Shown: in pieces, positions 1 through 64,000 of the stretch
Position numbering within the stretch: the first letter of the stretch is position 1
Layout: each line of letters starts with the position of its first letter
Assembly: GCA_963575745.1 (NCBI GenBank)
Contig: CAUYUJ010004525.1
Span: 380,291-444,290 of the forward strand
Source: Prorocentrum cordatum
Taxonomy: Eukaryota; Sar; Dinophyceae; Prorocentrales; Prorocentraceae
DNA: 64,000 nt
Direction of reading: 5' to 3'
Notes under the pieces: generated by a model
What the model saw: the letters and a program-made list of their open reading frames with translations, nothing else
Databases searched by the model: none
Told to the model about the DNA's origin: nothing
Made by a program: the position numbers and the translations under genes

Positions 1-1465
1 GAGTAGCAAGGTCCCAAGACTCCTGCGCCGCCTGGCCCGCCAACTCATCAGCAGACTCGTTGCCCGCCGCGAGAAGAACCTGGTCCTCCGACAAGGAGGG
101 GTCAGTGGGATCCAGGTGGGAGGGGGTCCACAAAACAGAAATCCCATTCTCGCGGCCCTCAAGGGCCAGGCGGATACGAAACCAAAGGTCCGAATTCACA
201 CCACTGCAACGACGGAAACGGCGGCGCCTCCACCCCTCTAACAGGGGCTGGTTGTCCGTAACATACTCGAAGTTCCCTGGGACATTGCGGAGAGCCAGCT
301 CGAAGGCCAACAGCTCTGCCCTGGGGGCCGTCTGGCGGCGGCCTGAGGTGGTGGAAGCCCAGCCCTTAAGTCGGCACCACATGGTGCCATCCCAGGCCAC
401 CAGCGCAGCGGCCGCGCCGACTCGTCGGCGGCGCGGGTCAGAGCTAAAGGCGCCTCCTGAGCCATCTCCAAAAACCCGCAGGAGCCCTGCAGGGGACCTG
501 GCCGCCTCGACAGAGGATCCCTCGACTAACGACGGCGACGACCCCACCTCCCGAGCCACGTCCGCCCCCCCGTCCTTGAACACAGGGCATGTTAAAGACC
601 TAGGAGGCAGGCCGCGGAGCCACAAGGCAGGATTCGCCTCGTGTCCCACTCTGGCCTGGTGGCATAAACCGTCAGAGAGCTCAAAGGCCTCATGATTGCA
701 ATTCTTGGGGAATTCCCACACTCTGTGGAAAAGCGTCTCCGGGGCCGAGCCGCATCGGGGGCAGGTAGAGGCAACAACATACCCCGCCTCAAGTTGGCGG
801 ACGTGGGTCCACTGGCCTCCTGACACGACAGTCGTGAGAAGGCCTACCTGCTCATACTGATCCCTACGCTCGAGACGCCTAAGCTCCTGGCGCAAAGGCT
901 GGAGATCAGCCCCCTCGGCCAAGTCATCGCCGTGAGGGTGGGCCGCTGCCTGGGCCCACAAGAGCGCAGTTAAATCGTCCCTGAAATCATCAACCAACTC
1001 AACGACATCAAAGTCGCCTTCAAGGCGCTCAATGTCGTCCCGATCAGGAAAATGCCACACTTCATATTGGTCCCCCACGGGTCTGCGCCATTTAACAGGG
1101 GACACAGGCTTCCAACCAACGTCGAGTAACGTGGCGACGACGGCCCCGATCGGACCCCGCACCCGACGCCAGCGTTTCGAGGCCAACAGGTCCAGGCGGC
1201 CCCGAATGTGGTGCCACGCGCGAGAGATGCGGCCATGCAACTCAGGGAACCGATTCCACATGTCAAACCACGTGAACAACACCTGAGCCCTCAAGGCGAT
1301 GAAGGGCTCTCGCTCAGCATAAAACAAAGAGAGCACCGTGGTAAGACAACGGCCTGGGCTTTTACTGACAACAGATTGGGAAGCCTGGCGCCTCAAGGCT
1401 AGGATCGATGAGGGGGAGAGGCCCATGGCCTGATGGCCATATACAGCCTGAGGAAGGGCCCCCCT
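1..1465 (-). pseudogene. LINE 1 RNase H and pre-RNase H region, runs off the window edge
   Basis: One minus-strand frame stays open from about 1465 to base 1. It holds a thumb/connector region, a zinc-knuckle-like C-x2-C (STCPRCGSAPETLFHR) at about 760, and then an RNase H domain. All four catalytic acidic positions are visible: D in FGDGSGG (~510), E in PRAELLAFELAL (~320), D in VTDNQPLLEGW (~255) and D in GNESADELA (~40). The same order is seen in LINE copy 2. Together with the adjoining RT it is inactivated upstream by a frameshift near 1465 and a stop at 1651-1653, so it is not translated as part of a full polyprotein unless these are assembly errors. Its own catalytic residues are unbroken. 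Confidence 0.8.
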
Positions 1466-3990
1466 GTAACCAAAGCCCCATGGGACACGTTGGCCGCCTT
1501 GGCGTGGCGACGCAGGCGTCGAATGCGCTGCGCGCGTGGACGGGCCTTCCTCTGACGGTCCAAAAGCTTAACGACCACCCGACGAGCCCCACCTCCCGTG
1601 TCGCAACCCAGGTCAACAGCTTGGACCGCCAGGGAAGCTGGGATGCCTACCTATCTCAGGCTGGCCACAATGCGCTTACCAACCTTAGTGGAGGAAGCAA
1701 TGACCTTGGTCTTGGGCGAAGCGGGCAGTTGATGCAAGGCAAACGATCGGGCGAAAGACTGGCCAATGGTGGAGAGCTGCGCAATGACATTCTCCTCGGT
1801 GCCCCAAGCCCGCGCCACGGTGTCATCAACAAAGGTCCAGAGGCCCGCGGGGGAGACCAGGGCACGGGCCCCCGAGGCCGCGTGAGCGGCCGACAAAATC
1901 GGACCCAGGAAAACCTTATCGAGTTTGACACCGTGAGCAGACCCTGCTACTATAGAACGGGTGGGAAAAGTTAAATCCGACGCGATGTTCCTGGACCGCA
2001 GGATCCTGGGAGCAAGGAACATCTGCACCTCTAAAAGGGTGACAATCGAGGGGAAACCCTGCTCGACCGAAACACGCATTAGTAACAGCATGCTGACGTG
2101 ATCATAAAAATTTTCGAGGTCGAGGAGGAGGGAGGCCGAGGTGAAACCCAGCTGGAAGGAGGACTCGTCTAAGATGGCCCTCTGCAGGGCCGCCCTGAGA
2201 GCCGAGGACCCTCGGATCGCCGTGTCCCAAAACTCACCGAGGTCCTGGGACCACTGGTCCGCGATCGGGGGCCCGAGCTCTGGACCAGACTCCCATGCAG
2301 GTCGGCAGAACACCGATAGCCCTGTCACCTCCTGAAGGTTTCGGGACGATCGCTCCTGCAAAAGCTGGACAAGCCACGAGCCTACCCTCTCGGCTTCGCG
2401 CAGCAAGTCGCCGAACTGCTGCTGCCCCTCGGTCGGCAGCCTCTGAATGCCGACGGGGCTGAGCACATCCACGCCTCGAGCCTTGTTGGGAGCCATCCTG
2501 GAGACAACTCTCATGATGGAATCGTCCTCCAGCTCGCTGATGGGGCGGCGACGTGCGTGCTGGAGCAACTCCTGCATGCCCCTGCACAGGTCCTCCCGCG
2601 ACGCCTGTGGATCCGTCCGAATGGCCCGCCACGCCTGCAGCTTGTGCTCCATGATATTGTCAGGGCCCCCCGTGGCCTCCTCGGGACCATCGCCAGGAAC
2701 CTCGAGCGCAGCAGGCTGTGGAGGGTCACGGACGTGACGATGGACCACTGATGGTCTGGTGCGCCAGCAGTCCCTGGCCCACTTGACATAGGCGTCGCCC
2801 GAGGACACTAAGGCCCTACCCCAGGAGCGCGAGCACCAGGCCTCCGTGACCTCACCAAACCGCTCAAGGGTCTCGACGTCCAGCGGTGGCCCAAAGATGA
2901 GGCAGGCCACATCAAACCACTCCTGTACCTCCTGGTGGGTGGCCCTGGGCCCGAATAGCACGGCTCTCGGCTGGGCCCCGGCCTGGCCAATCAGGCTGGA
3001 GATGGAAGTGATCAAAGCCTCCTGCTGCACGGGGTCCCGATCGTGTCGGCGTAGGGAGGTATATCGTGTGGCCAGCGACGACATCGTCCGCCACAGTTCC
3101 ATGGTAGGGTTACGCATATGAGTACGCCCTGGGGACGGCTGTAATTTGCGTCGAGTAAGGCCATCCAATTTGCCGCGTCCAATGTACTGGGCCTGCTGGT
3201 CGGATGGGATGCCTTCAGTACGTAATATGGCCAGATCCAAGGGAGATACCCAGCGTTGATACGACTGGGAAATGGACTGTACGTCATCTGCCGAGCCCGT
3301 AGGGAAAGCCCGAGCCTTCGAGTCCGAGCAGATACTTACCCACGGCTGAGCCTCAATGGCAGCGACGGCCCAGTCGTCCGACTCAACGCGAAAGGGTACC
3401 TGCGCAGCTGCGTCATCAGGCTCCTCATCCTCAGGGGGGGTGACTTCGTCGAAGGCACCCTGCAGGTCGGCGCTGAGTCGTTCTCGTCTGCGAACACGAG
3501 CTTCCTCACGGCGCCTCGAGCGCTTACTGTCAGGGTATGATGCCCTCTTGGGCCTGGGCCTTTGTGGGGGCTCACTGGGAGAATCCAAAACCTGATGCCA
3601 CCAATCAGCGTGCCCTGAAAGAATCTCAATGTCCAGGGCAACATGTGTCTTCCATGGAACGAGTGTGAATGGCTTGACTCTGAGCTGGTCTGCAAAACCC
3701 CTCTTGACCACCAAGTAGTCGATCAAAGAACCACTGCCAAGAGCACAAGTCGCGCTGCATCCACTCGGGGTGACAATCTCCCCGTCCCACACTTCAAGCA
3801 GGCCGCTCTTGGTCAGCTCGTCTGGTTCCAAATTCCAGTCCGCACAAATGATCCACGGGTCAGCCAAAGAGCCAACAAACCTGCTGATAGCACGAACACG
3901 GGGAGTATTGATGCCACCTGTTTTGGGCCCTGGGGATAGGTAGGCCGACAACAGCACAGCGTTGCCACGCTTGAGATGCAGGGTGCTGGG
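1466..3990 (-). pseudogene. LINE 1 C-terminal endonuclease plus reverse transcriptase
   Basis: The minus-strand frame begins near 3990 in the second half of the endonuclease (CADWNLEP at ~3840, LIDYLVVKRG at ~3715, and the catalytic-His region KTHVALDIEI at ~3640) and continues through RT. RT motif A is LLLDLENFYDH (~2115), motif B is RSIVAGSAHGVKL (~1945), motif C is TFVDDTVARAWG (~1830, FVDD in place of the usual FADD/YADD) and motif D is SPKTKVIAS (~1715). Between about 2385 and 2275 another frame gives the expected KPSGGDRAIG, so two compensating frameshifts are present. A TAG at 1651-1653 ends the frame, but the same frame resumes beyond it to about 1465. Family: non-LTR RT with APE-type endonuclease. 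Confidence 0.85.
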
Positions 3991-4334
3991 GCAAAACCCT
4001 CAATGGCCCTCGGCTTGGCAGAACGGAGACGCTCCCAGGAAGTGGCAGCAATGTGCCTTTTGTGCACAACCCACTCACCACCCCTGGAGCCCGAACATGA
4101 GGATGCTGATGCCAATGCAGGGGTGCCAACCATCTTCCAACCGTCCTGGAGTAGCTCCGCGCGGGCTGCCTCCATGCCACTGACCTTGACATGGGTCTCG
4201 GCGAAGGCAACAGTCCCAAACATGGTGCCAGCTCCTCGCATGAACGACTGAGCCTTGGGCCCCCACTCACTGATATTGGCAAACAACAAACGAGCTGAAT
4301 GAGGATTGGCACCGCCCTCCTCTGTTGCCTCCAT
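3990..4334 (-). pseudogene. LINE 1 N-terminal endonuclease segment
   Basis: The frame carries LLFANISEWGPKAQSF, then the endonuclease Glu motif AETHVKV, then GEWVVHKRHI. These match LFFANVEKWGPQAHKY, CETHLLPD and GEMIIARRHL of LINE copy 2. The reading frame leaves the homologous path near 3985-3992, where the +1/-1 frame beginning TLHLKRGNAVLLSAYL continues the domain. This is a clear endonuclease/exonuclease/phosphatase-type fragment broken by one frameshift. The region just upstream (4335-4560) is coding-like in a different frame and links ORF1 to ORF2. Confidence 0.8.
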
Positions 4335-6397
4335 GCACGGGCCTCCAGTGCAATACTAGTAGCAATACTCTGTGTGCAAGAAACCGAGGCCGCTGGAGGA
4401 GCCGAAGTCGGAGTGCTCCTCGAGGTTGATGCCGTCGCCGAAAACGAAGCACACGTAGAAGTCCTCGGAGCCAAGGGTGGCGAGGCGGGGGGCCCCGCAA
4501 CGCCTGAACTGGAATGTGTGTAATCTAACGCATACGTCTGAGACGGCGCGGAGAGGTACGGTCTCCCACAAAACGGCAAAACCACAGTTGGAGCCTCAGG
4601 CGGGGTCTCCCGTCGCTGCGGGGCCCTGGTATCATGCGCGCGGCGTGCATCGATATGACTCAGGGCGTTGCGAGCCAACTCCTCCTGCCAATCGTCGTAG
4701 TCGATGTCTCGGAGGCCGTTGAGATAGTCACGGTACGCCTGCCGCTGGCGACGGCGAGCATGCCTCGCTCTCTCGCAAATCTGCCTGGCCATGTCCCGCT
4801 GAGCAACCGCAAGGTTTCCATGCCCTGCTGTGTCAGCAACCTCCTGGACGAGAGGCTGTAGTGCCGGATCTGCCAGGAAACTGGCGACGTATGGGATGCA
4901 CATCCTCTTCCAGTCGGCGAAATCCGAATCTTCATCAACAGTGCTGGGGTCCGGTACCCAAGCACCAGTAAGCGACCTCAGCTGCCTCTCAAGTAGCAGA
5001 CGATTATGAAGGGCCGCGCGCCTGGCAGGGTTCTGATCCTTGCAATGGATCACCCTGTCCTCGAACTCAGAGTCGTCATCGCTCTGAGAGTAGCAGAACT
5101 TGTAGCGGCCGAAAACCTCCAGGTCGGGGAGGAAGGCGAACTCGTCATCCTTCGAGAGGAAGATGTCCCCGTAGAACGGGAAAGGCGAGCCACCATATGT
5201 GACCGCAGCCGTACAATCGCAGGTGCTAAACACCTTGCGTGTCACGCTTCTTGTCGTCAATAGCTGCACTGGCCTTGGCTCTGGCAGCGGCTCGGAGGGC
5301 CTCGGCGCTGCTGCGCTCACCTCCACCACGGGACGATCCAGCCGCACTGCCGCCAGCAGAAGAGGCCCCAGTAGCAGTAGCCGAAGGGTCCACAGGGCCC
5401 GCGGCGGGGCCGCCATCCTGGCCGCGGCGCCTCTTGGCATGGAGCCTGGCGTGGAGAGCTTGGGCCTCCTCCCGCAGCTTGAGGATCTGCTGAGCGGCGG
5501 GACCCAAGGCCTCCTGGACCTTGGCCTGCACGCTGGTGGCGAGCTCACCCTTGCTTCGAGCCCACTCGGAGCGCTCTGTCTCGTCGATCTCGAGGCCCTC
5601 CAGGTCGAAGAGGGGGCCGTCGACGAAGCGCAGCGAGCCCTCGTCGACGAGCGTCGAAAGGTTGATGGCCGTAGCAGCGGATGCCGTCTCCGACCGCGGC
5701 GTCGATGGCGTCGGGAGCTGCTTGGCGCAAGCCTCCTCCCAGTCGTGCTGGGCCTGGTGTGCCGCCTCTGCCGCCGCGTCCTCAGCAGCCTTGGCGTCGG
5801 CCAGCCAGGCCTCTCCCTCGACGACACGCCGCGCGCAGGTCTCAAGCCACGCCTGCGCCCGCCTGCACGCAATCCCCTTCGCAGAGACCTCCTCCTCCAA
5901 AAGGGGCGGGTGGCGAGGGGCCTCGGCGGCAGGCTGCTCCGTGGCGGCCAGCTTGGCGGACAGGACCTCAAGCTCGTCGCAGTCGCCAAGCTTCTCGCGG
6001 AGCAGCGCAAGGGGGCCTCGCGCGGCTCCTCGGGCGGCGGTCCGCCACCGTAGGGGTACCAGCCTGGTCCATGCCAAACCCACGGCCGGCGCTCCTTGGG
6101 TGCACCCTTGGCGGCCCTCGGCGGAACAGGAGGGCCCTTGGAATGGCCCCCCCCAGGCGGCGCCGCACCCGAGGCGGTGTCGAACGGGTTCGACGCGAGC
6201 GTGGGCGGGCCGAACGACCACTGGCCAGTGGGCATCTTGTCGGGCGAGGGGTACGGAACCATCGGCAAGCAGCACTGGTAGCACCAGTGGTTGGACTTGA
6301 AGTTCCACCGATAGCGGCAAGCCGAGCAGCTGACGAAGGTGCCCGACTTGTCTTTGCCCTTGCCGCACGCGCCATTGTTGCCCACGTTGCGGCCCAT
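4335..6397 (-). pseudogene. LINE 1 ORF1-like protein with N-terminal zinc ribbon, frameshifted
   Basis: The ATG at 6395-6397 opens a protein starting MGRNVGNNGACGKGKDKSG, followed by a C-x2-C...C-x2-C ribbon (CSACRYRW...WCYQCC), probably for nucleic-acid binding. Then comes a Pro/Gly-rich linker (PPGGGHSKGPPVPPRA). Near 6045 the coding frame moves to one that is Ala/Glu-rich and probably coiled coil (EKLGDCDELEVLSAKLAATE) and ends in KKRDTQGV-stop at 5226. Coding character resumes in the first frame from 5230 (SPFPFYGDIFLSKDDEFAF, then an Arg-rich helical stretch) to about 4570, and perhaps in a third frame to 4356. Position before the endonuclease and the zinc ribbon fit a LINE ORF1. The exact borders and the number of real frameshifts are uncertain. 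Confidence 0.6.
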
Positions 6398-6513
6398 GCG
6401 CTGGCGGCCCTGCTGACTGTAGCAGGGCTCCGCACCTGGGGAGAACCAAGCGGAGAATGTGAAAGCAGCCGCGGACTAGCGGTATCCGTTTGGTCCCCTG
6501 GGGAACAAAGCAC

Positions 6514-6534
6514 CTTGAGCCAAACTGGCTACGG
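6514..6534 (-). other. spliced-leader (SL) relic, 20/21 match to the dinoflagellate SL
   Basis: On the minus strand the 21 bases read CCGTAGCCAG then TTTGGCTCAAG. The canonical dinoflagellate SL has T instead of G at the tenth position and is otherwise identical. It lies 117 bases upstream of the ORF1 ATG, exactly where a trans-spliced leader would sit on the LINE mRNA, and is preceded directly by a TCC microsatellite. Known background: dinoflagellate mRNAs receive this leader by trans-splicing, and relics mark genes that re-entered the genome through cDNA. An SL RNA gene is less likely, because no Sm-site-bearing intron or tandem SL array is visible. Confidence 0.8.
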
Positions 6535-6536
6535 AA

Positions 6537-6947
6537 GGAGGAGGAGGAGGAGGAGGAGAAGGAGGGAGAGGAGGGGAGGAGGGCATCGGCGCTTCGACGC
6601 GGCCTCGTTCGCGTCACCGAGTCACCGTGGAGGAGGAGGAGGAGGATGAGGAAACGGAAAAGCAGGAGGAAGGAGGAGGATAATGCTGCTGCTGATAAAA
6701 GTGCTGCTGATGACGACGATGATGCTGCTGCTGCTGATGATCATGCTGCTGCTGATGATGATATTCATGCTGATGCTGATCATGATGATGCTGCTGCTGC
6801 TGCTGATGATGCTGATCATGGGGGTGATGCTGCTGCTGCTGCTGATGATGATACTTATGCTGCTGCTGATGATGAGCAGGAGGAGGAACAGGAGGAGGAG
6901 GAGGAGGAGGAGGAGACGGAGTAGAAGCAGGAGGAGGATGAGGAGGA

Positions 6948-6978
<31 letters not shown>

Positions 6979-7530
6979 GTGGAGGAGGATGAGGATGAGA
7001 CGGAGGAGGAGGAGGGACATGACGAGGAGGAGGAGGAGGAGGAGGAGGAGGAGAAGGATGAGGATGAGGATGAGGATGAGGATGAGGATGAGGATGATGA
7101 TGATGATGATGATGATTTGATGATGATGATGATGATGATGAGATGATGGGGATTTGTAGATATGATGATGATGTTCATGCTGTGATGATGAATGGACGAT
7201 GATAAGGTTGATGATGATTGTTGATGATGATGATGATGTTGATGATGATGTTGATGATGATGTATGTATGTGTTGATGATGATGATGATGATGGTGGTGG
7301 TGTGGTGGTTTGTGGTTGGTGGTGGTGATGATGATGATGATGTGATGAGGAGGAGAGGAGGTGGAGGAGGAGGATGGTGGAGGAGGAAGGAGGAGGGAGT
7401 CTGGTGCAGGAAAGGGGGAGGAGGAGGTGGAGGAGGAGGTGGAGGAAGGGGGAGGAGGCGGCGGAGGATGCGGCGGAGGGGAAAGGGAAGAGGAGGAAGA
7501 GGAGGAGGAGGTAGGGGAGAAGATGTTACA
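6537..7530. repeat. compound GAG/GAT/GCT microsatellite
   Basis: Almost continuous trinucleotide repeats: GAG runs (6537-6570, 6890-7060, 7360-7520), GCTGAT (6683-6870) and GAT (7060-7350). The apparent long reading frames here (poly-Met, poly-Ser, poly-Ile) are repeat translations, not genes. Confidence 0.9.
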
Positions 7531-7919
7531 GGGGTCCTTCGGAAGACTGGGGGGCTGCGAGGGGGTGAAGGATATGCTGGGAGGGGCATGTACTCCCAAA
7601 CCCCCACTTTCCTCTGCCGTCGTCGTCCGGGGGTCATCATCCGCCTCCCTCCTCCTCCCCCCCACTCCTCCCTCTATTTCCCCTTTCTCCTCCTCCCTCC
7701 TTCTCCCTCCTCCTCCTCCTCCCTCACTCCTCTCTCTCTTCCTCCTTTCTCCCTCCTCCCTTCTCCTCTTCCTCCCTCCCTCCCTCCTCTCCTCTCCTTC
7801 TCCCTCATCTCCTCCTCCTCCTCCTATTCCTTCTCCTCCTCCTCCCCCTTCTCCTCCTCCTCCTCCTCCTCCTCCTCCTCCACATCCTCCTCGTCCTCCC
7901 TCCTCCCTCCTCCCTCCTG
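7531..7919. repeat. short unique spacer then TCC/CTC microsatellite
   Basis: 7531-7635 has no recognisable gene. 7636-7919 is a pyrimidine-rich TCC/CTC tract on the plus strand, opposite in base bias to the GAG tract before it, so the two could pair as a long imperfect inverted repeat. Confidence 0.8.
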
Positions 7920-8520
7920 CCGCCTGGCCTCTGCGACCACTTGTGAACCATACCCTTACGGGTCCGATTCGACGCTGGGGTAGCGGACACTTTTCATAGG
8001 GTTCATTTGGCTGCAGACGTCCTTCGAATTCTGAAGCCCAGCCGTCGTGTAGAAAATGTGACCTGCATCGGCAGGGTTGACATGTGGTTGCCTATAGCCT
8101 CCACAGCGCACGTGTTCGCAGATCTTGGCGGATATCGGCTGCCAGTCAGGCCCGGCGGCCGCATACACCTAGATCTCGGCCAACGATGGGCTCTGAGAGG
8201 CCTGAGGGTGGCGGATATTTTCCTTCCCCTCGACGGGGCTGCATAGGGGTGACACGTGGCGTTCTCTTGTTCCGTTTCGGCACGATCGGCGCGGGCAAGC
8301 CTTGGCCTGCGAGTGTGCCCGGGCGTCTTCGCGAGGTGTGGCGCTTGCGCTCTGCAGCCTCGTGGCCAGGGTATGGTCACGTTGATAGGGCAGCACGCTG
8401 CCCTTCCCTCCTGTGCCCATACTGCTGCAGCGTAGTTTGGGTTATTGTCAATGCTGTTTTCGGGGCCGTTTTTTAGCAGCGCGGGCATGTGCGCAGCGCG
8501 CGCAGATGCGGAGGAGGAGA
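7920..8520. other. non-repetitive stretch without a recognised gene
   Basis: Balanced base composition. Short frames exist on both strands (for example plus 8040-8243 and minus 7956-8168), but neither shows a known motif, supported splice sites or homology I recognise. It may contain an exon; unresolved. Confidence 0.4.
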
Positions 8521-9479
8521 AATAAAGTAAGAGGTGTTGGCGGAGGATGAGGATGAGGATGAGGATGACGAGGAGGAGGAGGAGGAGCAGGAGGAGGAGC
8601 AGGAGGAGGAGGAGGAGGACGAGGACGAGAACGAGGAGGTCTAGTTGGAGGGGAAGAGGATGAGAGGGAGGAGGAGAAGGAGGAGGCTCATGCATGTTCT
8701 CCGTTTCCCTAGGCTCTTCGGGACAAGGAGCAGTTGTTCATGCACAGCATGCTGCAGAAACAGGAGGGCCCTTTTGCCAGCATCGCACTTCGATGCCCTG
8801 CTTGCCGTAACAGCGCGTGGGACACAACTCAACCTATCGGGGCACACCGCCCAAGCCCCCAGGGCACAGGTCATAGACCGCAGTGCCTCCCGTGCTTTGC
8901 GTGCGTCGTGGTGCTCTCTCTCCCTCTCTCTCTGCCACAGACGCCATCTATTCGAGAAGAGCCGGCCCTGGGCAACCCCTATCCAGTATCTCCTGGCAGC
9001 GTGCCAATTCGTTGAAGTAGGGCAACCGCTCTAAAGCGTCCGTTCCTGTGGACCATGCTGCATCGCCCTCAGGATTCCACCAGATTCGTGATGCATGAGC
9101 TCTTGAGCGATGGGGTGTCAGGCTTCTGAGCGGGAGGCTCAAGGCGCTGCGGACTTTACGGCAAACGTGTCAATTTCAGCGATTGCGAAGGCCTTGCGGC
9201 CGGTGCCGCCGACCCTGAAGGGGGACGACGACGAAGACAGAGGAGAGTGGATGGAGGAGGTTGAGGGGAAGGGGAAAAGGAGGGAGGAGGGAAGATAATT
9301 AGGAGGAGGAAGAGGGATGAGGAGCTGGATGGCGGAGGAGTCGCCATGGATTCGCCATCTACAGGATGGGGATGCTGTGTCGCCACCAAGATAAAGGGCA
9401 GCGAGGCAACCCTGTTACTGTGTATACACCGTCGGGCCGCCGCCGACGACGACGCTGACGTGGGTCAGAATCCTCAGGG
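8521..9479. other. GAG/GAC microsatellite then unassigned sequence
   Basis: 8540-8690 is a GATGAG/GAG/GAC microsatellite. 8691-9290 is non-repetitive with no recognisable gene. 9230-9335 is purine-rich. No RNA gene or motif was recognised. Confidence 0.5.
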
Positions 9480-10140
9480 ATGCTTCTTGGGGTCTGGTCG
9501 AAACGCTCTTGGGGGCCACGGGGGACAGTGTAGGGGTCTCTTGGGGGCCTCTTGGGGGCCTGTTGAGGGCTTCCCGGGGGCCTCTCGGGAGCAGCTTGGG
9601 GTCTCTTCGGGGCTTCTAGGGGGCCTTTGGGGGGCCTCTTGGTTTTTCTTGGGAGCACTCGGGGCGGAGGGCTTGAAATGTCCGTTTTGGTTCGTCGTCT
9701 CGGCACCGTCTTGGAGCTGCCTTGGGGGCCTCTGGGGCCCTTTTTGAAGCGTCTTGGGCCGTCTTGAGACTCTCTTGGGCCGTTTTGGGTCGCTCGTGGA
9801 GCCCTCTGGGGCTGTCTGGGGGCGATCTGGGAGGCCGCTTGGGCCGTCTTGGAGCGTCGGGGAGCGGGAGAGGCGAGAACGCCGAAATCATTCAAAAACC
9901 GACGGAACATTTACGATTTTTGTTCTTGCGGCACTTTTGGGACTGCTCCTGGAGGCCACTTTGAGCATCTTGCAGGACTATTGGGCCGCCCGGAGGCCAT
10001 CCAGGCGTCTTGGACAGATCGTTCGACGATCTGGGGCCCTCGTGGACTGTTCTTGGGGAGCTTTTGGGGCGCTCTTGGCCCAGCTTCTTCGAGGCCCAGG
10101 AGCCCCCAGACCCAGGACCCCACCCCAGTCCGGACCCGGG
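9480..10140. repeat. degenerate ~11-12-bp GGCCTCTTGGG-type repeat
   Basis: The tract is built from variants of TCTTGGGGGCC / CGTCTTGGGCC spaced about 11-12 bases apart. The same sequence family (often on the other strand as GGCCCCAAGACG) recurs at 11560-11800, 24600-24840, 28790-29000, 35030-35290, 52190-52740, 55050-55170, 55540-56110 and 56860-57360. No conserved reading frame. Confidence 0.75.
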
Positions 10141-10290
10141 AGGAGGGCGGGAGGAGGGAGGGAGGGAGGGAGGGAGGGAGGGAGGGAGGGGAGGGAGGGA
10201 GGAGGAGGGGAGGGACGGGAGGTGGAGGAGGAGGAGGAGGAGGAGGAGGAGGAGGAGGAGGAGGGAGGGGGAAGTAGAGACTCGGGTAGG
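10141..10290. repeat. GGGA and GAG microsatellite
   Basis: GGGA repeats at about 10155-10200 are followed by GAG repeats at about 10210-10265. Flanked by short CCCGGGTCCGGACC-type palindromic motifs at 10125-10140 and 10315-10370. Confidence 0.85.
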
Positions 10291-10447
10291 TGGAGGGAGG
10301 AGGAGGATGCCCAAGACCCGGGACCCACCTGGGTCCGGACCCGGGAGCCCCCTGGGTCCGGGCCCCGGGTGCGGGCCTGGGATCCCCCCCCCCTTCCTGG
10401 CGGGGGGGGGAGATCAGAGGGGGCTCCCCGTCGAGTGTAGGACGGCG

Positions 10448-10633
10448 CTGCTCAATGTCGCTTTGGCTGGCGCGCTCGAGGGGGAGAGCCCAGGAAAGGA
10501 GAGAGGAGCGGCGACGGGCACACGGCAAGGAGAGCGCAGGGAAAGAGGGCGACAGAGACGGCGAAAAACGAATGACGGCAACGACGGCTCGAACGGAAAA
10601 GCCCCTCACACGCCGACATGGTCGGCGGCTTTG
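10448..10633 (+). repeat. dispersed repeat R1, copy a
   Basis: About 190 bases recur in inverted orientation at 56474-56657. Shared landmarks in order: CTCAA-GT-CGCTTTGG, GGCGCGCT, CCAGGGAAAG-like G/A stretch, GACAGAGACG, AACGAATGACGG, AAGCCCCTCACACGCCGAC. Each copy ends in a small palindrome (CGCCGAC...GTCGGCG). Confidence 0.7.
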
Positions 10634-10789
10634 CTGTACAGTGTCTGGCGCTCTACTGTTTTCAAGCGGCACGATCCTGGCTTGATTGGCTTGCCTGTTG
10701 CCTTCGCTTGCTCTGTGTTCTCCAGGCTCGCATCCTCTCGTCTCTCTTCCGTGGTGCTACATGCGTCTGGGAAGTCGCGATGGCACACG

Positions 10790-11160
10790 CCCGCGAACGC
10801 GTAAAGTTCGGCGGGGCTGGCATTCCAGCACCCCTTGCAACGCTGACTGTCTGCCTAAATGGCCGCGGCACTGCCGAAACGCGCGCGTGGTGGGAGCTCG
10901 TCCCTGCCCTAAGGGCGCCACGAGGGTGTGAAATTAGTCGCGCTTCGCGCTTTGCGGTCTAGGCGATCTCAGAGCGAGGCGCGAGCCCCTCATCCTGTTC
11001 GGGGTGGGGCGGCGCGAATGCGCGAAAACACTTCTGCTTTCGCGCTCTGCGGAGCGCGGAGCTCGCAGATCGTTGCCCCAGTGCAACGTTGACTGTCTGT
11101 GTCCACATGGCCGTGGCACTGCCAAGACGCGCGCGTGGCGTGAGCTCTTCCCTGTCCGCT
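10790..11160 (+). repeat. tandem duplication with ~245-bp period
   Basis: The block starting GCAACGCTGACTGTCTG at 10837 recurs as GCAACGTTGACTGTCTG at 11082. Both copies continue into ATGGCCG-GGCACTGCC and ACGCGCGCGTGG-G-GAGCTC. About 1.5 units are present. Confidence 0.75.
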
Positions 11161-11169
11161 GCCCCCCCC

Positions 11170-11510
11170 CCCGGCTTACCTCGGCGGAGCAACTGGACCG
11201 AGGCCGCGGAGCAACTGAAACCAAGCGGCGGAGCAACTGACACCAAGCGGAGGAGCGGCGGAGCAACTGAGCCAGTTGTTGGCCCAGTTGCTCCGCCCGC
11301 CCATCTCAGTTGCTCCGCCCGCCCCCCGTCCCCCCTGCGCCTCTGGGGCAGTCTCAGTTGCACCTGGGGTGGTTGCAGCTGCCGCAACAGAACCCAAGCG
11401 GCGAAGGGCGTGGAGGAGGGGGAGGAGGCGGAGGAGCGGAACGGGAGAGGAGGAGGAGGAGGAGAAGGAGGAAGAGGAGGAGGTGGAGGAGGGTTATCGG
11501 AAGCGAGCGG
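11170..11510. repeat. AGTTGCTCCGCCCGCCC repeat and GAG microsatellite
   Basis: Direct and inverted copies of CAGTTGCTCCGCC (11180-11360) belong to the family that recurs in every higher-order unit of the 17-19.3 kb satellite. 11410-11500 is a GAG/GGA tract. Confidence 0.7.
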
Positions 11511-11699
11511 GCGAGAACGCAAATAACATTGATTTTCTATGGGTGTTTGAAAGTTCTTGGCTTCTTGAGCCTCCTTGGGAAGCTTTTTGGACTCCTGGAG
11601 CCGTCTCGGGGCGGTCTTGGGCCCTGTTGGAGCGTCTTCGGGGCCATCTTGAGGAATCTTGCGCCATCTTGGGCGAAACAGTACCCTCTGGCACCTCGC

Positions 11700-12290
11700 G
11701 GGGCGCCTCTTGGGCCCGACTTGGGGTGCCTCTGGGCCCCTCCGAGGGCCCTGGGAAGGGTGCAAGAGGGCCCCTAGAGGGCTCCCAGAGGCCCCCAAGG
11801 GGGCTCCAAGAGGCCCCGAAGAGGGCCCAGGAGTACATTATAAAACAAGCTGTTTTTATAAGCTGGCCCGGTGCCCTCTTGGGCCCGTCTTGGAGCGCCT
11901 TTGAGCCCCCCCGAACGCCCTGGGAAGAGTCCAAGAGGGCCCCTACAGGGCTCCCAGAGGCCCCCAAGAGGGCTCCAAGAGGCCCCCGAAAGGGTCCAGG
12001 AGTACGTTATAAAACAGGCTGTTTTTTATAAGCTGTCCTGGGGCCCTCTTGGGCCCGTCTTGGGGCGCCTTTGGGCCCCTCCGAACGCCCTGGGAAGGGT
12101 CCAAGAGGGCCCCTACAGGGCTGCAGGAGGCCCCCAAGAAGGCTCCAATAGGCCCCCAAGAAGGCCCCGCAGTACCTTACAAAACAAGCTGTTTTTATAA
12201 GCTGTCCTGGGGCCCTCTTAGGCCCGTCTTGGGGCGCCTCTGGGCCTCTCGGAAGGATATGGGAAGGGTCCAAGAGGGCCCCTAACGGGC
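11700..12290 (+). repeat. 170-bp satellite, array 1 (about 3.4 units)
   Basis: Each unit holds a GC-rich part (CTCTTGGGCCCGTCTTGG, GGGAAGGGTCCAAGAGGGCC) and one AT-rich imperfect palindrome TTATAAAACAAGCTG then TTTTTATAAGCT at about 11837, 12006 and 12177. The spacing is about 169-171 bases. A second array of the same unit lies at 16030-16850 in the same orientation. Confidence 0.85.
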
Positions 12291-13990
12291 GGGTCGGGTC
12301 GGGCCAGGCGGGACATTAAAGTATGATGCATCATCGAGCTGGCACGCGAGTACCCTAACGGGCGAGTCGGGTCGGGTCGGGCGGGCGGGCCCTAACGGGC
12401 GGGTCGGGTCGGGTCGGGCCGGACATTAAAGTATGGTGCATCACCGAGTTGGCACGCGAGTGCCCTAACGGGCGGGTCGGGTCGGATCGGGCGGGCGGAC
12501 CCTAACGGGCGGGTCGGGTCGGGCCGGGCGGGACATTAAAGTATGGTGCATCATCGAGTTGGCACGCGAGTACCCTGACGGGCGGGTCGGGTCGGGTCGG
12601 GCGGGACATAAAAGTATGGAGCATCACCGAGTTGGCACGCGACCTGTTGCCCTAACGTGCAGGGACGGGTCGAGGTCGGGCGGGCGGACCCTAACGGGCT
12701 GGGCGGGTCGGTCGGGCGGGACATAAAGATGATTTCGCAGCCTCGAGTTGGAACACGGAGTACCTAAACAGGCGGGGCGGATCGGGTTCGGCGGGCAGAC
12801 CCTAAACGGGCGGAACGGGTCTCGGGCGGGCGGGCGGGCCCTAAAGGGCGGGGACTGGTCGGTCGTCGTGGGCTGTCCCTAACGGGCGGGTCGGGTCGGG
12901 TCGGGTCGGGCAGGACATTAAAGTATGATGCGACATCGAGTTGGCACGCGAGTACCCTAACGGGCACGACGGGTCGGGTCGGGCGGGCGGACCCTAACGG
13001 GCGGGTCGGGTCGGGTCGGGCGGGCGGACCCTAACGGGAGGGTCGGGTCGGGCCGGGCGGGACATTAAAGTATGGTGCATCGCCGAGTTGGCACGCGAGT
13101 ACCCTAACGGGCGGGTCGGGTCGGGTCGGGCGGGCGGACCGTCACGGGCAGGTCGGGTCGGGTCGGGCGGGACATTAAAGTATGTTGCATCACAGAGTTG
13201 GCACGCGAGTACCCCTTTGTTAGTTTTGTTTTTTTTATTGTTTTTTTTTATTTATTTTTTTTTTTTTAAATTTTATTATTATTTTTTAATTTTTTTCTTT
13301 TTTTTTTTTTTTTATATTTTTTTTCTTTTTATTTTTTAATTTTTCGTGTATTCTTTTTTTTTTGTTTTATTTTAATTTTTTTTTTTTTTTTTTTTTTTTA
13401 ACGGGCGGGACGGGTCGGGTCGGGCGGGCGGACCCTAACGGGCGGGCCGGGTCCGACCCTAACGGGCGGGTCGGGTCGGGTCGAGTCGGGCGGGACATTA
13501 AAATATGATGCATCATCGAGTTGGCACGCGAGTACCCTAACGGGCGGGACGGGTCGGGTCGGGCGGGCGGACCCTAACGGGCGGGTCGGGTCGGGTCAGG
13601 CGGGCGGACCTTAACGGGCGAGTCGGGTCGGGTCGGGCGGGACATTAAAGTATGGTGCATCATCGAGTTGGCACGCGAGTACCCTAACAGGCGGGACGGA
13701 TCGGGTCGGGCGGGCAGACCCTAACGAGCGGGACGGGTCGGTTCGGGCGGGCGGACCCTAACGGGCGGGACGGATCGGGTCGGGCGGGCGGTCCCTAACG
13801 GGCGGGTCGGGTCGGGTCGGGGCAGGACATTAAAGTGTGATGCGACATCGAGTTGGCACGCGAGTACCCTAACGGGCGGGACGGGTCGGGTCGGGCGGGC
13901 GGACCCTAACGGGCGGGTCGGGTCGGGTCGGGCGGGCGGACCCTAACGGGAGGGTCGGGTCGGGCTGGGCGGGACATTAAAGTATGTGCA
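12290..13990 (+). repeat. CCCTAACGGGCGGGTCGGG satellite, array 1
   Basis: Tandem units of CCCTAACGGGCGGGTCGGGT plus, at intervals of about 100-250 bases, a spacer with GGGACATTAAAGTATG-TGCAT and GAGTTGGCACGCGAGTA. The same satellite appears in reverse orientation at 21765-23900. GGGTTAG-like telomeric hexamers occur once per unit, but the array is not a pure telomeric repeat. Confidence 0.85.
13218..13398. repeat. poly-T-rich island inside the satellite
   Basis: About 180 bases are nearly all T with scattered A (plus strand), in sharp contrast to the surrounding very GC-rich array. It could be an inserted poly(A) tail-like tract on the minus strand or a slippage or assembly product. Confidence 0.8.
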
Positions 13991-14079
13991 GCTCCATGTG
14001 GTGGGTTGTCCACAGGCGCTCTGGCAAAATGGATGGTTACGCTTGCTTGCGCCCCCCCTCCCTGCTCTTGAGGGGTTCT

Positions 14080-14670
14080 AAGTGCAGCGGGTCTGCCCTC
14101 CCTCGCGGACCCTCCAGGGAGCCCGAAGAGAAAGGCCCTGGAGGCCGCGCTGTAGACCCCCGTTTCTTGAGCCCGGCCTCTGGAGGCCGTCTTTCGGGTT
14201 CCGGGACCATCCACCCCCATCTGAAGAATTTTTGGCCACATTGAGCCATCTTGGATGTCATCTTGGCCCTTGCTCTCGCGGCCCGAAGTGGCCCGGAGAA
14301 TAAGCCCCCAAACTCGTGCTTATTTTTCTTGCTATATGGGCCACCCCTGCGCGTGCGATGGCACGGCTGAGCCCAGTAGCCAGAGGCATCTATCAAGGGG
14401 GTGAAGATATTTTGGGGTAGTTGCGCTCCTCCTCCTCCTCCTCCTCCTCCTCCCTTTCCCTCTCCTCCTCCTCCATCTTCCCAGTAGCCAGAGGCGTCTA
14501 TGAAGAGGCTGGCATATTTCCGCCCCAGTTATCATTCAGGTTTGCCCCCTACAAGGCCAGTCCTATATCAGTTCATGCCCATCGGATTGGGTATATTGAA
14601 TCCCCTGAAGGCCGCGCTGGAGGCCCCCGTTTCTCGATTCCAGCCTGTGGAGCGGGTTCCCGGCGGTGGA
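14080..14670 (+). repeat. diverged duplication and short CTC microsatellite
   Basis: GGCCGCGCTG-AG-CCCCCGTTTCT occurs at 14138 and again at 14610. CCCAGTAGCCAGAGGC-TCTAT occurs at 14372 and 14480. A CTC tract lies at 14426-14474. No gene recognised. Confidence 0.6.
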
Positions 14671-14946
14671 GGAGGACGATGAGGAAGACAAAGAGGATCA
14701 GAAATAGGTGTAGGAATGAGGAGTCCTCGATCGGTCGTCGGCAGGGTGGCGGCCGTTACGCCTCGTGCGCGAGGGGGGGAGGATGAGGTGGAGCACGAGG
14801 TGCAGTAGGAGGAGTGGGAGCAGGCGGAGGAACAGGAGGAGGCGGCGGCGTCGACGAGACGGCGGCTGCCCTGCCCGCCGCCCGACGCCCCGCGCGCCGC
14901 TCCCCCGCCGCGCGTGCCCACCACGACGACCACGACGACGACCACG

Positions 14947-14983
<37 letters not shown>

Positions 14984-15077
14984 CGACGACGACGACGACC
15001 ACGACGACGACCACGACGACGACGACGACGACGATCACGACGACGACGGCGACTACGAGGGGGATAATGATGAGCCC

Positions 15078-15121
15078 GTTTTTCCCGGCCGTAAACGTCC
15101 TTACGGCCGGGGAAAAAAAAC
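15078..15121 (+). repeat. hairpin H1 in GAC field, copy 1
   Basis: GTTTTTCCCGGCCGTAA, a short ACGTCC loop, then TTACGGCCGGGGAAAAAAAA form a stem of about 17 pairs. Preceded by GATAATGATGAGC (15063). Copy 2 lies at 15841-15883. Confidence 0.85.
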
Positions 15122-15239
15122 GCGACGACGGCGACGACGACGACCACGACGACGACCACGACGACGACGACGACGACAGCGACGGCGACGACGACGACCA
15201 CGACGACGACCACGACGACGATGACGACGACGGCGACGA

Positions 15240-15291
<52 letters not shown>

Positions 15292-15840
15292 CACGACGGA
15301 GGGGGTGGAGCCAGCTCCCCGCTCGAGATTCCCGCGGGCCACTGCGACAGGCCACATCGCCGTCCCACTTCCGACCCTCGTCGTCGCCGCCGCCGTCGTC
15401 GTCGCCGTTTCCGTCGCCGCCGCTGTCGCCGCCGCTGTCGCCGCCGCCGCCGCTGTCGCCGTCGCCGTCGCCGACGCCGCCGTCGTCGTCGTCGTCGTTT
15501 TTCGTCGAGGATCGAACTTCGAGGTCCGCGAAGGTTTTTGCTGGGTTTTTAGGTGTTCTCGGCCTCGGGAGGCCGTTTTCGGACCCCGGGACTGGGGCGA
15601 AAAATTCCGTTCTGGGGGTGCTGGAATCGCCACGAACGGCCGCCGGAGAGCCGACGGCGTGTCGCTGGGGAGGCGACGGCGGCGGCGGCGGCCCGCCGCG
15701 GTCCGTGTCGCGGGGGAGGCGACGGCGGCGGCGGCGGCAGTGGCGACGACGACGACGACGACGACGATCAAGACGACGACGACGACGACGACGACGATCA
15801 AGACGACGACGGCGACTACGAGGGAGATAATGATGAGCGC

Positions 15841-15883
15841 GTTTTTCCCGGTCGTAAGCATCCTTACGGCCTGAAAAAAAAAC
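15841..15883 (+). repeat. hairpin H1 in GAC field, copy 2
   Basis: GTTTTTCCCGGTCGTAAG, loop, TTACGGCCTGAAAAAAAAAC. Preceded by the same GATAATGATGAG (15829) as copy 1. The stem has a few mismatches. Confidence 0.8.
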
Positions 15884-15975
15884 ACGACGACGACGACCAC
15901 TACGACGACCACGACGACGACCACGACGACGACGACGACGACCACGACGACGACGACGACGACGGCGACGGCGTC

Positions 15976-16025
<50 letters not shown>

Positions 16026-16029
16026 TGAC

Positions 16030-16850
16030 GGCGACGGACAACTGGTGCGTTTGGACCCCGGGAGGGATCTGGGGACCCGTCTTTGGGCCCCTCCGAGGTC
16101 TCTGGGAAGGGTCCAAGAGGGCCCCTAGGGGGCTCCCAGAGGCCCCCAAGGGGGCTCCAAGAGGCCCCCAAGAGGGCTCAGGAGTACGTTATAAAACAAG
16201 CTGTTTTTATAAGCTGTCCTGGGGCCCTCTTGGGCCCGTCTTGGGGCGCCTCTGGGCCCCTCCGAGGGCCCTGGGGAGGGTCCAAGAGGGCCCCTAGAGA
16301 GCTCCCAGAGGCCCCCAGAAGGTGGCTCCAAGAGGACCCGAAGAGGGCCCAGGAGCACGTTATAAAACAAGCTGTTTTTATAAGCTGTCCTGGGGCTCAC
16401 TTGGGCCCGTGTTGGGGCGCCTGTGGGCCCCTCCGAGGGCCCTGGGAAGGATCCAGTAGGGCCCCTAGAGGGCTCCCAGAGGCCCCCAGGGGGGCTCCAA
16501 CAGGCCCCGAAGAGGGCCCAGGAGTACGTTATAAAGCAAGATGTTTTTATAAGCTGGCCTGGTGCCCTGTTGGGCCCGTCTTGGGGCGCCTTTGAGCCCC
16601 CCCCGAACCTTCTGGGAAGGGTCCAAGAGGGCCCCTAGAGGGCTCCCAGAGGCCCCCAAGGGAGCTCCGAGAAACCCCCAAGAGGGCCCAGGAATACGTT
16701 ATAAATCAATCTGTTTTTATAAGCTGCCCTGGTGCCCTCTTGGGCCTGTCTTGGGGCGCCTTTGGGCCCCTCCGAACGCCCTGGGCAGGCTCCGAACGTC
16801 TTGGGCCTGTCTTGGGGCCGCCTTTGGGCCCGTCGGAAGGCTCTGGGAGC
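16030..16850 (+). repeat. 170-bp satellite, array 2 (about 4.5 units)
   Basis: Same unit as 11700-12290. The AT-rich palindrome starts near 16189, 16359, 16528 and 16698 (spacing about 170). The two arrays are separated by the satellite at 12.3-14 kb and the GAC field. Confidence 0.85.
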
Positions 16851-16979
16851 CCCCCGCCCTCCGTCGAGGCCCCCCGCGGCACGCGCGGCCCCGGGTGCAG
16901 CTGGGACCGGAGCGCTGCTCCCTGCAAGGGTCCAGGAGGGCCTCTCTCGGGCCCTTCGCGGAAGCCATCTTGGCGCATG

Positions 16980-19300
16980 GGGCAGCCTGGGGCAGTCTGG
17001 GTCAGTCTGGGTCAGTTGGGTCAGTTGGGTCAGTTGCTGGCCCAGTTGCTCCGCCCACCCGTTTCAGTTGCTCCGGTAAGTTGGGTTAATGTTGGATGGC
17101 AAAGTTGATCAGCCAAAAGTTTAAGTTGCTACGCAAAGAAAACAATGGCACACCTTGGCGTCTGGTGTGCAGTCTTGGGGCAGTATGGGGCAGTTGGTTC
17201 AGTCTGGACTGGGGCAGTATGGGGACTGTCTGGGAGGAAGTATGGGTGCCAGTATGGGGAAAGTTTGAGCAGCCTGGGGCAGTCTGGGGTCAGTCTGTTG
17301 AACATGTTTGTGCCCACTCGGGGCAGCATGGGGCAGTCTGGGGCAGTGTGGGGAAGTCTCCCAAAACTATTTGACCAACAGTGGGCCAAGTTGGGTTCGA
17401 AGAAGGAGGTGATGCCCAGTTGCTCGCACCCCACCCGTCTCAGTTGCTCGCCCGCCCCCCGCCCCTTGGCAGTCTGGGGCAGGTCTGGGGCAGTCTGGGC
17501 AAGTCTGGGGTCTGGGGCCTGTCTGGGGCCAGTCTGGGGCAGTCTGGGGCAGTCTGAGGCAGTCTGGGGCAGTCTGGGGCAGTCTGGGCCAGTTGGGGCC
17601 CTCTGGGGCAGCCTGGGGCAGTCAGGGGCAGTGTGGGGCAGTCTGGGGCAGTCAGGGGCAGTCTGGGTCAGCTGGGTCAGTTGGGTCAGTTGCTGGCCCA
17701 GTTGCTCCGGACACCCGTCTCAGTTGCTCCGCCCGCCCCCCGGCCCCCTTGGCAGTCTGGGGCAGTCTGGGACAGTCTGGGGCAGTCTGGGACAGTCTGG
17801 GGCAGTCTGGGGCAGTCTGGGGCAGTCCGGGGCACTCTGGGGCAGTCTGGGCCAGTTGGGGCCCTCTGGGGCAGCCTGGGGCAGTCAGGGGCAGTGTGGG
17901 GCAGTCTGGGGCAGTCAGGGGCAGTCTGGGTCAGCTGGGTCAGTTGGGTCAGTTGCTGGCCCAGTTGCTCCGGACACCCGTCTTTTGCTACCGCCCGCCC
18001 CCGTCGTTCCTGTTGGCAGTCTGGGCAGGTCTTGCACAGTTACGCGAGTCTGGACAGTTTGGGGCGGCTGGGGCAGTCTGGGCAGTCCGGGCACTCTGGT
18101 GCAGTCGGGCCAGTCGGGGCACTGGGGCAGTCTGGGGCAGTGGGGCAGTTGGGGCGGTCTGGGCGTAGTGGGGGCAGTCTGGGTAGTTGGGTCAGTTGGG
18201 TAGTTGCCGGCCCAGTTGATCCGCCACCCGCTCAGTTGCTCCGCCCGCCCCCCGGCCCCTGGCAGTCTGGGGCCTGTCTGGGGCAGTCTGGGGCAGTCTG
18301 GGGCAGTCTGAGGCAGTCTGGGGCAGTCTGGGGCAGTCTGGGCCAGTTGGGGCACTCTGGGCCTGGGGCAGTCTGGGGCAGTGTGGGGCAGTCTGGGGCA
18401 GTCTGGGTCAGTTGGGTCAGTTGGGTCAGTTTGGTCAATTGGGTCAGTTGGGTCAGTTGGGTCAGTTGCTGGCCCAGTTGCTCCGCCCACCCGTCTCAGT
18501 TGCTCCGCCCGCCCCCGGCCCCCTTGGCAGTCTGGGGCAGTCTGGGTCAGTCTGGGGCAGTCTGGGACAGTCCGGGGCAGTCTGGGGCAGTCTGGGGCAG
18601 TCTGGTGCACTCTGGGGCAGTCTGGGCCAGTCTGGGGCAGTCTGGGGCAGTCTGGGACAGTGGGGCAGTTGGGGCGGTCTGGGGCAGTGTGGGGCAGTCT
18701 GGGTCAGTTGGGTCAGTTGGGTCAGTTGGGTCAGTTGCTGGCCCAGTTGCTCCGCCCACCCGTCTCAGTTGCTCCGCCCGCCCCCCGCCCCCCTTGGCAG
18801 TCTGGGGCAGTCTGGGGCAGTCTCGGGCAGTCTGGGGCCTGTCTGGGGCCAGTCTGGGGCAGTCTGGGGCAGTCTGGGGCACTCTGGGGCAGTCTGGGGC
18901 AGTCTGGGCAGCCTGGGGCAGTCAGGGGCAGTGTGGGCCAGTCTGGGGCAGTCTGGGGCAGTCTGGGTCAGTTGGGTCAGTTGGGTCAGTTGCTGGCCCA
19001 GTTGCTCCGGACACCCGTCTCAGTTGCTCCGCCCGCCCCCGGCCCCCTTGGCAGTCTGGTGCAGTCTGGGACAGCTGGGGCAGTCTGGACAGTGGGGCAT
19101 GTCTGGGGCAGTCTGGGGCAGTCCGGTGGCACTCTGGGGCACACAGTCTGGGCCAGTCTTGGGCAGTCTGGGGGGAGTTTGGACAGTGGGGCGTTGGGGC
19201 GGGGTCTGGGGCAGCAGTGTGGGGCACAGTCTGGGTCAGAGTTGGGTCAGTTGGGTCGTTGCTGGGCCAGTTGCTCCGCCCACCCGTTTTTTTTTTTTTT
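16980..19300 (+). repeat. GGGGCAGTCT 10-bp satellite with ~260-bp higher-order units
   Basis: Runs of GGGGCAGTCT alternate with GTCAGTTGG, then GCTGGCCCAGTTGCTCCG, CACCCGTCTCAGTTGCTCCG and a C-rich spacer. The GCTGGCCCAGTTGCTCC marker recurs near 17036, 17690, 17953, 18465, 18735, 18987 and 19258 (a diverged one near 18213), giving units of about 250-270 bases from 17.4 kb on. The long open frames across it (Gly/Ser/Trp-rich) reflect the periodicity. Confidence 0.9.
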
Positions 19301-20091
19301 TCCCAGTTGCTCCGCCCGCCCCCCCGGCCCCTAGGCGCCACCGGGGGCGGGTTTAGTTGCAACGGGGTGGTTTCACGTTGCTCCGCTAATGCTTCCCCAC
19401 CCCCCCCCCCCCCCCCCCCGCGGTGCCCCGGTGCAGCGCGCACGGCCGCGGGAGGCGCACGGCCGCTCTCGCCGCGGGCTTCTCGGCCGCTTTTCGTGGC
19501 GTCTCGCCGTGCGCGGCGCCGCACCTGCAGTGGACGGCGCGGCGGCGGTCGTGCAGATCTCAACATCGAGAACACGAGGAACAGATTTGGAATCCTGTGA
19601 ACTGAGTCTAATTGTTCTCTCTTGCGCAGCTGTGTTCTGGAGCTCGGACCCCTCTAATTCTCGCTCGTCGTCGTCGCTCGTTCGTTCGCCCTTCGTCTTT
19701 CCCCCCCCCTGGCCGCAGAAGGAGACTCCTGGAGGGAGGAGGCGAAAGCCTCCTGTCCCTCGCAGCTCCTTGGTGCAAGAGCCAGGGCACGCGTGCCACT
19801 TGTTTTTGTGTCTCTGGGCCCGCCCATCGCTTTCAAGTCTCAGGTGGCAGGCTCACTGCCAGGGCCATGCAGGAGGAGGAGGAGGAGGAGGAGGAGGAGG
19901 AGGAGGAGGAGGAGGAGGAGGAGGAGGAGGAGGAGGAGGAGGAGGAGGAGGAGGAGATTCGGTCTCGAGACGTACTCGCGGGAGAGAGGCGTAAGGTACC
20001 CAGGCCGCCCATCGCCGATGCGTCGGCGATGCGGTGCGGCCCTCTGGCTCGCCTGCTCGGGCGCATGGGCGGCCTCCAGGGAGAGGGGGGG
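19301..20091. other. C-rich and GAG tracts, no recognised gene
   Basis: Poly-C at 19398-19420, GAG repeat at 19868-19955, and a small palindromic motif CGCCGATGCGTCGGCGATG at about 20013. The remainder is non-repetitive without a supported gene. Confidence 0.5.
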
Positions 20092-20252
20092 GGATCCGAC
20101 GGGGTCAGGGCGAGGATAGCTCCGTTCCAGAGCGTTCCAGAACGCTCTGAGAAGGTCGCGGCGCCCGAGACATCCTTCAGAGCCGCCGGGCCTCAGAGAT
20201 GTTCGATCCATCCTCACCCGATTTTATACTCGTCCTGGCCTCGTCTCACCTG
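20092..20252 (+). repeat. palindromic dispersed element P1, copy a
   Basis: The ends are related as inverted repeats: GATCCGACGGGGTCAGG (20094) against CGTCCTGGCCTCGTCTCACC (20231). The core has GAGCGTTCCAGAACGCTCT (20130). An inverted copy lies at 48489-48592, sharing GTTCCAGAGCGTTCC, GAGAAGG-CGCG and GACGGGG-CAGG. Confidence 0.65.
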
Positions 20253-20529
20253 GGTTCCCCGACCAACCCTCACGTGGTCCAAGTTCAGAGTTTCGCCGCT
20301 GGCCCAGTCCGACTGGCCAAGCACAAGCCAGACGCTGAACCCCGCCGCTCCCCCATTTTACCAAGCATCGGAACAAGGAGTTAAAACAATGTGCACCATC
20401 TCCTCACACGCGCACGTGAACACCTGCCATAAGTCTGTGATCCTGGGTCGAGGGTTCACGGCCACCCCCCTTCCCCAGATAGGATGGGCCCCAGGGTTCC
20501 ACAGGCCCCTCCCCCAGATGGGACGGGGG

Positions 20530-21130
<601 letters not shown>

Positions 21131-21179
21131 AGCCACCCCACACCCACAGGGGGAGGGAGGGGGGGTGCTTCGGCGGCGT

Positions 21180-21515
21180 AGATGTTTTTCGCCCGGGTTG
21201 GTTTTCGCCCGGTGCGTTTCGCTGGGTTCGTTTCGCCCGGGTTTGCTTTCGCCCGGTTGGCTTTCGCCCGGGTTGATTTTCGCCCGGGTTGGCCTTCGCC
21301 CAGGTTGGCTTTCGCCCAGGTTGGCTTTCGCCCGGTTGGCTTTCGCCTGGGGTGGCTTTCGCCCGGGGTGGCTTTCGCCCGGTTGGCTTTCGCCCGGTTG
21401 GCTTTCGCCCGGGTTGGCTTTCGCCCAGTTGGCTTTCGCCCGGGTTGGCTTTCGCCCGGTTGGCTTTCGCCCGGGTGGGCTTTCGCCCGGGCTCGTTTTC
21501 GCTTGGGTTCAGCGC
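21180..21515. repeat. ~14-16-bp tandem repeat GGTTGGCTTTCGCCC
   Basis: About 20 copies of (C)GGTTGGCTTTCGCCC with small length changes. On the minus strand it can be read as repeated AKANPGESQPG-like peptide, but the unit length varies, so the frame is not kept and no protein is claimed. Confidence 0.85.
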
Positions 21516-21589
21516 CGCGGGGCCCCGCGCCGCCCTGGCCGGCGGTGCCGCCCCAGCCGCGGTGCTCGAGGCCGCTAGCCCTCGCTTTG

Positions 21590-21735
21590 TGCCAACGAAC
21601 CGGCGTGGGCTCAAATTGCTTCACGCAGGCTACTGCTACAGGATCAAGCACACCAGCAAGAAAGGCGTTTCAATGTGGGAGTGCTACAAATGCTCCGCGT
21701 CCATCAGGAGCGCGGGGGCAACGGGCATTGATCCC
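21590..21735 (+). CDS. FLYWCH-type zinc-finger-like fragment (partial exon or relic)
   Basis: The plus frame reads PTNRRGLKLLHAGYCYRIKH, followed by TSKKGVSMWECYKCSASIRS. The pattern G-x-x-x-L, GY-x-Y, W-x-C and C-x-A/C-S-A fits the first three-quarters of a FLYWCH finger (G-Y-x-Y...W-x-C...C). The terminal His-x-His was not found before the satellite begins at 21765. There is no clear start, stop or splice site, so it is either one exon or a captured fragment. FLYWCH domains are common in MULE-type transposases and in regulatory proteins, so a transposase scrap is an alternative. Confidence 0.45.
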
Positions 21736-21764
21736 GGGCGAGGGCCCCGGGCCGGCCCCGACAC

Positions 21765-23900
21765 AACCCGCCGGTTAGGGTCCGCCCGACGCGCCCCGCC
21801 CGTTAGGTCCGCCCGCCCGATCGGACCCGCACGCTAAGGTTCGCACGTGCGCACTACTCGAGCGCGTCCCCACACTTTAGTGTTCCGCCCGCCCGACTCG
21901 ACCCGCCCGTCAGGGTCCGCCCAACCCGACCCGACCCGTCCCGCCCGTTAGGGTCCGCCCGACCCGACCCAACACGCCCGTTAAAGCTCGCGCGTGCTCG
22001 TCCCGCCGCGCCCCACACTTTAATGTCCCGCCCGCCCGACTCGACCCGCCCGTTCGGGTCCGCCCGGCCCGACCCGACCCGTACCGCCCGTTAGGGTCCG
22101 CCCGCCCGACCCGACCCGCCCGTTAGGGTTCACGCGTGCTCACTCGAGCGTGCGTCCACACTTCAATGCTCTCCCTGCCCGACCCGACCCGCCCGTCAGG
22201 GTCAACCCGACCCGACCCGGACCCGCCCCGCCCGTTAGGGTCCGCCCGGCCCGACCCGACCCGCCCATTAGGGTTCACGCGTGCTCACTCGAGCGCGCCC
22301 CACACTTTAGTGTCCCGCCCGCCCGACCCGACCCGCCCGTTAGGGTCCGCCCGACTCGACCCGACCCGCTTCGCCCGCCAATGTCCGCCTGCCCCACCCG
22401 ACCCGCCCGTCAGGGTTCACGCGTGCTCACTCGAGTGCGCCTCCACACTTTAGTGTCCCGCCTGCCCGACCCGACCTGCCCGTTAGGGTCCGCCCGACCC
22501 GAACCCGCGGCCCCCCGCCCGTTAGGGTCAGCCCGGACCCGACCCGACCCCCGCCCGTTAGGGTTCCGCGTGCTCCCATCGAGACGCCCCACATTTTAGT
22601 GTCCCGCCCGCCGACCCGACCGCCCGTTAGGGTCCGCCCGCAGGGCCACAAGAAACGCCACGCCCGGTTAAGGTTACGAACAGAAACGACCCGACCGCAA
22701 GTTAGGGCTAACGCAGTGATCAATCGAGCGCGCAACCACAACTTTACTGTAAAGAACGCCCGAACCGACACGCCGTAGGAGTCAACCCAGTAGAACCCGA
22801 CCAGCCCGTACTGCGGGTCGTCCATGAGCAAGCCCGGAAGGGTATGTCAGGGTTCAAGCGTGCTACACTCCCCCTTGAGTGCGCCTCCGCACTTTTTCTT
22901 GCACATTTGTTTAGTAGTGGTCCCGCCTGCCCGACCCGACCGTGCCCGTTAGGGTCGCCGACCCGAACCCACCCGCACGTTAGGGCCGCCCGGCCCGACC
23001 CGACCCGCCCGTTAGGGTTCACGCGTGCTCACTCGAGCGCGCCCCACACTTTAGTGTCCCGCCCGCCCGACCCGACCCGCCCGTCAGGGTCAACCCGACC
23101 CGACCCGACCCGCCCCGCCCGCCAATGTCCGCCTGCCCCGCCCGACCCGCCCGTCAGGGTTCACGCGTGCTCACTCGAGAGCGCCTCCACACCTTAGTGT
23201 CCCGCCTGCCCGACCCGACCCGCCCGTTAGGGTCCGCCCGACCCGAACCCGCCCCGCCCGTTAGGGTCCGCCAGACCCGACCCGACCCGCCCGTTAGGGT
23301 TCACGCGTGCTCACTCGAGCGCGCCCCACACCTCAGTGTCCCGCCCGCCCGACCCGACCCGCTCGTTAGGGTCCGCCCAGCCCGTACCCGCCCCGCCCGT
23401 TAGGGTCCGCCCGACCCGACCCGACCCGCCCGTTAGGGTTCACGCGTGCTCACTCGAGCGCGCCCCACACTTTAGTGTCCCGCCCGCCCGACCCGACCCG
23501 ACCGTTAGGGTCCGCCCGACCCGACCCGATCCGCCCGTTAATTAGGGTTCACGCTTGCTCACTCGAGCGCGCCCACACGTAGTAGCCGCCCGCCCGACCC
23601 GACCCGAACGTTAGGGTCCGCCCCGAACGGAAGACGACCAGTCGTTCATTAGGTTTCACGCGTGCTCACTCGAGCGCGCCCCACACTTTAGTGTCCCGCC
23701 CGCCCGACCCGACCCGCCCGTTAGGGTCCGCCCGACCCGACCCAACCCGCCCCGCCCGTTAGGATCCGCTCGCCCGACCCGGCCCCCGTATGAGTGTCTG
23801 CTCGACACGTCCCGCCCGTTAGGGTCCGCTTACCCGATCGGGCCCGCACGCTGGGGCTCACGCGTGCCCACTTGAGCGCGCCCCGCACTTTTTAGCGTCC
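21765..23900 (-). repeat. CCCTAACGGGCGGGTCGGG satellite, array 2 (inverted relative to array 1)
   Basis: On the plus strand the units read CCCGTTAGGGTCCGCCCGAC with spacer TTCACGCGTGCTCACTCGAG and CCACACTTTAGTGTCCCGCC, the reverse complement of array 1 spacers (ACATTAAAGTATG; GGCACGCGAGTA) with consistent differences. Degraded around 22640-22900. Runs into the assembly gap. Confidence 0.85.
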
Positions 23901-24000
23901 NNNNNNNNNNNNNNNNNNNNNNNNNNNNNNNNNNNNNNNNNNNNNNNNNNNNNNNNNNNNNNNNNNNNNNNNNNNNNNNNNNNNNNNNNNNNNNNNNNNN
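23901..24000. other. assembly gap (100 N)
   Basis: One hundred undetermined bases between the satellite and a TCC microsatellite. The round length suggests a placeholder rather than a measured gap. Confidence 0.98.
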
Positions 24001-24470
24001 TCCTCCTCCTCCTCCTCCTTCATCTCCTCCTTCCCCCATCCACCTCCGCCCATCCACCTCCTCCTCCTCCTCCTCCTCCTCCTCGACCGCCGTCCTGTGG
24101 CACCCCCCGCCCCTTCTCCGTTGCGTATCAGGCGCCTTGCGCTGCACTCTGCACCGCGATCGCACGGCGCTGCACCTCGAAAAATCGCATCGCATATTGC
24201 GCTGCTCTGCATCGCCCTCCTCTGCGCTGCTTTTCGCTGCGCTGCATGGCTCTGCGTCGCATTACATCGCGTTAAATCGCCTTACATTGCTTTGCAGTGC
24301 TTTGCGTTTCATTGCGTTGCGTTGCGTTGCGTTGCCTTGTTTGCGTTGCTTTGCGTTAATTTGCATTGCTTCGCGCCGCATAGATTGCACCACCTAAATT
24401 GCACCATATTGGTTGTACCACCTAGATAACACCGCACATACTGCAAGACATCGCTGTTTGAGGTCCACGC
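24001..24470. repeat. TCC microsatellite and degenerate GCATTGC/TTGCACCACATAG array
   Basis: TCC repeats to 24085. From 24130 come short degenerate repeats GCGTTGC/GCATTGC that grade into ATTGCACCACCTAA-type units at 24380-24430. The same units form arrays at 31340-31740 and 33270-33700. Confidence 0.7.
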
Positions 24471-24599
24471 TGGCTAACATTCCATTCTTATGTACCCTCC
24501 TAACCTCCCCCCAGAAGACGCGCCACATCCGTCAACTCAAATGCCCGTCCCCCCATGTCTGGAGCTGGAAAATGCACAACCAAGCTATGGACACCAAGT

Positions 24600-24840
24600 G
24601 ATTCTGGTCGCATGGGCCTCCTGGGGGTTCCAGGGGCCCAGGAGGGCCCCAAGGCGGCCCAAGAGAGTCCCAAGATGGCCCAAAGAGGTTCTCAAGACGG
24701 TCCGAGAGAGCATCGCGGCGCGAGTGGCTCCCGAGGATGGCTTCCAGAGGGGCCCGACGGAGCACGATCGCCCCAAGAGGCCCCCGAGAGGCGTCGAAGA
24801 GGCGTCCAAGGAGCTCCCAGAAAGCCCAAACGACGACTTG
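24600..24840. repeat. GGCCCAAGAGG-type 11-12-bp degenerate repeat
   Basis: Same family as 9480-10140 in the opposite orientation (CCCAAGATGGCCCAAAGAGG). It directly follows the exon end at 24889. Confidence 0.7.
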
Positions 24841-24888
24841 GCGGTTCGTGCTCCTGGCGTGCACACCGCGTAGCGAGGAGGATTTCTC

Positions 24889-25334
24889 CTGAAGACGCTC
24901 GCACTCGAAGACTCAATCAGCACCCGCATTACCATGCGCTGGCGGTCGGTGATATGCGCGCTGTACACGCAGCGAAATAGAGTTGCAACGCCCAGTATGA
25001 TGCGGAGCACACAGAATGGGAATATCACTGCTGCAGCCAATGCGCTCTGAGACATCCCTGCCATCACCTCCAGAGTGCACGCATCGAACCTGTCCACGGG
25101 CTGGTCGACGTAGAGACTGCCGGCGAAAACCTTGTAGCTCTCGGCGCGGTGGCACCCGTCGCCGCTAGGACACCAGCAGAGCCCGTAGGTTCCGCTCTCG
25201 AGCACAGTCTCGAAGGGGTGCCTGCGGCCGAACGAGGTCGCGCCCAGCGACTGGGCGTCGAAGGAGACGCCCTCTGCCTGAGGGCAGCTGGCTCCATCCC
25301 TGACGAGGCCCAGCCTGTCACCATCGGAGAGGCC
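24889..25334 (-). CDS. membrane protein, exon 2: Cys-rich extracellular segment plus transmembrane helix
   Basis: The minus frame starts GLSDGDRLGLVRDGASCPQA and holds SGTYGLCWCPSGDGC, a Cys cluster like the repeated 'YxLCWC' extracellular modules that are common in dinoflagellate surface proteins (recalled similarity only). Then come AGSLYVDQP and a hydrophobic helix ALAAAVIFPFCVLRIILGVA, ending near RVLIESSSASVF. Acceptor AG at 25336-25335 joins it in phase to the exon ending at 26503, giving VGPTAQ-GLSDGD. The 3' donor (AG|GAGAAA at 24889) is a guess. Downstream sequence turns into repeats, so later exons, if any, lie elsewhere. Function unknown. Confidence 0.6.
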
Positions 25335-25350
25335 CTGGCCTGTTGAGCAT

Positions 25351-25731
25351 CGATTGCCCGATCCGTATCCCCACCGTCGTGGCCCTGGCCCCGGTGGCCG
25401 ACGTACCCGCCTGGGTGTGGACGCACGCCCGCTCCTTTGGCTTCCACGGGGCCTGCCCCCACCAGGGAGGGTGGGCTGGTGGGACTCGGGTGCGATTAGG
25501 GGAACAGGAAGTGGCATAAACATAACAACTCGTAGGTCCGCGCGGATTTCTCGGATCGGCGCTGGGGCCCCCCGGCGGCGCCTCCGGCGCCGTCTCTGGC
25601 GCGCTCCGCGCGCCAGGGAGGGGGGTCCAGCGCCGATCCGAGAAATCCGCGCGGACCTCCGAGATTTTATGGTCATGCCACTTTTTGTTCCCCTAGCGAC
25701 GGCCCAGTGGGGATGGGGATCGGTTCGACGA
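25351..25731. mobile_element. M3-type inverted-repeat element, copy a, hosting an M2 hairpin
   Basis: The left end CGATTGCCCGATCCGTATCC (25351) and the right end GGATGGGGATCGGTTCGACG (25711) are imperfect inverted repeats. Both match the ends of the 59748-59923 element (CGTTTAACCGACCCCCATCC / GGGATCGGTCAAACG). The M2 hairpin 25493-25698 sits inside, which suggests insertion of one element into another. It starts about 16 bases upstream of the exon 2 acceptor. Confidence 0.5.
25493..25698. mobile_element. M2 long-hairpin element, copy a
   Basis: Two arms of about 70 bases: left CGATTAGGGGAACAGGAAGT...GTCCGCGCGGATTTCTCGGA; right, reverse complemented, CGCTAGGGGAACAAAAAGTG with the same GTCCGCGCGGATTTCTCGGA block. 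The middle of the arms is perfectly matched over more than 25 bases. The loop is GC-rich (25566-25625). It has no coding capacity, so it is a MITE-like candidate. A shorter copy lies at 47352-47470. Confidence 0.75.
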
Positions 25732-25739
25732 TGCTGGCC

Positions 25740-25898
25740 TAAAGTCGGGCGTGTCCCCCTACAGGGGGATTTTCGACGAAAAACAAAAGATACCCCAAAA
25801 ATACTCCAAAATGGCAAAATAAATTTCAAAACATAGTCCCCAGACTATTTTAAAACTATTTTTGAATATTCCCCCTGTAGAGGGACGGGGCCGACTTA
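25740..25898. mobile_element. M1 MITE-like element, copy a
   Basis: Terminal inverted repeats of about 30 bases: left TAAAGTCGGGCGTGTCCCCC then TACAGGGGGAT; right, reverse complemented, TAAGTCGGCCCCGTCCCTCT then ACAGGGGGAA. The interior is AT-rich. Flanked by the direct repeat ATGCTGGCCT (25731-25740 and 25899-25908), a likely 9-10-bp target-site duplication. Copies at 40177-40354 and 46961-47122. Confidence 0.8.
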
Positions 25899-25979
25899 AT
25901 GCTGGCCTGTGACGTCCAGGCTCCACCCGTCGGCGGACTCCGTCGCCGCACGGGTCGTCGAGAACGCCGCCTGGGCCGG

Positions 25980-26270
25980 GGAGGAGGAGGAGGAGGAGGA
26001 GGGGGAGGGAAGGAGAAGGAGGAGGAGGAGGGAGGAGAGTAGGCCGGACGGGGAGGAGGAGGAGGAGAGGAGGGAGGAGGAGGAGTGGAAGGAGAGAGTA
26101 GGAGGGAGATGGGTAGGAGAGGCATGCGGCGGCTTGAGGCGGCGCGGCGGAATGGAGGGAACGTAGGATGTGCGGCGGAGGAGGACGGTAAGGAGGAGAG
26201 GAGGCGGAGGAGGAGGGGGAGAGGTAGGAAGGAGTAGTGGCGGGCGGCGTAGGCGGACGGAGGAGTACGC
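25980..26270. repeat. GGA/GAG microsatellite tract
   Basis: Purine-rich GGAGGA with interruptions, within the intron. No gene. Confidence 0.85.
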
Positions 26271-26307
26271 ACGGAGCGGCCTTCAGGAGGAGGCGGCATA
26301 GAGGAGG

Positions 26308-26415
26308 CACAGGGCCGCCTGGGCCGTGGGGCCCCCACGGGCCGCCGGGACGTAGCGGACCTTCTGAGCCACCCAGCTGCTGGTTCTGACGGAGTCCGTC
26401 GCGAGAGGCGAGCCA
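26308..26415 (-). repeat. duplicated exon end with splice donor
   Basis: 26308-26415 is an imperfect copy of 26507-26605, offset by about 199 bases: GCCTGGGCCGTGGG-CCCAC, GTAGCGGACCTTCTG, CAGCTGCTGGTT, GTCCGTCGCG. Both copies carry the CAG|GC donor-like site. The inner copy lies inside the inferred intron and has indels that break the reading frame. Confidence 0.75.
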
Positions 26416-26502
26416 CCAAAAAAACAAACAAACACAACAACCACCAAGAAGCACCGATAAAGACACCCGCACCCCCAACAACAGAACCACGACCAGCCGC
26501 GC

Positions 26503-27155
26503 CTGGGCCGTGGGCCCCACGGCCGAGGGGTCGTAGCGGACCTTCTGGAGGCACGCCAGCTGCTGGTTGACGGTGTCCGTCGCGGAGTAGGCGAGGCACC
26601 CCGTGGCCGCCGCCACCGAGAGCACGCCGGCCGCGCGGAGCGCCCTGTTGTGGCGGGCGCCCAGCTCTCTCCACGCGCCCGCGAAGCCCAGGACCGAGGA
26701 GGCCATGAACAAGAGGGATCCAGCTTTCACCCACTGCCACGTCGGGCTGAGGCGGGGCTCCAAGAACAAGAGCATACCACCGGCCGCGCAGAGCACGGTG
26801 TTTGTCACAGTGTTCAGCAGCAGGATTCCCTCGAGGAAGTGCAGTCTGTCCCAACAGTGCGTCCTTACCCGGTGGGCATGGTAGCGGTTGCCCACGGTCG
26901 CCTTACGCAGCCTGACGGATACAGTGTAACAGATCTTGAATCGAAACCAACGCCGTGCTACTTTGTCTTGGTAGATTTTCCGAGGTCGCAGTAATACATA
27001 CCCTGTAACCCTGGCGAGTATAGACCATAGTATAAGCAACGCCGCAAGTATGTACTCCACGTAGACGACGCCTCTGCTAGACGGAAGTATCCGCCACCGT
27101 ACCCCCTGCCACGTTGAGGCGTAGTATAATGCGAAGGTCTGTCTGGGAAGTTTCT
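26503..27155 (-). CDS. multi-pass membrane protein, exon 1
   Basis: The frame begins after a possible acceptor (ATGACAG, about 27155) with KLPRQTFALYYASTWQGVRW. Four hydrophobic helices follow: EYILAALLILWSILARVTGY, LEGILLLNTVTNTVLCAAGG, VKAGSLLFMASSVLGFAGAW and RAAGVLSVAAATGCLAYS. It ends RYDPSAVGPTAQ at the GC donor (26503). A basic, Arg/Lys/Tyr-rich loop (LRKATVGNRYHAHRVR) lies between helices 1 and 2. No family recognised. No ATG is required if it is internal, though an ATG in another frame lies near 27157. Coding character (biased third positions, no stops over 650 bases, sharp loss of coding at the donor) is strong; function unknown. Confidence 0.65.
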
Positions 27156-27235
27156 GTCATCTTCTATAGGCCCGCCCTCTCATCACGGAGTGTCGCGTGC
27201 TTCGCCCTCGCAGCCGAAACCATGTTCCCGAATTA

Positions 27236-28312
27236 GCCTGGCGAAGGACCCAACCATGTGCAGTTGTGACTACCGTCGTTGTGAGTATCGCATTCGGTGG
27301 TACTCTCTATGGGCCAAGAAACGCTGTCCTGGGTGGGGGAGACGCATGCGAACTGTGCCACTGGAGCTTCGGTGGGGCTCCCTATGGGGCTACGAAGCGC
27401 TGTCCTGGGTGGAGGAGACGCATAGCGCCCCCCCACTGGGGCCTTCGGTGGAGCTCCCTATGGGGCCACGAAGCGCTGTCCTGGGCGTGGGGGACGCATG
27501 CGGCCCCCCTCTGGGCCTTCGGTGGAGCTCCCTATGGGGCCACGAAACGCTGTCCTGGCGTGGGGGACGCATGTGGCCCCCCCCACTGGGGCCTTCGTTG
27601 GAAGCTCCCTATGGGGCCACGAAACGCTGTCCTGGGCGTGGGGGACGCATGTGCCCCCCCCCCCCACCCCCCCCCCCACCAGGCCTTCGGTGGGCTCCCT
27701 CTGGGGCTACGAAGCGCTGTCCTGGGTGGGTAGACGCAATGCCGCCCCCCCCCACCGGCCTCGGTGGAGCTCCCATGGGGCCCACGAAGCGCTGTCCTGG
27801 CATGGGGACGCATGTGCCCCCCCCCCCCCCCCCCACTGGGGCCTTCGGCAGGGCTCCCTATGGGGCTACGAAGCGCTGTCCTGGGTGGGGGAGACGCTGC
27901 GCCCTCCCCCACTGGGGCCTTCGTGGGTCTCCCTATGGGGCTACGAAGCGCTGTCCTGGGTGGGGGAGACGCAACCGGGCCTTCGGTGGGGCTCCCTCTG
28001 GGGCTACGAAGTGCTGTCCTGGGTGGGGGAGACGCATGCGCCCCCCCCCCACTGGGGCCTTCGGTGGGGCTCCCTATGGGGCTACGAAGCGCTGTCCTGG
28101 GCGCGGGGGACGCATGTGCCCCCCCCCCACTGGGGCCTTCGGTCACTGGGGCCTTCGGTGGAGCTCCCTATGGGTCCACGAAGCGCTGTCCTGGGTGGGG
28201 GAGACGCATGCGCCCCCCCCCCACTGGGGCCTTCGGTGGGGCTCCCTATGGGGCTACGAAGCGCTGTCCTGGGTGGGGGAGACGCATGGGTGATGATGAT
28301 GATGATGATGAC

Positions 28313-28385
<73 letters not shown>

Positions 28386-28395
28386 GTGATGGTGG

Positions 28396-28445
<50 letters not shown>

Positions 28446-28590
28446 GGAGGAGGGGGTGAGCTGAGACATGCGGAGAGCAAAAGCAAGGATGGGGGAGGAG
28501 AGAGGAGGAGGGGAGGAGGAGGAAGGAGGAAGGAGGTGGGACGCGGGGCGCTGTCTCTTCAAAACGAGGACCCAACACCACAGGATGGTT
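27236..28590 (-). mobile_element. structured satellite-bearing element S, copy 1
   Basis: In minus orientation the element starts AACCATCCTGTGGTGTTGGG then TCCTCGTTTTGAAGAGAC (28590-28552). It continues through a CT-rich and ATC microsatellite (28550-28290), then about 13 units of a ~74-bp repeat (marker CGAAGCGCTGTCCTGGGTGG on the plus strand), and ends with CACAACTGCACATGG and GGGTCCTTCGCCAGGC (27236). Both ends match copies 2 and 3. Open frames in the array are repeat artefacts. Confidence 0.8.
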
Positions 28591-28599
28591 GGGAAAAAC

Positions 28600-29325
28600 A
28601 GTGGATTCGAGCTCCCGATGTCACCCCGCGGCCACGGTCTTTCGTACAAGGGACTGGCTTCTCGCTCCCGAGGTCACGATCCCTGGTGGAAGGTGAAACG
28701 ACGGGTCCGCGCTCCCGAGGCCCCCAACGCTCGACAACGCGATGGGTACGCACTCCCTGCCCTTCAAGACGGCTGAGGCAAGCAACCAATGCCGCCAAGA
28801 TGGTCCAGGATGCCTCGAGGACGGTAGGACGGTCAAAGATGGCCCCGAGGCGGCCCAATATGGCCTTGACACGGCACAAGAGGCCCCGAAGACGGCCCAA
28901 GAGGGTCACACACGAGGGCCAATAGAGACCGAATGCGTCCAACCATGTGAACTGCATACGACGGCTCTCATGTGCCCAACCAGAATGGGGCCTAGATAAC
29001 CTCAAAGGGGCTCCAAAGGCTTCGAATGAACCCTAAGGAGCCTTGCGCTCGTCCGAGCGACGCTGTTTCGGCCCGTGGAAGCCTGCTTGGGGCCCCAGGG
29101 CGCGAACAGCGTAAACAGAGGGAGACGGCGGGGTGGACTCGGACTCGGACTCTTTGGACACCCGAAATGGGTACCGAAAGAATGTGTACAATGCCCAACA
29201 ACAAATGGTGTCCCAAACCAACAGCGGCCGCTGTTGGGAAGGCGGCCTCCTGTCTCGAATGGACACAGGCCGCGGCGGCGTGGACAGCGAGCCCTGTTCA
29301 GAGTGAACAGGAACTGCTGTTCTGA
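28600..29325. other. degenerate GGCCC-AAGA repeats and unassigned sequence
   Basis: 28605-28740 has about three diverged units of GCTCCCGA-GTCACGATCCC type (a relative is at 55465-55515). 28790-29000 is the 11-12-bp repeat family. 29000-29325 has no recognised gene. Confidence 0.5.
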
Positions 29326-29535
29326 GAGATCCTCCTCCTCCTCCTCCTCCTCCTCCTCCTCCTCCTCCTCCTCGAGATCCTCCTCAGCCAGCCACCAGAT
29401 CCTCCAAGACGGTCCTCCTCCTCCTCCTCCTCGAGATCCTCCTCCTCCTCAGCCAGCCCTCCTCCTCCTCCTCCTCCTCCTCCTCTCCTCGAGATCCTCC
29501 TCCTCCTCCTCCTCCTCCTCCTCCTCCTCCTCTTC
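29326..29535. repeat. TCC microsatellite
   Basis: CTC/TCC runs with GAGATCCTCC interruptions. Confidence 0.9.
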
Positions 29536-29909
29536 CTACAGCGGGCATCGTACCCATTCTTTCCGTGCCCATCTCGGGCGTCCAGAGACTCGGACGGGCG
29601 ACGGGGTGGGCGGCGCGGGGCCGGCAGGCTGGCGCCGTGGCGCCGCCCTGTCTTGCCGCGCAGTCCACAAGCAAACACTGTTAAAACCGGATCTTGCCAT
29701 CGCTCGGACGTCCATTCCCTGTGTTTTTTTCGGTTTCGTGCGTGGTGTTTTTCGCCAAATGATCAAGGATGCTCCTCGATGGTCCTCGCCGACGGAAAAA
29801 TGCACACGTCCGAGCGGTGCCTAGGGATGAACGTGAAACGCGCCAGGTGGGCATAGCATGAGCAGGACAGGGAAGGGAGGGGCCAGCGCAAGGGGGGGCA
29901 ACCGGAGCC
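29536..29909. other. unassigned sequence
   Basis: No repeat structure and no recognised gene. Short frames only. Confidence 0.4.
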
Positions 29910-30425
29910 CTTGCAGAGGCCTCTCAGGAGCCTCTCAGGAGGCGCCTCGTGGGAGCCTCGCAGGGGGCCTCTCAGGAGCCTCGCAGGAGGCCTCTTGGGA
30001 GCCTCGCAGAGGCCTCTCAGGAGCCTCGCAATGGTATCTTGTGAGCCTTTCAGAGGCCTCTCAGGAGCCTCGCAGGGGCTTCTCAGGAGCCTCTCAGAAG
30101 CCTCTCGGGAGCCTCGCAGAGGCCTCTCAGGAGCCTCGCAGATGCCTTTCACGAGCCTCGCAGAGGCCTCTCAGGAGCCTCTCAGGAGCCTCGCAGAGGC
30201 TTCTCAGAGGCCTCTCAGGATCCTCGCAGGTCTCTTAGGAGCCTGGCAGGAGGCCTCTCAGGAGCGCTCAGGAGCCTCTCAGGAGGCCTCCCAGGAGCCT
30301 CGCAGAGGCCTCTTAGGAGGCCTCTCAGGAGCCTCTCAGGAGGCCCCTCTCAGGAGCCTCGCAGAGGCCTCTCAGGAGCCTCGCACAGGCCTGTCACGAG
30401 CCTCGCAGGGGCCTCTCAGGAGCAG
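29910..30425 (+). repeat. ~22-bp tandem repeat CTCAGGAGCCTCGCAGAGGC
   Basis: More than twenty imperfect units of GGCCTCTCAGGAGCCTCGCA, with each unit itself partly palindromic (GGCCTCTCAGGAGCC). The long plus frame (SLAEASQEPRRGL-type) keeps open because the unit lacks stops. Unit length drifts, so a real protein is unlikely. Confidence 0.85.
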
Positions 30426-31329
30426 GTATAGAGCTCCTCACACTGGGGAAACCACACCGGAGAACTTTTTCCCACTTCCACTGCGGATCAAGCCCTTTCA
30501 CCGGGGAGCAAGCTTTTACACGGGGGAACAACCTTTTCTCGTCCAGTATCGCCCCCTCAACTCTGTCACATCATACTGTGCGAGCGCGAGTTTATCACAC
30601 ACCGTCATTTTACAAGAGCGCCTTGCAACAGAGAAGACAATGCTCACACGCGGGCGTCGTCGCGCGCGCAGGTCGAAACCCGTCAAACAAGTAGGCTTCG
30701 CACTATTCACAGCCTGTGGTCTTCAGACATTAATTTTCAGATGTGTGCGCGCTTTTTGCAAATTCTTAAGACAACCGCAAGTTGTTCAACACGTTCGTCA
30801 AACGAGATCACACGGGCTTCTCGCGCTCGCATATATCGAAATATTCGAACGCCCGTGCGCCATGCTGGAGGCGCACGATCCACGTCAAATACCGCCATGC
30901 GGGCCACTCGCGTGCGTCGGCCGCGCGCGCATGTCGAATTTATTCCAATACTTCCATCGGTGACACGTGGACATCATCATCGTCACTAGCGTGACCAGCA
31001 TCGGCACCGTCATGGTCCTGCCGTCGTCATCACCATCATCATCACCATCATCGCTACTTTCATCATCGTTTCCGCCGCTGTCGACGTCACCATGTTACCG
31101 CGCCAGCTTGTTCAGCTCCACCGCGGCCGCGTCGGTTTGCTAAACTAGCTGGCAGCTCTGCGCCCGAGCTTGCGCTCGCTAGCGCGGCTGCAGAGATGCG
31201 CCAGCCAGCGTCAAACAATTAGCACAATCGCCACTGCCTGGATTTTGCAATTGCGGGAGCAGTGGAATTGACAACTCCAAGTTCTTCAAAACAACTTGCG
31301 CCGTATAAATGGCATAGCATACAATGTGG

Positions 31330-31740
31330 CACCACGTAGTTTGCAACGCATGGATTGCACCACGTAGGTTACACCACATAGATTGGCCCACAAAAGGTCA
31401 CACACCATAGATTGAACCACACAAATTGCACCATGTCGATTGTGCCTCACCTATTCCGCACCACTCAACTTGCACCACAGAGATTGCACCACATATATTG
31501 CACTACCTGTATCGCCCAACGCCGATTGCACCACCTATACTGTACTATATAAGAGACTCCATAGATATTGCGCAACATCGATTGCACCACGCGGGTTGCA
31601 CCACACATACTGCACCACATAGATTGCACGCCACAGACTGCACCGCACATATTGCACCACGTCGGTTGCACCGCATAGATTGTGCACCGCATAGATTGCA
31701 CCACGTAGACTGCTGCACAGGAGACAATGCTTTGGGTCCA
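31330..31740 (+). repeat. ~13-14-bp degenerate repeat ATTGCACCACATAG, array in unit 1
   Basis: Dozens of diverged copies of GATTGCACCACGTAGATTG-like sequence, ending with GGTCCACGCTGGCGAACAA. That ending is shared with 24456 (GGTCCACGCTGGCTAACA) and, diverged, with 34988. Confidence 0.8.
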
Positions 31741-33269
31741 CGCTGGCGAACAATCACCTTGGGTTTCTTCCTCGAACAATGCTTTCATTTAAGGGGGTTT
31801 TATTTCTGCTCTATGGAGCATGGCCTGGCTGTCGGTCTGGCGGCCCCGTGGTCGACGTCGCCGCCTCGTCGCCGCCCGTCGTCTGGACCTGGCTGGCGGT
31901 CTGGCGGCCCTGTGGTCGCCGTCGCCGCCTCGTCACCCTCCCGTCGGCCCATGTAGATTCTCCGCTCTGGAAAAAATAGACTGTCGCCCCGTCCCCCCGG
32001 CATTATCCGTACGCCTTTTCGTATTGCAATTCGCAATTCACAAACGATTCTGCCCACATCGGCGTACCACATAGAATGCGCCACATAGATTGCCCCACGC
32101 AAAAGGCACAACATATATTGCACCGCATCGGCTGCACAATATGCACTGCGTCGCGTATATACTCCTTTCTCGTAAAAGATCGGATCTCTCCCTCACACCC
32201 ACCGGACTTAACGGTACCCCTCGTCCATCCGAAATATGAGTTTGTACCATCCTGGGCAAGCCAGGAAAACACTACTCATCATTGCCCCCTCATCCTCTGC
32301 AAGAGCCGTCGGTTTCGTCAGGGTTTCAAAATCGAATGTCCAAAACACATATAAAGAACACAGAGTTGCGCAACACGGATTTTCAAAAACAACTTGCGCG
32401 CGCGCCCCTGCGAATTCTTTGGAAAAGCCTGAAAGTTTTCAGTATTTTCAGAACATGCCACCAAACGGGTTTCGCGCGCGCATGACGAAATCGTTCGAAC
32501 GCCCTTGTGTGCGTGCCGTCGCGAGAATCCTTTGCAACAAATGGGGCGGCTTGCACGCGCGTGCGCCGTCGCGCGCGCATGCCGGAAATCGTCAACAACC
32601 TTAGGTTTCGTAGCGATTTCTAAGCAAACACATGGTTCCACAACAACATGTTCCAACAAAAACCGCGCGCTCGCCCTATTGCGAATTCAAAAACGAATAG
32701 AAACATTTCAACATTTTGGTTGGAAACTGCCAAATGGGCCCCTGGCGCCGGATGCCAAAATCATTCGCGCGCCTTTGCGCGCGTGCTGGGGGGGCACGGT
32801 CCGTGTCAAATAACACCATGCGGGCCACTCTCGCGCGTCGGCCGCGCGCGTTGTCGAATTCTTTCCAAAACCTTCATCACCGACGCGAAGACGCCGTCAT
32901 CGTCGTCGGCTTGATCAGCATCGGCGCCCGCACTGGCCGCGCCGTCTACGTTGTCAACATCATCGCGCCTACCGTTGTCGACGTTGCCATGATACAGCGC
33001 CCGCCCAACTCACCAACTCGCACTGAAGTGCCCGCTGGGATGTGCCCGCCGGTCAGCGCCACCGCGGCCGCGTCGGTCGCGCCAAACTAGCTGGCCGCTG
33101 CGCGCGCGCTTGGGTTGGCGCGGCCGCGGAGATACACCAGCCAACGCCAACCATGCATCACAATGGCCACCGCATGGCTTTTGCAAACCAAGTTGCGGGT
33201 GGGTGGGTGGGATATTTGCCAGAGCATGGAATGTGTCAACTCGTTTGTGAAATTCAATTGTTCCCTGTG

Positions 33270-33700
33270 GATTGTACCACGTAGATTGCGCAGCATGGGT
33301 TGCACCACATATATTGCACATCGTATGTTGCACTCAATAAATTGCACATCGTACTTTGCCCCCACATAGATTGCACACCATGTTTTGCGCAACGTAGATT
33401 GCACCACATATGTTGCAACATGTATACATCGATATATACACGTTGCACACCATAAGTTGTACACCGTATGTTGGCAGCATAAATAGCACAATTCTTACAT
33501 ATGTATATCGGACACCACATGGACGGCATAACGTAGACGGCACAACATACATTACCCCAGCACTATAGCTTGCACCACATATATTGCGCACCACATTCTG
33601 CGTACCACGTAGAGTGCACCACATATATTGCCCCACGCAAAATGCACAACATACGTTGCACCACATCTGCTGCACAACGTACATTGCATCACATTTATAT
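33270..33700 (+). repeat. ~13-14-bp degenerate repeat ATTGCACCACATAG, array in unit 2
   Basis: Same family as 31330-31740, with AT-rich variants such as ACATATATTGCACC. Confidence 0.8.
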
Positions 33701-35029
33701 ACACATATATACACACCTTTTTGTGTTCAAAAGGTAGGGTCTCTCCCCCAGACTTAACGGTACCTCTTTTCGTATTGAACTTCGTCTATCCTAAATCTGA
33801 ACTCGTACCATCCCAGACAGGCCGCGAAAACACTACTCATCATCGCCCCCCTCGTCCTCTGCAAGACATATTCTGCGCGCGCACGCGTCTATCACAACTC
33901 ACCAATCTTCAAGACTCCCTTGCACACGCATTGGGCGAAATGCGCACGTGCGCGTCGTCGCGTGCGCATGCCGGGTTCCTTTAAAAATCCAAAGTTTCGT
34001 ATCTAAAACCAGAGAATCATGAAACCATGTAAAACACATGGCTTCGCGCAACAAGGGTTTTCAACCAATGTCTGCGCCCACGCTCGGGCGAATTCTTAAG
34101 CGCACGAGAAACAATGTTTTGTTGTTGAGCAACAACAAAAAAAACACAACAATGCTACCAAACAGGCCTCCCGCGCGCGTGTGTCGAAATCGTTCGAACG
34201 CCCTTTGCGGGCGTGCTGTCGCAAGAATCCTTTGCAACAGCTGGGACGGAATGTGCGCGCGCGTCGCCGCGCGCGCATGCCGAAATCCTTCCAACACTTA
34301 AGGTGCTTACGGATTTCAAAAGCGAGTGTCCCGAACAACACATGGTTTTGCAACTTCATGTTTCACAATTCCTGCGCTTGCGGTCTTGTGGGTTCTTGGG
34401 AAAACCATTGGTCCCCAACACTGTCGCAACATTCTGCCAAGCGGGCCCCTCGCGCCGCATGGGGGGGGGGGCGCGATCCGTGTCAAATGATTCAAAGCGG
34501 GCCACTTGCGCGCGTCGGCCGCGTGCGCATGTCGAGTTCTTTCAAAAAACTGCATTGCCGACGCGAATACATCGTCATCGTTATCGGTGGGCGTGATCAA
34601 CATCGGCGCCCTCGTTGGCACTGCCGTCGTCATCGCCGCAATCGTTACAACAATCGCTACTCTCGTAATCGCGTGTGCCGCTTTCGGCGTCGCCATGGTG
34701 TCGCGCCCGCCCAAGTCACCGACTCGCACTGAAGTGCCCGCTGGGAAGCGCCCGGCGGTCAGCGCCACCGCGACCGCGTCGGTCGCGCCAGGCTAGCCGC
34801 CGTGCGCGCGAGCGTGCTTCGGGCGCGGCCGCAGAGATGCGCCAGCCAGGGCCAAGCACGCATCGCAATCGCCGCCGCGTTGGTTTCGCATGCCAAGCTG
34901 AGGGTGAGATGTTTGCCAGAACGTGGGGTTTGTTAACTCGTTGAAAAAACACTGCTCCACGTTGCTGCTAGAAACAAGCTGTTGAGGCTCCCCGCTGGCT
35001 AACATCAAAGATTTGGGCGTTTCCACTTT

Positions 35030-35290
35030 CGAAATTTCCTGCAGTTCCAGACGGCCCCCGAGGCATCCAAACGGCTTATAGGTCGCACAGTTAAATTCCA
35101 AGACGGGTTCAAAACAGCCCAAGGGGGCCCCGTAGTCGGCCCAGGATGGCCGCAAAGTAGCTCCAAACTGGCCGAAGAGAGCCTCTGCACAGGCCCAGCC
35201 AAGACGGCCGCAGAAGATCTCCCAGACGGCAAAGAGGGCCCCAAGACGGTTCAAAAGAGCTCCAAGACGGCCCAGGACTCCTTAAAATTG
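35030..35290. repeat. GGCCC-AAGACGG 11-12-bp degenerate repeat
   Basis: Short block of the dispersed degenerate family. Confidence 0.65.
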
Positions 35291-35446
35291 CCAAATGGAG
35301 CCGCAAGGCTGCCCCACATGAAACCCGTCAAAGACGTAAGAAAGGGAGGAAAACCACCAAGGCGAAAAGAGACCCCCCGACACGACGCGGACTCGTGCGT
35401 CACTTGGTTCAGCTCTCCGAAACCACGGGACAGGATATGTCACACG

Positions 35447-35999
35447 TTACGGGCCCCTGTTCCCCCTCGAACAGGCGCCGACCAATGTGCTGGCCTGGCC
35501 TGGTGCGGGACTTGCCGCAGGCAGGTGGATATCGTGGTCCAGCAGTCGCTGCATGACGCCCAGGAATGGGCCGATCTGCCTGCATTGCAAAGACTTGACG
35601 AGTACTTGTGCGATGACCACACCTGCCTCGAGGGCCTCAGCAAACTGCTGAGTGGTAGCGCCCTCAAGGAGATCCACGCCGAACTCCTCTATACGAGCGT
35701 CCTCTTGAGACATCCAGTGGTGCAGCCGCCCCAACTGCGCCTCGACCTCGTGGGCAAACCTCTCCACGTCTGCGCCTGTTATCACAGACATGTCAGACAA
35801 TTCAAGAAGCGTCGCCGTGCTCATGCTACCCAAAACGTTTTGCAGCGGCGCGATCAGCGCATCGACCGGGATCGTGGCTGCCTGCAGGGTGTCGGAGCAG
35901 CTGGACAGCAGAGTGACGGCCAAGGGCTGCACGCCCCCGGCCGGCAGAGAGACGACGCCGTCGACGCTGAGGTAGGTGTTGTAGGTGTCAAGCCAGAGC
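35447..35999 (-). CDS. membrane protein exon: soluble helical domain with Cys
   Basis: Follows an acceptor CCACAG at 36001-36000 and reads LWLDTYNTYLSVDGVVSLPA, then Leu/Ala-rich amphipathic helices (TLLSSCSDTLQAATIPVDAL, ERFAHEVEAQLGRLHHWMSQ, EALEAGVVIAQVLVKSLQCR). It either stops at 35447-35449 or is spliced at CACCAG|GCCAGG (35500/35499). Joined to the two-helix exon at 36399-36664 it suggests transmembrane helices followed by a helical ectodomain, as in tweety- or prominin-like proteins, but I recognise no signature of either. Coding bias is convincing; function unknown. Confidence 0.6.
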
Positions 36000-36398
36000 C
36001 TGTGGAGAGTCAGTCAGTCAGTCGTGCCATACGCCGTAGCGCGTGGGCGAAGGGAGATACTGCCCGCCAGATCTCTCCGCTTTGCGGGAGCGGCTGCACA
36101 TTCGCGATGTCTTAATTTACATCGTGCGCGGCCTGGGGGAGGGCGAGTTGCCCTTAACCTGGCCATGCGTTCAACAGCACAAGTTTTGTTATTCACGCAG
36201 CGTCAACAAGGTGTAGCAAACAGCGTAGCACTAGCATCACCAAAACAATGTCAACAGCGCAGTTTCAACAGGCAGGAGTCGTGTCAACAATGCGGCGTGA
36301 ACAGCGCAGGGTCAGCAGCGCAGTGCCAACAACGCGAACCTGCTTCGAGGCTAAGACCTGGTGAGGATGTCTATTTCAAATTCAATGGTGCCCGTGGC
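36000..36398 (-). other. intron (GC-AG)
   Basis: Donor CCACAG|GCCACGG and acceptor CCACAG|GCTCTGG share the same CACAGGC-like boundary. Splicing yields FFHR-LWLDTY in frame. The intron contains short degenerate CAACAGCGCAG repeats (36235-36345). Confidence 0.5.
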
Positions 36399-36664
36399 CT
36401 GTGGAAGAAGGCGCTCATCCCCAGAGTCCACAGGACGAGTGCCAACGCCACGATGCTCAGCCACGAGGACTTGTGCAGGAAGGCCGGGGACCGGCGCATG
36501 AGGCCAGCGACGCCGTAGGACAGGGAGACCACCACGAAAAGCAGGCTCGTGAAGACGAGGGTGAGCCTCACCAGGACGATGGTCGCCAACAAGTCCACCC
36601 CGAGCTGGATGTACCCGCGCACCTCGAGGCCTCCCACATGAAAACGTGCTGGCGTCGTCCACAC
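36399..36664 (-). CDS. membrane protein exon: two transmembrane helices
   Basis: Reads RGYIQLGVDLLATIVLVRLT, LTLVFTSLLFVVVSLSYGVA, a basic loop MRRSPAFLHKSS, and WLSIVALALVLWTLGMSAFF before the GC donor. An in-frame TGA lies just upstream of 36664, so the exon begins between there and about 36630. Upstream (toward higher coordinates) lies element S copy 2, so further 5' exons, if they exist, are more than 1.5 kb away. Confidence 0.6.
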
Positions 36665-36728
36665 TCCTCAATAAAAAACCTCTACGTCAGTTTTTGTTTT
36701 TGTTTTTGTTTTTGTTTTCTTCTCCCCA

Positions 36729-38189
36729 AACCATCCTGTGGTGTTGGGTCCTCGTTTTGAAGAGACGATCCCCGCGTTCTCCTCCTCCCTCTCGTCCCTC
36801 CTCCCTGCGTTTCACCCACCCAAGACAGCGTTTCGTGGCCACATAGGGAGCTTCACCGAAGGGGGCCGCGCGCATGCGTCAGCCACCACACAGCACAGCG
36901 TTTCGTGGCCCCACAGGGGAATCCATCGAAGGCCCCAGTGCCACCGCCCGCATGCGTCAGCCACCACCCAGGACTGCGTTTCGTGGCCACATAGGGAACT
37001 CCACCGAAGGCCCCAGTGCCACCGCCCGCATGCGTCAGCCACCACCCAGCACAGCGTTTCGTGGCCCCATAGGGAGCTCCACCTAGGGTCCCAGTGCCAC
37101 CACCCGCATGCGTCAGCCACCACCCAACACAGCGCTTCGTGGCCCCATAGGGAGCTCCACAGAAGGCCCTAGTGACACCGCCCGCATGCGTGAGTCACCA
37201 CCCAGCTCGAAGGTCCCAGTGACACCGCCCGCATGCGTCAGCCACCACCCAGTCTGGCGTTTCGTGGCCCCATAGGGAGCTCAACCGAACCCCCCCGCTG
37301 GCACCGCCCGCATGCGTCAGCCACCGCCCAGTGCAGCTTAGGTGGCCCCATAGGGAGCCCCACCGAAGGTCCCAGTGGCACCGCCCGCATGCGTCAGCCA
37401 CCACCCAGCACAGCGTTTCGTGGCCGCATAAGGGGGCTCCACAAACGGCCCCACTGCCACCGCCCGCATGCGTCAGCCACCACCCAGTGTAGCGCTTCGT
37501 GGTCGCATAGGGAGCTCCACCGAAGGTCCAAGTGTCACCGCCCGCACGCGTCAGCCACCACACAGTACAGCGTTTCTTGGCCCCATAGGGAGCTCCACCG
37601 AAGGCCCCAGTGGCACCGCCCGCATGTGTCGGCCATCACCCAGTACAGAGTTTCGTGGCCCCGTAGGGAGCTCCAGTGGCCCGCCCACATGCGACCCCCC
37701 ACCCAATACTATATTTCGTGGGTCCATGGGGAGATCCACCGAAGGCCCCAGTGGCACCGCCCGCATGCGCCCCCCCCTCCCAGTACAGCGTTCCGTGGCC
37801 CCATCGGGAGCTCCACCGAAGCCCCCACTGGCACTGCCCGCATGCGTCGGCCACCACACAGTACAGCGTTTCGTGGCCCCAGAGGGAGCTCCACAGAAAG
37901 ACCCCCGTGGCACCGTCAGCATGCGTTTCCCCCAACCAGTACAGCATTTCGTGGCCTCACCGGGAGCTCCAGCGAGGGGCACCGCCCGCATGCGTCCGCC
38001 ACACCCAGTACAGCGTTTCGTGGCCCATAGGGAGCCCCACCGAAAGCCCCAGTGGCACCGCCCGCATGCGTCCCCCCCGCCCATTGCGGCACGTCCCTCA
38101 CGCGTTTCGTGGCCCCATCGGGAGCTCAACCGAAAGCGGCACCCACAACGCGTCGCTCACAACTGCATATGACTGGGTCCTTCGCCAGG
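36729..38189 (+). mobile_element. structured satellite-bearing element S, copy 2
   Basis: Begins AACCATCCTGTGGTGTTGGG / TCCTCGTTTTGAAGAGAC, then a short CTC tract (36775-36815), then about 18 units with marker GTTTCGTGGCCCCATAGGGA, GCTCCACCGAAGGCCCCAGT and CCGCCCGCATGCGTC. It ends CACAACTGCATATG and GGGTCCTTCGCCAGG (38189). Same orientation as copy 3 and inverted relative to copy 1. Confidence 0.8.
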
Positions 38190-38242
38190 ATTTGTTTTTG
38201 GTTTTCTTGACTTTCGGCCCCTGGGGCAGGAGAGCTCAGAAT

Positions 38243-38455
38243 CGAATCGATAAGTCGGATCGGCGATCGAAATAATTCGGATCGGCGGAAATCGGCAGCC
38301 GAGTCGGGAAAAGTCGAATCGGCGGAAATCGGCAGGCTGGTAGGCCTCCAATGAGAAATCGGAGCCCAAATCGGAATCCGAAGTCGAATCGAATCGGAAT
38401 CGGGAGCCACCGAAATCGAATCGAATCGGATCGGAGGAATCGAAATGAGCCCTGC
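38243..38455 (+). repeat. SINE-sized dispersed repeat R2, copy a
   Basis: About 210 bases matching 58798-59008 in the same orientation: GTCGGATCGGCGGAAATCGG, CAGCCGAGTCG, GGCAGGCTGGTAGGCCTCC, GAATCGAATCGGAATCGG, ATGAGCCCTG. A looser relative lies at 53300-53480. No coding capacity and no clear A/B boxes. Confidence 0.75.
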
Positions 38456-38539
38456 CTGGGGTCCATCGCATCGAGAGAGGCTGAATCCAGACGCAGACCG
38501 AACACTCCGTATGGACCCACTCCGTGTCATGGACTTCGC

Positions 38540-39070
38540 CTCTGCCGGTCCCAAGAGGGCCCCGGGGCCGTCAGACAGCGGCCCGGACTGAAATGAAGGG
38601 GCCCTGGGACGCACGAGTGAATGGGCACAGCTGGCAGGATCTCCCCGACGTTCCCATATTTCCGTTTTTTTTTTCTTCCCCCCCACTTCCAATATTTTCC
38701 CATGTTTTCTGGGGGGTCGACGATTCATTGGGTATGTGTGTGTGTGTGTCATGTCCGGGAACGGGGCCGGAGGACCTCGCCGCAGCGCCGATGCACTGGC
38801 AGTTGAAGGGGCCCTGGGACACACGAATAAATATACGTACACAGATTCCCCATCTTGTCCAATATTTTTCCTGGGTTTTGTTCCCCCCCCACCGCTTCCC
38901 ATAGTTTCTAATCTTTTCTTGGGGATCGACGATTAATTGTGTCTGTGTGTTTTTTCCCCTCCTGAGTAGTGCGGATCGACGTGGGGCCCGATTGTATCAA
39001 CGCCGGCGTCGCCGATGCATCGCCGACGCATCGGGAACGCAGTGGCAGTGCGGCCCAATCCTCAAACAAC
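38540..39070 (+). repeat. tandem repeat of about 210 bp (2.3 units)
   Basis: AAGGGGCCCTGGGAC-CACGA recurs at 38597 and 38807. Each is followed by a TTCCCATATTTCC-like T/C tract, then GGGG-TCGACGATT-ATTG, a TGTGTGTG stretch, and a GGGGCC block with GCCGATGCA. Confidence 0.75.
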
Positions 39071-39089
39071 CCATCTACTCGGACCGCAT

Positions 39090-40109
39090 TCAGGAGGCCT
39101 GCAGCACCTGGGACTCGTACTCCAGGATGGCGTCAAGGACGCTCGAGTCTGGGGTAGAACCGTATCCAGCCCCCTCCAAGGCCGAGGAGACCTCGAGAAG
39201 CTTCTCTGTTCCCGTCACAATGATGAGCAGGTCGTCTAGAATGGTCTGGGCGAAGTGGCCGAACGTGTGGAGGAGGTCGTTTACACCCCAACTGTACGAC
39301 GAGATCATGATCCAGTCGACAAACACGAAGGTGAATGGGAGGATCAAAAACCCAGAGCCCGCCACACGCAGGAAGAACTGAACTTCGGAGCGAAATCCCC
39401 TCTGGTAATGACTCAGCGTAGGCGGCAACCAGAACATCTTGATGATGGTTGTCGGAATGAGGATCACGATTATACCGAATGCGCTGCAAATGGGTAGCGC
39501 TGCTGTTGAGAAAATATGATCTTTCAATGCCGTCATAGGTCCATCGCAATAGTCCGGCCTTCCCTGACAGTCGAAGAAAGCTTCGACGAACGATATATTT
39601 TCGATGTAGTCCACTGCCAAGAATGCCAAAGCCGCCATCACGACGGCTGCAACCACCAACATGACGACCTGCCGTAAAATCCGACGGGCGTCCTCAACCC
39701 AGCCGGCCACAACTGTAATCTGCATGCGGGCATCTTCGGAGTATCTATCGGCGACGAAATAGATGCGCTCGCCCTTGTTGTATTTGTCTATCTTGACTTT
39801 GCAATCACGCTCGCCGCCTTCTATGATTTGGACCCCGTCCTCCTTTACGCTTGCTTCAGGGTTGAACTCCCGGTTAGTTTCAAGCAATCTCAAAGGCTTC
39901 GCTTCGCTGCGCCATGAAAAATGAATCACCTCACCAGATAGCACCCGGAGCCGAGGTGGGTCGAACGTTCGCCTGCCGTTGCCGCCTATGTGCAGGCGCA
40001 CAAAGTGGCTGGCGTAGGTGTCGCCATAATCCTCGACGTCTGGGGGCCAATCCGAGTCTGCTTCATCGACGTCGCTGCCCTCCTCGACCATCTTGCCGCG
40101 GGTTGCCAT
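39090..40109 (-). CDS. intact multi-pass membrane protein with cupredoxin-like N-terminal region
   Basis: The ATG at 40107-40109 (MATRGKMVEEGSDVDEADSD) is preferred over the in-frame GTG two codons earlier. The 339-residue product has an acidic N-terminus. Residues ~35-136 have a pattern recalling a cupredoxin fold (DPPRLRVLSGEVIHFSW, then a terminal strand MQITVVAG) but without an evident set of copper ligands. It has helices at about 146-168 (VVMLVVAAVVMAALAFLAVD), 199-227 (IFSTAALPICSAFGIIVILI) and 244-271 (LRVAGSGFLILPFTFVFVDW). Cys pair FDCQGRPDYC lies between helices 1 and 2. No intron is needed. Element M1 copy b ends 68 bases upstream of the start. Function unknown; a cell-surface or sensory membrane protein is only an inference. 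Confidence 0.75.
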   Translation of the reverse strand: MATRGKMVEEGSDVDEADSDWPPDVEDYGDTYASHFVRLHIGGNGRRTFDPPRLRVLSGEVIHFSWRSEAKPLRLLETNREFNPEASVKEDGVQIIEGGERDCKVKIDKYNKGERIYFVADRYSEDARMQITVVAGWVEDARRILRQVVMLVVAAVVMAALAFLAVDYIENISFVEAFFDCQGRPDYCDGPMTALKDHIFSTAALPICSAFGIIVILIPTTIIKMFWLPPTLSHYQRGFRSEVQFFLRVAGSGFLILPFTFVFVDWIMISSYSWGVNDLLHTFGHFAQTILDDLLIIVTGTEKLLEVSSALEGAGYGSTPDSSVLDAILEYESQVLQAS

Positions 40110-40176
40110 CTTCACCGCTAAGACGCCCTTGCTACAATGAAGGAAGCGGGTCCTCAGGGAAAGGGCGTCCTGGACT

Positions 40177-40354
40177 TATGTCGGGCGTGCCTTCTTACAG
40201 GGGGATTTTCGACGAAGAAAAAAACCAAAATGGCCCAACAAGGTTAAACAATACTCAAAAAATGATCCTCATACTATTTTGGGACTATTCTTGTTGACTA
40301 TGTTTGGTTTTTTTTTCGTCGAGAATCCCCCTGTAGGGGGACAGGCCCGACGTA
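40177..40354. mobile_element. M1 MITE-like element, copy b
   Basis: Left end TATGTCGGGCGTGCCTTCTT then ACAGGGGGATTTTCGACGAA; right end, reverse complemented, TACGTCGGGCCTGTCCCCCT then ACAGGGGGATTCTCGACG. AT-rich interior. Flanks share CTGGAC (40170-40175 and 40358-40363). It lies between the start of the 39-40 kb gene and the CTC tract that precedes LINE copy 2. Confidence 0.8.
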
Positions 40355-40418
40355 ATGCTGGACCCAGGGCGCTCCTGCGGGGCCAGCCTTTCGTCCTGCG
40401 CCTCTCGTTCGGCCACCC

Positions 40419-40755
40419 TTGCCCTCCTCCTCCTCCTCCTCCTCCTCCTCCTCCTCCTCCTCTTGCTCCTCCTCCTCCACCTCACCTCCACCCCACCTCC
40501 TCCACCTCCTCCCCTCTCCTCCTCCTCCTCCTCCTCCTCCTCCTCCTCCTCTCCTCCTCCTCCTCCTCCTCCTCCACCTCCACCTCCACCTCCACCTCCT
40601 CCTCTTCCCCCTCCTCCTCCTCTCCCCTCCTCCTCCTCCTCCTCCTCCTCCTCCTCCTCCTCCTCCTCCTCCTCCTCCTCCTCCTCCTCCTCCTCCTCCC
40701 TCCTCCTCCTCCTCCTCCTCCTCCTCTTCCTCCTCCTCCTCCTCCTCCTCCCTCT
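40419..40755 (+). repeat. CTC microsatellite at the 5' border of LINE copy 2
   Basis: CTC with CAC variants over about 340 bases. It is in frame with the LINE endonuclease, producing an artefactual poly-Leu/Pro N-terminus. Confidence 0.9.
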
Positions 40756-40794
40756 GCGGGGGCTGCTGCGGCTCCTGCTGGCGCTCCTGCTGCT

Positions 40795-41761
40795 GGGACG
40801 AGTGCAGGCGCAGGCAAGAGTGGAGCAGCTGCCAGCCAGGATAGACCGTCGCACCTTTGACGATCTACGTCCTGACGCGAGGCCAGCGTCAGGCACGGCT
40901 GGCGATCGCCAGCTCTTCTTTGCGAATGTGGAGAAGTGGGGCCCACAGGCCCACAAGTACGTGAACGAGTATCAGGAGCGACACCCACGGGTAAGTGTGA
41001 TGGGCATCTGCGAGACCCACCTCTTGCCCGACAAGCAGAAGAAGGTCACGGTCGACCTCGATCGGGACGGCTGGAAGACCACGGCCACGGCAGCGCGGCC
41101 GTCTGGGCTGAGTGAGACGGGGTGCTGTGGTGGAGAGATGATAATAGCGAGGCGGCATCTGGAGACGACCTCGTTTGATCATGTGCGAGTGGCAGCACAG
41201 CAGCGAGGCAGAGACGATCCCTTCCGCGGGTTCGTGGCGACCACCATCCACGCGAAGGCGGGCAATGTGGTCTACGTGACGGCGTACATGGCGCCCCAGT
41301 GGGGGAAGGGGTCCCCGAACCCCCAGAAGCTGGCGAGCCTGGCGGCCTTCCTGAAGGCCGTGGACGACCTGTGGATCGTGGCGGCGGACTGGAACCTGGA
41401 CCCAGAGCAGCTGCTGAAGAGCGAGTTCCCGCAGAAGGTCGGCGGGGTGGTGAAGACGCCGCAGGGGGCGAAGGTCACGTGCACCAAAGGGGAGCAGGGG
41501 TCTCTGCTGGACTACTGCTTGGTGCGCAAGGACTTTGCGGACCAGGTGATGGTAGAGGCGGAGCTGGAGGTGCCTTGGAAGGTGCACTGCGCGCTGCTCA
41601 TCACACTCAAGGGCTCCTACCAGGAATGGTGGGTGAGGGCGCTCGTGGTGCCCAGGGCGCTGCCGCGGACGCAGAGGCCGAGGAAGAGCGCGGATCCCAA
41701 CAGCAAGACGAGCAAGATGAAGCAGAAGAAGCTGCAGGAGAGGAAGTCGAGACTCCCCCCC
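40795..41761 (+). pseudogene. LINE 2 AP-type endonuclease
   Basis: Coding starts near RVQAQARVEQLPARIDRR and continues LFFANVEKWGPQAHKY. Motifs: CETHLLPD (Glu), DDLWIVAADWNLDPEQLL (Asp/Asn), GSLLDYCLVRKDF (Asp) and WKVHCALLITL (His region). After it comes a basic linker KTSKMKQKKLQERKSRLP. The frame is lost at the seven-C run 41755-41761; continuing in the next frame gives PPEEQEAFMKLYEE. The start is set by homology because the upstream CTC repeat is open. Confidence 0.85.
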
Positions 41762-41959
41762 GGAGGAGCAGGAGGCCTTCATGAAGCTGTACGAGGAGGA
41801 TGAGGTCTGCCACGAGCCCAAGGCGCCCTTCCAGGTGCCGCTGGAGTGCTGGAGGCAGGCGGAGGAGCAGCTGGTGCAGACAGGATTTCCAGGTCACCAG
41901 CAAGCCCGACCAGCCCATCCATTCCACCCGCTAAGCGACGGCCAGAACAGACGAGACGG

Positions 41960-41995
41960 CAACGTGCTCCGGCAGAGCGTTGCCGGAGCACGTTG
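41960..41995. repeat. 36-bp palindrome P2, copy 1, inside the RT ORF
   Basis: CAACGTGCTCCGG, short CAGAGCGTTG loop region, CCGGAGCACGTTG. Perfect 13-base arms. In-frame with the RT ORF. Confidence 0.9.
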
Positions 41996-41997
41996 GG

Positions 41998-42033
41998 CAA
42001 CGTGCTCCGGCAGGGCGTTTCCGGAGCACGTTG
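41998..42033. repeat. 36-bp palindrome P2, copy 2, inside the RT ORF
   Basis: Same arms as copy 1, two bases downstream (GG spacer), with CAGGGCGTTT in the loop. The two copies plus spacer add a multiple of three bases. Confidence 0.9.
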
Positions 42034-43453
42034 GGCGAGGGCCCGTTGTGGGCACGTACGCGGGCCCGGTGCAGCAGCTGGACGACCACGTCGCCTACCA
42101 GGGCCGCGAGGAGCAGGAGAAGGACCTCTCGCATAGGTACGGCAACTGGGTGAGCAAGCTGGAGCTCGCACTGCTGGCCGTCCACGAGGTGGAGGAGTCG
42201 GAGAAGGCGCGCTACCTGGGGCGCGGGAGGGGCTTCGACCTGAAGTGGGTGAAAGCGAAGGTCACGCCAGGCAGGGCACACATGAAGTGCCACAAGAGTG
42301 ACGCCATGTGCTATGCGCTCACGCTGATGCAGAGGTACCAGACGCTCGCGCGTGGCAGGCGCGATGAGGCTCAGAGAGGCCGGGTGAGCTGCAAGCTTAA
42401 GAGGATCGCCAAGGAGACGCTGGACCGGGGCATGGCTGACTTCTTCGGCAGCGCGCGCTTCATAGTCTGGCAGAAGATGATGGTCAAGGTCGAGACCCTC
42501 TCGGCGGCGCACCGACAGAAGTTGCTCGAGCTGACGGGCACGCTGGCGGCGGCAGGGCAAGCACGCGCGATGGGGGAAGCACGAAGGGCCTACAACAAGT
42601 GGGTGAAGGAGATGTGGAGCGACAAGATGGGGGTGCTGCACAAGCACGTGAAAGACGAGCCGACCATCATCAACGATATCTGCGCGGGCACTTCCACCAC
42701 GGCGGACCCTGCGGCGATCATGAATGACCGGGCGTCCAAATGGAGAGGGTTGTGGCAAGACCCGAAGGTGAGATTGGAGGACATCCAGGGGCAGCTGCAA
42801 AGGACCCTGGAGGTAGCGAAGGAGGAGGACTACCCTCCAGTGGAGCAGGAAGAGTTCGACAGGGCGCTGAACTCCATAAAGGGCAGGAAGGCGATGGGCG
42901 TGGACGTGCTGAGCTCGACGGAGGTGCAGAGGCTTCCGCACGAGGCGCGCGAGGAGCTGATGCAGCTGATGAAAGATACCGAGGCCCAGGGCGTCTGGCC
43001 TCGCCAGTGCATGGCGGTGGTGGCGGCATCGGTTCCGCAGCCTGCTGGGGGCGACAGGGCGCTGGGCATGATTGCCCTGATGCCCAAGATATGGAGCAAA
43101 GCTCGAGGCAGTATCGTGGACAACTGGACGGAGCAGCTCGGGGCTTCCTGGGACGGCGCCCTGCGCGGGTGCTCTGCGCTCAGGGCTGCGCTGTACCGCG
43201 CCCTGCTCGACGAGGTGGGCAGGGAGATGCAGCTGGCGTCGGCCACTCTCCTCCTCGACCTCCAGACCTTCTACGACACGATCAGCCTGGCGCTGCTCAT
43301 GGAGCTGGCGGTGCAGGTGAAGTACCCTGCTATCGTCGTGGCCATGGAGGTGGAGCTCTTCTTGGGCCCTCGCATCCTGAAGGACCAGCGCCACGGCATC
43401 AGCGAGCTGGTCTGGCCGACGCGCTCGGTGGTGGCGGGGTCGGCGAGGGGGGG

Positions 43454-46065
43454 TATCCCTGGCCAAGGTGTTCATCCACGGGGTGCTGGAAAAGGCCCAC
43501 CAGGTGGTCCCGCAGGCGTCCCTCTAGACATTCGTGGACGACACGACGGCCCGGTGCGAGGGATCTCGTCAGATGGTGAAGCAGGAGATGAAGCAGGTGG
43601 CGACCCAGTTCGTGGAGGGCTTCGTCGAGGAGCGAGGCCTGATCATCTCGAACAAGACCAAGCTGCTGGCGTCGGACACGCAGCTGGGCCAAGAGCTACA
43701 GGTGGAACTGGAGTCGCCTGCTCTGCCGCTGCAGTTGGCGCTGGACGCCACTGACCTGGGCGGCGACGCGGCAGCTGGGCGGAGGCGCTGCTGCAAGAAG
43801 CAGCGCAAGAGGCTGCTGGCGGCTGGCAGGCGCGCTAGCCGCATCACGAGAATGAGGAGGAGCGCGGCTCTCGCCAAGGAGGCGAAGGGGCTGTGGAGCA
43901 CGGGGGCTTCTCCACAGGCCACCTACGGCCACCAGCTCCAGGGCCTGGCGCCGTCGAGCGTCAGGAAGCTGAGGCAGCAGGCGGGCGCGGCAGTTGGAGG
44001 CAAAGCTGGCGGACGCTGCCTCACCACGGTCCCGGCGGCGGGGCTTGAGGAGGACCCAGCCATCAAGCTGCGCATCCAGTCGGTAGACTCGTGGCTGGAG
44101 CTCGGGGAGACGGCACCCGAGGTCCATGCGAGGATCCATAGAGTCTGGCCTGCCATCCGCGGCGCGCTCCTAAGCGCCGGTGCAGCCCGGCGCTGGCGGC
44201 GCGTGCGTGGACCTGTCGGCGCGCTCGTGGCAACGCTCATGGACGTGGGCTGGGATCCGCGCACTGCTGGCACGTGGAGCAGGCCAGAGGTGGACGGCAC
44301 GATCACGGAGTGGCACCTGGTGGAGTCGAGCTCGGAGGCCTTTGGGAGCTTCATCGATCGGCAGCCCATCCTGCACGACCTCCGCGAGGACATCATGCGC
44401 CAGCTGTGGAAGCAGGCGGCGGCCCACGAGGACGGCGGCAACTTGGGGAGCAGCGCGGACATGCTGCATGCGAGGCGCGAGCTCGACCGATATGCTCGAA
44501 GAGGCATGTGGGCGGAGTGGAGTCGCACGATGGCGGTGAGAAGTGGCGGGCAGTGGAGCCGCGCCAGGAAGCGAGGGTGCGGCTATGCCGTCAGCGCCAC
44601 CTGCCCGAGATGCGGGCTGGAGCCAGAGACGCTGACCCACAGGATCTGGAAGTGCACGGAGAACATCAGCGAGGGCAGTGAGTTCGCCAAGTCGGAGCAC
44701 CTGGTGGCGAGGGCGCTGGCCAGTGTAGAGAGTGAGCCCTCGGTCTGGCTGCGAGGCCTAGTGCCAAACCACCTCACCACCCCCAGGTTCGATGAAGAGC
44801 GATTGGCTCAGGAAACCTTGTTTTTTGGGGTAAGTGAGCTGGGTGACTATCGGAGGGACGGGGTTTTGACGCTGTTTGGGGACGGGTCGGGAGGGAAGCA
44901 CTCGGACGATCAGCGTCGCCGTAGGTGTGGAGCTGCTGTCGCTGCCCTGGCCTTGCGTGAAGATAGCTGGTGCCTGGGGGCGATGATAGCCGCGCCGCTC
45001 CCTGGCTGCCGACAGTCTGTGCCCCGATCGGAGACGCTGGCCCTGGCGATGACCCTTGAGCAGACTACGGGATCGGTGCACTTCCTGACGGACCATCAGG
45101 GTCTTTTAAAAGCCTGGCCCCGGAGAAGGCGCAAGGCCACCAGGGGGCCCAACGAGGATCTCTGGGCGAGCATTCGCGCGGCGGCCGAAGGCCGCGAGGT
45201 CTCTCTGGGATGGGTCCCCTCTCACGCTGAAGAGGAGGACGCGGGCCGTCTGGCCACAGACAGGGACCTCCTCCTGGCTGTGGGCAATGCCACGGCCGAC
45301 CATGGGGCGGGGGAGGCGGCGGAGCGGGCTTGGGAGGGATTCGTCATGCATGCTGCTCCCCACGCTGACTGTTGGGATTATGTTGCCGCTCTTGTCAGAC
45401 GTCGAGCGTCCAAGGCCTTACAACTTGCCCTGGACTGCGACACGACCCGGGCCGAGCGCGAAGATATCGCGCCTCGTGGGGCCCGCGAGAGCGGCGTGAA
45501 GATAACTCTCCGCGAAACGGGCCACCAGATGGCCCAGGACGGCGCTAAATGGAGATGCGAGGTGTGCAACCAGCGAGTGCATGCCTCGAGCCTGCTGGAG
45601 TTCTGCAGCACTGCGTGCGTACCTCCGCCAGCCCCGCCTGTCCCACCCCCTCCCGTCCTGAACAGGGCCCCCAGGGCTGTGGGCGAGTGTGTTTTGAGGG
45701 GCTTGGGCGGGAGGGAGCTGCACAGCACTCACAGACTTGGAGAGTGGCCCAAGTATTGCATGGTGTTCTGCCACGAATGCGGTAGGTATGCGACGGAAGA
45801 TTTCAGACATCTCGAGGCCAGATGCCTTGGGAGATCACGGAAAGGAGCCGAGAATTTAGCTCGCATCAGGCGAGACCAGTACCCACGCCGCGAGGGCCCT
45901 CCTAAATCGGTCCTCGAGGCGTTGCATGCGCGCGTTTGTGCTGAAGAGGTGGCCAAAGCGACTGTGGCGGGGGACCCTGGGGCCCGAGGACCTGCCCCAT
46001 CGGCTGTGGCTGCGTCGAGAGCTCAGGACGGTGCTCCCACGGTGATTCCTGGCGACTCCTCCTAG
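43454..46065 (+). pseudogene. LINE 2 RT motif C, RNase H and C-terminal zinc fingers
   Basis: After the G-run the frame GVSLAKVFIHGVLEKAHQVV continues to a TAG (43525-43527) placed two codons before the catalytic TFVDDTTA. From there it is open to the stop at 46063-46065. Motif D is SNKTKLLASDT. RNase H has all four acidic positions: FGDGSGG, RSETLALAM, LTDHQGLLKAW and GNATADHGAGEA. The zinc-binding candidates WRCEVCNQRVHAS and CHECGRYATEDFRHLEARCL follow in the C-terminus. A C-x2-C (ATCPRCGLEPETLTHR) precedes RNase H. Only the TAG and the two frameshifts separate this copy from an intact ORF2. Confidence 0.85.
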
Positions 46066-46186
46066 CCTGTGGCAAGGCCCCTCGACCCAGAGGACGAGGC
46101 AGCCGAGTGGCTTTTCGGCGGCGCGGACGAGGACGATCCGTGCCCGCCAGATTTGGCGTGAGATGCGCCTGAGGATTCCTTGCGTG

Positions 46187-46224
46187 CCAGCGTGCTCCGG
46201 CAGAGCGTTTCCGGAGCACGCTGG
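46187..46224. repeat. 38-bp palindrome P2, copy 3, in the LINE 2 3' UTR
   Basis: CCAGCGTGCTCCGG, loop CAGAGCGTTT, CCGGAGCACGCTGG. The third stem base pair is G-C here and A-T in copies 1 and 2, with both sides changed together. Confidence 0.9.
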
Positions 46225-46347
46225 ATGAATCTGATAACGGCTCTCTCGGCACCAGGGTCTTGGTGTGGGTTTCGACTTTCCCCTTGGTGCTGCGATGCCG
46301 AGCTGTGAGCTGTGCCGCGTGGACGGCCACACTGCGTAATCCTTACA

Positions 46348-46442
46348 GCGTAATCCTCCTCCTCCTCCTCCTCCTCCTCCTCCTCCTCCTCCACCACCTC
46401 CACCTCCTCCCTCCTCCTCCTCCTCCTCCTCCTCCTCCTCCT
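46348..46442 (+). repeat. TCC microsatellite at the 3' border of LINE copy 2
   Basis: TCC/CTC repeat directly after GCGTAATCC. Confidence 0.9.
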
Positions 46443-46700
46443 GCCACTGCTCGCCGGCGCTCCGTGAAGGCGGCCCGCATGCCCCTCTGGGATGGGTGGC
46501 CGGCGATGCCGCCGCCGCCCGCGGCCTCGCGGGCGCCCGCCGCCCGCGGGCTGCCCGGCGCGGGCCGCAGGCCCCGGCCGAAGGCCTCGGTGAGGCTCGC
46601 GTCGTGGGCCCGCTGCTGCTCGCGGTGGTCGCGGAGCTGCTCGTCCCGGGCCTCGAGCTTCGCGTCGCCGTGGAGGCGCTTCTCCTCGAGAGCGGCGCCG
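46443..46700 (-). CDS. possible coiled-coil exon
   Basis: The minus frame LGAALEEKRLHGDAKLEARD, EQLRDHREQQRAHDASLTEA, FGRGL shows a heptad-like charged helix. It then becomes Gly/Ala-rich and ends in repeats. A poly-Glu GAG tract lies upstream (46735-46850). No supported splice sites were found and no family is recognised. It might be the end of a larger gene. Confidence 0.35.
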
Positions 46701-46960
46701 AGCACGGCTTATCCTCCCTTTCTCCAGTTCCCTCCTCCACCTCCTCCTTTTCCTCTTCCTGCCGCTCCTCCTCCTCCTTTTCCTCTTCCTCCTCCTCCTC
46801 CTCCTCCTCCTCCTCCTCTTCCTCCCCCTCCTCCTCCTGGAGCAAACAGTTCCCGGGCCTCAGCGCGAGGATGGCACGCGCCCTCGCGCCGAGACCTGCG
46901 CGGGCCGCCGGCGCGGCACTCTGCTTTCGGGATGGGGGGCGCTCGCGCGTGGCCTTACGC
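46701..46960. repeat. CTC microsatellite and GC-rich spacer
   Basis: TCC/CTC/TTCCTC tract at 46730-46850; the remainder is GC-rich without a gene. Confidence 0.8.
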
Positions 46961-47122
46961 TGAAGTCGGGCGTATCCCCCTACAAGGGGGCTTTCGACGA
47001 AAAATCAAAAATATGTAAAAAGATACCCCAGAGTGGCCAACAAATTCTCAGAATATCGTCCTCTGTCTATTGTTTTGACTATTTTGGGGCACTCCTCCTG
47101 TAGAGGGACGTGCCCGACATAA
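46961..47122. mobile_element. M1 MITE-like element, copy c
   Basis: Left TGAAGTCGGGCGTATCCCCC then TACAAGGGGGCTTTCGACGA; right, reverse complemented, GTTATGTCGGGCACGTCCCT then CTACAGGAGGA. Flanks CCTTACGC (46953-46960) and CCCTACGC (47123-47130) form an 8-bp direct repeat with one mismatch. Its length, 162, equals copy a within a few bases. Confidence 0.8.
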
Positions 47123-47351
47123 CCCTACGCGGGGAGCTTGCGCGCCAATGTCGGCGCGTCGTGGCGGCGGCCCCGGCGACACGCCATGCCCCGCAAGCTG
47201 GTGGCGTGTTGCTCCGCTCCGCGAGGCGTGAGGCCGGGAAGAGCTCGGGGCATGAGCGCTTCGGTGTGGGGGCGTGGAGAACGCGTCGCGCCGAACCGTG
47301 GTGGGCCAAGACCGCCAGAACGACACACCAACCAAACGCTCCCGACCGTGA
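47123..47351. other. unassigned spacer between elements M1c and M2b
   Basis: GC-rich, no gene recognised. Confidence 0.4.
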
Positions 47352-47470
47352 ACGGAAACATTCGGGGTCCGCGCGGATGTTTTGCATCGACGCTGGAACC
47401 CCACGGCGCGCGCCAGGGCGCCGATCCAAGATATCAGCGCGGACCTTCGAACGTTTATGCTTGTGCCAAA
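47352..47470. mobile_element. M2 long-hairpin element, copy b (short form)
   Basis: Left arm GTCCGCGCGGATGTTTTGCA and TCGACGCTGG; right arm CGCCGATCCAAGATATCAGC and GCGGACC. The loop GGCGCGCGCCAGGG resembles the loop of copy a. The arms are more diverged than in copy a. Confidence 0.65.
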
Positions 47471-47624
47471 TTTTGCTATGCGATCTCCCAGTTGCGCAAC
47501 TTCTCTGAGTGAGTCCACGCCTTCAGGAGCGAAGAGGAGGCGACCACCACCGCTTGGCTGAGGGAGCCCCAAAAGCCGACCCCAGCCCACTGGCAGTGAT
47601 GACCTACGCGCGGCGCACGATTTC

Positions 47625-48350
47625 GAGTGCCGCGCGCAGGTCATACGCTGGGGAATCGGGAGAGGCATTGGGGGAGCGCCAGGAGCGGTTCCCTGAACCC
47701 AGCGGTTGTGGTAATCTCTTCTTCGCCAGTGATGCCTTCGGGTTTGTCCTCGCGTCGATGGCCTGCTGGCCGTAGGTCGCCGCAAGGGGATCATCCTCCT
47801 GCGGGAGGTCCTCGTCTTTGAAGATCTGGGTCGCACCTCCAACAGTGTACCGTTTGAGTCTGTACGCAGACCTCCCTGGCGACCACGGGCTCCCACCACC
47901 GCCTCCGCCTGTGTTCGTAGACACCGACTCAAGCCCAGGACTGCGCTGCGCATCCTGGAACGTCGGCTTGCCGGAGATCTCCTTGGCGGGGCTCCCGAGC
48001 TGCAGCGCCTCCTGCCGGGAGGCCTGCACCTGCAGCGTCTGCTGCCGGGCCACCTGGGACTGCCGGGAGGCCTCGATGGTGGCACGCCCGCGCGACGGCC
48101 TCGCGCTGTCCTCGTCGCCGGTCTGCAGCCTCTTGATGCCTGGCGAGCCGGCGCCCACCTGGACCTGCACCGCCTCGCTGCGGCGGCGGTCGGGGCTCTT
48201 GTTGTAGTGCCAGTTGGCCGCCCGGTCCCGCGGCTGCCGCTCCTCTGCGGCGGCCCCGGGGCCGTCGTGGCCCGGCGTCGCGTGAGACCAGGCCTGTCCG
48301 GGGCCCGGCGCCCCAGGCTCTCCCTTCAGGGAGCTCGTCAGAGCCTTTGT
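47625..48350 (-). CDS. hydrophilic protein exon, unknown function
   Basis: An open minus frame of more than 700 bases with balanced charged/polar content: NWHYNKSPDRRRSEAVQVQV, RATIEASRQSQVARQQTLQV (Gln/Arg-rich, helical), LGSPAKEISGKPTFQDAQRS, GGATQIFKDEDLPQEDDPLA, ATYGQQAIDARTNPKASLAK. A neighbouring frame upstream gives KDGDLVALHNRHCAGPPEDE, which looks coding too, so an exon boundary or frameshift lies near 48340. Probably disordered; no family recognised. Confidence 0.45.
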
Positions 48351-48488
48351 CAGCTTCGTCTTCGGGGGGCCCGGCGCAGTGCCTGTTGTGGAGCGCGACA
48401 AGGTCCCCGTCCTTCAGGACGGAGCCAGGACGAGGGCAAATTCGGGTGAAGGTAGAGCGAGAATCTACGAGATCCGGCGGCTCTGGAG

Positions 48489-48592
48489 CATGTATCGGGC
48501 TCGCGGCCTTCTCATAGCGTTCCGGAACGCCGTGGAAGAGCGTTCGGGAACGCTCTGGAACGGCTTTTTATTCTCGTCCTGGCCCCGTCCGA
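48489..48592 (-). repeat. palindromic dispersed element P1, copy b
   Basis: Reverse complement shares ATCGGACGGGGCCAGGACGA, CCGTTCCAGAGCGTTCC and GAGAAGGCCGCGAGCCCGA with 20092-20180. It contains an additional GGCGTTCC unit, so two palindromes (GCGTTCCGGAACGC and GAGCGTTCGGGAACGCTC) stand in tandem. Confidence 0.65.
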
Positions 48593-49052
48593 TCCTCGCA
48601 GAGACGAACGCCGGCGAGCCCCTCTGGGGCTTGACCGGGCGGGCCGAGAAGGCCATGGCCGCGGCGGCCTCGCGCGCCTCCTGCGGCCCCCTCTGCGGGT
48701 CGGGCGGGCGCTGGCCCGCGAGCGGCCCCGGGGCCGAGGAGCAGGGCGCGCCGGCGCCAGGCGCCCTGGGCCGGGGGAGCTGGAGCCGAAGGGGGTGGGC
48801 AGGGGGAGAGGGCACAGACAAAGGGGGCAGGGGGGATGGGAGATGGAGCCGAAGGGGGTGGGCAGGGGGGATGGGCAGGGGGGATGGGAGATGGAGCCGA
48901 AGGGGATGGGCAGGGGGGGGAGGGAACAGGCAACTGGATGGCTGGGCGCTGGACGCAGGCGTGGCACCAAAAAACTCTCTCTGCTGACTGATCTCCTCTC
49001 TCACGCCGCTCCGCCTGCCATATCATATGCAAAAGTTGGTTTCGAGGTGTAT
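48593..49052. other. GC-rich sequence with a ~40-bp tandem repeat
   Basis: 48783-48930 holds about four units of GGAGCCGAAGGGGGTGGGCA with GGGGGATGGGAGAT. No recognised gene. Confidence 0.5.
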
Positions 49053-49121
49053 GTCTTTTTCTCTCTCTCTCTCTCTCTTTCTTTTTCCCCCCTCTCTCTC
49101 TGACTCTCGTCCTGTCTCTCT

Positions 49122-49152
<31 letters not shown>

Positions 49153-49268
49153 GCAGTTTCTCTCTCTCTCTCTCTCTTCTGTTTGTTGCGCTCTCTCTCT
49201 CTCTCTTTCTCTCTCTCACTGCTCTCTCTTTCTCTCTATGTCTCTGTCTCTGTCTCTGTCTCTGTCTG

Positions 49269-49307
<39 letters not shown>

Positions 49308-49315
49308 TTCCCTGT
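49053..49315. repeat. TC microsatellite
   Basis: CT dinucleotide repeats with TCTGTC hexamer variants. Confidence 0.95.
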
Positions 49316-49335
49316 AAAGGACGAATGTGTTTCCT

Positions 49336-50820
49336 AACCATCCTGTGGTGTTGGGCCCTCGTTTTGAAGAGACAACGCCCCTCCTCCTCCTCCTCCTCCT
49401 CCTCCTCGAGGTCCTCCTCCCCCTCTCCCTCCTCCCATCCGTGCCCCAGCCATCCGCGTGCATCTGTTTCGGCCCAAAGCTCACACGTTTCGTGGCCCTG
49501 TAGGGAGCTCCACCGAAGGCCTACATGCCAAAGTTCGCATGCGCCCGCCGCACCCATGTCGGCACACTTCTCACACGTTTCGCAACCCCGCGAGGAGTTC
49601 CACCGAAAGCCGCAGTGGCTGCGATCGCAGGCGCCCGGCGCACCCACCTCGGCACACCTCTCACACGCTTCGTGGCCCAATTGGGAGCTCCACCGAACGC
49701 CCGTTCGGATACGCCCGCCGCACCCACTTCGGCACGCCCCTCACACTTTTCGCGGCCCCACTGGGAGGAAGCTCCACCGAACGCCCCAGCGGCTGCGGTC
49801 GCGTGCGCACGGCGCACCCACCTCCGCACGCCCCTCACACCGTTCGTGGCCCCGCAGGGAGCTCCACCGAAGGCCCCAGTGGCTGCGTTCGCACGCGCCC
49901 GCCGCACCCATCTCGGCACGCCCCTCGCACAGCTCGTGGCTCCATAGGGAGCTCCACCGAACGCAGCAGAGCGCAGCAGTGACTGCGTTCGCATGCGCCC
50001 GCCGCACCGATTTCGACACACACACACACACACCTCACACGCGTTGTTGCCCCATAGGGATCTCCACCGAAGGCCCGAATAGCTCCGTTCGCATGCACCC
50101 GCCGCACCAATTCTGGCACGCCCTTCACACAGTTCGTGGCCCTACAGGGAGCTCCACCGAAGGCCCCAGTGGCTGCGTTCGCATGCGTCCGCAGCGCCCA
50201 TTTCGGCACAACCCTCACACGCTTAGTGCGCCATTGGGAGCTCCACAGAAGGCGCCAGTAGCTGCGTTAGCATGCGCTCGCCGCACCCACTTCGGCTCAC
50301 CCCTCACACGCTTCGTGGCCCCGTAGGGAGCGAAGGCCCATGTGGCTGTATTCCCACGTGCCCCCCGTACGTTTCGTGGCCCCATGGGGAGCTCCAACGA
50401 AAGCCCCAGTGGCAGTGTTCGCACGCATCCGCCCCACTCATTTTCGGCTCACCCCTCAAATGCTTCGTGGCCCCATGTGGAGCTCCACCGAAGGCTCCAG
50501 AGGCGGTGTTCGCATTCGTCCGCTCCGCCCATTTCGGCACATCCCTCACACGCTCCGCGGCTCCATAGGGATCTCCACCGAAGGCTCCAGTGGCGGTGGT
50601 CGCATGCGTCCGCCCGACCAATTTCGGCACACCCCTCACACACTTCTTGGCCCCATCGGGAACACCACCAAAGACCCCAGTGGCTGCGTTTGCATGTGCC
50701 CGCTGCGCCAATTTCGGCACACCTCTCACACGCTTCACGACCCAATAGGGAGCTCCACCGAAGGCGATACTCAAAACTGCGTTACTAACAAATGCAGGTG
50801 TTTGAATCCTTTGCCAGGCG
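49336..50820 (+). mobile_element. structured satellite-bearing element S, copy 3
   Basis: Begins AACCATCCTGTGGTGTTGGG then CCCTCGTTTTGAAGAGAC, then a TCC tract (49380-49435), then about 15 units of ~85-95 bases with marker CGTTTCGTGGCCC-TAGGGAG, CTCCACCGAAGGC, CGCATGCGCCCGC and a unit-specific insertion TTCGGCACGCCCCTCACAC absent from copy 2. It ends ACTAACAAATGCAGG...AATCCTTTGCCAGGCG (50820). Confidence 0.8.
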
Positions 50821-51660
50821 AATCCCGCCAGTCCTCTGGGCGTAGGTGGTTTAACGAACGTTGTCCTCTTTCTGCCAAAACCCCTCCTTCCCCTGCGAAG
50901 GGGTGGATTTTATACTGTTCCCAACTGATATACACCCCCTCCCCCAGGCGACCGGCAGCCAACCAGGAACGATGCAGACCCTGTGCTCACCCCCCCACAA
51001 CCATCCTTGCCAAAAACAATACAAAACACACTTTGCCTCCAAATTCGGAGCATGCGCAACCAACCCGATGCGCACCCCCAACATCAGTCAAAAACAATCA
51101 AATATACACTGTTGGGCAAAGTCTTGGATCATGTTCGTGAGGCCCGCGAGCACTTGTTGACAGGGACGGCGGGGGTGTCAGCATATTGCCTGTTGCGCGC
51201 AGGGCCACCATCGCTGCCAAAAAACAATACAAAAGCACCTCGCGGCTAAATCTAGATCGTGCGCGGCAACCCCGCGATCACTGTCAACTGGCTTTTGACA
51301 GGGACGGCGGGGGCGGTGGCGTATGGCCTGCTGGGCGCAGGCCCACCAGTGGTTTTCGACAAGGATGTTAGGGGCCCGATGTTTCCCGATGTGTGCTGTC
51401 CCGTGCGCAGGAGCACCTGACACACTCTGCACGTGCCCCGAACGTGGCGCACCTGGCCCGGCTGGAGTATGCGGCACACCTGGCGCACGTGGAGCACGTG
51501 GCGCATCTGGCGCACCAGGCGTGCCTGTCACGCTCGGGCCCAGGGGTGCCTGGCGCGCGTGGCGCGCCTGGCGCGCGTGGCGCACCTCGCCCCAGCGTCG
51601 CGCACATGGGGTCGGTGTCGGTTCCCAGTAGCTGCCCGTCCAAAGACGACCGCTGAACAT
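50821..51660. repeat. short duplications and a 9-bp-like repeat
   Basis: CAGGGACGGCGGGGG-followed blocks at 51162 and 51299, and GCCAAAAACAATACAAAA at 51009 and 51218, indicate local duplication. 51430-51600 is made of GTGGCGCACCTGGCGCAC-type units. No gene recognised. Confidence 0.6.
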
Positions 51661-51887
51661 GCTGAGGCTCGGGTGTTACTTATGTCTTGGGAGGGCGGGT
51701 GGGAGTGAGCTAGGCGGCTTGCTATCCAGGAGGGTGCCTTGACCCCTCTCCCTACGCCTCTCCTGGGCCTGGGGGGGGGACGGGGCAGTTAGGGAGTCCA
51801 AGATGGCCCAAGATTGCTCCAAGAGGGCCTGGGGAGCCCAGGATGGCCTACAAAATGGCTGAAGAAAACTCACATGGTTCAAGATAG

Positions 51888-51889
<2 letters not shown>
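51661..51889. other. unassigned with a few 11-12-bp repeat units
   Basis: 51795-51850 carries CAAGATGGCCCAAGATTGCT-like units; otherwise no feature recognised. Confidence 0.4.
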
Positions 51890-51958
<69 letters not shown>

Positions 51959-52182
51959 CACTCAGACACAGACACAGACACAGACACAGACACAGACACA
52001 GGCACAGGCACAGACACAGACACAGACACAGACACAGACACAGGCACAGGCACAGACACAGACACAGACACAGACACAGACACAGACACAGACACAGAAC
52101 CAGACACAGACACAGACACAGACACAGACACAGACGCAGACACAGACACAGACACACACACACACACACACACACACACATC
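51890..52182. repeat. CA and CAGACA microsatellite
   Basis: AC repeats (51892-51958), ACAGAC hexamer repeats with GGCACA variants (51960-52155), AC repeats again (52156-52180), arranged symmetrically. Confidence 0.95.
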
Positions 52183-52189
52183 CAAGAGG

Positions 52190-52740
52190 CCACAAGACGG
52201 TCCCAAGACGGTTTCAAGTGCCCTCTGAGCCCTCCAAGGACCCCCCCAACAGGCCAACATCCTTCAAACACCTGGAGAAAATCAGTGTGTGGTGCCTTCT
52301 CGCCTTTTCGCTTCCGATGGGCTCGTGAGGTCCCAAGATGGCCCTAATGCGGCCCAAGAGAGCCCCAAGAGAGGCCCAAGAGGGCCCAAGAGGGCCCCAC
52401 GAGCACCCAAGACCGCTCCAAGAGCGCTCCCAGAGGGCCCCCAAGACTACCTTTTTGAGCCTCCGATGGGGGGAGGGCTGAATTTCCCTCCTCCCCTCCC
52501 CCCTCCCTTCCCTTTTTGAGCCACGGGGCCTAAGAGGCCTCCCAGACCCGTCCAAGGAGCCCCAAGAGGGTCCGAAGACATTGAAAATAAGCCCCAAGAG
52601 AGCCCCAAGAGTGGCCCAAGAGGCCCCCCTCGCCCCCCACAGGGGGCCCTCGGAGAGCCCCCGAAGCTCAGGGTAGTCTCCGCCAGCCTCTAGCCGAACA
52701 AGGCTCACGATAGCCTCCGAGAGGCCTCAAGAAAGCCTCC
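52190..52740. repeat. GGCCCAAGAGG 11-12-bp degenerate repeat
   Basis: Two blocks of the dispersed family around a short G/C-rich spacer (52460-52520). Confidence 0.7.
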
Positions 52741-53740
52741 GATCGTGTCTGGATGAGCTGGTGGAGATGCGCGAAGCGTCAAACATTCCTCCCTGATGTG
52801 AGCTTCTAACTTTGTGCGGCCAACTCTGTGATTCTGGCCGCGGTCGAAAGTGAAACCCCGTCAGTGCAAGCACTGATTGGTTCATCAACCAACACGGCGT
52901 GCATGATGACGACATGTTCTTTCGTATCAGAGCTCATGCTGCGGCTTTGGATGATGATCCACTTTTTTCCTGTAAGACCATGCCCATGGGTGATCAGCTG
53001 ACGCAGGAGATGTGTACTGTTTAGATGTACGGTGGATCCGCGCCAGAGTGGCAATCTATCTAACGCCAAGAAGCCCGCAAGAGATCCCTATGATGGCCCC
53101 CTGACAGCTTGCAAGACCGCCGCACCATGCAGCCCAAGAACCCCCCCCCGTATGGCCCAGCATCTCCCAACACAGCCCCGGGAGGGACCCCGAGGAACCA
53201 GCCGGCCAGAGCACAACCAAGTCTCTGGAGCTTGGGAGGCGCGCGCCGGAAAACCGGCATCCTTCCATGAGGGCCCCTTGCTGGGATGCTCTTATCCCAG
53301 CGCGAGGCAAGAATCGAACTGCGAATCGGCAGATCGACAGGCGTCGAAGTCAACGTCCGGCGGCACGGGGCGAAGCCCGCACAGAGCATCCCACACAGAA
53401 GTCGAAATGCGGAGCCGAACTGGTCGAAGTCGAGATCCTCGATATCGAATCGAATCGAATCGACCAAGCCGAGATGAATGCTGTTGCGGTGCTCCCCAGG
53501 ACACCCTGCGAGCGCCGCGCGCCCCGTCCACACACTGCCGCCAGACCGGGAGCAGCAGAGAGCAGCTGGAAGGCAACCGTTTGGAAGTCTCCGTGAGCAC
53601 GGCGAGAAAGGCCAGCGAGCAGTAGTAAGCCGGATTCGACATAGGATCGCGCCAGATCAGGCCCGATTCGGCCGCAACGCGCCGGATCGAAAGGGCCTCT
53701 GCCCGAGCAGGCCGGCCTTGGGCCGCGGATCCGCCAGCGC
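52741..53740. other. unassigned sequence, possible exon and an R2-like stretch
   Basis: 52750-53060 has low repeat content; a minus frame (52806-53069; STHLLRQLITHGHGLTGKKW) looks weakly coding but has no support. 53300-53480 contains GAATCGAATCGAATCGAC and GTCGAA motifs like repeat R2 but does not align over its length. Confidence 0.35.
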
Positions 53741-55050
53741 AGATGCTGCACTCAGCCTCCCATGAGCTGCCTCCCGGGCGCAGGGGCGGCGGCCGCGGCC
53801 GGGCGCCTCCCACTCCTCGAGCTCGACGACTCCGAATCCGCCCTTGCCGCCGCCGCCCTGGGGCACCGCCGCCCGCGCGCGCAAGCGCTCGCCGGGCATC
53901 CAGCAGGGCGGGAGAGCACGCGCTCGTGCGCGCGGCAGCTGACTACGCGGGTCGATGCGGCGTCCTGGAGTCCTCCTGTCCTCTCCTCCTCCCCTCCTCC
54001 CATTGCTCCCCTCCTCCTCGTCCTCCTCCTCAGCGGACTCCTCCTCCTCCTCCTCCTCCTCCTCCTCCTCCTCCTCCTCCACGGGCCGATGCGTCCCAGC
54101 GCGCGAGGCCCGCGCGGCCTGGAGTCCTGGAGGAGGGCGAGGAGAGGGGAGGGGAAAGGCCACACGCCTGCAGCGCCAGCGTGCGGGGTGCGCGGCGGGC
54201 AGATGCACACGCGCGGTTCCAGCGATGCTGCGCCCACCAGCCACCAGCACAGGCACGAGGGAAGGTGCTCAAAGCTTGCGCGTCAGTGGCGGCGTGGGGC
54301 ACCCGGCGCTGTGCAGCCGCAGCCAGGGCGGCGTTCGAGAACGCACGCGCGCGGGAAGTGGCGGCGCCCGGGGAGGGAGAGCGAAGGCCACCAGAAGCAC
54401 GCGGCGCAACACTGGCGGGGGGCCCAGCAGCGGCGCGCGCGCGGGGGGGGGAGAACTGGCCTCATCCCGATCCCTGACCCACCTGCCACATCCACCTCAG
54501 CCTCGCCTTCCTGCCCCTCCTCCTCCCCCCCCCGCGCACGCGCCGCCATCCCCCCGCACGCGCCGCCATCCCCCGTGCCCCCTCCGCGCCTCCCGCCCCT
54601 CCTGCCCTGCCGCTCCTCCCTTGTCCCGCTCACGCTTCACGCCGGGCGGCCCTCGCACACCTCCACCGCGGCCGAGCCCCCCCCCCCCTCCTCCTGCTCT
54701 GCTGGCGCACGCTCTGCCTGGAGCGCGATCCCGAGGAATCCCAGCCCTGCCTGCCCGTGCCCCCCCAGCCCTGCCTGCCCGTGCACGGAGGCAGCGGCGG
54801 TCCGCTCCAGCGGGAAGCGTGGGAGGAGGAGGAGGAGGAGGAGGAGGAGGAGGAGGAGGAGGAGGAGGAGGAGGAGGAGGAGGAGGAGGAGGAGGAGGGA
54901 GGAGGAGGAGGAGGAGGAGGAGGAGGAGGAGAGAGGAGGCAGTCGGAGAAAGGTCGTTTGAGCCAGGGGGCAGGCCTCGGCAAGCTCTGCTCGGGCGACG
55001 ATCGGGGATGGATCCTTCCACTCGCAGGGGCTCCGGCCCGGAGCGCCGTA
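53741..55050. repeat. GC-rich region with CTC and GAG microsatellites
   Basis: CTC at 53980-54080, GAG at 54820-54930, and a GCACGCGCCGCCATCCCCC duplication at 54535-54580. No gene recognised. The opposite-strand bias of the CTC and GAG tracts makes a distant inverted pair. Confidence 0.6.
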
Positions 55051-56120
55051 GGAGGGCCACAGAGGCTCCCAAGACGCCTCCAGAGGCCCCCCAATAGGCC
55101 AAAGGAGAGCCCCAAGATGCTTCCGCAAGGCCCCCAGGAAGCTCCCAGGAGGCCCCCAGGATGACCCCAAAAATGTCCCAAGAGGTCTCCTCATCCTTCT
55201 CCTCATCCTCCCTGTCCCTCCCTCTCCTCCTCCTCCTCTTCTTCTCCCACGTGTTCCCCGAAGGGCTTCCACAACGGCTTGGGGAACGCATGGTCCAATA
55301 GCGTGGCCAAACTTTGCTCAAAAGTTTGGCCACATAGGCATATCGTGAAGTGGCAGGGGGGGGGCGGTGATTCGCCGTAGGCATCTTCGATAAGGGGCAC
55401 GCCCCCCTCCCCTCACCAGCATCATCCGCATGCATCCCCCTCTCCCGAAGCCGTGATCCCTGTTGAATAATACTGGGTCCGCGCCCACGGGGCCACGATC
55501 CCTTGCAGAACACTATGGAACCGCGTCCCAAAGGGAACCAATATGGCCCAAGATGCACCGAAGGCAGCCCAATGTGGCCCTGAGGAGGCCTCAAGACTGG
55601 GCAAGATGCCTCCACGAGGGCCCAAAAGGGCTACAGGATGACCTCCGACAGCGCCGGGAGAACCCGAGCTCATTGACTTCCCCTGGATATCCAAGAGTTT
55701 CGCAATCTTGCCTTTTCGTGCTTCCGTCAGCTCAACACGGCCCAAGAAGCCTCCACGATTGCCCAAGACGGCCCAAGAGTCCTCTCAGAGGGTCCCCAGG
55801 TGGCCCAAGGGGTCCCCCGATGGTCCAAGAGGCATCTAAGACGGCCCGAAGACGACCCAAGATGACTCCCCATGGACCCATGGCGGCCGTAGGCCTTGCG
55901 ACGGCATAGGGCGGCCCCACGACGCATCCCGGACACCCACCATACGGCCACGAGGGCCCCACGACGGCCAAAGAGAGCCCCAAGACAGCGCAAGAGGGCC
56001 CCAAGACGGCCCAGGGGGGCCACAAGAGGGCCCAAGACGGCCCCAAGGGACCCCCAAAACTGCCCCACAGGAGGCCACGACAGTCCCAAAACGGTCCAAA
56101 CGAGCTCCATGTGTGCCCCC
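55051..56120. repeat. GGCCC-AAGACGG 11-12-bp degenerate repeat, long block
   Basis: 55050-55170 and 55540-56110 are mostly units such as GGCCCCAAGACG and GGCCCAAGAGG. 55180-55540 is unassigned. Confidence 0.7.
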
Positions 56121-56318
56121 AAATGATGAAGACGAAAGGTGTTAGATGTGACGGCCTTCATCTTCCTTCTCCTCCTGCTCCTGCTCCTGCTGCTGCTCCT
56201 CCTTTCAGCGAACCCTTTCAGTGAGGGCTCTGTGCCGCGCCGACGGACGGCGCGAGCTGCTCCTCCTCCTCCTCCTCCTCCTCCTCCTCCTCCTCCTCCT
56301 CATCAACATCAACATCAA

Positions 56319-56371
<53 letters not shown>

Positions 56372-56473
56372 GCATCATCATCATCAGCATCACCACCGCC
56401 ATCACCATCGCCATCGCCATCACCACCAACAACAGACACAACAACATCAACAACAACCTCACCATCAACATTA
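56121..56473. repeat. CTC, ATC and AGC microsatellites
   Basis: CTC (56255-56300), CATCAA/CATCAT (56300-56350), AGC (56350-56375), CATCAC/CAACAA (56376-56470). Confidence 0.9.
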
Positions 56474-56657
56474 GCAAATCCGCCGACCCTGTCGGCGTGT
56501 GTGAGGGGCTTGTCCGTTCAAGTCGTCATCTCCGTCATTCGTTGGTCGTCGTCTCTGTCGTCCCCTTTCCCTGCCTCCCCCTTTCCCTGGGCTCGTCGAA
56601 GCTCTCCGCTTTCCCAGGGACCTCCTTAGCGCGCCAACCAAAGCGAAGTTGAGCAAC
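56474..56657 (-). repeat. dispersed repeat R1, copy b
   Basis: Inverted copy of 10448-10633: minus strand GCTCAACTTCGCTTTGG, GGCGCGCTAAGG, GACAGAGACGACGACC, AACGAATGACGG, AAGCCCCTCACACACGCCGA. Confidence 0.7.
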
Positions 56658-57365
56658 GTCGTCATTGAGTCGAAGGGAAGCTCCTTCCCTTCGATCCCTC
56701 CCCCGCCGGGAGGGGTGGGTGGGTCCCCGGGGGTGTCCCAGGGGGGGGTCCCGGGGGGGGTCCCGCGGGGGGGGTCCTGGCCACCCCGGGGGGGAATCCC
56801 CGGGGGGGGGGGGGGTCAGATCCGACGCCCCCCCGGGGAGTCCCGGAGCCTAAAAAAGTCCCAAGACGGGCCAAGAGTGCCCTAAGAGGCCCCAAAGACA
56901 GTCCAAGAGAACCCCGGATCGCCGAACGATGTCCAAGACGCCTTGACGGCCTCCAGACGGCCCAAGAGGCCTGCATAAAGCGCCCCAAGAGGCCTCCAGG
57001 AGTTTTCCCACAAGAGCCCCAAGACGCAACATTCATGGATTTCCCATACGTTTTGAAAGATTTAGGCGTTCTTGCCTCTTCCGCTTCCCGACGCGCCAAG
57101 ACGGCCCCCAGAGGCCCCCAAGATCGCCCCGAGACGGCTCAAGAGGCCCCCAAGTGGGTCCCCTAACGGCCGAAGAGGGCCCCAAGACGGCCCGACACGC
57201 CTCCAAGACGGCCCAGGAGGCCCCCAATATTGCCCCAAGACAGCCCAGGAGAGCCCCAAATTGCCCAGGAGGCCTCCAAGAGTGCCTCGAAACGGCGCAA
57301 GAGGAGCCCTGGACGGCCCAAGACGGCGTCAAGAGAGCCCCAGGCTGTCCCAAGAAAGCCTCTGG
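56658..57365. repeat. G-run-rich spacer and 11-12-bp degenerate repeat
   Basis: 56700-56850 has long G runs (GGGGGGTCC units). 56860-57360 is the dispersed degenerate family. Confidence 0.7.
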
Positions 57366-57520
57366 CCTCCTCCTCTTCCTCCTCCTCCTCCTTCCTCCTC
57401 CTCCTCCTCCTCCTCCTCCTCCTCCTCCTCCTTCCTCCTCCTCCTCCTCCTCCTCCTCCTCCTCCTCCTCCTCCTCCTCCTCCTCCTCCTCCTCCTCCTC
57501 CTCATCCTCCTCCTCCTCTC
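57366..57520. repeat. TCC microsatellite
   Basis: Nearly pure TCC with TTCC interruptions; looser TCC-rich sequence continues to about 57660. Confidence 0.9.
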
Positions 57521-57659
57521 CCCCCCTCTGCTCCCCCTCCTCCTGCTCTCCTCTGCCTCCTTCTCCTCCTCTTGCTTCTCCTCCACATCCTTCTCCCCCC
57601 TCCTCCTGCCTCATCCAACCCTTCCACCCTTCCTCCACCTCCCACTCAGCCCCCTCCCC

Positions 57660-58290
57660 CTGCCCCCCCCCTTCGTTTTCCTCTTCGTCGTTCTCGGGGT
57701 CGGCGGCACCGGCAGGAAGGCCTTCGCAACAAGATCAACATCACAGCGACACCATCATCTTCTCAGTTTTTTTTGCAATCCTTTGTTTTGTTCTGTTTTT
57801 GCAATCTTTTTTGTATATTTGTTTTGGCAATCCTTTTTTTGCTATCAACATCAACATCACAACATGACCAACAAGACTCGCATCAACCTCAGAAGAGCAC
57901 GCAGCACCAATCAGCATCATCCGCATCCCCCGCATGATCACCACGGCTCCCCCACCCTCGAGCAACCGCCACCCAGAATGCGGGGTTGGCACGGCGACGG
58001 GCTCTGCCGCAGGCAGCTGGAAGAACAGCCCCAGCCTGTCGGGCTGGAAAGGCAAAACATCGACCACAGGGGGCAAACAGACCTACCTCGCTTTTGACCA
58101 CCCTCGCTTCCAAGAGATACCAAGCGGTGCCAAACTACGGCCTGCACTGGTCAGGCCGCTTGACGAGGAGGCGCGTGGTATGACTTGGTTTTGCCTGGAA
58201 GCGAAAGCGGGGTAGGTAATTCACGCTCTGAGACCATTCATCACTGGAGCCGCCGTCGACGCCAGCGGCGCCGACGTCGACGCGGGCGGC
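57660..58290. other. unassigned sequence, possible short exon
   Basis: 57770-57845 has three GCAATC-TTTT units. A plus frame at 57975-58215 (SWKNSPSLSGWKGKTSTTGG, FDHPRFQEIPSGAKLRPALV) appears coding-like but has no recognised domain or splice support. Confidence 0.3.
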
Positions 58291-58341
58291 GCAGACAATG
58301 ACAACGACGGCGGCGCCGGCAACGACACCGACGACGACGAA

Positions 58342-58428
<87 letters not shown>

Positions 58429-58445
58429 ACTGACGACGACGACAC

Positions 58446-58482
<37 letters not shown>

Positions 58483-58484
58483 AC

Positions 58485-58524
<40 letters not shown>

Positions 58525-58553
58525 ACCGACGACGACGACGACACCGACGTCGA

Positions 58554-58613
<60 letters not shown>

Positions 58614-58625
58614 CGACCACCGTGA
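58290..58625. repeat. GAC microsatellite
   Basis: GAC with ACC interruptions; the minus frame poly-Val and plus frame poly-Thr are artefacts. Confidence 0.95.
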
Positions 58626-58797
58626 CGGCGGCTGCCCTGGGCGGCAGGCGGCGGCGGCGGCAGCGGCCGCGGGGGGGTCCGCCGTCAGCGGCGCCAGGCC
58701 CGCGGGCAGCGGCGGCCGTGCCGGGAGCTGCGCCGCCGCGGGCGCCTCAAAGCCTCCAGGCCCAGTGCCTCGCGGGGGAGGGAGAGACGCGTCAGCG

Positions 58798-59008
58798 ATC
58801 GATGAGTCGGACCGGCGATCGAACTGAGTCGGATCGGCGGAAATCGGCAGCCGAGTCGAGAAGCATCGGGTCGGCGGAAGTCGGCAGGCTGGTAGGCCTC
58901 CGTTGAGAGATCGGAGCCCAAAGTGGAGCCCAGAGTCGAATCGAATCGGAATCGGAGACCATCGAAGTCGAATCGAACCGAATCGAAGGAATCAAAACGA
59001 GCCCTGAC
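58798..59008 (+). repeat. SINE-sized dispersed repeat R2, copy b
   Basis: Aligns end to end with 38243-38455 in the same orientation, with scattered substitutions and few indels. Confidence 0.75.
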
Positions 59009-59747
59009 CCATTGACTGTGATCCATTGGGTAGATTCCCGCATGTACGCGGCGTTCCTTCCTCCTGCGAGCGCCTCCGTTGTGTAGGCTCCAGGGGCCTT
59101 CGCAGCTTGAGAGGCCGCGCGGGTGGCGCCCATGGGCGCTGCCCTTGGGGTGCGCGGGTGCCTGTAGGCAGAGGGGGCCTGCAGGCGAGCCTGTAGGCGT
59201 GCCTGTAGGCAGGGGAGGAGGGGGACGGAGTGCCTACAGGCAGAGACGCAGCTTTTCTTCCACCTCCAGCAAGTTTGATTGCTTAGAGGGGAGACGGGAA
59301 AGGGGCGTGGCGGGGCCCTTGATCGCATGGAGGGGAGACGGGAAAGGGGCGTGGCGAGGCCCGAGTGCAAATTAGGCCTTCGCTCACGTCGGCACTCGCT
59401 TGCACGCTTTTTCGGCCCAACGCTGTCTGAAGAGGCGGCGGATGGGGGGGGAAAGGAGGGGGCACCATGCAAGCGAACTTGCCTGAGTCGAAAGTAAAGC
59501 TTCCTCTGATCGCTTCTTGGACACGTCCGCTGCAGGCTCCCCTTTGCGGCCGCCTCGTCTTCCCCTGCTCCCCCTCCCCGCCGGTCGCGCGATGCGTCGC
59601 CCTGCTGCGGCCCAGTTTTGGGCCCCGGAAGTGCCTGCGCAATCGCCAGCGCCGCGACCGAAAAAATGTTGGGCGCGCTCTGGCCCTTTCAGGCCTCCGG
59701 TGGCCTCCTGGGGCCCCTGCCCCACGGATGGCCCCACGCGTGAGCCT
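59009..59747. other. unassigned sequence with short duplications
   Basis: GGGGAGACGGGAAAGGGGCG duplicated at 59289 and 59333; GCCTGTAGGC repeats at 59160-59210. No gene recognised. Confidence 0.45.
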
Positions 59748-59923
59748 CGTTTAACCGACCCCCATCCCCACCAGCGTGGGCTGGGCCCAACTGGCCGAGT
59801 TACCCCTCTGGATGGGGATATAAGCTGCTCCCTTCGGGTTTCGACGGGCAGATCCCCAACTGAAGTGGTGAGGCGGCGGGGCTCGAGATGTGGATGGGGA
59901 TGGGGATAGGGATCGGTCAAACG
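59748..59923. mobile_element. M3-type inverted-repeat element, copy b
   Basis: Left CGTTTAACCGACCCCCATCC then CCACC; right, reverse complemented, CGTTTGACCGATCCCTATCC then CCATCC. About 25 bases of terminal inverted repeat, no coding capacity, no clear target-site duplication. Ends match the composite element at 25351-25731. Confidence 0.6.
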
Positions 59924-60069
59924 ATACTGACGGCGAGCGCCAGGAGAAGAAGCAGCAGGGGCTCCAGGATTGCGCCGTGAGTGCCCTGGCACGGGAGGAG
60001 CCCAGGCGACGTCAGGGAAGGCCTGAGGGCCCCGGAGAAGCACACAGGAAAAGGCCAAGGAGTTTCCAC

Positions 60070-60240
60070 GAAGGCCAACTGAAGGCCAGTAAGTTTCAGG
60101 ATGCCACAGGGGCCAGAAGGCCTCGGAGAAACAGAAGGTTCCACAAAGGCCAGAGGGCCTCAGAGAAACAGAAGGTTTCATGAAGCAAACGCGAGCCCCA
60201 AACAGTGCGCTCTAGCAGTGTTTGGGGCTCGCGTTTGCGG
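60070..60240. repeat. 36-bp duplication followed by a perfect 20-bp inverted repeat
   Basis: GGCCTC-GAGAAACAGAAGGTT is repeated at about 60118 and 60154. Then arm GCAAACGCGAGCCCCAAACA (60185-60204), a 14-base loop, and the exact reverse complement (60219-60238). Confidence 0.9.
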
Positions 60241-60430
60241 TGATGATGAAGTTGATGTCGCTGGTGATGAAGCTGTTGGTCATGATGATGCTGCTGATGA
60301 TGATGATGGTGGTGATGATGATGATGATGATGATGATGGGGATGCTGACGATGATGCTGATGATGATGCTGATGATGATGCTGAAGACGCTGCTGAAGAC
60401 GATGATGCTGCTGATGCTGAGGGGGGATGG
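60241..60430. repeat. GAT/GCTGAT microsatellite
   Basis: GATGAT with GCTGAT variants, directly after the perfect hairpin. Confidence 0.9.
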
Positions 60431-61749
60431 TGAGGAGAAAAGCGATGAGAAGAGTAGAGGGAGGATGGGGTTTGAGAGGAATGGAGTAACGTGAAGAAGT
60501 GGGAGAATAAGCAACGAGGTGGAGGGGAGGGGGGGGGAGAACCACGGAGGGTGGAAGGGGAAGCAGGAGAAGGGAGATTAATTGGGAGGATGATTGAAAG
60601 GGAGGTTGGTCGGAGAACGGGGGCTGTGGCTGGAGCCCGTGCAGGAAAACAAACATTCACCAGAAAGTGGTCCGATTGCGTTCGGTCGTTACGATTCCAG
60701 GCGGCCCCTGGCAAGCGTGCACGAAAACAATCGAAACTACCCAAAAAAGGTCAACAGCCTAAAGAAAAACCTCTCGGAGCCCAAACTGGCGATCGTCACG
60801 TATTGAAAAAACCTCGAGGGCGAGGGGGGGGTAGATAGGCAGGACAGGATGAGGATGCGGAGCATTGGCGAGGGCGCGGGGGGGATGGAGGGAGCAACTG
60901 ATACGGAGGATGGGCCGTGGCCGTGGGCGGGGGGGGGGAGGGCAGTATCGGGGGGCGTCGACCCCGCGCAGGCCGCGGGGGTGCGCGCCTCCCCCAAGAG
61001 GGAGCAACCCGAGGCCAGGCAGCGTCTGGCCCGCAACCGGCGGCCCCAGCAGCGACTTGGCCTTCGTGAAGCTCGCCTTTCGGGCAGGGGTGGTGCCGAC
61101 GACGGTGAGGATGGTGGTGACGGTGGTGCTTTCATTCGCTCCCCTTGTGAGCTCCGCGGCAAGCAACAAGCGAAGGCAGTTAGGTAGCTGAAACCTGGAG
61201 CTCGGGTCAGTTGGCACCCACCCTCCATCGGCAAAACAACACGGCGTTTTAGCTCACCACGCGGGCATGTACACGCGAGAGAAAATTGCACGACATGGCG
61301 CTGCCCCCAACAGCGATGACGACGACGACGACGGCCACGACGACGATGATGATGATGATGATGCTTCTGATGATGTTGATGACGGTGGCGATACAGTAAT
61401 GATGGCGATCAGGATGGCGCTGATAATGGCGGTGATGATTTGATGGAAATGGCAACGACGACAACGGCGACGCACGATGATGATGAGCATGACGGTGGAG
61501 ATGGTGATGCTTCTGCCGACGCTGATGACGATGACGATGTCGAGCGATGATGGCTGATGATGATGCTGATGTTTTCACAGACCCGGGGCTAAGCGGGAAG
61601 AGCGGTTCGGGGGTAAGGGGGAAAGCCCTCTGCCCGCGGCGAGCGCGTTCTAGAGCCGCTGTGCTCTACGCGCACGCGCAGGGGCGGGTCACTCCGCCTC
61701 GCACAGCAGCGATCGGCGGGGCGCGCCTCCGCCGATCAACTATCGGCGA
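60431..61749. other. unassigned sequence with GAT-rich tract
   Basis: 61310-61580 is GAT/GAC-rich. The rest is purine-rich or mixed, without a supported gene. Confidence 0.45.
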
Positions 61750-62400
61750 GCTCGAAATCAGGGCAAGTCGGGAAGGCGAGCCTCGCGAATGAAGGCGTAT
61801 CCATCTTCCCAAAGGCGCCCGTATTCGTCGCGCAGTACGTGGCGTCCGCATCCACACGGGGATAAGCCGCATTCTTCACAATGGGCCCGCGCTCAAGGTT
61901 CGAAGTGGCTATGACAACGGCAGTCCCGGTAGTGTACTTATTGACCATGTGGGCTGTACCCGCAAAAGGCGGCGGCGCGCAGGTCGATGAAGAGAACGCT
62001 CACATCCACAATAAGCGCAGGCTTCTCGTTGGCTGCTGAGAAGTGGTCCCCGTTGTGAGCTGTGTCCGCCAGGGCAGTGGAGGTAGAAAGAAAGCCGTTG
62101 AAGAGAACATCGTCATCCACAGAGCTAGCGTACTTCACAGCGCCCGCAACCTCAAGAATCGAAGTCGCTATGGCTATCACAATGGAGTTAGCGAAATTGT
62201 TGACAATGAGCGCGGCACATCAACGAAATGCCCCACACTGTTACTCTGTTGCAAGCGCAAGCGTCGGCGATGGCGTCGCAAATCCGCGGCAGCGAACACC
62301 TATTCGAATAAGACGGAATGCGCCCAAACCGCTGCAGACGAATAAAACGAAATACGCCGCATGCGAATCCAGTGGCAACGAACACCTACCAAGTTTAGGA
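61750..62400. repeat. ~120-140-bp diverged tandem repeat, possibly coding on the minus strand
   Basis: Landmarks recur: CATCCACA at 61849, 62003 and 62114; CGAAGTGGCTATGACAACGG (61901) against CGAAGTCGCTATGGCTATCA (62160); GAAGTGGT at 62041. On the minus strand the units translate to related peptides (VVIATSNLERGPIVKNAAYP and IAIATSILEVAGAVKYASSV). The frame is not continuous, so an exon relic is one option. Confidence 0.5.
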
Positions 62401-62442
62401 CCTCGCGGTCCTCGGGCGGTAGGTCCCTGAGCTTTCTAGCAA

Positions 62443-63190
62443 TCACTGCACATGGCCCTCAAGCCCGTCCGTCCATTCCTGAAGATTTTCCTCCATGTAG
62501 CCTGGCGGTGCCGCTCCGCGTAGGTGACGTCCTCCCAATTGGCGAAGCCCGCCCAGCAGTGGAGACCGCCTGTCTCCCAGGGACTGGATACCCAGAATCA
62601 GCTTCACCTGGTCGTCCTGCGCCGTCTTCGCGATCCTGCCAACCCTGATCGGCTGCTCCGCGTCCTCTGGCTTCTCGCAGGCGTTGAAGTCCTCCACGAG
62701 CTTCTTGATGGCCGTCATGTTGGTGCCGACTACCTCGGGAATGGTTGCCGGCGCGTCCAACATCGCCCCGAAACGGAGCGTGTTGGGTGGCCCGAACGGC
62801 TGCGTTTCGGGGTTGTTATCGTTGTCCTTGCGGTATTGGTCGACCCGTTCTGCGAAATTCCCCGGCTCTTCCTAGGTCGCCATGATGACCTTGTGGTTCT
62901 TCGGGAAGGTGAAAGTGTCGAGCGGCGCGCCGTCGATCGTCCTGACCTTCTGCGTGTTGTTGAGCACTTGCTTGAGGAGAAACAACAGTAACTCGCGTAG
63001 ACCTGTGTCCTTCACCTGGAGTTCCTTGTCCTTCCCTTTGCCCTGGTTGCGCCGCTTGCCCCCGCGTGTGGTCCTCGGAGTCCTCGGCTGACCCGCCGCT
63101 GTAGCCGCTGCGCCCCGCTTGTTTCGTTCTGCGACGGAGCAAGAATTGCCAGATGCTGGCGAGGATGCCTGGAGGCGCCACGCTGCCCTC
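62443..63190 (-). pseudogene. retroelement ORF1/gag-like fragment
   Basis: The minus frame runs from a basic, Lys/Arg-rich stretch (RGGKRRNQGKGKDKELQVKD) into LRELLLFLLKQVLNNTQKVR and TFTFPKNHKVIMAT, then TAG (62872-62874). The same frame continues EEPGNFAERVDQYRKDNDNN, PFGPPNTLRFGAMLDAPATI and NACEKPEDAEQPIRVGRIAK. Near 62590 the coding signal moves to another frame (FANWEDVTYAERHRQATWRK). The arrangement resembles N-terminal proteins of dinoflagellate LINEs as I recall them (helical segment with 'NTQ-R' and 'GPP' motifs), but I cannot confirm the family. Confidence 0.5.
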
Positions 63191-63609
63191 ATCTTCTGTG
63201 CGAGTCGTAGCGGATACCTGAGTCCGTGGTCTGGCCGAACGGGTTCCGCACGAAGCGGAAGATGATGGCGCTGATAGCGACCAGACCCCGGCAAAACAGG
63301 CTCGCCCACGAGGCCCTGCACGGGCCCAGCCGCCGGCGGGAGTAGCAGGCGGGACCTTGGCGTTCTGTACCGCGGAGGGGCACCGCGGAGGGGCTGGCGC
63401 TGCCTGGGCTGGCGGGGTCTCTTAAGAGGACCCTGACATCCCCAGGACGAGCAGGCTCGACAGTGAGCCTGGCGAGGCGGAGCGCCGCAGCCGCTCGACG
63501 CGGGACCCTGAGACATTTGACGGATCTCAGGGAGGTGGCTGCGTGGCGTGACCCAGGAGAGGACGACGCGCACCCCTCGCCACCCGGGTGCACACAGGAT
63601 GAAGAAGTC
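63191..63609 (-). other. GC-rich stretch between two coding fragments, in frame with both
   Basis: The frame of the edge exon continues past its TGA (63610-63612) into this stretch and the ORF1-like fragment. Composition is Pro/Arg/Gly-rich with no motif. It could be an intron or UTR. Confidence 0.35.
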
Positions 63610-64000
63610 TCACTGGACATGGGAGAGACTGATGTCGTCGGCCTCGGCGACCATCTCTCCGTTCACGATCTCCTGCCACGCGCACGTCGGCCACGCAAAG
63701 CCACTGGCCATGCACGTCAGCGCAAGGGGCACGTCGATCATGACTTCTGTCTTGTTGTCCATTGTCCGAGGCACATATGAGCGCCCAGCCCAACCGACCC
63801 AGCCAGTGCTGTATATGAGCGCCAGCGAAGACGGGACGATGCTCGCGCGGACGAATTCGCCAGAAGCAACGGTGCGCGGGACGCCGTCCTTCTCGCCAAG
63901 GAGATGCGATCGCCCTACGCCTCCGCCCGTCTGAGGAGGCCTGCCTTCCTCTTCAACAGGCGGCTGTCGACGGCGGAGTCCGGGAGGGTACCTCTTAAGT
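63610..64000 (-). CDS. C-terminal part of an unidentified protein, cut by the window edge
   Basis: An open minus frame from the edge to TGA 63610-63612 (129 residues): VEEEGRPPQTGGGVGRSHLL, GEKDGVPRTVASGEFVRASI, VPSSLALIYSTGWVGWAGRS, YVPRTMDNKTEVMIDVPLAL, TCMASGFAWPTCAWQEIVNG, EMVAEADDISLSHVQ. Coding character is good, but no domain is recognised. Two Cys and several Trp hint at a folded segment. It may belong to the same retroelement as the fragment downstream, since the frames match. Confidence 0.5.
   Translation of the reverse strand, partial: LKRYPPGLRRRQPPVEEEGRPPQTGGGVGRSHLLGEKDGVPRTVASGEFVRASIVPSSLALIYSTGWVGWAGRSYVPRTMDNKTEVMIDVPLALTCMASGFAWPTCAWQEIVNGEMVAEADDISLSHVQ

Follow-up and report, generated by a model that had tools for sequence, protein, structure and literature searches.

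Spliced leaders and retroelements in dinoflagellates and other hosts

The closest described counterparts of the elements reported here are dinoflagellate retrogenes that carry relics of the spliced leader (SL) and are attributed to mRNA recycling by Slamovits and Keeling (2008), as cited in three later papers (PMC6050394, PMC3229502, PMC12014239). As summarised in the available parts of these sources, such genes possess DNA-encoded SL remnants at their 5′ ends, including tandem relics truncated after nucleotide 7 at an AG, which were taken to reflect retroposition of trans-spliced RNA. The relics have been treated as a reliable retrogene tag in the accessible text of one of them (PMC6050394). 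In the available portions of this literature the retroposing enzyme is unsettled (PMC6050394, PMC12014239), LTR elements being favoured in one paper (PMC6050394), and Ty1/copia ESTs appear in another of the works on SL-relic retroposition (PMC3942190). The elements described below share the 5′ remnants and the relics cut at the AG. However, unlike the retrogenes, which in the same sources are host protein genes known from ESTs, transcriptomes and gene models, the tagged unit here is a LINE, whole families are tagged, and the targets are microsatellites.

The available text on Symbiodiniaceae describes their LINEs as left over from an ancient expansion (PMC8045281). SymbioLINE of Symbiodinium likewise has ORF1 and ORF2, with many copies carrying a DNA methyltransferase in ORF1, and the term spliced leader occurs 0 times in the accessible text of its description (PMC5890265). 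The word retrotransposon is absent from the available text of the Prorocentrum cordatum genome paper (PMC10666404). The Pr77-bearing LINEs of trypanosomatids also live in hosts that use spliced leaders, but represent the opposite solution: according to the accessible part of the source, a common 77-nt 5′ sequence activates transcription and yields unspliced transcripts (PMC8190864). No report of SL-headed LINEs was found in the available text of the open-licence PubMed Central literature.

Comparison with better-known LINEs gives a mixed picture. The reverse transcriptase (RT) of one element, at locus L014, can be aligned to human L1 ORF2p (8sxt) and to R2 (9nl2), and an AP-like endonuclease precedes the RT as in L1, while the host spliced leader at the 5′ end, the lack of a visible poly(A) tail and the microsatellite targets are unlike both. 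Kibi, Koshi, Waldo and Dong are microsatellite-specific LINEs which, like the present elements, insert within one type of simple repeat in a fixed orientation; to our knowledge none of them has an SL at its 5′ end. SLACS and CZAR of trypanosomatids are LINEs inserted in SL RNA genes, unlike the present elements, whose flanks are mostly TCC or GGA repeats.

A LINE with a spliced leader at its 5′ terminus

The window, that is, the whole 64-kb stretch of DNA analysed, is located at G000:C4525:380291-444290 and contains the following features:

1-6534, minus strand: LINE copy 1, which continues past the window start for about 660 nt to its 3′ end, where (TCC)n follows again
6536-6582, no strand assigned: microsatellite of the insertion site, reading (TCC)n on the minus strand and flanking the element on its 5′ side, with the identical repeat 3′ of the element
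6535-6535, minus strand: T completing the 22-nt leader (D = A/G/T, position 1); a microsatellite origin is possible in copy 1, though the repeat cannot explain the T in GGA-family copies
6514-6534, minus strand: spliced-leader sequence (20/21) at the very 5′ end of LINE copy 1, by pattern match and family comparison
6488-6513, minus strand: 26-nt spacer from the SL to the family motif, diverged, with a short hairpin possible; length kept in 14/20 motif-anchored copies
6468-6487, minus strand: family 5′-UTR motif GGATACCGCTAGTCCGCGGC, found at 4,126 genome places at up to two mismatches (control, 21)
3860-6397, minus strand: ORF1, 845 aa, with a Cys-rich N-terminal segment (by eye) and without a Pfam match
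1654-3999, minus strand: ORF2 piece with reverse-transcriptase homology and an FVDD motif, by local profile and homology to copy 2, without a Pfam match of its own
2-1567, minus strand: C-terminal piece of ORF2 in a different frame, running past the window edge
40752-46354, plus strand: LINE copy 2, boundaries approximate; main matches to copy 1 at 32-43% amino acid identity

The only match to the SL (CCGTAGCCATTTTGGCTCAAG, up to three mismatches allowed) in the window is that at 6514-6534 on the minus strand, which agrees at 20 of 21 positions and differs by a T to G change. Chance as the source of this match is ruled out by dinucleotide-preserving shuffles of the window, which gave SL matches in 0/100 cases. 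Since the genome holds about one SL with up to two mismatches per 122 kb, finding one in 64 kb is unsurprising, and the informative point is that it coincides precisely with the 5′ end of a LINE. The SL lies 117 nt upstream of the ORF1 ATG at 6397, is preceded by a T with which the leader reaches its full 22 nt, and in the minus-strand reading directly adjoins the (TCC)n repeat (an AGG array on the forward strand); match and coordinates thus confirm the arrangement described in the original prediction. The nearest relative of copy 1 that was found (L072) is 98.6% identical over 586 nt and has a perfect SL, so the mismatch of copy 1 looks private.

Copy 1 looks decayed, with ORF2 split across frames. 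A Pfam scan of its ORFs gave no match; its assignment to the LINEs rests on homology to copy 2 together with the local RT profile. Copy 2, a distant relative of copy 1, has (TCC)n on both sides, lacks an SL and is apparently 5′-truncated; it provides a natural contrast to the full-length SL-headed copies.

Two further tandem arrays in the window, about 4 kb apart (11700-12284 and 16081-16793), are built from a 169-nt repeat with many CCAAGAGGGCC-like units.

Spliced-leader sequences in the genome and what follows them

The 4.13-Gb assembly contains 14,218 exact SLs (reversed pattern, 0) and 33,832 at up to two mismatches (reversed pattern, 9). The forward-strand counts include overlapping matches repeatedly; on the reverse strand, where to judge from the listed places each match seems to mark a single site, there are 7,017 exact SLs. 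A separate count on this strand gave 1,988 SL matches with (TCC)3 and 722 with (GGA)3 within 8 nt. For closer inspection, 20 exact sites were taken with about 10 kb of sequence and another 20 with 0.9 kb, nearly all on the first-listed contigs. Upstream of these 40 SLs were found (TCC)n in 19 cases, (GGA)n in nine and neither in 12; in the window, 2.2% of positions are preceded by (TCC)n and 1.6% by (GGA)n. Inspection by eye of the 12 SLs next to neither repeat placed four in simple repeats of other types (L019, L032, L043 and L047) and two in an apparent minisatellite (L020 and L039). As L019 encodes both an endonuclease and an RT, and L039 shows a link to L019, these loci suggest that there are LINE families with targets other than TCC and GGA.

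Downstream of the SL, the local profile detected a sense RT within 8.5 kb in 14 of the 20 longer loci and an antisense RT in 0/20. Eight of the same loci had gone into the profile and match by construction, and it recovered six more among the other 12; the Pfam hits serve as the independent check. Pfam was run on a single ORF per locus in 18 SL-headed loci and identified RVT_1, Exo_endo_phos or RNase_H in 9/18, with scores above the Pfam cut-off in six (L014, L016, L017, L019, L025 and L027). RVT_1 itself was present in 8/18 loci, above the cut-off in all of these six except L027. Exo_endo_phos is located upstream of the RT in L014, L017 and L019, and below the cut-off in L018. The most complete reading is that of L014, where one frame of 1,869 aa starts inside the SL and stops 36 nt short of the return of (TCC)n. 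The local profile found no RT in 6/20 loci, one of which (L029) has an endonuclease match by tblastn. By their predicted domains, the SL-headed elements belong to the LINE-type (non-LTR) retrotransposons that combine an AP-type endonuclease with a reverse transcriptase.

Eight of the other 20 SL heads were linked by blastn to the same families or to copy 1, so that at least 23 of the 40 exact genomic SLs head LINEs, and surveys that use the SL as a tag may count transposons because of this. In 14/20 loci the body behind the SL is an RT-bearing one and not the host mRNA expected of a DinoSL retrogene. Four protein relatives were found, all in Prorocentrum cordatum and 28-38% identical; none from outside this species was present among the approximately 8,000 candidates scored per search.

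Two further SL occurrences were recorded. At about position 8567 on the minus strand of L012, an SL-like sequence with five mismatches lies beside (TCC)n, antisense to the LINE of that locus. Among viral contigs, considered as a possible source of other dinoflagellate DNA, one AT-rich contig (L050, IMGVR_UViG_3300045993_001077) carries two exact SLs on the minus strand, at 2746-2766 and 2893-2913, 147 nt apart, one of them about 45 nt 5′ of an ATG; nothing LINE-like was seen by eye in the 1 kb of this contig that was examined.

The 5′ ends of LINE families

Three LINE families were analysed from the LINE side, each chosen for an SL-bearing member, so families devoid of the SL could have been missed. 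For two of them, copies were located through the RT as close relatives of the SL-bearing members L014 and L018, a test that, given this choice of families, covers copies and not families. All 16 RT-anchored 5′ ends carry the SL, 15 exactly and one with a single mismatch. Among the 12 closest relatives of L014, whose ends were placed from RT coordinates only, the SL is present in 12/12 (11 exact); all lie in or beside TCC-rich sequence, ten of them by a fixed threshold and the other two just under it, and one (L094) has about nine extra bases between the SL and the TCC-rich sequence. The four relatives of L018 all have the exact SL, complete with the T that completes the leader, and all lie in (GGA)n. 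An accidental position of a host-gene retrogene relic beside a LINE could be imagined, since host retrocopies with SL relics do exist (L038, below) and one SL per approximately 122 kb is expected; however, with the SL at 16/16 ends of copies found by their RT, this explanation of the SL is scarcely conceivable.

The copy-1 family was sampled in two ways. Places 3-22 among the 4,126 listed for GGATACCGCTAGTCCGCGGC gave 20 motif-anchored ends, of which 18 have the SL directly upstream at up to three mismatches (ten exact, six with one mismatch, one with two and one with three), in 14 copies at a distance of 26 nt from the motif. In the remaining two, both beside TCC-rich sequence, a seven-mismatch remnant persists in register (L054) or CCGTAGCC alone is left (L069). 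The second search used 586 nt of the copy-1 5′ end, a query with a mild bias as it includes the SL. From 1,030 candidates 40 copies were scored, copy 1 among them; 36/40 alignments enter the SL, and in the four that stop at query position 46 the SL is present, with a spacer of different length. The 5′-DNA-anchored ends examined number 20, these four and copy 1 among them; with copy 1 left out, 18/19 have the SL at up to three mismatches and the last (L087) at five. The two samples of the family thus provide 39 ends other than that of copy 1, 36 with the SL at up to three mismatches and three with degenerate remnants.

The original prediction had regarded it as contrary evidence if full-length copies continued upstream with conserved non-SL sequence, or if the match were missing from all other 5′ ends. 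In the LINE ends sampled, no conserved non-SL sequence upstream of the SL was seen by eye, and the SL, sometimes degenerate, is present at every end examined; it is the 5′ terminus of these copies.

Within the copy-1 family, pairwise comparison of copy 1 and 14 of the 20 motif-anchored relatives gives differences at 36% of positions in the 26-nt spacer and at 12% in the SL. Six copies with another spacer length or partial loss of the SL (L056, L062, L064, L067, L069 and L070) were omitted from this comparison, and L054 was retained, which raises the SL difference. By inspection the changes in the SL look mostly private, one being common to L053 and L061. In the region after the SL (6448-6513 of the window; L051-L070), the spacer appeared to form a short hairpin whose sequence varies, and behind it comes another hairpin motif, invariant here as a result of selection of the copies. 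The impression by eye of a covarying hairpin was dropped, as the RNAalifold covariation term was about zero and two-sided changes occurred in 3/16 pairs.

Microsatellite flanks and 3′ ends

The elements are flanked by microsatellites, and repeat type and orientation are largely constant within each family. In the copy-1 family the fixed threshold assigns TCC to 12/20 motif-anchored and 15/20 5′-DNA-anchored ends (copy 1 included) and GGA to none; the ends below the threshold are mostly TCC-rich, with the exception of L057, and L060 lies in (CA)n. The group of L012, L046 and L049 mixes its flanks (GGA, none and TCC, respectively). The 3′ flank is of the same repeat type as the 5′ flank in 15 of 18 elements, the set examined being copy 1 plus 17 of the 20 loci; L015 has TCC on the 3′ side only and for L019 no repeat was found, and in this survey L011 ran off its stretch and the boundary of L012 was uncertain. 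Where both flanks consist of the same microsatellite, target-site duplications cannot be seen. The unique 3′ end meets the target repeat directly with no visible poly(A), a tail made of the repeat being indistinguishable from the target. No Rfam family, and hence no HDV-like 5′ ribozyme or other known RNA, reached the gathering score in the window and six loci.

These flanks bear on the possibility that the elements inserted beside or into SL RNA genes and that the SL is flanking target DNA. A full SL does adjoin each copy, as this origin would require, but the flanks are mostly TCC or GGA repeats at unlinked places, and the distance from the SL to the body is constant across contigs, which makes it highly improbable. 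An SL RNA gene, or an insertion into one, was rejected on the basis of the flanks.

Relics and a probable signature of trans-splicing

Stacked partial SL relics, which the original prediction proposed to look for, exist in thousands. The end of an SL joined to an old SL cut after CCGTAG is found at 4,110 places (up to one mismatch, tandem steps counted singly), as compared with 61 places where it is joined to a complete old SL start, and the places listed include ladders with 15-nt steps, each relic cut at the splice site. Such a disparity marks what would be splicing at the AG within the old SL. Directly after the SL, a relic is present at 12/40 exact sites against 6/1,960 shifted control windows; L011 is a marginal case, and L026 and L029 carry a near-complete old SL instead. 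Relics of 15 nt occur at the heads of LINEs (L017, L022 and L062), and in the copy-1 family the relic-bearing copies L062 and L017 coexist with the relic-free rest. Relic-free copies are the majority in the best-sampled families, and relics were found at 0/16 RT-anchored ends.

The 61 full-SL junctions are not uniform, as 35 of them share one A-to-G variant, which is also present in the inner SL of L026. To judge from this common variant, they are a group in which the inner SL is inherited and drifting under the outer SL. In L026, which was picked for its exact outer SL, the inner SL has four mismatches. L090 has two near-complete SLs in tandem, not the 15-nt relic.

The SL exon alone is present, ending at its splice boundary. 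At the other end, a T precedes CCGTAG in 7/9 exact GGA sites and in 4/4 GGA copies found by the RT; as the GGA repeat could not supply this T, the SL reaches its first nucleotide. Template switching, a behaviour known for L1 with U6 RNA, would likewise place the SL at 5′ ends, if the RT jumped from the LINE RNA onto free SL RNA. However, only the SL exon is found, the point at which the body begins is constant within each subfamily, no shared sequence that could be an SL-RNA intron lies between the two, and the relics are cut at an AG; an origin by such jumps is very improbable.

Taken together, it is highly probable that the SL reached the LINEs by trans-splicing. The original prediction that the LINE RNA was trans-spliced and that the spliced RNA served as the template is supported by genomic evidence, namely the SL at the head of full-length copies in the three families analysed from the LINE side and in a broad set of RT-bearing loci.

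Proposed mechanism of 5′ end renewal

The proposed cycle would begin with a LINE whose insertions lie mainly in microsatellites of the (TCC)n or (GGA)n type, and to whose RNA the host 22-nt SL would be joined by trans-splicing. The mature SL-headed RNA would be reverse transcribed to its first nucleotide and then inserted, so that full-length copies would start with the SL. When such a copy is transcribed again, the new leader could be joined at the AG inside the old SL (TCCGTAG/CC, the slash marking the junction), leaving a 15-nt relic and, on repetition, a ladder. Alternatively, and probably more commonly in the families examined, it could be joined at the terminal AG (CTCAAG/), whereby the 5′ end would be regenerated with no growth. 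We infer that trans-splicing would act on the RNA in every cycle and that relic-free copies would use the CTCAAG/ acceptor. On the whole, it is quite likely that LINE RNA is trans-spliced, that the SL-headed RNA is copied to the first nucleotide, and that the host thereby renews the 5′ end of the element. Trans-splicing would thus explain in a simple way why the 5′ end of a LINE stays complete.

A different history would have the SL captured once by trans-splicing and inherited since, being kept because transcription starts exactly there, with the SL acting as an internal promoter or in cap function; most cycles would then need no trans-splicing. In its favour, each subfamily has a fixed SL-body junction, the majority of copies are relic-free, one group does carry an inner SL variant by inheritance, and the SL has been suggested to act as a promoter (PMC6050394, in its available text). 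Against it stand the splice-site-cut ladders, at 4,110 versus 61 places and some of them at LINE heads, the coexistence of relic and relic-free copies in the copy-1 family, and L026, whose inner SL has drifted under an exact outer SL, although this locus was chosen for the latter. Capture followed by inheritance therefore appears unlikely, though far from negligible. The mostly private changes in the SL, its low divergence next to that of the spacer and the perfect SL of L072 fit renewal at CTCAAG/ in each round, but an inherited SL under strong constraint could give much the same picture; between the two, renewal is moderately favoured.

Renewal by trans-splicing may be extended to the speculation that the elements have outsourced their 5′ end altogether. 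They would then have no promoter or terminal signal of their own and depend on read-through transcription in repeats; the SL in the DNA would function as an acceptor replaced in each round, the TCC repeat as a polypyrimidine tract, and the same machinery, by copying any SL-headed mRNA, would be the source of retrogenes in this lineage. This extension is tentative, and we would give it somewhat less than an even chance.

Retrocopies of host mRNAs

The SL-headed LINEs are a strong candidate for the source of the RT that recycles dinoflagellate mRNAs, and their insertion sites offer a testable signature. The one clear host retrocopy found, a WD40 gene (L038, G000:C3:699336-700236), has an exact SL with a degenerate relic, and the host-like retrocopies L033 and L009 (metallophosphoesterase-like, by eye) carry SL relics as well. 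All three lie outside the TCC and GGA microsatellites used by the LINEs, and L038 outside microsatellites of any kind. The original prediction had gone further than the trans-spliced template and made the LINE machinery the engine of genome-wide recycling of host mRNAs. The former part stands; for the latter, the clear host-like retrocopies among the 40 SL sites, all outside TCC and GGA, are too few to decide.

The locus L009 is adjacent to the element described first. At about position 2762 on its minus strand (about -2700 in window coordinates), an SL with two mismatches lies just 5′ of the metallophosphoesterase-like open frame, recognised by eye; it is a candidate host retrogene about 2 kb past copy 1 and does not lie in a microsatellite.
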